Both the position numbers and the translations under genes were made by a program. DNA of 29,972 bases from a virus: positions 1 through 29,972 of the IMG/VR virus record IMGVR_UViG_3300033148_002226; one strand, given 5' to 3'. The notes beneath the pieces were generated by a model. That model was given only the letters and a program-made list of their open reading frames with translations, was not told where the DNA came from and made no database searches. Position 1 is the stretch's first letter; the number at the start of each line of letters is the position of its first letter. Shown piece after piece: positions 1 to 29,972 of this stretch.

Positions 1-1188
1 GAATTGATCCTGGAAGACGCTTTTCAAGCTAAATGGGATATAGAGCTGAAGAAAGATTCACAATCTAAAAAGAAATGGTACACGTTAGAAGGCGGCGGCG
101 TGTATGCAACCTCAACAGGTGGGCAAATTACAGGTTTTGGAGCAGGTTCACTTAATGAAGATGTATTTGAAGGCGCAATCATAATTGATGATCCTATTAA
201 GCCTGAAGATGCCTCAAGTGACGTTATACGTTCAAGAATGAATGAAAGGTTCAACAACACAATCAAATCAAGAACCAACAGCAAGAAAACCCCCATTATA
301 ATCATTATGCAGCGATTACATGAAGATGATATGACAGGCTTTTTATTAGATGGTGGAAGTGAATTTGATTTCTTCCATTTAAACCTTCCAGCTATTAATG
401 AAGATGGACCGAATGAATATGATCCACGGTTTAAGGGTGAAGCGCTATGGCCACGTAAACATGATGCCCTTCAGTTAAAAGCTATGGAAGCTAAATCAAT
501 CATGACTTATGCAGGGCAATACCAGCAAAGACCTGCGCCCGCTGAAGGTAACATCATAAAGAAAGAACAGATTAAGTTCTACATGGAATTACCTAAAACG
601 ATTAACTATAAAGCGCATTCATGGGATTTCACATTTAAGAAATCTAACAATTCAGATTATGTTGTTGGTCAAGTGTGGGGACGTACAAAAGATAGGCAAG
701 ATTTTTACCTTATTGACCTTATAAGGGATAAAATGTCATTCAATGAATCACTTGAAGCAATTAAGCACCTTGCAAAGAAACACCCTGATTATAATGCGGT
801 CCTGGTGGAAGAAAAGGCAAATGGGGCGGCGATTATAGACAGTATTACCAGGGACGTTAACAGGGTAATACCTATCAACCCTGATGAATCTAAAGAAGCA
901 CGTTTTGAAGCTATGGCACCATTATTCTTTGGCGGCAATGTATATCTTCCCCACCCATCAATATGCCCATGGGTGAATATGCTTATAGATGAATTAATAA
1001 CGTTCCCAAATAGTAAACACGATGATCAATGTGATTCAATGAGTCAAGCGCTTAACTTTTTAGATATGAAAGGTTCAGGCGATTTCCCTGAATATGATAG
1101 GGATAATCAACAAGATCCATACCGTGAATCATTTTTAAAGCGTCCACACAAAAAACGTGAATCACGTATTAAGGTTAGGACCTTTTAA
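1..1188 (+). CDS. terL: Terminase large subunit, C-terminal part (5' end outside window)
   Basis: This is the motor and nuclease of DNA packaging, which pumps DNA into the prohead and cuts the concatemer. The reading frame is open from base 1, so the N-terminal ATPase part with the Walker A loop lies outside the window. Visible near the left end is a Walker B-type strand (AIIIDDPIKPEDA), then IIIIMQRLHEDD, which resembles the ATPase coupling region. The C-terminal half looks like the RNase H-fold nuclease: SWDFTF supplies the first acidic residue, LVEEKANG the second region, and KHDDQCDSM the last metal ligand. The protein ends in a basic tail. The last 27 bases overlap, tail to tail, the leftward gene at 1162-1584. 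The family call is strong; the packaging type (headful or cos) cannot be told from this fragment. Confidence 0.93.
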   Translation, partial: ELILEDAFQAKWDIELKKDSQSKKKWYTLEGGGVYATSTGGQITGFGAGSLNEDVFEGAIIIDDPIKPEDASSDVIRSRMNERFNNTIKSRTNSKKTPIIIIMQRLHEDDMTGFLLDGGSEFDFFHLNLPAINEDGPNEYDPRFKGEALWPRKHDALQLKAMEAKSIMTYAGQYQQRPAPAEGNIIKKEQIKFYMELPKTINYKAHSWDFTFKKSNNSDYVVGQVWGRTKDRQDFYLIDLIRDKMSFNESLEAIKHLAKKHPDYNAVLVEEKANGAAIIDSITRDVNRVIPINPDESKEARFEAMAPLFFGGNVYLPHPSICPWVNMLIDELITFPNSKHDDQCDSMSQALNFLDMKGSGDFPEYDRDNQQDPYRESFLKRPHKKRESRIKVRTF

Positions 1189-1584
1189 AAGATCCCAGGC
1201 TTCTAAGTACTTGCTAAATTTATGATCTTTCTTATCGGTGTAAAATCTATTCGATATGGCGGTTATTTCATGTTGTGGGATAATATAGAAAAGGTGTTCA
1301 GGCATTATGTAAATAGCAAAGAAATTAACTTCTGAAGGCGTGTAAAGGGTTTTACTGTTATTACCTTTGGCGATTGTTGCCTTGTAGCGGTTTGGTTGTT
1401 CAACACCTCTTTTAAGTAGTAAGGAATTGCAGGTTTTCACCTGGATTTTTAAAGTTTGGACACTGTTATCAATGGCAACATCATAAGGACATATAGATGA
1501 ATAAGGTAAAAGGGCAATATACCCTCTCTTTTTACAACCTAAAATAAATTCAAGCTCCCCAATATCACCAATATGTTTACTCAT
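1162..1584 (-). CDS. PD-(D/E)XK nuclease-like protein
   Basis: A 140-residue protein whose N-terminal half carries the pattern of small PD-(D/E)XK endonucleases and resolvase-like proteins. GDIGELEF gives a helix glutamate, CPYDVAID the metal-binding aspartate, and LKIQVKTC the Q-x-K pair in the right order and spacing. The C-terminal half (FFAIYIMPEHLFYIIPQHEI) looks like the beta-strand pairs often found after such cores. The natural role could be DNA processing next to packaging, a homing-type nuclease, or host DNA degradation; the sequence does not decide. No Shine-Dalgarno sequence precedes the ATG, and a good promoter places transcription start on the ATG itself. The gene converges on the terminase and overlaps its end. 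Confidence 0.72.
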   Translation of the reverse strand: MSKHIGDIGELEFILGCKKRGYIALLPYSSICPYDVAIDNSVQTLKIQVKTCNSLLLKRGVEQPNRYKATIAKGNNSKTLYTPSEVNFFAIYIMPEHLFYIIPQHEITAISNRFYTDKKDHKFSKYLEAWDLLKGPNLNT

Positions 1585-1619
1585 CAGTTAATTAGATAGG
1601 TAAGGTTCTAAGGTGTCAA
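1585..1619 (-). promoter_or_regulatory. Sigma-70-type promoter of the nuclease-like gene, apparently leaderless
   Basis: On the minus strand TTGACA (1619-1614) is followed after exactly 17 bases by TCTAAT (1596-1591). Counting from the -10 box, +1 falls on position 1584, the A of the ATG of the gene at 1162-1584. There is no purine-rich ribosome binding site in the preceding 15 bases, whereas neighbouring genes have AAAGG-type sites. This agrees with a leaderless messenger. Confidence 0.6.
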
Positions 1620-1625
1620 ATATTC

Positions 1626-1672
1626 CTTATACGGAATTTAGTATAAATAGTACTTATACGGAATTTAGTATA
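1626..1672. repeat. Two tandem 20-bp repeats, likely regulator binding sites
   Basis: CTTATACGGAATTTAGTATA occurs at 1626-1645 and again, identical, at 1653-1672, a period of 27 bases. Each copy contains the inverted arms TATAC and GTATA around an 8-base centre. The pair lies just upstream of the -35 box of the leftward promoter at 1591-1619, where activator sites are often found. The second copy runs into the 3' end of the gene at 1665-1856. Confidence 0.75.
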
Positions 1673-1856
1673 TAGTTTCATCATCTGTAAAATAATTAAG
1701 CTCACCTTTTGGAGAGTAACCACAAGCCTTAATAAAATCATCCATGTATTCTAACAAATCACTAAGCGAGTCAACGTCATCAAGGTTAAACGTAATAGTG
1801 CTTACATCAAATTCATTTTCTAGTTTTGGTTTTTTGATAAATGTATAGTTACTCAT
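1665..1856 (-). CDS. Small acidic hypothetical protein
   Basis: A 63-residue acidic protein that I do not recognise. The middle (STITFNLDDVDSLSDLLEYMDDF) is rich in Asp and Leu and probably helical; the C-terminal end has GYSPKGELNYF. The ATG directly follows the TAA of the upstream gene (TAAATG), so the two are very likely translationally coupled. The stop codon lies inside the second of the tandem 20-bp repeats. It is the last gene of a three-gene leftward run (2440 to 1665). No signal peptide or membrane segment is visible. Confidence 0.6.
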   Translation of the reverse strand: MSNYTFIKKPKLENEFDVSTITFNLDDVDSLSDLLEYMDDFIKACGYSPKGELNYFTDDETIY

Positions 1857-2108
1857 TTACTCACCACCTTTCATTATCTTTTTACTCAAAATCTGTGCTC
1901 TATATTTATATCTCGATTCAACATGAGATACCGAGCAATCGTCTATAAACTCTTGTGCCTCTTTTAATAGAGCTTTGATGTTTCTGTTTTCGTGACTTAA
2001 CTCGTCTATACGCTTAAAAAGTTTATCGTAGTTCTCTGCTTCTTCTTTTTTCAAGTACGTTTTCAGTCGTCTATATCTTTGCGTTAAAGCAAATAATGCA
2101 TCACTCAT
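1857..2108 (-). CDS. Small coiled-coil hypothetical protein
   Basis: An 83-residue, charged, mainly helical protein. The stretch from YRRLKTYLKKEEAENYDKL to LKEAQEFID has heptad-like spacing of Leu/Ile and probably forms a coiled coil. The C-terminus is basic (KIMKGGE). The ATG overlaps the stop of the upstream gene by four bases (ATGA), and its own stop abuts the next ATG, so it sits in a tightly coupled three-gene set. Function unknown. Small coiled-coil proteins of this kind are common in phage early regions; nothing specific can be claimed. Confidence 0.6.
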   Translation of the reverse strand: MSDALFALTQRYRRLKTYLKKEEAENYDKLFKRIDELSHENRNIKALLKEAQEFIDDCSVSHVESRYKYRAQILSKKIMKGGE

Positions 2109-2440
2109 CCCTCTAACTCCGTAATTGCCTTTGCTGTTGCGTGTGCTGCTGCTTGTTGGATTGTGGGCTTTTTTGAAAAATGTTCACATCCATATAAGCT
2201 ATCGTAAAAACCCGCCGCTCGAGCGTCAGAATACGTAGACATGCAAAGATGAATTATATCAGACTCCAACTTCTCCCAAACAGGTACAAGTGCGTCTAAT
2301 GATTTTGTGTACACTTCTTTGAAGCTTCCATTGTGGTCTACCAGTCTACAGTATGGTTGCTTTTTATCCCAACTTGTTACAGTTTCTAGTCTGCTCCCCA
2401 TAAACTCCGCAATGATTTTATTTACTTCTTCGTTAGTCAT
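2105..2440 (-). CDS. Hypothetical early protein, ABA-sandwich-like
   Basis: A 111-residue protein. The segment CRLVDHNGSFKEVYTKSLDALVPVWEKLE followed by a C-terminal helix (IQQAAAHATAKAITELEG) resembles the small phage ABA-sandwich family, in which a strand region and a 'dalw.v.ekl' helix are followed by an 'aicraalkav' helix. This is recognition by eye and remains tentative. Translation starts at the ATG preceded by AAAGGA five bases upstream. It is the first gene of a three-gene unit and lies just downstream of the hairpin at 2463-2486. Confidence 0.6.
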   Translation of the reverse strand: MTNEEVNKIIAEFMGSRLETVTSWDKKQPYCRLVDHNGSFKEVYTKSLDALVPVWEKLESDIIHLCMSTYSDARAAGFYDSLYGCEHFSKKPTIQQAAAHATAKAITELEG

Positions 2441-2462
2441 CTCATTCCTTTATTATTTTAAA

Positions 2463-2486
2463 ACACGATAAGAAACCTTATAGTGT
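2463..2486 (-). terminator. Hairpin, probable terminator of the structured RNA unit
   Basis: On the minus strand ACACTATAAG, loop GTTT, CTTATCGTGT form a 10-bp stem with one mismatch, followed by TTTTAAAAT. The T-run is short, so termination may be partial. It stands between the structured RNA candidate (2502-2716) and the ribosome binding site of the gene at 2105-2440. Its descending arm TTTCTTATCGTGT is repeated in the hairpin at 2892-2909. Confidence 0.5.
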
Positions 2487-2501
2487 ATTAGATTTAAAAA
2501 T

Positions 2502-2716
2502 AAGGCGGGTGGGAATTGCACCCACTTAGCTATGTTACCCTTGACTACTCAACCACATTCATCAAGTTACCCTACAACTGCAATTCTCACCTTTAATTGG
2601 CGTGCTTACCGCCCAGTGACGAGACAACCCGTAAGTTTTATCACTAAAACTATCTCGCTTTCAGTTTCTAGCTATGTGTAGGTAATCATGTGCTTCACTG
2701 TCAGCACCGCCGCCCC
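2502..2716 (-). ncRNA. Candidate structured non-coding RNA, unknown family
   Basis: No credible gene covers this stretch, but on the minus strand it folds well. The ends pair as GGGGCGG (2716-2710) with CCGCCTT (2508-2502). Inside are hairpin GTGCT/AGCAC (2707-2703 with 2694-2690), whose loop CAGTGA (2700-2695) can pair with TCACTG (2619-2614) as a pseudoknot; stem CGAGA/TCTCG (2657-2653 with 2624-2620) enclosing a perfect 7-bp hairpin with a GTGA tetraloop (2651-2634); hairpin GGCG/CGCC (2613-2610 with 2602-2599); and either a 13-bp helix with one mismatch (2591-2579 with 2520-2508) or a T-arm-like hairpin at 2525-2509. A GNRA tetraloop, a pseudoknot and paired ends are typical of real structured RNAs. 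A free RNA or a leader of the downstream genes are both possible. It is not tmRNA, RNase P RNA or a riboswitch that I recognise. Confidence 0.6.
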
Positions 2717-2727
2717 TTTATTATTTC

Positions 2728-2865
2728 AATACATATACATACATTAACTTCTAATAATACAATTATGTATGTATACAAAATAAACCCAATTATTTCATAT
2801 ACTTGTTATAATACGTTCAAATACATAAACATACATTTAGCTATATTTGAGCAATAACTTCTAAT
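2728..2865. promoter_or_regulatory. Duplicated AT-rich regulatory block upstream of the structured RNA
   Basis: AATACATATACATACATT at 2728-2745 recurs at 2820-2837 with one change (17 of 18 identical). Each copy is followed by TAACTTCTAAT (2745-2755 and 2855-2865). An inverted relative, ATTATGTATGTATAC, lies at 2762-2776. The block fills the space between the hairpin at 2892-2909 and the RNA candidate at 2716, where its promoter should lie. -10-like boxes exist (for example TATAAC on the minus strand around 2810), but I cannot choose one with confidence. The TACATAC core also occurs in the inverted repeat at 15995-16017. Confidence 0.5.
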
Positions 2866-2891
2866 TTATACATTCACTTAAATCTAATACA

Positions 2892-2909
2892 CGATAAGAA
2901 ATATTATCG
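2892..2909 (-). terminator. Weak hairpin after the small gene at 2911-3066
   Basis: CGATAA, a six-base loop and TTATCG form a short perfect stem directly behind the stop codon of the leftward gene ending at 2911. There is no good T-run, so this is a weak terminator or an RNA end signal at most. On the minus strand it continues as TGTATTAGATTTAA; its complement lies next to the hairpin at 2463-2486. Confidence 0.35.
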
Positions 2910-2910
2910 A

Positions 2911-3066
2911 CTATTGACCTTTTACCTTAACGCTTAAGACTTTAAGGTCACAAACCATATCAAGCTTATCTGTGAACCACCTAGTGTCTTGTAGGTTCTT
3001 GCAACCATTGAGGGTAACTTTTCTATGTATCCCGTCAATTGTTATATTTAATATAAGATCCATCAT
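2911..3066 (-). CDS. Small hypothetical protein (51 aa)
   Basis: A short gene starting MMDLILNITIDG and ending LSVKVKGQ. The alternating hydrophobic pattern of the first and last parts suggests a small beta-rich fold (strand, IHRKVTLNGC turn and strand, helix DTRWFTDKLDMV, final strand). It has a strong AAAGGA ribosome binding site. There are two adjacent ATG codons; the second stands six bases from AAAGGA and is the better spaced. It is the fourth gene of the leftward run that begins at 3722, 12 bases after its upstream neighbour. Function not recognised. Confidence 0.55.
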   Translation of the reverse strand: MMDLILNITIDGIHRKVTLNGCKNLQDTRWFTDKLDMVCDLKVLSVKVKGQ

Positions 3067-3078
3067 CCATCCTTTGTA

Positions 3079-3228
3079 TTATTTCTCGTACTCAGATAAT
3101 TCCGATTGAATCTTATTTAACCTAGAATTATTTGATTCAATCTCGTTCTCAAGCTTCCTGTTCTCAACTTCAATCTCATCTCTCTCTGTTTTTAAACATT
3201 CTATTTCGTAACTAAACTTACTCATCAT
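3079..3228 (-). CDS. Small coiled-coil hypothetical protein (49 aa)
   Basis: A 49-residue protein that is almost entirely one amphipathic, highly charged helix (YEIECLKTERDEIEVENRKL, then ENEIESNNSRLNKIQ). Leu/Ile recur at heptad spacing, so it probably dimerises as a coiled coil. It has the same start region as two neighbours: AAAGGATGG followed by a double ATG. It lies 12 bases upstream of the gene at 2911-3066 and 22 bases downstream of the gene at 3251-3454. Function unknown. Confidence 0.55.
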   Translation of the reverse strand: MMSKFSYEIECLKTERDEIEVENRKLENEIESNNSRLNKIQSELSEYEK

Positions 3229-3250
3229 CCATCCTTTATATTATCGACTA

Positions 3251-3454
3251 TTAGCTCAAGCTTATCAGTGTCTTAGAATCAATATTCATATTCCTTATCT
3301 CTAAACATTTAACTTCATCTACAGGTATTCCATTCTCCTCCATACAGTCGATTATATGTTGCTTAGCTTCTTTTTTGTTTCTAGCAAATGAGTAAAGATC
3401 GCAACAATAACTATGTCCATAAACTATTATATATTTTATTTTCCTATCCATCAT
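3251..3454 (-). CDS. Small hypothetical protein (67 aa)
   Basis: A 67-residue protein starting MMDRKIKYIIVYGHSYCCDL. The pattern strand (KYIIVYG), helix (RNKKEAKQHIIDCMEENG), strand (VKCLEIRNM) suggests a small alpha/beta fold. Two cysteines are adjacent (CC), with others later. It has the shared AAAGGATGG ribosome binding site and double ATG. It lies in the leftward run between the HTH-like gene (3513-3722) and the coiled-coil gene. I do not recognise a family. Confidence 0.58.
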   Translation of the reverse strand: MMDRKIKYIIVYGHSYCCDLYSFARNKKEAKQHIIDCMEENGIPVDEVKCLEIRNMNIDSKTLISLS

Positions 3455-3512
3455 CCATCCTTTATAGTTTCGCCTATAGGCTAATTAAAATCATATTAAT
3501 TTCGTAGCTAGG

Positions 3513-3722
3513 CTATAATTTATCACCTTTTTCAAGTGTAACAATAACCGTCTTTCTAACGTTGAACGTCAATTCATGTTCACTTAACCCCGATTTCCTT
3601 ATTGCCTTAAATTTCTTAGATAATTGACCTCTTGGGATACCGTGAACAGTTGCCGCTTCTGATAAAGTTTTAAACCTTGTTCCATTTACTGTAATGCCTA
3701 CACTTTTCTTTTTTCCAAACAT
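3513..3722 (-). CDS. Small HTH-like protein, possible regulator
   Basis: A 69-residue basic protein. The start is the ATG of MFGKKKSVG, preceded by AAAAGGTGG; the frame is open further upstream, but that part has no ribosome binding site and contains the palindrome at 3801-3818. The segment FKTLSEAATVHGIPRGQLSKKFK has the layout of the small helix-turn-helix found in NUMOD1-type modules: a 'sisEAA' helix, a turn at HGIPRG and a recognition-like helix. DNA binding is therefore likely but not proven. It is the promoter-proximal gene of the leftward cluster, which would fit a transcriptional regulator acting on its own promoter. C-terminal strands (VRKTVIVTLEKG) follow. Confidence 0.6.
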   Translation of the reverse strand: MFGKKKSVGITVNGTRFKTLSEAATVHGIPRGQLSKKFKAIRKSGLSEHELTFNVRKTVIVTLEKGDKL

Positions 3723-3771
3723 AAATTTTCCACCTTTTCGATAGATTGAAGCTACACGAGTTTTGGTTAAA

Positions 3772-3818
3772 AGTATATAGACCTGGTAAAACATTCTTAT
3801 TGCCAAAAACTTTTGGCA
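3772..3818 (-). promoter_or_regulatory. Leftward early promoter with a perfect 18-bp palindrome
   Basis: TATACT on the minus strand (3777-3772) is a good -10 box about 50 bases before the start at 3722. The expected -35 region (3800-3795) is poor. Immediately upstream lies TGCCAAAA-AC-TTTTGGCA (3801-3818), with perfect 8-base arms and a 2-base centre. A weak -35 next to a palindrome suggests an activator site or an operator. Transcription from here would read the whole leftward run down to 2911. Confidence 0.5.
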
Positions 3819-3874
3819 CTTTCGGGGCATTTCCAACCATTTTTAATATTTAACCTTTTGTAAGTGGTTGGATT

Positions 3875-3903
3875 TTAGTTAGGTACGTACAAAAGCATAT
3901 AAT
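3875..3903 (+). promoter_or_regulatory. Promoter of the lipoprotein gene
   Basis: TATAAT at 3898-3903, 17 bases after TTAGTT (3875-3880, a weak -35). The short palindrome GTACGTAC (3883-3890) lies in the spacer. Transcription would start near 3910, giving a leader of about 20 bases with AAAGGGG at 3918-3924 and the ATG at 3930. Confidence 0.6.
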
Positions 3904-3929
3904 TTATTTAACAAAACAAAGGGGAAAAT

Positions 3930-4451
3930 ATGAAAACACTTATCATCTTAATAACGATTTTAACTTTGGTATCTTGTGAACAAGGCGGTGAATCAGGTTC
4001 TTCAAGTGCTGGTTCTTCTTCACCTAAAAACGTTAGTGATGTTGTTCAGAATGAACCTAGTGTGGTCCTGGACATACAAGATGGAACATACAAAACGGCT
4101 TGTTTCTTAGAAGGCGGCGAAACTGTTTATTATACAATTCAGATCAGCAATTATGAACTGACATTCAGTAAAACCGTTGCAACCAATTCCAACTGCAATG
4201 AAGGTATCAAATCAATCTTATCATCTAAATATGATGTTGTAGGTAACGAACTTGAATATGACGTTACGAATTATTATTACCTAAGTGTTTCAGGTGGCGA
4301 TTATATTTGTAATGAATCAGGTCAACTAAGTGGGAACACTTATGATGTTTCAAACGTTAATTGTTCAGATGTTAACAACCATAAAAATTATGAAGTTACT
4401 CAAGATTCAAACGGTGATTGGCTTATTAACGGAAAAACTTTTACACTTTAA
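3930..4451 (+). CDS. Lipoprotein, moron-like
   Basis: A 173-residue protein with a clear lipoprotein signal: MKT, hydrophobic LIILITILTL, then lipobox LVSC with Cys16. A Ser/Gly-rich linker (GGESGSSSAGSSS) follows, as in proteins tethered to the outer membrane. The rest is beta-rich and has several cysteines that could form disulfides in the periplasm. It has its own promoter and hairpin and stands alone between a leftward cluster and the head genes, the usual setting of phage morons. Some phage lipoproteins of this kind block receptors and prevent superinfection. That role is inference from context; no family is recognised. Confidence 0.75.
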   Translation: MKTLIILITILTLVSCEQGGESGSSSAGSSSPKNVSDVVQNEPSVVLDIQDGTYKTACFLEGGETVYYTIQISNYELTFSKTVATNSNCNEGIKSILSSKYDVVGNELEYDVTNYYYLSVSGGDYICNESGQLSGNTYDVSNVNCSDVNNHKNYEVTQDSNGDWLINGKTFTL

Positions 4452-4461
4452 TATTCCCCAA

Positions 4462-4487
4462 AACTGTTTTGAAGGATTAAAACAGTT
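4462..4487 (+). terminator. Hairpin after the lipoprotein gene
   Basis: AACTGTTTT (4462-4470), an 8-base loop and AAAACAGTT (4479-4487) form a perfect 9-bp stem ten bases after the stop codon. There is no T-run behind it, so it may terminate weakly or mainly protect the messenger. Confidence 0.45.
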
Positions 4488-4535
4488 CATTTCAAAACCT
4501 GCCAAATAACACGAGGCAGCATACCATTAAAATAA

Positions 4536-4570
4536 AAATTGTACATTTCCATCTATAAATTTTACAATTT
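4536..4570 (+). promoter_or_regulatory. Inverted repeat in the leader of the head operon
   Basis: AAATTGTA (4536-4543) and TACAATTT (4563-4570) are perfect 8-base arms around 19 bases that include TATAAA (4554-4559). The late head operon probably starts here, but no convincing -35 box is visible, so a phage-specific activator or a nonstandard sigma factor is possible. The rest of 4452-4621 holds only the hairpin above and the AGGGG ribosome binding site before 4622. Confidence 0.35.
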
Positions 4571-4621
4571 GTTCCTTTAAGTATTTAATTAAAGTTGTGA
4601 TGAACTTTTTAGGGGCAATAG

Positions 4622-6838
4622 ATGGCTGAAGGCGATTTTCAAGAAAAATCTAACAATGAAGAAGTTAAAGCAAACTATACAGCCAAAGGGCTTTCTGGAA
4701 CATTTGTAACTGGTAACATCATTCAAGATGATTACCTTAGTGAACTTATTGGTGTCGAAGGACAAAAACAATACGTTAAAATGTCAAAATCTGATGCACA
4801 AATCAGAAAGCTAATGCACGCAGTAAACAACCCAATTAAGTCAGCCGATTGGGCAATAGAACCTGCTTCAGATGAAAAAGTGGATATAGAGCAAGCCGCT
4901 TTAATGGAACAAATTCTTTTCAAAGATATTGAAGGCGGTTGGGCGGCAAAGCTTGATGAGATATTAACTTTTCCCTGGCAAGGTCATTCAGTATTTGAAA
5001 TCATTCATAAAAATAGACAATCAAAAACATTTGGACCTTATACAGGTTTAGAAAATCTTGCCTGGAGAGATCAAACAACACTTACAAAGTGGGATTTCCA
5101 GAATGGAAGATTAAAGAGAGTATACCAGGAACAATCTGGTGAACTTGAAGTTAATGCTTGGTTAGAATCTGATACGTTATTAACTTTTTACAATGAGAAA
5201 AAGGGAAATGATAACGGATTTGCATTCCTTAGAATGTTATACGGAAATTACAAAAGAAAATTATTATATAAACAACTTCAAGCGATTGGAATGGAAAGGG
5301 CGGCAATAGCGGTTCCGCATTTGGAACTTCCACAAGGTGTTCCATATGATTCTGATGAAGCAACAAACGCTGAAAATCAATTAAGAGCTTTTACACTTGC
5401 TGAAACTGCTTACTTCATAACGCCATATGGTTATAAACTTAATTACAATAATACTGGTAATTTTGATCCTGCAAGGGCGCAAGTTGCTATAAAAGCGGAA
5501 AATGAAGAAATTGCAGGTTCACTTATTGGTATGTGGCTTGAAATGGGAATTGGTGGAAATTCAGGGAACCAGGCGGGAACTGGAATCAGCGCTGAATTCT
5601 TTAAAGATGGAATCGAGTATATAGCGGATAAGATTTCAAGTGCTATAAATTTAAGATTAATTCCAAACTTAATGGCTTTAAACTTTGGTGAAGTTGAAAA
5701 CCTTCCAAAGCTTAGACATTCTGGAATAGCTGATGAAGCTGGAAAAGAATTAATGGAAATCGTAACAGGTTATTCAACTGCGGGAATCATAACACCTGAT
5801 GAACCTTTAGAAGATCATATCAGAAAAACGCACAACCTTCCAAAGAAGGCTGAAGGTGAAATGCTAGAAAATAAAAAAGCTTCTGATGAAACCCCAGGTA
5901 AAGAAAAGCCTGAAGAAGCGCCTCAACCTAAAAAAGATGAAGAAGATAAAGAACTTTCTGAAAAAGATAATGTTATTGAGCTTGCTTCAAAGTCAACACC
6001 TAAAACTCTTATTGATGAACAAAGTGCTAAGACAAAAAGTGTTATTGTATCAGGTTTGGAATTTGTTAAAACCAAATACATTAAAGACGTGATGAACAAA
6101 TACAAGCAATTACCTGATAATAAGAAACAAAACGCAACAACTAAAATAACTTTGGGCGGTGTTAAAGACTTAAACAAGAAGATTAAAAAGTCTTTAGTTG
6201 AAACAACTTTCAAAGCTATTGACCAGGCGAAAAGTGAAGTTCCATCTAGAAAAGATATTTCACTTAAAACAACTGAAGAAGATATGATTCGCCTAAACTT
6301 TAAAGGTGATGAAATTAAACTTAATGAGCAATCGAAATTGCCTACACATATGCAAATTTTACTTTCTAAGCAAGCGCAGTTAATGGCTGAAAATGCTTCC
6401 AATGAATTAAAGAAAAGAATAGATTTCAAGTTCAGCGGTATGGAAGTTAAAACAAATGCTGAAGATAGTATCAAGCAAGCTTTGGAAGATGAAGCGGATA
6501 AATACATTGATTCACCTGTTATAGGTGTTCAAGCAACAAACGCGAATGCATTGTTTGTTAATGAATCAAGAAATTCATTTTTCAATGATGAAGATGTAAT
6601 TGATGAAATACATTCATTTACTTTTGTAAATATAGCACCTAAATCAGCGATTTGTAGGGAATTAGCAGGAACAACTTTTAAAACAAATGATGTTGATTCA
6701 CTTAGATATTCGCCGCCGCTTCACCATAATTGTAAATCATACCTTAGAGCAAATTTAAAAGTTTCTAAGGGTGTTGATAAAATAGAAGTGTCGAGTTTAT
6801 CGCCTAGCGCTGAAGCGAAAAAGAGTATAACGTTATGA
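4622..6838 (+). CDS. Portal protein (DUF935/Mu gp29-like) fused to MuF/gp7-type head domain
   Basis: A 738-residue protein. Residues 1 to about 410 match the Mu gp29-type portal: early RKLMHAVNNPIKSADWAIEPA, then LAWRDQTTLTKWDF, FLRMLYGNYKRKLLYKQ, and IAGSLIGMWLEMG. This part should form the dodecameric DNA gate of the prohead. A Lys/Glu/Pro-rich linker follows at about 410-450. The C-terminal 100 residues look like the MuF/SPP1 gp7-type head morphogenesis domain, with AICRELAGTTF and PPLHHNCKSYL near residues 697-708. In Mu and SPP1 these are two proteins; here they form one chain. The start at 4622 has AGGGG six bases upstream. The stop overlaps the ATG of the next small gene. Confidence 0.88.
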   Translation: MAEGDFQEKSNNEEVKANYTAKGLSGTFVTGNIIQDDYLSELIGVEGQKQYVKMSKSDAQIRKLMHAVNNPIKSADWAIEPASDEKVDIEQAALMEQILFKDIEGGWAAKLDEILTFPWQGHSVFEIIHKNRQSKTFGPYTGLENLAWRDQTTLTKWDFQNGRLKRVYQEQSGELEVNAWLESDTLLTFYNEKKGNDNGFAFLRMLYGNYKRKLLYKQLQAIGMERAAIAVPHLELPQGVPYDSDEATNAENQLRAFTLAETAYFITPYGYKLNYNNTGNFDPARAQVAIKAENEEIAGSLIGMWLEMGIGGNSGNQAGTGISAEFFKDGIEYIADKISSAINLRLIPNLMALNFGEVENLPKLRHSGIADEAGKELMEIVTGYSTAGIITPDEPLEDHIRKTHNLPKKAEGEMLENKKASDETPGKEKPEEAPQPKKDEEDKELSEKDNVIELASKSTPKTLIDEQSAKTKSVIVSGLEFVKTKYIKDVMNKYKQLPDNKKQNATTKITLGGVKDLNKKIKKSLVETTFKAIDQAKSEVPSRKDISLKTTEEDMIRLNFKGDEIKLNEQSKLPTHMQILLSKQAQLMAENASNELKKRIDFKFSGMEVKTNAEDSIKQALEDEADKYIDSPVIGVQATNANALFVNESRNSFFNDEDVIDEIHSFTFVNIAPKSAICRELAGTTFKTNDVDSLRYSPPLHHNCKSYLRANLKVSKGVDKIEVSSLSPSAEAKKSITL

Positions 6839-6960
6839 AGTTTATAGCGTATAAGAAAAAACAAATGTGCTGCCCTATATGTCATGGAATGAAGGTGATA
6901 GAAACGGCAAAGGGTATAACAAAAAATTGCCCTGCGTGTAAAGGAAAAGGATTTCTATAA
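6835..6960 (+). CDS. Mini zinc-ribbon protein, DnaJ-type CxxCxG repeats
   Basis: A 41-residue gene: its ATG overlaps the portal stop (ATGA) and its TAA overlaps the next ATG (TAATG). The protein holds CPICHG and CPACKGKG, two halves of a DnaJ-type zinc-binding fold, plus a third Cys just before the first motif. Small proteins with this fold (for example the anti-TRAP type) bind partner proteins or unfolded chains. Its place between portal and protease suggests a head assembly helper, but that is inference. The tight coupling and the motif make it very likely a real gene. Confidence 0.7.
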   Translation: MKFIAYKKKQMCCPICHGMKVIETAKGITKNCPACKGKGFL

Positions 6961-8192
6961 TGGCTTTTTTAATTGATCAAATTAAAGAACAAAAAATACT
7001 TGAAATGGAAGTTAACGTTTCAGACTTTCTAGAGGAAAACAATATTTCAGAAGATTCTGTTATTTACAGATTGGCTTTTGATAAAACTGTTTTTACTGAT
7101 GAAGTTGAAGTGCGTGAATATCTTAAAGACAAATTCTTTTTTGCTTCAGATTTAAATGAAGATGAAGAAGGTTTTCAAGCAATAGTTAATAATCCGAAAC
7201 AAATGGATATTGAATCAGAAATAAGTGTTGAACTTAGGCGCGGAGTAACTGCATTCGCTGCGGATCTTATGCCACTTCCAACAATGGAGGAAATTCAATT
7301 TTCTGAAAAAGGTGATGTAAAGCTTGCTCATAAAATGGAAACATTTAATTTTAGTGAAGGGCTTCCACACATTATCGAAATTGCCAGGGTTGCTGAAGGT
7401 GAGCATCCTTCATATGGGCATTTAAAAATTACAAAAGAACATTTGTTATCAATGAAAAATAATTTTAAATCTGATGCCGCGGGTGTCGATTTGGCTGTTA
7501 ATGAAGATCATCGGAAAAATGAGGCGTTCGGGTGGTTTAAAGATGTGTTTTTATCTTTTGATGAAAGCGTGTTATACGGTCAAGTTCAATGGAATAGAAA
7601 AGGTGTTCAAGCGTTAAGCGAAAAAGAATATCGTTATTTCAGCCCTGAATTTAGGTTTAATTACAAGCATCCACATACAGGAATAGAGCATGGGCCAACG
7701 CTTTTAGGCGGAGCATTGACAAATTATCCGTTCCTTAAAATGGAAGCTATCGTTGAATTAAACGTGAAACAAGAAAAACAAACTAAGGAAGTAAAAATGG
7801 AAAACAAAACTATTGAACTTTCAGTTCACAATGAGCAAATTGTTGACCTTAACAACAAGTTAACAACTGCTAACACTGAATTGACTGCAAAAAATGATGA
7901 GATTGTTTCTCTTAACGACAAGGTAACTAAGTTAGAAACTGAAATTGCTCAAGGTAAAAGAGAAGTAGCAAACAACAAACTTTTTGAAGCTGGTAAAATC
8001 AACGCTGCTCAACTTGTAGCACTTAATGAAGGGAAATCTTCTTTTGAAGTTCTTTCACTTAATGAAGTTATGACAACAGAAGCGAAGGGAACAGATGAAG
8101 TAAAAACTGAAACTGTTGAACTATCAAGCAAAGAAAAGCAAATGGCGGATTCATTAGGTTTAACACCTGAAGAATTTAAAGCTGGTAACTAA
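6960..8192 (+). CDS. Prohead protease with scaffold tail, Mu gpI-like
   Basis: A 410-residue protein. After an N-terminal extension of about 130 residues comes the Mu I-type protease core: GHLKITKEHLLSMKNNF, GVDLAVNEDHRKNEAFGWF (His and acidic residues about 178-192), VQALSEKEYRYFSPEF, and GGALTNYPFLKMEAI. The last 130 residues form a long coiled coil (NNKLTTANTELTAKNDEIV) ending in LGLTPEEFKAGN, typical of a head scaffold. The protease would mature the prohead and remove the scaffold. The start overlaps the previous stop by one base. The extended N-terminal region is not recognised. Order portal, protease, decoration, capsid agrees with Mu-like head modules. Confidence 0.88.
   Translation: MAFLIDQIKEQKILEMEVNVSDFLEENNISEDSVIYRLAFDKTVFTDEVEVREYLKDKFFFASDLNEDEEGFQAIVNNPKQMDIESEISVELRRGVTAFAADLMPLPTMEEIQFSEKGDVKLAHKMETFNFSEGLPHIIEIARVAEGEHPSYGHLKITKEHLLSMKNNFKSDAAGVDLAVNEDHRKNEAFGWFKDVFLSFDESVLYGQVQWNRKGVQALSEKEYRYFSPEFRFNYKHPHTGIEHGPTLLGGALTNYPFLKMEAIVELNVKQEKQTKEVKMENKTIELSVHNEQIVDLNNKLTTANTELTAKNDEIVSLNDKVTKLETEIAQGKREVANNKLFEAGKINAAQLVALNEGKSSFEVLSLNEVMTTEAKGTDEVKTETVELSSKEKQMADSLGLTPEEFKAGN
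7797..8192 (+). CDS. Head scaffold from an internal in-frame start, Mu gpZ-like
   Basis: Inside the protease gene, AAGGAAG followed by five bases and an ATG (7797) in the same frame would give a separate 131-residue protein equal to the coiled-coil tail. In phage Mu the scaffold gpZ is made in this way from gene I. The ribosome binding site here is as good as those of neighbouring genes and falls exactly where the protease core ends. The product has no cysteine and is acidic, as scaffolds usually are. Confidence 0.65.
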   Translation: MENKTIELSVHNEQIVDLNNKLTTANTELTAKNDEIVSLNDKVTKLETEIAQGKREVANNKLFEAGKINAAQLVALNEGKSSFEVLSLNEVMTTEAKGTDEVKTETVELSSKEKQMADSLGLTPEEFKAGN

Positions 8193-8210
8193 TTAAAAGG
8201 AAGGTTTAAT

Positions 8211-8627
8211 ATGACTGCATTAGTTAAAGATGTAAACAGATGTGAAAAAGTAGGAAGAATTATTGCTTTTCCTGTTAAAGCTGGAGTGAATATTTTTCAT
8301 AACGCTTTAGTAAAGATTGGCGCAGACGGTTTTCTTGCACCACAAGCGGCTGAAGCTGGAGCAGCTCACGCGGGTGTTGCTTATGAAGGTTGTGATAACA
8401 GCAATGGTGCTGATGGTGAAGTTCTTTGCCGTGTAGAAATGGGACAAGCTTTTGAAATGGAAGGCGCAGGATTTGTTGCGGCTGATATGCTTAAGCCAGT
8501 TTATGCTTCTGATGATAACACTGTTTCAGTTACTCAAGGTACAAATGAAATGGTTGTTGGTAAGATAATTGAAGTAATTTCTGCAACTAAAGTTCTTGTT
8601 CTTCAAAACAGACACGCAAGTAAATAA
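8211..8627 (+). CDS. Head decoration / capsid cement-like protein
   Basis: A 138-residue, glycine- and alanine-rich, beta-type protein between scaffold and major capsid, the usual place of the decoration protein. Features such as GRIIAFPVKAGVNIFHNALV, the Ala-rich AAEAGAAHAGVAYEG, and the end VVGKIIEVISATKVLVLQ follow the layout of capsid cement proteins (DUF2190 or lambda D-like roles). It would bind the outside of the expanded shell and stabilise it. The ribosome binding site is AAGGAAGG. The family assignment is by position and general pattern. Confidence 0.65.
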   Translation: MTALVKDVNRCEKVGRIIAFPVKAGVNIFHNALVKIGADGFLAPQAAEAGAAHAGVAYEGCDNSNGADGEVLCRVEMGQAFEMEGAGFVAADMLKPVYASDDNTVSVTQGTNEMVVGKIIEVISATKVLVLQNRHASK

Positions 8628-8639
8628 GGTAGGTAAATT

Positions 8640-9551
8640 ATGAGTACATACGTAGGTAAAGATTTAGTAACGCTTAGAAAAGGTTTAAGCGCTGCATTTA
8701 TTAAAGCATTTAACAACAGTGAAGATCCTAGTGATGTTATGCCGTTCATTATGCAAACTTCTTCTGATTGTGATAAAGAAGATTATGGTTGGCTTGGACA
8801 AGCTCCATCAATGGTTGAATGGGTTGACGAAAGACAACTTAAATCGCTTAACCAATTTGATTACCAAATCCCAAACAAAGATTATGAAGGTACTATCGCA
8901 GTTGATAGAAATGCAATCAAAGATGACAAGCTTGGAAATGTTAAAATCAGAATTGATGACCTTGCAAGAAAAGCAAGAATTCACCCAAGAAAACTAGCTA
9001 TCGAAACAATTGAAGCTGGTGAAGTTGAACTTTGTTATGATGGGCAACCGTTCTTTTCTCTTTCACATGAAGAAGGAAAGTCTGGTGTTCAAGGTAACAT
9101 TCAAACTGGTACAGGTGTTACGCTTGCTAACCTTAAAGCTGATATTGACGCGGCTGAAACTGCAATGCTTTCTTTTAAAGATGATACTGGTGAACCTTGG
9201 AATGAAGGTGAAGTTAAGTTAGGGATCATTTGTCACCCTACTCTTAAAAGAAAATTTGAAGAGTTAAACACTTTAGGTCAAATCAACAACAGCGATAATG
9301 GTATGAAGGGAAGAATTTCTCAAATTACTTATTCTTCAAGATTATCTGATGTTAATGATTACTATATTGCTGATATTTCAGAAGGTATGAAGCCTCTTAT
9401 TAAGCAAGATAGACAAGCGCCAGAATTTAACGCCCTAGAAGGTGATTCTGAAGCTGGATTCATGAGAAAGAAATACCACTATGGTATTGATTACAGAGTT
9501 GGATTCGGTTACGGATTATGGCAAAAAATGATTAAGGTTACAAACTCTTAA
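8640..9551 (+). CDS. Major capsid protein, Mu gpT-like
   Basis: A 303-residue protein that matches the Mu T major head subunit in length and in order of features: an N-terminal helix LRKGLSAAFIKAFN, SSDCDKEDYGWLGQAPSMVEW, the strand IPNKDYEGTIAVDRNAIKDD, the helix region LARKARIHPRKLAIETI, LCYDGQPFFS, then LGIICHPTLKRKFEELN and a C-terminal YRVGFGYGLWQKMIK. It forms the HK97-fold shell. It is the last gene before a strong terminator, usual for a highly expressed capsid gene. Confidence 0.93.
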   Translation: MSTYVGKDLVTLRKGLSAAFIKAFNNSEDPSDVMPFIMQTSSDCDKEDYGWLGQAPSMVEWVDERQLKSLNQFDYQIPNKDYEGTIAVDRNAIKDDKLGNVKIRIDDLARKARIHPRKLAIETIEAGEVELCYDGQPFFSLSHEEGKSGVQGNIQTGTGVTLANLKADIDAAETAMLSFKDDTGEPWNEGEVKLGIICHPTLKRKFEELNTLGQINNSDNGMKGRISQITYSSRLSDVNDYYIADISEGMKPLIKQDRQAPEFNALEGDSEAGFMRKKYHYGIDYRVGFGYGLWQKMIKVTNS

Positions 9552-9561
9552 TTATATTTCG

Positions 9562-9590
9562 GGTGAAGGTGTAAAAACCTTCACCTTTTT
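9562..9590 (+). terminator. Strong Rho-independent terminator after the capsid gene
   Basis: GGTGAAGGT (9562-9570), loop GTAAAA, ACCTTCACC (9577-9585), then five T. The perfect 9-bp stem begins ten bases after the stop of the major capsid gene. It would reduce transcription of the connector and tail genes relative to the head genes. Confidence 0.9.
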
Positions 9591-9605
9591 CATTGGAGTG
9601 AAATT

Positions 9606-9815
9606 ATGAAAAAGCAACTAAGAATTAAATTAAAACATCCCACAAGAAAAATGAGACTTGGAAGGCATGAAGTAACGCACATTGCAACAACTTTTGACCT
9701 TAATGAAGCTGAACTTTCTGAACTTGATAACAAAGGTCCTAAACATTGGATTGAAGTTAAAGAAGCAAAGAAAGCTGAAGTTAAAAAACCAAAGAAGAAA
9801 AAAGAAGAAAAATAA
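9606..9815 (+). CDS. Small basic virion-region protein (69 aa)
   Basis: A 69-residue protein. The first part (LRIKLKHPTRKMRLGRHEVTH, then LSELDNKGPKHWIEV) has the pattern of the short 'kl..p....g....G..v.v......L...g..i' proteins found after many phage capsid genes. The tail is a run of Lys and Glu (KKAEVKKPKKKKEEK). The start follows the terminator, with TGGAGTG upstream. Its role is unknown; position suggests head completion or a head-tail joining helper. A similar small protein is encoded at 14223-14399. Confidence 0.65.
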   Translation: MKKQLRIKLKHPTRKMRLGRHEVTHIATTFDLNEAELSELDNKGPKHWIEVKEAKKAEVKKPKKKKEEK

Positions 9816-9838
9816 CACTTAATACATAAGGGCGTTAA

Positions 9839-10192
9839 ATGGACTTAATCAATTCACCAGGGCTTTTTGAAAGCAATGAAGGAAATCCTAAAGTTTGTTT
9901 GGATAGATTAAGAACATCACCAGCGAACACTGAAGAAACGCCCATATTTGTCACAATTGTTGACGGTGGAAGCGGGGGCGGCAGCTTGAAATGTTTAAAT
10001 GATGTAATTGATTTGGTTGCTGGAACCCCCTACGTTTTAACATTTCCATCTATTTCTTCAATTTGCTCCGTTGAGTTTGAAAACACTGATGGGAAAAGAA
10101 TTTATGTCGGGTATAATATTAATGGAAATATATTAACAATTTGTTCACGGCAAGACTTAAATAACATACAATATAAAGTAATAGGAGAATAA
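9839..10192 (+). CDS. Hypothetical virion protein with C-terminal beta module
   Basis: A 117-residue protein. The N-terminal part (MDLINSPGLFESNEGNPKVCLDRLRTSP) is followed by a Gly/Ser linker and then about 60 residues (LVAGTPYVLTFP to IQYKVIG) that share a pattern with the end of the next protein: LVAxTP, a DGxxIxV strand, and a final IG. The two probably have a common beta-sandwich module. It is likely a small head or tail decoration. The ribosome binding site is AAGGGCG; the next gene starts three bases after the stop. Confidence 0.6.
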   Translation: MDLINSPGLFESNEGNPKVCLDRLRTSPANTEETPIFVTIVDGGSGGGSLKCLNDVIDLVAGTPYVLTFPSISSICSVEFENTDGKRIYVGYNINGNILTICSRQDLNNIQYKVIGE

Positions 10193-10194
10193 TT

Positions 10195-10851
10195 ATGAGT
10201 GACGGATTACCATTTTACGATCATATCGATCTAAACAAAAACGAAATTCAAGCGGCATCGTTTGAAAAACTTGCAACAGATCCAACAGGCGGCGATCTTT
10301 TTGAGGGGCGCTTTTGGTTGAACACAACGGACAACCTGGTTAAGGTTTACAGAAATTCAGAAATTAAAATTTTTGCATTTTTATCTGATCTAGTTGGCGG
10401 CGGGGCTTTTTCTCATGATGCTACAACAGGGATTCCAACGACAGGTTCAGGACCTTCAGGGGCTATTAAAGCGGGTGATACTTATTTTATTACTGTTGCT
10501 GGAACAATAGCTGGAATTGGTGGTGATGCTAATCTTGATGTAGGTGATTTACTTATTGCAATCGCTGATGGCGCGAACGCAGCAAATCAGTTTATCGGAA
10601 AACAAAGAAACTTAGATGATGCGGTTTTAGTAGGTGGAGAGGTAACAACAGTTTCACTTGTAGCAGCAACACCTTTAACAATTACTGCAACTAACTTTGC
10701 AGGAAATGTTTTAGATGCTGAAGTTTACAGAGCTGATGGAAGGCAAATTAATGTTAGAAAAACATTAGGTGCTGGAGCAAATCAAATCATTCTTAGAAGT
10801 AACCAGTCATTAACTGGCGTATCAGTTAGATTAATCGGATTGCTTAACTAA
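10195..10851 (+). CDS. Head/tail fibre-like protein
   Basis: A 218-residue protein. The N-terminal DLNKNEIQAASFEKLATDP followed by GRFWLNTTDNLVKVYR is the usual start of phage fibre proteins that attach to a virion. The centre (AGDTYFITVAGTIAGIG and LDVGDLLIAIADG) is also found in many fibres. The last 70 residues form the module shared with the previous gene. It may decorate the head or tail; the position right after the capsid genes favours a head fibre. No chaperone for it is visible. Confidence 0.68.
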   Translation: MSDGLPFYDHIDLNKNEIQAASFEKLATDPTGGDLFEGRFWLNTTDNLVKVYRNSEIKIFAFLSDLVGGGAFSHDATTGIPTTGSGPSGAIKAGDTYFITVAGTIAGIGGDANLDVGDLLIAIADGANAANQFIGKQRNLDDAVLVGGEVTTVSLVAATPLTITATNFAGNVLDAEVYRADGRQINVRKTLGAGANQIILRSNQSLTGVSVRLIGLLN

Positions 10852-11486
10852 TGAGTGAAATTTTCAATGCGCACATTGAAATGAATACCAATAGGATTAC
10901 TGATCTTGGTGATCCTATAGCTACGCAAGACGCTGCCACAAAAAGTTATGTGGATAAAAGAAAACATATCTTTCAAATGTCTGGGAAGTTTGACTTATTT
11001 CCTAACAACAACTGGTCATGTTGGAGTGATCCAAGTTTTGGCTATAACCTGGAAGATTGGGACGTACAACTTGGAAGCGGAACAGAACCAACTATTGATT
11101 GGGACGCCATGGGGCTTTTATTTCCTAGCGGTGCAATTCTTAAAAATTTATTTATAAAATGCCGTGGAAATAATAATGACATTGATTCTATAGAAGTTTA
11201 TGGTCGGGCGCACACGGCAGATTTATTGGCAGGTGATCCGATTGATTCGGGCGCTGAAGTTGGTGCGGTTGAAGTTTTTCCTGTAACAACTATTGATTTA
11301 GATTCAGGGCTTGCTTCAGCAAACGATGTAAGGGGCTTTGAAATAAGTTTAAATGATTTCACTTTCGCAAACGCAGGGGATTTTCATTTAAACATGAGGG
11401 CCGCGCCTTTTTCGTTATCACAAAACAGACAATTAAGATGTACTCTATTTATAGAATACGTATTGCCAGAGGACTTTAATTCATGA
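10851..11486 (+). CDS. Fibre-like protein with 'QDAATKSYVD' attachment motif
   Basis: A 211-residue protein. The N-terminus IEMNTNRITDLGDPIATQDAATKSYVDKR is the classical repeat of phage fibres, in which a trimeric coiled region is anchored to the virion. The remaining 170 residues are beta-rich and end in RQLRCTLFIEYVLP; they could be a receptor- or sugar-binding head. It overlaps both neighbours by one and four bases, so it is translated together with them. Confidence 0.68.
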   Translation: MSEIFNAHIEMNTNRITDLGDPIATQDAATKSYVDKRKHIFQMSGKFDLFPNNNWSCWSDPSFGYNLEDWDVQLGSGTEPTIDWDAMGLLFPSGAILKNLFIKCRGNNNDIDSIEVYGRAHTADLLAGDPIDSGAEVGAVEVFPVTTIDLDSGLASANDVRGFEISLNDFTFANAGDFHLNMRAAPFSLSQNRQLRCTLFIEYVLPEDFNS

Positions 11487-12115
11487 GTATAGGCGAAGGA
11501 TACATTCAAAACGCACATGGCGAAATAGTCAAACCTACGGATTTGAAAGTTCATAGGGTGATGGATAAAAGCCTAGATGCTTTGTATAGCGATTTTACTA
11601 TTTTGGGATTTAGAAAAATATCTCCTAACTATTCCAGGGGGCGTAAAAGTAAAGCGACTTACAAATGTATTGAATTCGATGAAATAGTTGCGGAAAAGAT
11701 ATTTGAAGATAGTTTTGATGTAAATGGTAATTTTGATGGCATTATGTCGACAGTAAACCTATATGATGAAGCTGGTAATATTGGCGCAACTAAAACTGAA
11801 AAATGCGTTGAATTTAATCCGATTGAAGCTGAAACGCACATGAGGCAAAGACGTGCTAGGCAAATGGATTTTCTTAAAGTTGGGGCAAGGGGCACGGAAC
11901 TCGAACCAATTCTTTCCGCAATCCTTTCAAGATACTATGAGGCAAAAGAGCAATATGTAAATGATGGTGTTGATACACTTTACGACATTATTGAAGGTGA
12001 GACAGATCCGACATTTTTAGCTTACCTGGCAATTGAAGTTCCAAGGCTTGACGGACTAGGAATGATTACAGTTAAAGACTCAATTTATTACCAGATAGGG
12101 AAAATTGAACTATGA
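11483..12115 (+). CDS. Hypothetical virion-region protein
   Basis: A 210-residue protein that I do not recognise. It starts MSIGEGYIQNAHGEIVKP, has a beta-rich first half (YKCIEFDEIVAEKIFEDSF and KCVEFNPIEAE, which look like two related strands), and a helical second half (RRARQMDFLKVGARG, LSAILSRYYEAKEQY). No signal peptide or membrane segment is visible. It overlaps the fibre gene before it (ATGA) and the membrane gene after it. It may be a fibre assembly chaperone or a structural protein; neither can be shown. Confidence 0.6.
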   Translation: MSIGEGYIQNAHGEIVKPTDLKVHRVMDKSLDALYSDFTILGFRKISPNYSRGRKSKATYKCIEFDEIVAEKIFEDSFDVNGNFDGIMSTVNLYDEAGNIGATKTEKCVEFNPIEAETHMRQRRARQMDFLKVGARGTELEPILSAILSRYYEAKEQYVNDGVDTLYDIIEGETDPTFLAYLAIEVPRLDGLGMITVKDSIYYQIGKIEL

Positions 12116-12378
12116 TACATTATTGCGGAACATCAACATTGCCAAAATGGTTAAATAAGTTTTTAAGCTTTTTTCACAATGAAGCTTGCCGCAGACACGA
12201 TTATCAATATGAATCAAAAACCAAAAGAATTATAGCTGATTTAAACTTTCTAAGGAATATGCTTTGGAACGGTTTAAAGAATTTATTAATGGGAACTTGT
12301 CAAATGTTCCTGGCACCAATAATGTTTCTTGCTGTTTTGTTTTTTGGTTTTATATTTTACAGAAAAGGGCCGTATTAA
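12112..12378 (+). CDS. Small membrane protein with phospholipase A2-like signature
   Basis: An 88-residue protein. Residues 24-46 read EACRRHDYQYE, then an AD pair and F46. Phospholipase A2-like domains, including the parvovirus capsid type, have the same order: catalytic His-Asp (H29, D30), Tyr (Y33), a second Asp (D43) and a Phe three residues later. The N-terminal YCGTSTLPKWL could be the calcium loop, although its glycines are fewer than in classical enzymes. Residues 65-82 form a membrane segment. A lipid-cleaving role during entry or lysis would fit, but small phage proteins with this signature have not been shown in the sequence itself to be active. It is coupled to the next gene (TAATG). 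Confidence 0.6.
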   Translation: MIHYCGTSTLPKWLNKFLSFFHNEACRRHDYQYESKTKRIIADLNFLRNMLWNGLKNLLMGTCQMFLAPIMFLAVLFFGFIFYRKGPY

Positions 12379-12680
12379 TGGAATCAATATCAATAAGCGA
12401 TATATTACAAGCGATTTTTACCCTGGCTTTCACAGTGGTAATGTTTAACGTTAGAGACTTTAAAAGTGTTATGACAAAAATGGGAACAAACATTGAAAAA
12501 CTTAATATTAATATTGCAACTTTGCTTGCCAATGACATTAACAAAGATAAAAGACTTAACAACCTCGATGAAGAAGTCCACGACATTAAAGAAGAATCTT
12601 CACGATTAAGGTCGGGGATGCATGAAATCAGGAATGAAGTTACGAAAATAAGCACAAAAATCGAGTTAAAGGATAAATAA
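12378..12680 (+). CDS. Membrane-anchored coiled-coil protein
   Basis: A 100-residue protein. The start MESISISDILQAIFTLAFTV follows the stop of the previous gene by overlap; an upstream in-frame start lies inside that gene and is unlikely. Residues 7-23 form a membrane segment; the rest is a long charged coiled coil (NNLDEEVHDIKEESSRLR). This form is seen in haemolysin XhlA-type and some holin or spanin-like phage proteins. It may work with the phospholipase-like membrane protein encoded before it. It lies among structural genes rather than in the lysis cassette at 25158-26544. Function uncertain. Confidence 0.62.
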   Translation: MESISISDILQAIFTLAFTVVMFNVRDFKSVMTKMGTNIEKLNINIATLLANDINKDKRLNNLDEEVHDIKEESSRLRSGMHEIRNEVTKISTKIELKDK

Positions 12681-13138
12681 TGAGCTATGCAACTATTGAA
12701 AACGTAAAAAGTTTATTCAGGGATTTCGCGCCAAATAGTCAAGCGGCGGTTATTGATTCGGAAATCCAGGAATTTCTTGATGATGCTCACGCGATAATCA
12801 ATGCGAAGATTGGAACACTTTATTCAATGCCTATAACGGAACTCGCAAACCCAGAATCATTTAAGATTTTAAGAAGGTTAGAAACTTTTAAAGTTGCTTG
12901 TATTGTTGACGATATTTTAAATTCATATGGTGAAGCTGATAAAAAACCGATGTGGTGTCAAAAGGCGCATGAGCTTATGGATATGTTAGTTCCACCAAAA
13001 GGCAAGAACTGTAAACAGTGTGAACCTGTTATGAAATTACCTGATGCGGTTTACACTGGTATAGCTGTTCAAAAGAATCAAATTAAAATATCATCAACAA
13101 CAGGAACGATATTTAAAAAGGGACAAGATAACTGGTAA
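12680..13138 (+). CDS. Head-tail connector, DUF1320 / Mu gp36-like
   Basis: A 152-residue protein. The opening YATIENVKSLFRDF, then IDSEIQEFLDDAHAIINAKIG, LRRLETFKVACIVDDIL and the end TTGTIFKKGQDNW follow the Mu gp36 (DUF1320) adaptor. Such proteins form the ring between portal and tail. Two pairs of cysteines near the end (CKQC) are unusual and could bind a metal. The ATG overlaps the previous stop (TAATG), and the next gene starts two bases after the stop. Confidence 0.85.
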   Translation: MSYATIENVKSLFRDFAPNSQAAVIDSEIQEFLDDAHAIINAKIGTLYSMPITELANPESFKILRRLETFKVACIVDDILNSYGEADKKPMWCQKAHELMDMLVPPKGKNCKQCEPVMKLPDAVYTGIAVQKNQIKISSTTGTIFKKGQDNW

Positions 13139-13140
13139 TT

Positions 13141-13710
13141 ATGGCGAACGAATTTGATTGGACCATTTCAAATATAAAAGAATTTGATGCTGCAATTGAA
13201 AGGCTAGGTGCCGCCACAAATGATTTTAGAATACCATTCAGATTAATAGCTTCAGATTTTTACAGGTCACAAAGGAAATTATTTAAACTTCAAAGTGAAG
13301 GTTTATATAATCCTTTAGGCGGTTTTGGATATAATAAAATAGCAGCGAACGGTTTAACCAGGCGTCAAAATGCTGAAAACAGAAAAGAAAAAGAAACTGG
13401 ACACCCTTGGAATCCAATTCTATTTGGAAAAACTGGTGATTTAAGAGATTCGACACTTTCAAAAAGCCATAGATATTCGCTTTTTCATTTAGGAAAACAA
13501 AATATGGAAATAGGGACAACAGTTCCATACGGTAAATACCATCAATCAAATGGCGCCAGGTCTAAAATCCCTCAACGTCAATTTGTTTTTATTGATGGCG
13601 GTCCTGCGGATCGTTCGCAAGATTCTTCTATTAACGGAAGGCGTGAAAGATGGCTGAATATAATGAATGATCACGTAATTCAGTTAATCACTGGTGAGGT
13701 TTTAAAATGA
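13141..13710 (+). CDS. Tail completion / virion morphogenesis protein, Mu gpG-like
   Basis: A 189-residue protein. The features ILFGKTGDLRDST, then EIGTTVPYGKYHQ, then IPQRQFVFID are those of the phage virion morphogenesis family (Mu gpG, P2 S, HK97 gp10 type). The RQF motif near the end is highly typical. The protein is needed to complete the tail or to join tail to head. It stands between connector and tail terminator, as expected. The end overlaps the next ATG by four bases. Confidence 0.85.
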   Translation: MANEFDWTISNIKEFDAAIERLGAATNDFRIPFRLIASDFYRSQRKLFKLQSEGLYNPLGGFGYNKIAANGLTRRQNAENRKEKETGHPWNPILFGKTGDLRDSTLSKSHRYSLFHLGKQNMEIGTTVPYGKYHQSNGARSKIPQRQFVFIDGGPADRSQDSSINGRRERWLNIMNDHVIQLITGEVLK

Positions 13711-14210
13711 TATATGATGAAGAAATGGCATTCACAGACTTAATAAATATGTTTAAGAACGGTTTAAATGCTGAAATTGCTTGTATTAATACGCAAAAAA
13801 ATGAAATTGCTGGAAATCCTTTATATATTCCAGAAATTCCGCTTGATAAATATGTACCTACAACGTTAGGTGTGAAACAATTACTTAATTATACAGGGTT
13901 TTTTGTTGCCTATGGAATAGCTGATACGCCTATCAATTCCCAATCGGAAGCCAACTATCTTGAAGATTTTACAATCATGATAGAAGTTGCAACTTTTGAT
14001 TATGGTAACAAAGATCCTGAAATTTTGTACACTCAATTTCTAAGGTATAGAAAAGCCTTGAAAAATCTTGTTATGAAAAACCCTGAAGTACTTCGCGGTT
14101 ATGGCAAGATTAATGTTGGAAGCCTCAATCCCGCAGCTTTTCCGTATGATAGAAATAAAGTGATACTTTCAATTGGTCTTAATGTTAAAGCCTCTTTTAC
14201 GGCCAATTAA
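13707..14210 (+). CDS. Tail terminator-type protein
   Basis: A 167-residue protein between the tail completion gene and the tube gene, the place of the tail terminator in siphophages. It has an N-terminal helix (FTDLINMFKNGLNAEI), a strand region (YLEDFTIMIEVATFD), a helix (LRYRKALKNLVMKNPEVL) and a last strand (RNKVILSIGLNVKAS), the alpha-beta plan of lambda gpU-like proteins. Such a protein caps the tube at its final length and binds the head. Assigned by position and fold pattern, not by a sure motif. Confidence 0.68.
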   Translation: MIYDEEMAFTDLINMFKNGLNAEIACINTQKNEIAGNPLYIPEIPLDKYVPTTLGVKQLLNYTGFFVAYGIADTPINSQSEANYLEDFTIMIEVATFDYGNKDPEILYTQFLRYRKALKNLVMKNPEVLRGYGKINVGSLNPAAFPYDRNKVILSIGLNVKASFTAN

Positions 14211-14222
14211 AAAGGAAGGAAA

Positions 14223-14399
14223 ATGAAAGAAGAAAAGAAAACTGAAAAAGTAAAAACAAAAAAGGTTGCTTCAAAGCTTATTGCTTTAAAAGATTTCAAA
14301 TTTAAGCATGGTAAAAAAGTGTATGAAATCAAGAAAGGTGATGAAGTTAAAGTTCCTGAAATGTTTTTACAAAACTTAAAAACAGAAAAAGTAATTTAA
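14223..14399 (+). CDS. Small basic hypothetical protein (58 aa)
   Basis: A 58-residue, Lys-rich protein with AAGGAAGG before the ATG. After a charged start (KEEKKTEKVKTKK) comes SKLIALKDFKFKHG and VYEIKKGDEVKVPEMFLQNL. This 'k..fk.g...y.i..Gd.v.vp..f...L' pattern resembles the small proteins found near capsid and tail tube genes in many phages, including that at 9606-9815. Role unknown; it is likely expressed together with the tube protein, whose ribosome binding site follows it. Confidence 0.65.
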   Translation: MKEEKKTEKVKTKKVASKLIALKDFKFKHGKKVYEIKKGDEVKVPEMFLQNLKTEKVI

Positions 14400-14414
14400 T
14401 AAGGAAGGTTTATT

Positions 14415-15320
14415 ATGAGTTTTGGTTACAATAGAATCAATTACGGAATCCATTCAATTTGTCCTTTTAGAATTTCTGATGGTAAGCCATACGGAATTTT
14501 AAAGGTTCTAGGCGGTGGAACAATGACACTATCAAGTGACTTTGAAGAAATGTTTGGTGGTTCAAACAAATTTGCATGGGCCGTTGAAGCAAAAACAATT
14601 TCAAGTGAATGGACGGCAACTGTTAAAACAATGCCTGATTTCATGTTTGAATTATTTTTAGGTGCAACGGTAACAACTGAAGCAGCAAGCGCAACTGGAA
14701 CAGTTGGTGATTTTGCAAACGTGAACAACGCTTCAGTTTTTGAAGCTGCAACAGGTATTGCAACAGTTACTGCAAAGGCTTCTGGTGAAGCAGATCTTAA
14801 AGATGGTATCTATATTGTGGAAGCTGTTTCAGCAACTACTGTTGATATTTATGCTTTAACTGATCTTGAATTTAATAAAGTTGGCGCTGCTAACACTTTA
14901 AGCTATCAAGATGAAGCACTTAAAATAAATGATACTCCAATCGCAATCACTAGTGGTGCAGCGGTTGAAATCGTTGGTTTAGGTGTTGAATTAACAGGTG
15001 GTTCAGGAACTATTGGTCTAACTGTTGGTGATACGGCAAGATTTTCAGTAAGATCTGCGCATTCAGGTGTTTCAACAATTGACATTGGTTCAAGTTCAAC
15101 AATTTTTCCTGAACATAGACAACTATGTTTATCTCAAAAGCGTGCCAACGGTGATACTTTTGAAATGGAATTATATAAAGTTGTTGGCTCTGGAATGCCA
15201 ATCCCTTTTGAAGAAGGTGCATTTGCAATTCCTGAACTAAGCATGAAACTCGTACAAGATCCATGTAAAGATAAAGTTGCAACAATTAGAGCGAAAAGAG
15301 GTGTTTCATCTCTTTGTTAA
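14415..15320 (+). CDS. Major tail tube protein
   Basis: A 301-residue protein. The first part (MSFGYNRINYGIHSICPFRI, LSSDFEEMFGGSNKFAWAVE, EWTATVKTMPDFMFELFLG) is that of a tube protein of the siphophage/Mu-related type. The middle holds an Ala/Thr/Val-rich insertion of 100 residues (ATVTTEAASATGTVGDF to AALTL-like strands) that may form an extra domain on the tube surface. The end returns to the core (FEMELYKVVGSGMPIPFEEGA, PELSMKLVQDP). No sheath gene is present, so the tail should be non-contractile. A strong terminator follows, consistent with high expression. Confidence 0.85.
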   Translation: MSFGYNRINYGIHSICPFRISDGKPYGILKVLGGGTMTLSSDFEEMFGGSNKFAWAVEAKTISSEWTATVKTMPDFMFELFLGATVTTEAASATGTVGDFANVNNASVFEAATGIATVTAKASGEADLKDGIYIVEAVSATTVDIYALTDLEFNKVGAANTLSYQDEALKINDTPIAITSGAAVEIVGLGVELTGGSGTIGLTVGDTARFSVRSAHSGVSTIDIGSSSTIFPEHRQLCLSQKRANGDTFEMELYKVVGSGMPIPFEEGAFAIPELSMKLVQDPCKDKVATIRAKRGVSSLC

Positions 15321-15352
15321 TCAAGGATGATTGACATTTGTACACTCCAAGG

Positions 15353-15377
15353 GGCGGGATTAATTTCCCGCCTTTTT
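15353..15377. terminator. Strong terminator between tube gene and leftward operon
   Basis: GGCGGGA (15353-15359), loop TTAATT, TCCCGCC (15366-15372), then five T on the plus strand. On the minus strand the stem is followed by fewer T. It lies between the convergent genes ending at 15320 and 15379, so it probably serves the tail gene and may also stop the leftward operon. Confidence 0.9.
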
Positions 15378-15378
15378 G

Positions 15379-15549
15379 TTATTCTTCTAAATCTTCACCT
15401 TCAGGAATACAATTAATTGCAGCGTATCTTATCCAGGCGCTTATATTTCCGTTGGTGTACAACATCGCCTTCTGATGAATCTTATTATATTCTTCAGTTG
15501 ATATTTTTAAATTAATCCTTTCATCTTTGTTTTCTTTTATAATTTGCAT
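15379..15549 (-). CDS. Ribbon-helix-helix regulator-like protein (56 aa)
   Basis: A 56-residue protein. The segment ERINLKISTEEYNKIHQKAM, a turn at YTNGNIS, and AWIRYAAINCIPEG follows the ribbon-helix-helix plan: a strand with alternating residues (INLKIS) that enters the DNA groove, then two helices joined by a short turn with the typical 'sisaWiR.a' second helix. It would bind as a dimer to palindromes; a perfect inverted repeat lies at its own promoter (15995-16017), so autoregulation is likely. It is the last gene of a three-gene leftward operon, overlapping the upstream gene by 13 bases. Confidence 0.72.
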   Translation of the reverse strand: MQIIKENKDERINLKISTEEYNKIHQKAMLYTNGNISAWIRYAAINCIPEGEDLEE

Positions 15550-15755
15550 AACTTCCCTCTAACTAATTTTATAAGAAACTCAATTGATTCTTCATCTTTT
15601 TTACAGAAACCATCTATTAAAGCTTTTTCAAAAACTTCCACGTTTTCACGCTCCGCAATCTTTTCCAGGTTGACCGCTATGAAAAGGGAATCAATGTCCA
15701 ATTGGTTTAAAGTCTTTCTTCTTAAATCATTTCTTAATAAATCTAAAACGCTCAT
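15537..15755 (-). CDS. Small helical hypothetical protein (72 aa)
   Basis: A 72-residue protein starting MSVLDLLRNDLRRKTLNQLD; this start has AAAGGGG at good distance. A start nine codons upstream would overlap the previous gene and lacks such a site. It appears all-helical: IDSLFIAVNLEKIAERENV, VEVFEKALIDGFCKKDEE, SIEFLIKLVRGKLCKL. No family is recognised. It lies between an unknown gene and the ribbon-helix-helix gene and may be the partner of either. No membrane segment is visible. Confidence 0.6.
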   Translation of the reverse strand: MSVLDLLRNDLRRKTLNQLDIDSLFIAVNLEKIAERENVEVFEKALIDGFCKKDEESIEFLIKLVRGKLCKL

Positions 15756-15771
15756 ATATTTCCCCTTTGGT

Positions 15772-15963
15772 TTAATAATCATAATCTTCAGAATCTTTTT
15801 CCCATTGCTTTAATTTTTCTTCAGCTTTAATAAGTTCTTTTTCTTCTATAAGTTTATCAGTTGTAACCTGGCAAAATTCTTTTCCACTTTTACAAATATA
15901 GTGATCATCTCTAATCTGATATAAAAGCTCTAATGAAATATATTTGCTAGGTTCTACAGTCAT
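15772..15963 (-). CDS. Small charged hypothetical protein (63 aa)
   Basis: A 63-residue protein starting MTVEPSKYISLELLYQIRDD. The start has AAAGGGAT three bases upstream; an earlier in-frame ATG would place the promoter's -10 box inside the gene and was rejected. The C-terminal half is a charged helix (KLIEEKELIKAEEKLKQWEK). It is the first gene of the leftward operon. Function not recognised. The region between its start and the promoter is short, so the leader has about 15 bases. Confidence 0.58.
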   Translation of the reverse strand: MTVEPSKYISLELLYQIRDDHYICKSGKEFCQVTTDKLIEEKELIKAEEKLKQWEKDSEDYDY

Positions 15964-15984
15964 ACAATCCCTTTGGTTAAAAAG

Positions 15985-16017
15985 ATTATAACACGGTATG
16001 TAATAAAAGTACATACC
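15985..16017 (-). promoter_or_regulatory. Leftward promoter with perfect inverted-repeat operator
   Basis: TATAAT on the minus strand (15990-15985) gives a perfect -10 box; the -35 region is weak (TGTACT at 17 bases). Overlapping that region are GGTATGTA (15995-16002) and TACATACC (16010-16017), perfect 8-base arms with a 7-base centre. The position is that of an operator. The ribbon-helix-helix protein of this operon is the obvious candidate ligand. The same TACATAC core occurs in the repeats at 2728-2837. Confidence 0.68.
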
Positions 16018-16045
16018 TTTTTTAAGTATTAATTATTTTTTATTT

Positions 16046-16106
16046 TTGACAGTTAATAGTGTTTAATACTGTTTAAAAGTTATACAATTATGAGTATGGG
16101 GCGATT
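16046..16106 (+). promoter_or_regulatory. Possible rightward tail-operon promoter with 10-bp direct repeats
   Basis: TTGACA at 16046-16051 is a perfect -35 box, but no good -10 lies 17 bases behind it. TATACA at 16081-16086 could be the -10 of a second arrangement. Between them TTAATAGTGT (16053-16062), TTAATACTGT (16063-16072) and the weaker TTAAAAGTTA follow at exactly one helical turn, suggesting an activator site on one DNA face. GGGG at 16098-16101 serves the gene at 16107. Confidence 0.4.
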
Positions 16107-16790
16107 ATGAATTTTACACCTGAAGATTTTAAACCAATGAATCCTGTTCTAAGGATAGGGAATCAGGACGTGGAACTCTCAGTTTTAACACTTTCAAAGA
16201 TGGTTAAGTTTAAAGAAAAGTACGGTGAACTTTCTGATGTATATTCCAAAATAAAAATTGATCCAATGGAATTGATTGAAATTGTTTGGTTACTTGTAAA
16301 AGATAGAAACCTTTTCAATCATAATTTTAAAACGTTTAAGAATAAATATTTAAGCGTTGACACGGTTAAAATTTCTATTGCTGCAATGGAATGCCTTAAT
16401 GACTGCGTAACTAAATCAATGCCAAAGGTTATTAATAAAAAACGCTCTGAAGATATAAACAAAATAAAGGGATCGCAAACGGATGAAAAGCCTTGTTATG
16501 CCAGGTATTACGACAACATAGCAAAAAGATATGGAACATCTTTGGATGCCTTTTATGAATTAACATTGCGACAAATATCAGCGATCTTAAAAACAATCAA
16601 TGATCAGGCTTATGACGAACTGGCAACACAAGCGGCGTTGCAAGGTAAGGAACTGAAACCGCGAATGTCTTTTATGGATATTTCAGAAGAAGAAGAACAA
16701 GAACAGGACGATGATGCGAAGGCATTGTTCGACAGGATACAAAAAGAATATGAAGAAAATCAGAAAAACAAGGATGCTTTAAATGGCTGA
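16107..16790 (+). CDS. Tail assembly chaperone
   Basis: A 227-residue protein directly before the tape measure gene, which it overlaps by eight bases. The first 120 residues (FTPEDFKPMNPVLRIGNQDV, LSKMVKFKEKYGELSD, helix-rich middle) resemble lambda gpG-type chaperones; the part YGTSLDAFYELTLRQISAILK and LATQAALQGKELKP resembles the second chaperone module (gpT-like). Here both are in one continuous frame, so no frameshift is needed. The end is acidic (EEEEQEQDDD). It would coat the tape measure protein until the tube is polymerised. Confidence 0.75.
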   Translation: MNFTPEDFKPMNPVLRIGNQDVELSVLTLSKMVKFKEKYGELSDVYSKIKIDPMELIEIVWLLVKDRNLFNHNFKTFKNKYLSVDTVKISIAAMECLNDCVTKSMPKVINKKRSEDINKIKGSQTDEKPCYARYYDNIAKRYGTSLDAFYELTLRQISAILKTINDQAYDELATQAALQGKELKPRMSFMDISEEEEQEQDDDAKALFDRIQKEYEENQKNKDALNG

Positions 16791-19593
16791 TAATAGTTTA
16801 ACAATTAAAATTAATGGTTCGGCAAAAGATTTTTTGTTTGAACTTGATAAGGTTCAAAAGAAAACACGTGAAACCGAAAAGATTTTAAAAGCCACAGGAA
16901 AAGCAGCGGCCGTTGCGTTTGCTGGTTTTGCAGCTTCCATTGCTGTTGTGACCAAAGCATTTATAGATTATGAAACCGCTTTGGTTGGTGTTGGAAAGAC
17001 AACAAATATTGAAGGTAAAAAATTAGAAGAATTTGGAAAGCAGTTCCAAAAGTTATCACAGGAAATTCCAGTTTCAACAAATGAGTTATTGGGAATCGCA
17101 CAAGCCGCTGGACAATTGGGCGTAACTGGTGAAAAGAACCTGGTAAAGTTCACAAAAACGATCGCCAAATTAGGTGTCGCAACGGATCTTTCTGGTGAAC
17201 AAGCGGCAACACAATTAACAAGAATATTAAACGTAACCAATGAAGGCATTGAAACAATCGACACCTTTGGTTCAGTTATCGTTGCTTTAGGAAATAACTT
17301 TGCAGCAACGGAATCTGAAATTGTTAAAGTGACAAATGAAGTTGCTAGATCAACCGCGGTTTTCGGTGTTAGTTCTGCGCAAGCCGCTGGACTTGCAACA
17401 GCTTTAAAATCTGTTGGTATTCAAGCCCAATTAGGTGGTTCGGTTGTTGGTAAATCATTTCTAAAGATCCAAAAAGCAATTGACGGTGGTGGTAAGAAAT
17501 TACAACTTATTTCACAGTTAACAGGTATAGCGGGTAAAGATCTTAAGAAAACTTTTGAAGAAGATGCAACTGGAACTTTTCAAAAGTTTGTTGAAGGGCT
17601 TGGAAATTTAGAAGGCGGAACATCTGCTGTTTTTACTCAACTTGAGGCGCTAGGTTTAAAGGGTGAAGAAGTTAACAAAGTTCTTCCAGTTCTTGCTAAA
17701 AATTCCCAATTGGTTGGTAAGGCTTTAAATTTAGCAGCTGAAGAAACAAAAAATGCAACAGCTTTAAATGCTGAAGCTGAAAAAGCTTATGCAACTTTGG
17801 GAAGTGAAAAACAAAAATTAATTAATACTGCCACAAATTTAGCGGTTCTGATAGGTAAAGAACTGGCGCCAACTATAAAAGCAATAATTGTTGATACAAG
17901 AAAATTCCTTCAAAGGGTGTCCGAACTTGATAAAGGTTTAGTTCAGCAAATCGCCACGTTCCTAAAATGGGGCGCGATTATATCCAGTGTTGTTGCTGGA
18001 ATTGCGGCATTTGGTTTGGCGGCAATCAAGATTTCAGGAATCATAGGTGCTTTAATAACAACATTCACTGGCGCAACACTGGCGGCAGGAACGTTTTGGG
18101 CGGCGGTAACAGGACCAATTGGAATTGCGGTTGCAGGGATCGTTGCGCTTGGTGCAGGTGTTGGTTTTTTATATGAGAAATTAAGAGGTGACGGTAATGA
18201 AGGAAAGACACTTGACCAAATAACAGACAAGCTTGAAAAGGTAAGGAAGAAACGTGAACAGATAGCAAATCAACCAGATGTTGGTTTTGTAAAAAATGAA
18301 AAACAGTTAAAAGATTTAGATGATCAAATAAAAAAGCTGGAAGAATTAAGAAAACAAAAATTAAAAACCGCCAATTTAGAATCTGATGGATCAATATTAT
18401 TTAGACCTGAAGCAGATAAAGGTGTGAATCTAGGCGCTTCAGCTTTTGGACTTCCTGAACAAGTTGAATTCCCTTTAAGACCTGTTGAAGAAACACCTGA
18501 AGTGGATAAAGCCGCTGAAGCTGAAAAGAGAAAACAAATAAAAATTGCAGCGGCCGTTGATGAAGCTGCACAAAAAAGAATTGAAAAACAAAAACAACTG
18601 AATGCTGAACTGTTAGCGTTACAAGCTGCAAGTGATGGCGAAGTCCTGGAAGTTGATAAAAAGAACGCAGTTAGGCGCCAGGAAATTGAAAACGAATTTG
18701 CCGCTGCTAGGAGAATTAAAAACGCTGAAGAACGTGAACTTGCTATTGCAAATCTTCAACTTAAACACCAGCAAGAACTTGATGAAATCGCCGCCCTTGA
18801 TGCAACCAAAGATGAAAGGCAACAAGCGGCAAATGAAAGACGTGTGGAGCTTAACAAAGCTCTACGTGATTTGGAAGTTGAACAAAGAGAACTTTTCACT
18901 GAAGAAGATTTTGCAGCTTTAGAAGAAAAGATCCTTTTGGAAGAAGAAATTATTCAAGCCCAGGCGCAAAAAGAAGCCGATAGAAAAATCGAAGAAAGAA
19001 ATAAGTTCCTGGAAGATGAAATTACATTAGGAACAAATCTTGCCAAAGCTAAAGCGATTTTCAGGACTGAAGAACTTAAAGGTGTTAAAAGCGCGAACAA
19101 TCAGTTGATAGCTTTAACACAATCTAAAAATGATACACTTAAAGGAATTGGAAAAGCTGCGGCAAGTGTTAACGCTGCAATCGCAACTGGTGAAGGTGCT
19201 ATAAAAGCTTATACTTCTTTGGCGGGTATTCCTATTGTTGGACCTGCTTTAGGTGCAGCGGCGGCGGGTGCTTTAATCGCCTTTGGAGTAGAACAGCAAG
19301 GTAAAATTCTTGCCGCAAATACTGGTGGTTTAGTTCCAAGTAATTTAGGACGCGCGGGGGTTGATTCGGTTCCTGCTTCTTTAACACCTGGTGAAGTTGT
19401 TGTTCCAACGCAAAATTTTGATGAACTTATTAATTCAACAGCGGCAAGCCGTGGATTCACAAACCCTGATGAAGAAGGAACAGGAAGCCAGGGTGGAATG
19501 GTAACAGTTGCGCTTGAACCAAAAGGCGATTTCATAGACTTTATTGAACAGAAAATTGTGGAAGCAAGAATACAAAATACAGGAATATTATAA
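16783..19593 (+). CDS. Tape measure protein
   Basis: The largest gene, 936 residues. The N-terminal third has the TP901-type tape measure pattern: FIDYETALVGVGKTTNIEGKK, SQEIPVSTNELLGIAQAAGQLG, FAATESEIVKVTNEVARS and ATALKSVGIQAQLGG. Residues about 386-466 form several hydrophobic segments that could insert into the host membrane during DNA entry. A long charged coiled coil follows at about 470-780 (many EEK/QAA repeats), then a second hydrophobic patch near 813-836 and LTPGEVVVPTQNFDEL near the C-terminus, typical of the end that meets the distal tail. Length should set tail length. Confidence 0.92.
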   Translation: MADNSLTIKINGSAKDFLFELDKVQKKTRETEKILKATGKAAAVAFAGFAASIAVVTKAFIDYETALVGVGKTTNIEGKKLEEFGKQFQKLSQEIPVSTNELLGIAQAAGQLGVTGEKNLVKFTKTIAKLGVATDLSGEQAATQLTRILNVTNEGIETIDTFGSVIVALGNNFAATESEIVKVTNEVARSTAVFGVSSAQAAGLATALKSVGIQAQLGGSVVGKSFLKIQKAIDGGGKKLQLISQLTGIAGKDLKKTFEEDATGTFQKFVEGLGNLEGGTSAVFTQLEALGLKGEEVNKVLPVLAKNSQLVGKALNLAAEETKNATALNAEAEKAYATLGSEKQKLINTATNLAVLIGKELAPTIKAIIVDTRKFLQRVSELDKGLVQQIATFLKWGAIISSVVAGIAAFGLAAIKISGIIGALITTFTGATLAAGTFWAAVTGPIGIAVAGIVALGAGVGFLYEKLRGDGNEGKTLDQITDKLEKVRKKREQIANQPDVGFVKNEKQLKDLDDQIKKLEELRKQKLKTANLESDGSILFRPEADKGVNLGASAFGLPEQVEFPLRPVEETPEVDKAAEAEKRKQIKIAAAVDEAAQKRIEKQKQLNAELLALQAASDGEVLEVDKKNAVRRQEIENEFAAARRIKNAEERELAIANLQLKHQQELDEIAALDATKDERQQAANERRVELNKALRDLEVEQRELFTEEDFAALEEKILLEEEIIQAQAQKEADRKIEERNKFLEDEITLGTNLAKAKAIFRTEELKGVKSANNQLIALTQSKNDTLKGIGKAAASVNAAIATGEGAIKAYTSLAGIPIVGPALGAAAAGALIAFGVEQQGKILAANTGGLVPSNLGRAGVDSVPASLTPGEVVVPTQNFDELINSTAASRGFTNPDEEGTGSQGGMVTVALEPKGDFIDFIEQKIVEARIQNTGIL

Positions 19594-20426
19594 TGGCAAC
19601 GTGTAGCACAGGACAAATAAAATTTTTCAGAAAAAATCATATTGACTTGGATCGTCCAAATCCTGAATTGACTGTCACTGATTTGGTAGCGATCAACAAC
19701 GGGCAAGCGGCAACAAAGTTTTTAAGAAATAGAGATAATAACAGCGGTTGGCGAACAACAGATTCAACCGATGCTGCTAACACCGAATTACTTATTGACT
19801 TAAAAGATTACCAGGACATTACTGATGTGATGCTTATAAAGCACAACTTTAAAGATTTTTTAGTTGAATATTACGATGTTAGTTCAGCAATGTTTTTAAC
19901 TTATGAAAACGTTGTTGGAAATACCAAAACAACAAATGTATTGAACAAAGAAACCGCAATCAATACAAATCAAATTAAAATCACGATAACAGCAACAATG
20001 CAAACCGATGAAGATAAGTCAATGCGTCAATTGATAATCACTGAAAAGTTTGGCGCAGGACAACTTGAATCTTTTCCAGTTATTAAGAATCCAAAATCAT
20101 CATTAAATAAAAAAGTGAATAAGTTATTAGGTGGAAGGGTGAACGTTGTTGAAACAAGAGGTTCCTATTCTGCTTCTTTAAATGTAAAATTTTTAAGAAT
20201 TGATCAAGATTTAGAAATGATTGAATGTATCTTTTGGAATCGTGAAGGTGTTTTAATGCTTTTATCTGGTGGTAATGAAGATCAATTCTTCAGTAAAAGA
20301 ATAGGTTATAGGGATGAAGATATTGTTCTAGTACGTCCAACAAATGAACTAGAACTTCCATATAATGCAGGTGTTTATACTAATGGGATTAAGATCAAAA
20401 TGAATGTTCAAGAGGTGGTTTTTTAA
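19593..20426 (+). CDS. Distal tail-type protein with discoidin-like segment
   Basis: A 277-residue protein starting one base before the end of the tape measure gene. It takes the place of a distal tail or tip protein. The part GWRTTDSTDAANTELLIDLKD, then ITDVMLIKHNFKDFLVEYYD follows the pattern of F5/8-type (discoidin) carbohydrate-binding folds: a conserved W, an 'l.iDLg...' strand and a 'v.i..hN' strand. The second half (VNVVETRGSYSASLNVKFLR and ECIFWNREGVLMLLSGG) looks like a tail-ring fold. It may bind sugar or only have the shape. Assigned by position plus pattern. Confidence 0.65.
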   Translation: MATCSTGQIKFFRKNHIDLDRPNPELTVTDLVAINNGQAATKFLRNRDNNSGWRTTDSTDAANTELLIDLKDYQDITDVMLIKHNFKDFLVEYYDVSSAMFLTYENVVGNTKTTNVLNKETAINTNQIKITITATMQTDEDKSMRQLIITEKFGAGQLESFPVIKNPKSSLNKKVNKLLGGRVNVVETRGSYSASLNVKFLRIDQDLEMIECIFWNREGVLMLLSGGNEDQFFSKRIGYRDEDIVLVRPTNELELPYNAGVYTNGIKIKMNVQEVVF

Positions 20427-21664
20427 TGAGTGCGATAAGTTATTTTTTATCTTATCCAACCGCTGAAGGTTATTCTGATTTCATTGAAATCACTGATGAT
20501 ATTTTATCCAGTAGCGCAGGAAATATAAAACAAAACCTTGAAGCAAATGAATATGATGTTGGTAAAATAACTTTTGACAACACTAAGATTGTTTTAAGGA
20601 ATGAACATTCTGCTTATTCTGAAGCAATAAACCCTTCTTCTATTTTTGAATATAAAAGAGACGAAACCATAATCAAAATTGAGTGGAATTTTAACACGTA
20701 TGGAATTGCTTGTGGTGATCCTGAATGTGGTAATACTTTCTTATCAAATCCCAGGGTTTTATTTAAAGGATTGATTGAAGATAACTCAACAAGTTTTGAC
20801 GTTAAAACACAAACAATAACTTTTAAAATTTTATCACTTGATTCAATTATCAACAAAGTTGAAACGCCTTATTCAGATTTATTAATAACTGATGACGCTG
20901 AAACGCTTGTTTATAAGATATTAAATCAGCAAAAAATAACACAATTTTTTAATGTCGAAACTGCAAACATTTCTTTACCTAATAATTTTACAGCGGATGA
21001 TATTATTTCACTTGAAGGAACAAATTGCCTAGAAGCGCTTCAAGATATTTTAACAATGGCGAACGGCATTATGTATGTGAAAGATGATATATGTCATGTA
21101 CGTTCTAGGACACCAGATGTTGATTCATCATTTATATTTTATGGACCTTCTTCAGATGAAGGGATTGAAAACATTGAAAATATTTCTTCATATAGTACAG
21201 GGCTTAATAGGTGTTTCAATTATTGGTTTTGGGAAGATGACAACGTTAATATAAACCAATCGTTTTCGGATTCAATATCTTTTCACGGTGAAAGAAGAAA
21301 AGGGTTGTTCAGTAAACTAATCACTGACACTGGAAAAATTACGGCCGTTTTAACGTCTTATTTATTTGAGTTTGGTTTTCCTGCAACCGAATTAACTTTA
21401 ACAGCTCCAATGTATACACCAATTGTTGACCTGGAATTTTTAAACAAAGTTAACATAGATTATCCATCTGATGTTTTGCCTATTGCCAACGATTCAACAA
21501 CGAGATATGCGCAATCAAGATATGGCGATGGACCTGATGGCGGGATTTACGCAAGAACAATAAATTCATTATTCATTTCTTCTGATCAGAATTGGAAGAT
21601 TTTAAATATTAATATTAATCAGAAAGGTCAAAAAGTAACTTTCAAACTTAGAGAGGTTTTATAA
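20426..21664 (+). CDS. Tail hub / baseplate-type protein
   Basis: A 412-residue protein in the place of the tail hub. The pattern FIEITDDILSSSAGNIKQNL, ITFDNTKIVLRNEHSAYS, the small Cys-bearing loop YGIACGDPECGNTF, VLFKGLIEDNS and TQTITFKILSLDSIINK follows tail proteins that form a ring of gp27-like folds. The C-terminal strand (KILNININQKGQKVTFKLRE) is usual for such proteins. It would connect the tube to the fibre proteins encoded next. It overlaps its neighbours by one base on either side. Confidence 0.7.
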   Translation: MSAISYFLSYPTAEGYSDFIEITDDILSSSAGNIKQNLEANEYDVGKITFDNTKIVLRNEHSAYSEAINPSSIFEYKRDETIIKIEWNFNTYGIACGDPECGNTFLSNPRVLFKGLIEDNSTSFDVKTQTITFKILSLDSIINKVETPYSDLLITDDAETLVYKILNQQKITQFFNVETANISLPNNFTADDIISLEGTNCLEALQDILTMANGIMYVKDDICHVRSRTPDVDSSFIFYGPSSDEGIENIENISSYSTGLNRCFNYWFWEDDNVNINQSFSDSISFHGERRKGLFSKLITDTGKITAVLTSYLFEFGFPATELTLTAPMYTPIVDLEFLNKVNIDYPSDVLPIANDSTTRYAQSRYGDGPDGGIYARTINSLFISSDQNWKILNININQKGQKVTFKLREVL

Positions 21665-22425
21665 TGGGAACTAACACCCTTCCATCGGCGGTTGATGGTA
21701 ATGTCATTCCAGCTTCGCACCATAATGCACTGGTGGAAGCTTTTTTACAAGTTATCGTTCCCAGGAACGCGGCAAAGGCGCCAACAGATTTAGCAGGTCA
21801 ACTAGGTAATTCACTTTACAGATTTGCCAGGGCTTATTGCGCTGAATATTTAATTGGTGAAACTGCGGACAACTTAAAAATATATTCGCCAAATCCTGAT
21901 GAACTTTGGATTCAAAATGATAACGATGATTCTATAAGAATTAAAAATGGTTCGATTGATGTTGTTTCGGGTGGTAACGTAATATTAACCGTTACGCCTA
22001 CTGGTATTTTTAACGAAAAGGTAATAAGTCACAACGCTTTAAAGACAAATACGAAGCACAACACATCGACTTTTAATAAAAACTATGAAGCTGATTATGA
22101 AACAATGTTTTCATCTACATTAAGCAATTGTATAGCCGGCAAGAAAATAAAATTAATGTTTGCTGCAAACTACGCTGCAAACCCTGCTATGGATGTTAGA
22201 ATAAAAATAAATGGGACAATAGTTCAAACATTAACAGCGTTTGTTGATTCGTCTGATTACCCTTATATTACTGGTGGCCCTGGAAGTATTTACACGGATT
22301 CAACAACTACTTACAAAACTCATTATTATATCTATACAGTTCCATCAAACGGAAATTACACTTTCTTAGTTGAATACCGTGATGGCGTGGCTTGGAATGG
22401 AACTTACACTTTAGAGGAGCTTTAA
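21664..22425 (+). CDS. Tail fibre / receptor-binding-type protein
   Basis: A 253-residue protein. The N-terminus NTLPSAVDGNVIPASHHNAL, then VPRNAAKAPTDLAGQLGNSLY is a common docking part of siphophage tip fibres ('dG..I...H.N.l..a....~~vPRn'). The middle has short beta repeats (LWIQNDNDDSIRIKNG). The C-terminal 120 residues (AGKKIKLMFAANYAAN, DVRIKINGTIVQTL, YIYTVPSNGNYTFLVEYRDG) form a jelly-roll-like domain that could bind the cell surface. It follows the hub gene directly, with a one-base overlap. Confidence 0.68.
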   Translation: MGTNTLPSAVDGNVIPASHHNALVEAFLQVIVPRNAAKAPTDLAGQLGNSLYRFARAYCAEYLIGETADNLKIYSPNPDELWIQNDNDDSIRIKNGSIDVVSGGNVILTVTPTGIFNEKVISHNALKTNTKHNTSTFNKNYEADYETMFSSTLSNCIAGKKIKLMFAANYAANPAMDVRIKINGTIVQTLTAFVDSSDYPYITGGPGSIYTDSTTTYKTHYYIYTVPSNGNYTFLVEYRDGVAWNGTYTLEEL

Positions 22426-22426
22426 A

Positions 22427-22861
22427 ATGGCAAGCTTTAACGAGATACCTGTAAGACAAAACGGAAAAGATCATTTAATTCAGGCAAGTTGGTTTAATGT
22501 TATAAGAACAAAACTTGTCGAAGCTTTTGGAACAGGTGGTTATATACTTGAACAGGATCCGCAAACGGTTGTGGCTTCAGGTGAAATAACTTATGATGCT
22601 GTTGCTTTTAAGCCTTTAATACCTTTAGAAGGTGATGGCGGTCCTGTAACTTTATCAAATACACCCTTTGGAACAACTCATGGTTTTTTCGGTGGAAAAG
22701 AGATTATTTTACTAGGTTCTTCTGATACTAATACAGTGACTTTAGAAGTTAATGACATTGATGAAGGGATTATATCGAATGGTAAAATCGTTTTGACAAA
22801 ATATGATCAAGTAATTTTAATATATAACGCAAACTTAAAACGATTCATAAGAAAGGAATAG
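22427..22861 (+). CDS. Fibre-type virion protein with related docking segment
   Basis: A 144-residue protein. The start (EIPVRQNGKDHLIQASWFNV, then LVEAFG) has the same layout as the docking part of the previous protein: a G, then 'hlI.AS..N' and a helix with LVEAF. The rest is beta-rich (VTLSNTPFGTTHGFFGGKEI, NTVTLEVNDIDEGIISNGKI, IYNANLKRFIRKE), a layout frequent in fibre tips. It probably joins the tail tip too. No signal peptide, in contrast to the three following genes. Confidence 0.6.
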   Translation: MASFNEIPVRQNGKDHLIQASWFNVIRTKLVEAFGTGGYILEQDPQTVVASGEITYDAVAFKPLIPLEGDGGPVTLSNTPFGTTHGFFGGKEIILLGSSDTNTVTLEVNDIDEGIISNGKIVLTKYDQVILIYNANLKRFIRKE

Positions 22862-22865
22862 ATTT

Positions 22866-24224
22866 ATGAAATTTTTACTTTTATTAATTTTACCTTTTAT
22901 TGCTTTTGGATATACACCCAGCAATGATAGGACACTGGAAGCTGATAACATTACAAGTTTATCAACTGATTATGTGACAATCAAGAAACCTTTAGAATTG
23001 GACCTTGAAACAATTTTTACAATTCTTTCAACGCCCGCAACTCCAGCGGCAGGATATGTTAAATTATATCCAAAAAGTGATGATAAATTTTATAGATTAA
23101 ATTCATCAGGTGTTGAATCTTTAGTTGGTTTAGAATTTACAAGTGTAAATGATAACAGACTTGTAAAATCTGATGGAACTTCAGGAACGTCAATCCAGGA
23201 ATCAGGAATTACAATTGATGATTCTAATAACGTTTCAAACATTAATGACTTATCATTGAACGGAACAACAACTTTAAACGTTCTTTTGAATGGTCCAGTT
23301 AAAGCAACTTTAGGTGTTATATCATCAGGCGATATTGATTTAACTTCTGAAGTTACTGGAATTTTACCAATTGCCAACGGTGGTACTGGTTCAGCGACTC
23401 AAAATTATGTTGACCTTACAACAGCGCAAACAATTGCAGGGCTTAAAACTTTTTCAGATGATTTAACTTTATCAAGTACAGGTGCGATTCAATTACCTGT
23501 TGGGACTGAACTGCAAAGACCTACAGGCGTAGCAGGTAAATTAAGATTCAATTCTGATAGTTCTGAGGCTGAAATTTATGACGGTACTGCATGGGCCGCT
23601 GTTGGTGGCGGGGTTGATTTGCTTGCTAAGGGTAGTTTATTAGGAAGTGACGGCGCTATCAATACTGAATTTCTAGCTTGCGCGGATGATGAAATAATTG
23701 TGTGGGATGCCGCTGAAACACTTGGATTTAAGTGCGATGTAATCCCTGATATGAGTCTTCCCTTAATGGCTAAAGGTTCTTTAGTAACTTCAAATGGGAC
23801 TGCCAATGGTGAGTTCACTGCTTGTGCAGATGGTGAAGTCTTAGTTTGGGATGCTGCTGAAGCATCAGGTATAAAGTGTCTAAACGTAGCTTTTACGGAC
23901 GCCGTTTCAACCCCACTTTCTACAGGCAAGGCAAAAGTTTGTTCTTGGCAGGGTAATAGCAACGGGACTATTATTAGGGAGTATGGAGATTGTATATTGT
24001 CTACAACTCAAAATGGGACGGGAGACTTCTCGCATAACTTCAATGCTTCTTATTGGGGAGAAATTCCGAATTGCACTTGCGTAGCAGAAGTCCCTACGGG
24101 ACTTAGAGAATGTATGAATATAGCTACCACAACAGGGTTTTCTAGGGTAGCAACAGGATCAACATCATCAGGTGCTTATAGCAGCTTTAAACACAAAATA
24201 ATATGCCACGGCGTAGCACCATAA
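22866..24224 (+). CDS. Fibre-like protein with signal peptide and 48-residue tandem repeat
   Basis: A 452-residue protein. It begins with a Sec signal (MKFLLLLILPFIAFGYT), not expected for a virion fibre. The body is fibre-like: GYVKLYPKSDDKFYRLNSSG, ILPIANGGTGSATQNYVDLT followed by AGLKTFSDDLTL, and QLPVGTELQRPTGVAGKLRF, all common phage fibre modules. Bases about 23618-23880 encode two tandem repeats with AKGSL, an FxACADxExxVWDAAE core and a KC end. The C-terminal part has six or more cysteines (KVCSWQ, YGDCIL, NCTC), which would form disulfides only outside the cytoplasm. It could be exported and assembled on the cell surface. Confidence 0.68.
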   Translation: MKFLLLLILPFIAFGYTPSNDRTLEADNITSLSTDYVTIKKPLELDLETIFTILSTPATPAAGYVKLYPKSDDKFYRLNSSGVESLVGLEFTSVNDNRLVKSDGTSGTSIQESGITIDDSNNVSNINDLSLNGTTTLNVLLNGPVKATLGVISSGDIDLTSEVTGILPIANGGTGSATQNYVDLTTAQTIAGLKTFSDDLTLSSTGAIQLPVGTELQRPTGVAGKLRFNSDSSEAEIYDGTAWAAVGGGVDLLAKGSLLGSDGAINTEFLACADDEIIVWDAAETLGFKCDVIPDMSLPLMAKGSLVTSNGTANGEFTACADGEVLVWDAAEASGIKCLNVAFTDAVSTPLSTGKAKVCSWQGNSNGTIIREYGDCILSTTQNGTGDFSHNFNASYWGEIPNCTCVAEVPTGLRECMNIATTTGFSRVATGSTSSGAYSSFKHKIICHGVAP

Positions 24225-24232
24225 GGGGAAAT

Positions 24233-24739
24233 ATGAAATTATTATTATTACTGACATTAATTACTTTAAGTGCTCAAGCGTCTTTTATTGGTACGTCCAA
24301 AGTAGATGTTTGCGAAGACGGTAGGAGATACTTCAAGATCGAAAGTCATTGTGTGACTTTTTACAGTGAGTCTTGTGTAGAGGTTGATAACGAATACAGA
24401 TGCGAATACTCCAAAGTAGAGAACGGTGTTGTAGGTATTGACCACGTTAAAAAAGCTGCTTACGACTTGGAACAAATCGCAATCGCTGAAGAAGCAAATA
24501 AAATAGAGCAAGGGAAAATCAATATGGCAAAATGTGATGAAGCTTTGGCGTATTTAAGCGGAAATAATGCGGGCAAAACAGAAGCAGAAGTTGATGCTAT
24601 GGCGTTACTATTTGCAGATATTTATGAAGCATTAAAGTCACATAGAAGGGATAAAGCTATAAGGCTTATAACAGAAAAAACGGTTGATCCAAGTTTGGAA
24701 CCGTTGAGAAGTAAATTACTTGAAATTTTAACACCATAG
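24233..24739 (+). CDS. Secreted hypothetical protein
   Basis: A 168-residue protein with a Sec signal (MKLLLLLTLITLSAQASF, cut likely after ASA- or SAQA-type site). The start is the ATG at 24233 with AAGGGGAA before it; an earlier in-frame ATG lies inside the previous gene and would bury the signal. The mature part has cysteines CEDG, HCVTFYSESC and RCEY, then a helix (KKAAYDLEQIAIAEEANKIE) and a last helical bundle. No family is recognised. It is the second of three neighbouring exported proteins after the fibre genes. Confidence 0.62.
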   Translation: MKLLLLLTLITLSAQASFIGTSKVDVCEDGRRYFKIESHCVTFYSESCVEVDNEYRCEYSKVENGVVGIDHVKKAAYDLEQIAIAEEANKIEQGKINMAKCDEALAYLSGNNAGKTEAEVDAMALLFADIYEALKSHRRDKAIRLITEKTVDPSLEPLRSKLLEILTP

Positions 24740-24747
24740 GAGGAAGC

Positions 24748-25158
24748 ATGAAAATTTTATTGATATTATTAAGTCTAAATACATTCGCAGGATTTACAGA
24801 ATTTCCGCCTATTAGTGGCGGCGTAGGTGGCGGTGGTGGCGGTGGTGATTACCCGCAAGAATATACCGAAACGGAAGTATCTGATGGAACATGGAAAAAC
24901 ATTGCAGCATTTAGAAGATGTTTCACTATAACAAATGAAACTACAGGGCAAGATGTTCTTATAACTACATTTGCGGCAAATCTGAACATGATTACAGGCT
25001 ATAACTATTTCGCAAACCTTCAATTGGTTGTGAATTATGCGGTTGCTAGTGGTTACGGTGCGGTTGTATATGATCCCGCGGATGGTCATGTTTCAGTATA
25101 TACATCTTCTTACAAGTTTGGAGCTGGTGAAGCTTTTTGCTTAAGATACACTAAATAA
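24748..25158 (+). CDS. Secreted protein with glycine-rich linker
   Basis: A 136-residue protein with a signal peptide (MKILLILLSLNTFAGF), a Gly-rich hinge (GGVGGGGGGGDY), then a beta domain (ETEVSDGTWKNIAAFRRCFT, ETTGQDVLITTFAAN, QLVVNYAVASGYGAVVYDP, AGEAFCLRYTK) with two cysteines that could pair. The hinge and small beta domain resemble fibre tips or adhesin-like heads. It is the third of three exported proteins. Its stop overlaps the amidase start by one base, so it may be co-expressed with lysis. Confidence 0.62.
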   Translation: MKILLILLSLNTFAGFTEFPPISGGVGGGGGGGDYPQEYTETEVSDGTWKNIAAFRRCFTITNETTGQDVLITTFAANLNMITGYNYFANLQLVVNYAVASGYGAVVYDPADGHVSVYTSSYKFGAGEAFCLRYTK

Positions 25159-25739
25159 TGAAAATAGCTTTAATAATCGGGCATACCAAAAGGCAACCAG
25201 GCGCAACAAATTACCAAGGTGAAACAGAATTTGAATTTAATAGTTCCGTTTGCGCCAGGGTGTCAATGGCTTTTGACTCTGATGATTTAAGAATATTTGA
25301 TAAATCAGATCATTATCAAAAAAGGGTTGAAGCTTTTAACCCCGACTTGATTGTCGAAATGCATTTTAATGCTTTTAAAAGCCCTGCATTTGGTTGTGAA
25401 GCGCAAGTTTTGAAATCTAATACAGAAGCCAGGGAACACGCTGAATATCTTTTAAAGGCTTTTTATAAACGTTTCAGGATAAAAAATAGGGGTGTTAAAA
25501 CACTTAATACAAAAGATGATAGGGGCTTCCAAAACCTTTACAAGTTTAAAGAACGGACCGCGTTAATATTCGAGCCATGTTTTGCAAACTTTGAAACAAA
25601 AGATTCTAAGAAAATAATAGGTGATTTTAACGGCTACTGCGATTTTTTAATTGAATACTTTCACAAATTGCAAAAAGAAAAGCATAATGTATTAACAAAA
25701 ATGATTGAACTAATTCAATCAATATTCCAGGAGAACTAG
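25158..25739 (+). CDS. Endolysin, N-acetylmuramoyl-L-alanine amidase (Amidase_3)
   Basis: A 193-residue enzyme that cuts the bond between N-acetylmuramic acid and the peptide stem of peptidoglycan. It shows the Amidase_3 layout: IIGHTKRQPGA supplies the first zinc His (H9), a Glu follows in the ETEFEFN segment (E24 or E26), VEMHFNA gives the second His (H69), and ALIFEPCF the catalytic Glu (E139). There is no signal peptide, so a holin or pore is needed for access. It opens the lysis cassette. The C-terminal helix (FLIEYFHKLQKEKHN and on) is basic and may bind the wall or be a linker. Confidence 0.9.
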   Translation: MKIALIIGHTKRQPGATNYQGETEFEFNSSVCARVSMAFDSDDLRIFDKSDHYQKRVEAFNPDLIVEMHFNAFKSPAFGCEAQVLKSNTEAREHAEYLLKAFYKRFRIKNRGVKTLNTKDDRGFQNLYKFKERTALIFEPCFANFETKDSKKIIGDFNGYCDFLIEYFHKLQKEKHNVLTKMIELIQSIFQEN

Positions 25740-25741
25740 TT

Positions 25742-25975
25742 ATGTCTATGAAGAAAACACAATTAACAATTCTAAAAAACAACATCAATCTTGGTGGTTT
25801 ACTAGCTGATGAAATTGATCTGGCTTTAAGACCTGCACTTCAAAAAGTTGTTGATGATTCATCAAATCCATTTGATGACATGCTTATGGCAACAGTTTAC
25901 CCTCTTTTAGATGCTGAACTTAAAAAGTTAATCGAAAAGCACGTGAACCCACTTTTTGACGTTGATGAAGAATAG
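25742..25975 (+). CDS. Small hypothetical lysis-region protein (77 aa)
   Basis: A 77-residue, helical protein with AGGAG upstream. Segments: KTQLTILKNNINLGGLLADE, IDLALRPALQKVVDDSS, FDDMLMATVYPLLDAELKKL, then KHVNPLFDVDEE. It has no obvious membrane segment, although the middle helices are amphipathic. It lies between endolysin and the spanin-like pair, so a lysis-related role (for example pinholin-like or antiholin-like) is possible but not shown. Its 3' end overlaps the next gene. Confidence 0.55.
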   Translation: MSMKKTQLTILKNNINLGGLLADEIDLALRPALQKVVDDSSNPFDDMLMATVYPLLDAELKKLIEKHVNPLFDVDEE

Positions 25976-26282
25976 AAAGGAATCTTTCTTTTCTAAGTTA
26001 ATAACTGCGCTTAAACCCGCGGTTATTAATTTTTTAAGAACCAAAGTTGTTAAGCTTGCTTTAAAGAAAATCGTTGGTTCAGCGGTGGCGGGTGGAATTT
26101 ATGGTTGGATAATAACATATATCGTGGAAGAACTTTACGATGAAATTGCAAAGCCTATAATTCAAATGGCATTTAGACAAATGGGGTATTTATATGAAGT
26201 CAAAAAAGGTGAACACATACTTAAAAGAATTGAAAACGCTGATGATTTCGATGAGTGGCATGATGCTGTTAATGATGCTTAG
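25965..26282 (+). CDS. Membrane protein of the lysis cassette, probable i-spanin or holin
   Basis: A 105-residue protein starting at the ATG of MKNRKESFFSKL; GTTG/TTG codons upstream are less likely. The basic N-terminus is followed by a helix and one membrane segment (IVGSAVAGGIYGWIITYIVE), then about 50 charged residues (KPIIQMAFRQMGYLYEVKKG). The topology N-in, C-out fits an inner membrane spanin. The next gene, in another frame, starts inside this one and encodes a short lipoprotein, which is the classical i-spanin/o-spanin nesting. A holin is the alternative; no other holin candidate with more segments is nearby. Confidence 0.6.
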   Translation: MKNRKESFFSKLITALKPAVINFLRTKVVKLALKKIVGSAVAGGIYGWIITYIVEELYDEIAKPIIQMAFRQMGYLYEVKKGEHILKRIENADDFDEWHDAVNDA

Positions 26283-26544
26283 TTCTTGCAACCCACCAAC
26301 AATCAAAGGCCCTGTTAAAATGTACGCAATCAACACTTCAAAAAGCTTTGCCGCCAAAGGTGTTAAAAATCTGAATTATAAATCAAGAAAGAATAAAGTT
26401 GGTGAATGGATAAGACCGACTGAAGAAATAAGTTTGAATAGAGCGCCAACAAATATGATGTGCTTTTCAATGCGTACCTGGTTAAAAACAGTAAAACCGA
26501 CACTTAAAAAAGCATCGGATTACTATAAAGATTATTCTAAGTAA
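26194..26544 (+). CDS. Small lipoprotein, probable o-spanin
   Basis: A 116-residue protein in a different frame, starting 89 bases before the end of the previous gene. A basic N-terminus (KSKKVNTYLKELKT) leads to the hydrophobic stretch LMISMSGMMLLMM and the lipobox LSSC with Cys32. The mature part (NPPTIKGPVKMYAIN, then basic residues) is about 85 residues, longer than in lambda Rz1. It would sit in the outer membrane and join with the inner membrane partner to fuse membranes at the last step of lysis. Its stop overlaps the end of the convergent gene. Confidence 0.66.
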   Translation: MKSKKVNTYLKELKTLMISMSGMMLLMMLSSCNPPTIKGPVKMYAINTSKSFAAKGVKNLNYKSRKNKVGEWIRPTEEISLNRAPTNMMCFSMRTWLKTVKPTLKKASDYYKDYSK

Positions 26545-27196
26545 AAGGGTGATCTTCCCCAAAATAATCTAAAAAATTCTTTTTCCTGTTAATAAGTAAC
26601 AACATGAAATGACAATTCAAATCTTTAAGCTGAAGCCATATTAGATTTTTACCGGAAATGTTGTTTGTTTTATTATTTCTTTTGGCGATTGAAACAAAAG
26701 CATGAGCGTAAAAAGCAATTCTTTCATGAATAAATGTTTTCTTTTTGAAATATTTTTTCATGTAGTATCTATCATGCCACATAAGTTTAAAAGTTATCGG
26801 ATAAGCGGCGTAAATCTTTTCTTCCCATACTGCACGTTGTCCTTTGTTTCTAAGTGACCAAAGGGCTTTTATTTGGTCAATAAAAGAATACGATAAATCA
26901 GATTTATAAAATCGCCAGTTGCTTTGCATTAAAAAACCAGGATCAAGTAAACCCAAATGAACCATCCCAATTAATTCATCACGTGAAATAGGTGGTTCAA
27001 TTTTTCCTGGTAGTCTGTTTATATGTATAGGCACTAAAGATTTAACGCAGCTTAAAAATACATCACGTATATCAGCAATGGGAAAACCTAAAGCGTGCGC
27101 ATAAGCGGTGTAAATAAATCCATTGTTGCTTCTAGGTTCATTATTTTTACATGGTCTATTGTGATACAAACCATATTTACATATATAATTTTTCAT
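26537..27196 (-). CDS. Hypothetical phage protein (219 aa)
   Basis: A 219-residue protein. The ATG at 27196 overlaps the stop of the upstream metzincin-like gene (TAATG) and is chosen instead of an earlier ATG inside that gene. It starts MKNYICKYGLYHNRP and contains NNGFIYTAYAHALGFPI, PPISRDELIGMVHLG, a Trp/Phe-rich middle and basic C-terminal helices (RYYMKKYFKKKTFIHERIAF). No family is recognised. Coupling to the protease-like gene suggests joint action. No signal or clear membrane segment is visible; basic surface patches suggest nucleic acid or membrane contact, without proof. Confidence 0.62.
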   Translation of the reverse strand: MKNYICKYGLYHNRPCKNNEPRSNNGFIYTAYAHALGFPIADIRDVFLSCVKSLVPIHINRLPGKIEPPISRDELIGMVHLGLLDPGFLMQSNWRFYKSDLSYSFIDQIKALWSLRNKGQRAVWEEKIYAAYPITFKLMWHDRYYMKKYFKKKTFIHERIAFYAHAFVSIAKRNNKTNNISGKNLIWLQLKDLNCHFMLLLINRKKNFLDYFGEDHPFT

Positions 27197-27792
27197 TACG
27201 CAAGTACCTTGTAACATCTTTTGAAAAATAAAGTTTTCCATGAACGTTTGCAAATGGTTTTATATTTTCTTTTTTCTATTCCAAAAAGTTCCATGTATGA
27301 TATATTGTAAATCTTATTTATAAGGTAACAAATTGATAAAGGTCTTGTTTTGGTACGTCTAAAATCGTGACCGAATCCGCATTTATGTCCGTATTCATGG
27401 CACAAAGTAGAACCGCAAAGCATTGTTGAACGTTTATCAAAAAATTTAGTATTCATATAGATTGTAGGAATACTTCTTTTCGTGTATCCGATTACACCTT
27501 TCCAAGTGTAATAATCATCAACTTCAATATTAATAACCGCATCAAGTTCAGGACTTAAAACAGTTGCGCCACTCATAAACCTTTTGTAAATTAATTCAGG
27601 TGTTGATTTTTTCCAAACGGATCTTTCACCCAAATCAAAAGAATTACCATTTAAAACGTTTATAAAATTTCTTTTAAATACTTCACTATTTAAAACGTAA
27701 TTCATTTCCGTTTCAATTGTTTTTATTTTGGTTCTACGCTCCAAAGTGTCGAGCTTGCTTTCATCAATTATAACTTCAATTTTATTTTTCAT
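27196..27792 (-). CDS. Metzincin-type zinc metalloprotease-like protein
   Basis: A 198-residue protein with H132-E133-Y-G-H136-K-C-G139-F-G-H142-D143. This is a full HExxHxxGxxH motif: three His as zinc ligands and Glu as the catalytic base, as in metzincins. The preceding strand IPTIYMNTKFFD and the helix STMLCGSTLCHEYGH fit the fold. The N-terminal 80 residues are helical and the C-terminus is very basic (FGIEKRKYKTICKRSWK). There is no signal peptide, so it would act inside the cell or in the virion. Possible roles are cleavage of a host protein or self-maturation; unknown. Confidence 0.7.
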   Translation of the reverse strand: MKNKIEVIIDESKLDTLERRTKIKTIETEMNYVLNSEVFKRNFINVLNGNSFDLGERSVWKKSTPELIYKRFMSGATVLSPELDAVINIEVDDYYTWKGVIGYTKRSIPTIYMNTKFFDKRSTMLCGSTLCHEYGHKCGFGHDFRRTKTRPLSICYLINKIYNISYMELFGIEKRKYKTICKRSWKTLFFKRCYKVLA

Positions 27793-28081
27793 ATCTTATT
27801 TCCCTTAATTTCATTATTAATTTAACAAATTCCATGTTCCATGATTCTTCCTGGAAATACTCAAGTTTATGCACTTCACCATCTTCAGGCTGAATGAATA
27901 TTGTTTCATTCAAAAGAAATTCATTGTAAAGAAGTTTACTTTCAGCAACTTTAACAGTGAACCAACCAACATGACCTGATATATCAACAAAACCGCAATA
28001 TTTTGTTTCAGTGTTTATGTTGTAAATCAAATCCACGACTTCATTTATATACTTTTTGATTCTTAATTTATTCGCTTCCAT
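27782..28081 (-). CDS. Hypothetical protein (99 aa)
   Basis: A 99-residue protein starting MEANKLRIKKYINEVVDLIY. A helix is followed by beta strands (YCGFVDISGHVGWFTVKVAE, NETIFIQPEDGEVHKLEYF) and a last helix (WNMEFVKLIMKLREIRYEK). It overlaps the next gene by 11 bases and its ATG overlaps the previous stop by one base. No family is recognised. The beta region with conserved-looking Gly and Trp suggests a small binding domain. Confidence 0.58.
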   Translation of the reverse strand: MEANKLRIKKYINEVVDLIYNINTETKYCGFVDISGHVGWFTVKVAESKLLYNEFLLNETIFIQPEDGEVHKLEYFQEESWNMEFVKLIMKLREIRYEK

Positions 28082-28428
28082 TATAAAAGCTCATCAATTT
28101 TGATTGTTTTGGTTCCATGTTTTATCCCTTTCAATCTTGAAAGAATATACGTTGCGCCCATATGATAACCACCGCCATCGGGGCTTTCATTTTTGAACAT
28201 ATCCGCAAGGGCTTGCCCTTTTAATTGATTGGCTTTCAACCATTGCATCATTGACGGCCATTCTTTATAGTTGGATTTGATAAAATATAAAGCATTAAAA
28301 GCTTCTTGATTTCCATCCCATAAAAATTCAATAACTTTTCTAAGTCCTGCAAGTTCACCAGCTACAAACTTCATTTGAAGCTTTTCAGGGTTCATTGCCA
28401 ATAGTTTTTTATTCGTCACTTGATCCAC
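28081..28428 (-). CDS. Hypothetical protein, GTG start (115 aa)
   Basis: A 115-residue helical protein. The start is a GTG with AGGGG six bases before it, overlapping the end of the upstream gene by 20 bases; Met12 is an alternative without such a site. Helices: NPEKLQMKFVAGELAGLRKV, NQEAFNALYFIKSNYKEW, PSMMQWLKANQLKGQALADM. A Gly-rich turn (SPDGGGYHMGATYILSRLKG) follows. It resembles small phage proteins near DNA replication genes, but I do not know the family. Confidence 0.56.
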   Translation of the reverse strand: MDQVTNKKLLAMNPEKLQMKFVAGELAGLRKVIEFLWDGNQEAFNALYFIKSNYKEWPSMMQWLKANQLKGQALADMFKNESPDGGGYHMGATYILSRLKGIKHGTKTIKIDELL

Positions 28429-28759
28429 TTAATACCCCTAGTTTAATTGCTCCAGAACCCATAACCCATTTCCCTAATTCCATAGTAAGTTCTTTAAGTT
28501 TTTTATCTTGTGAAACTAATTCAAAATTAGCGTTCAATAACATATGTACCGTTTTAATAACATCCGCAAGATTAATATTAGATTCTGTTAACTGCTTATT
28601 AAGCGCCCCCATTTCGTTCATTTGATCCGCTTGCTTATCGCATTGCTTTAAAAGTTTTTGATTGGCAATAGTTAAATCGTCAATAGCTTGCTGAACTTGT
28701 TTAACTACTATTTGCGCTTGTTCTTTGGATTCTAAACCCTTTTCAAAATCAATTTCCAT
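28409..28759 (-). CDS. Coiled-coil protein next to DNA polymerase (116 aa)
   Basis: A 116-residue protein. The chosen start MEIDFEKGLESKEQAQ has AAAGGGG six bases upstream; an earlier ATG would overlap the polymerase gene. Residues 12-60 form a long coiled coil (VVKQVQQAIDDLTIANQKLL and KQADQMNEMGALNKQL), followed by another helix and a C-terminal Gly/Ser tail. It begins ten bases after the polymerase stop and so is in the same operon. Possible polymerase accessory or single-strand DNA partner; this is only inferred from place. Confidence 0.6.
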   Translation of the reverse strand: MEIDFEKGLESKEQAQIVVKQVQQAIDDLTIANQKLLKQCDKQADQMNEMGALNKQLTESNINLADVIKTVHMLLNANFELVSQDKKLKELTMELGKWVMGSGAIKLGVLSGSSDE

Positions 28760-28769
28760 TTGTTCCCCT

Positions 28770-29972
28770 TTATTTCCTATATCTTTTATCTTCGTAACCT
28801 TCGCAAGCAATTGGGCAACCTGGCATCCATTTGGGTGCGATACTCATAAGCTCATTATAATGTTCTATACTTCCAAAACCTTTTGACACGTGTGAAACGT
28901 TTTCATCATGTACACAACCAACTAAGTGGTAACCAGCATTTTCAACCCTTAACATTGATTCTGTTAAAACATCACGTGCAATTGCTTGAACTGCATTTTG
29001 TGTTAATCTTCCAGGAATCACCGTCAAACGTTCCCATTTTCTTGTATAAGTATTGGTCCCCATGTGCGTAAAGGCAAGCTTTTCCGCACCCCACGGTGTA
29101 GTTATCATCTGAAGAAGTGGTTTGTAATATGCAATTTTACGCCCGCTAGGTAACCGCATATATAAAAAATCATCTTTAAGCCTGAATTTTATACCATTGT
29201 ATGAAGTTACGCGCCCGCTTGCAATTGCATCTTTGGCGGCTTCATAAAGATTGTGCCAAAGCCTAACAACTTTGTAGTATTTTTCACGGTATCCATCAAC
29301 AATGTGTTTTGATTGTTCTTCAGTGATTTCAATTCCCCATGAATCTTTGCAAACCGTTCTGAACGATATGTGACCACCACCAAAACCGCAAGAAAGAACA
29401 GCAACTTTTCCAAGTTGTCTTTGGTCCTTAGTCACTTCATCTGTTGAAACTTCATAAATATCGCTTGCAGCATCTATATATTGATCAAATTTATTGGCAA
29501 AACCTTCTAAAGTTTTAACATCGCCAGCAAGCCAGGCGATCACCCTATTTTCGATAGAACTAAAATCTGAAACAACCAATTTCATTCCTGGTTTTGCGCA
29601 TATTGTAGGGCGCACCAATTTAATGCCTTCATTAACAACACGTAAAGTTTTAGCAGCTTCACCACTTTTAAAAACTTTAATCAGTTCTTCAGGGTTTTCA
29701 GCGGCATCACGTGGAAGGTTTTGCATTTGGAACCCTGAACCTGCAAACCTTCCTGGTGTTGCTTTGTGGTAAATTATATTATTTTTAACAGTTCCATCAG
29801 CGCATAATGCACTATGAAGGAAATCAAATTTTTTAATTGGTGTTCTTGATAATTCGGAACGTATATCCAAAAAGCGCATAACGTCATCATCTAAATCAGG
29901 AATGTTTAAAGCACCATTTACATCTTTTTTGGTGTAACCTTCAAGCTTTACACCTTTAGATTCAAGCCAGCG
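28770..29972 (-). CDS. DNA polymerase, family A, C-terminal part (5' end outside window)
   Basis: The phage replication polymerase. The frame stays open to the right edge of the window, so the exonuclease part is missing. Recognisable are motif A (VVSDFSSIENRVIAWLAGD, with the metal-binding Asp and the sugar-gate Glu), motif B region (RQLGKVAVLSCGFGGG, with the conserved Arg and Lys), and motif C (GCVHDE). The NAVQAIARDVLTESMLRVE helix just before motif C is usual for phage members of this family. All catalytic residues seem present. It is transcribed leftward with the small genes at 26537-28759, opposite to the late genes. Confidence 0.93.
   Translation of the reverse strand, partial: RWLESKGVKLEGYTKKDVNGALNIPDLDDDVMRFLDIRSELSRTPIKKFDFLHSALCADGTVKNNIIYHKATPGRFAGSGFQMQNLPRDAAENPEELIKVFKSGEAAKTLRVVNEGIKLVRPTICAKPGMKLVVSDFSSIENRVIAWLAGDVKTLEGFANKFDQYIDAASDIYEVSTDEVTKDQRQLGKVAVLSCGFGGGHISFRTVCKDSWGIEITEEQSKHIVDGYREKYYKVVRLWHNLYEAAKDAIASGRVTSYNGIKFRLKDDFLYMRLPSGRKIAYYKPLLQMITTPWGAEKLAFTHMGTNTYTRKWERLTVIPGRLTQNAVQAIARDVLTESMLRVENAGYHLVGCVHDENVSHVSKGFGSIEHYNELMSIAPKWMPGCPIACEGYEDKRYRK

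Follow-up and report, generated by a model that had tools for sequence, protein, structure and literature searches.

The window, by which we mean the whole 29,972-nt stretch analysed (positions 1 to 29,972 of the linear viral record IMGVR_UViG_3300033148_002226), encodes Mu-like head proteins, namely a terminase, a Mu-type portal protein and gpT, together with a tail tape measure protein, an amidase and a family A DNA polymerase. A second IMG/VR contig represents the same phage, with 99.98% identity across 12 kb. An accessory island of 3.4 kb (1188-4622), whose genes lie mostly on the minus strand, stands between the terminase and portal genes. It contains a PD-(D/E)XK endonuclease-like gene (1162-1584, minus strand), a lipoprotein-like gene (3930-4451, plus strand) and the RNA locus described here (2502-2716, minus strand). 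The next gene downstream (2105-2440, minus strand) codes for a 111-residue protein of no known family; it lies outside the RNA and starts 57 nt past it. In relatives that span the terminase-portal junction, with a head protein 62-78% identical, the portal gene follows almost directly after the terminase gene, and the whole 1.2-4.6 kb island is missing. The RNA is absent from the closest phage relatives of the window, found via the head protein, which counts against the interpretation favoured below.

The RNA has a GC content of 47%, compared with 21-22% in its flanks, and no open reading frame of 60 or more codons overlaps it, in keeping with the GC contrast and the lack of a coding frame pointed out in a preliminary description of this DNA. 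AT-rich imperfect repeats (AATACATAnACATACATT, CAnTAACTTCTAAT) occupy 2728-2865, directly upstream of the RNA, and no match to a sigma-70-type promoter was found on the minus strand of this segment. Two 31-bp copies, 81% alike, flank the RNA and the AT-rich upstream region (2459-2489 and 2885-2915); both are centred on a CGATAA...TTATCG-type palindrome, and their sequence is reminiscent of the operators that a phage repressor binds.

The ends of the RNA pair as the preliminary description had proposed: GGGGCGG (2710-2716) and CCGCCTT (2502-2508), read on the minus strand, form a 7-bp stem with two G-U pairs. This stem, P1, is acceptor-like, and base 2501 (A) occupies the discriminator position. 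It is followed on the 5' side by a CG linker (2708-2709), corresponding to tRNA positions 8-9, and by a D-arm-like hairpin (2690-2707) with a 5-bp stem GTGCT/AGCAC and the loop GACAGTGA, or GACAGUGA as RNA. A T-arm-like hairpin (2509-2525) has the stem GTGGG/CCCAC and the 7-nt loop TGCAATT (UGCAAUU). Since GTGGG-TGCAATT-CCCAC runs immediately into CCGCCTT at the 3' end, the 5-bp T-arm is stacked on the acceptor stem as in tRNA. The anticodon arm is replaced by a variable domain (2526-2689, about 165 nt), in which only local hairpins are predicted and which has no sequence match to other members of the family.

The preliminary description expected a folding energy lower than that of shuffled sequences, which is not the case: among 200 dinucleotide shuffles, 83 equalled or bettered the minimum free energy of the RNA (z = -0.2). 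Therefore, we searched for the part of the RNA that exceeds chance. A scan for a 5-bp T-arm with T54, C56, R57 and A58 joined to a 7-bp acceptor stem, framed after the sequence had been seen and using the criteria of tRNA itself, returned a single site across both strands of the window, at -17.4 kcal/mol, the best value across 60 window shuffles being -9.1. Local shuffles gave any such match in 3 of 20,000 cases and none at -13 or below. The terminal tRNA-like domain is far beyond chance.

Homologues confirm the fold. With 19 bases of the 5' hairpin as query, a locus was found in another phage (L089), in which P1 (GGCAATCG/CGATTGCC) and the T-stem (GTTGG/CCAAC) differ in their letters from those of the window and pair in the same way. 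Further homologues were collected from IMG/VR by gapped patterns joining D- and T-type loops, and a covariance model, R1, was built from 24 of them and used to screen loci. On the window R1 matches 2497-2718 of the minus strand with 82.1 bits and an E-value of 3.5e-18, the window sequence being one of its 24 training members. It also finds copies that lie outside the training set and were missed by the patterns, some being further copies on the same phages, and gives no full-length match in 421 kb of other phage contigs. By gapped patterns and covariance searches of IMG/VR together, the family comprises at least 82 copies (58 in alignment A5, 20 from R1 screening and four of a variant type) on at least 69 phage contig records, a few of which may be the same phage sampled twice, with up to five copies per phage.

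In a 24-member alignment made by MAFFT from sequence alone, 17 of 18 pairs show changes on both sides, 95.1% of the cells pair (shuffles 67.6%, slid partners no more than 43.1%), and the covariation score is 0.781, against 0.218 +/- 0.022 in shuffled alignments (0/500 as high) and at most 0.16 in slid controls. In a 58-member alignment fitted to the R1 model, compensatory changes occur in 18 of 19 pairs, with a score of 0.733 against 0.191 +/- 0.012 (0/500). The pairs of P1 covary; all five pairs of the D-arm-like stem change in a compensatory manner, its closing pair being U-A, G-C or A-U among homologues, as do four of the five T-arm pairs, in which 98.9% of the cells are paired. What defines this new RNA family is a set of covarying helices, P1, the D-arm-like and the T-arm-like one, enclosing a variable domain. 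The test for covarying pairs proposed in the preliminary description thus comes out in favour of its structured noncoding RNA with paired ends on the minus strand, which has strong covariation in independent phages behind it.

The internal elements singled out in the preliminary description fare differently. The perfect 7-bp hairpin with a GTGA loop, AGTTTTA-GTGA-TAAAACT (2651-2634, minus strand), is present within the variable domain; its pair probability is about 0.25 and it is not conserved. The complement needed for a CAGTGA/TCACTG pseudoknot with the D-loop exists as well and is no feature of the family, TCACTG being found in 3 of 58 interiors with 1.35 expected. The 13-bp helix can be drawn with one A-C mismatch, but it competes with the T-arm and is not conserved, the longest complement being 4.4 against 4.6 in shuffles. 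What remains of that interpretation is a structured RNA outside Rfam, while the folding-energy argument falls away and the pseudoknot and the 13-bp helix do not define it. That description had missed the tRNA-like plan, the variability of the middle and the location of some copies in tRNA arrays.

As the preliminary description anticipated in not recognising the family, no Rfam 15 family reaches its gathering score on the window, and relaxed thresholds yield nothing credible there; on the member loci, the gathering score is reached by separate tRNA genes only. The literature search did not find a description of the family. A catalogue of candidate structured RNAs in phages has reportedly been published and may list this motif unnamed. 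With the RNA, its homologues and two consensus strings as queries, blastn searches of 50,697 phage records and 72,556 plasmid records gave no real match, and this kind of search can miss an RNA whose middle varies; among individual hits, H1 was a chance match, H2 was an exact 21-base match, and those of the member L125 were ordinary tRNA genes only. A 22-base pattern scan of bacterial genomes led to one contig (L088), which lacks the fold, and no match was obtained in 289 genomes of its phylum, which may not be that of the host. The RNA family is widespread in uncultured phages, absent from Rfam and so far unnamed. Because the middle is not conserved and the ends look like tRNA fragments, such a family is easy to miss.

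The consensus reads TGACAATCG-CG-GCGTK-GACAGYGA-MACGC - variable - A-GCNGG-TGCAATT-CCNGC-CGATTGTCA. P1 is mostly 8-9 bp long among members and 7 bp in the window; the D- and T-stems both have 5 bp and close loops of 8 and 7 nt, respectively. The identity of the D- and T-loops, like the G-C pairs next to them, was partly fixed by the search patterns, which left the other stem pairs, the closing pair, the linker and P1 free. The linker is CG in 45 and CA in 9 of the 58 aligned members. Members of the main type combine the T-loop TGCAATT with the D-loop GACAGTGA and C at position 8. Four variant copies (L102, L158, L267 and L295) carry the canonical tRNA T-loop TTCGACT and a GG-containing D-loop, CACGGTGA, and three of the four have T at position 8 (TG at 8-9). 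The pattern for this variant returned mostly ordinary tRNA genes and chance matches, along with two new true copies. Positions 18 and 55, and mostly also 8, thus switch jointly between two states, one of which is the canonical tRNA state, suggesting by analogy that the D-loop and T-loop may make a tertiary contact like that of tRNA. tRNA has pseudouridine at position 55; the G at 55 and the C instead of U at 8 in the main type are departures from tRNA that count against the favoured interpretation. The 3' end is similarly mixed: some copies end in an encoded CACCA (L091, L199, L209, L237, L307, L102 and L295), but CCA is usually not encoded, the window included, which is another point against it. 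The idea that the locus is an attP remnant of a host tRNA gene is not supported, because P1 covaries as a whole and the loop with G55 is not tRNA-like.

The middle ranges from about 40 to 165 nt and is unrelated in sequence between most members, being shared only within five small groups. Phages with several copies carry different middles; one phage (G018) has five copies, one of them weak, another (G045) has three, and tandem or closely spaced pairs occur at L092 (tandem), L158, L237, L249 and L256. Judged by energy, the interiors have only weak structure (mean z -0.41 +/- 0.15), which counts against the favoured interpretation. One might suppose that the RNA is a divergent tRNA gene with an intron or insertion in its anticodon region, since an acceptor stem and D- and T-arm-like hairpins follow one another in tRNA order and ARAGORN, at a lowered threshold, draws a tRNA-Thr with an arbitrary 134-nt intron. 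Neither ARAGORN nor the tRNA model RF00005 makes a call on the window RNA at normal thresholds, no intron family matches, the linker and loops depart from tRNA in a conserved manner, and an anticodon-stem-like helix is absent from the edges of the middle, where the longest helix averages 4.73, compared with 4.89 in shuffles. One member, in a tRNA array (L125, 3055-3253), has a middle that holds a 119-nt tRNA-like stretch scoring 36.2 bits, itself interrupted by an apparent insert in the anticodon region; it speaks for an interrupted tRNA. On balance an interrupted tRNA gene is improbable.

Copies lie 2-12 nt from tRNA genes at five loci (L092, L125, L158, L202 and L194). Most copies do not adjoin a tRNA gene, which counts against the favoured interpretation. 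Elsewhere the copies occupy gaps flanked for the most part by co-directional genes (among 60 members, 41 of the upstream neighbours and 44 of the downstream ones), and in many cases a gene with a Shine-Dalgarno sequence begins 5-30 nt past the copy. Such an arrangement also fits a cis-acting leader, in which the RNA would be a 5' untranslated region that regulates the next gene as a riboswitch or attenuator containing a T-loop module. FMN and cobalamin riboswitches likewise contain T-loops of the UGCAA type; L089 has a weak FMN match (E 0.47), and in the window a terminator-like call overlaps the T-arm. However, the downstream genes are unrelated, coding for a Cas4-like exonuclease, terminase, portal, CsrA or nucleotide kinase, several copies are arranged in tandem or belong to tRNA arrays, and the gene in the window begins as far as 57 nt downstream. 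The sensing domain of a riboswitch should moreover be conserved, whereas here the ends are constant and the middle varies. A leader is therefore unlikely, if less so than an interrupted tRNA gene. At L102 (775-963 and 991-1148), a variant copy with the canonical T-loop and an encoded CCA lies directly upstream of a phage CsrA gene.

These observations lead to the hypothesis, to which we assign a probability of roughly 0.6, that the RNA is a stable, free-standing phage noncoding RNA that is matured like a tRNA and presents a domain specific to each copy. Its ends adopt the acceptor-stem, D-arm and T-arm fold of a tRNA elbow, and a large domain differing from copy to copy occupies the place of the anticodon arm. 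Host tRNA-processing enzymes would most probably cut out and stabilise the transcript, either alone or from the transcripts of tRNA arrays. Since the frame is tRNA-like, the 5' end would, by analogy with tRNA, be produced by RNase P and the 3' end by RNase Z or exonucleases. The variable domain would be the working part, for example a decoy or a target-binding element. A broader proposal, which we put forward tentatively and with rather less than even odds, is that these RNAs form a modular class in which a constant tRNA-like chassis recruits the host machinery for tRNA processing or binding and bears effector domains that can be swapped, with several such RNAs in a phage; these might act as decoys against host defences aimed at tRNA. 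A decoy role would be attractive because phage tRNAs have been reported to escape defences of this kind (PMC10264068, PMC11555353).

The family adds a widespread and unnamed RNA, present on tens of different phage contigs, to phage biology, and the covariance model makes it directly searchable. Should its ends be processed like those of tRNA, the elbow would serve phages as a general chassis for noncoding RNAs. The hypothesis, if true, would also bear on how phages meet tRNA-cutting defences and on the old question of non-tRNA transcripts in phage tRNA clusters, such as the species 1 and 2 RNAs of T4.

To our knowledge there is no comparable family with a swapped middle. The order of elements, namely acceptor, linker, D-arm, insert, T-arm and acceptor, is that of tRNA (RF00005), and the variant copies share its canonical T-loop and GG-containing D-loop, with encoded CCA in two of them. 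Unlike tRNA, the family has a domain of about 40-165 nt instead of the anticodon arm, P1 is usually 8-9 bp, the loops of the main type differ, and tRNA models miss the family. tmRNA (RF00023) has the same general plan of tRNA-like ends around a large insert, and a divergent tmRNA with an internal tag-coding domain could be imagined. The phage RNA differs in that it has a real, paired D-stem, is variable and occurs in several different copies per phage, and no shared tag frame or tag sequence was seen by eye; RF00023 gives nothing over its cut-off in 50 member records, touching only the T-arm of one variant copy, and ARAGORN finds no tmRNA, so that a tmRNA is very improbable.

YrlA (RF02553), the Y-RNA-like partner of the Ro60 protein, is likewise built in modules, among them D-, T- and acceptor-like arms, and two member phages encode a TROVE (Ro60-like) protein. 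By its description, however, YrlA ends in a Ro60-binding stem and keeps its tRNA-like domain separate, whereas the ends of the phage RNA are the acceptor stem. RF02553 does not match the window RNA and stays below its cut-off in every member; its best matches in the TROVE phages lie elsewhere. TROVE genes occur in 2 of 46 member phages and 1 of 46 other phages, and none is found in the window. A Ro60 partner has scarcely any likelihood. In the two TROVE phages (G003, 18021-18635 and 19252-19373; G013, 41360-42256 and 45959-46092), a sub-threshold YrlA-like RNA candidate lies in each case 0.6-4 kb away and is separate from the family with tRNA-like ends.

The tRNA-like structure of plant viruses is characterised by a pseudoknotted acceptor. 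That of Tymovirus (RF00233) has a nearly identical T-arm (GGGUGCAAnUCCC) and gives a weak match (E 0.94), in which the agreement is telling in the T-arm only; a pseudoknotted acceptor is not seen in the phage RNA. The species 1 and 2 RNAs of phage T4 (rnaC and rnaD) are stable noncoding RNAs from a phage tRNA cluster and their role is unknown (PMC3014915). R1 has no match in the T4 tRNA region, and no hairpin with the GACAGUGA loop is seen there, but rnaC carries the T-arm CCGGG-TTCGAAT-CCCGG near its 3' end, and among known RNAs species 1 RNA comes closest in kind to the one described here.
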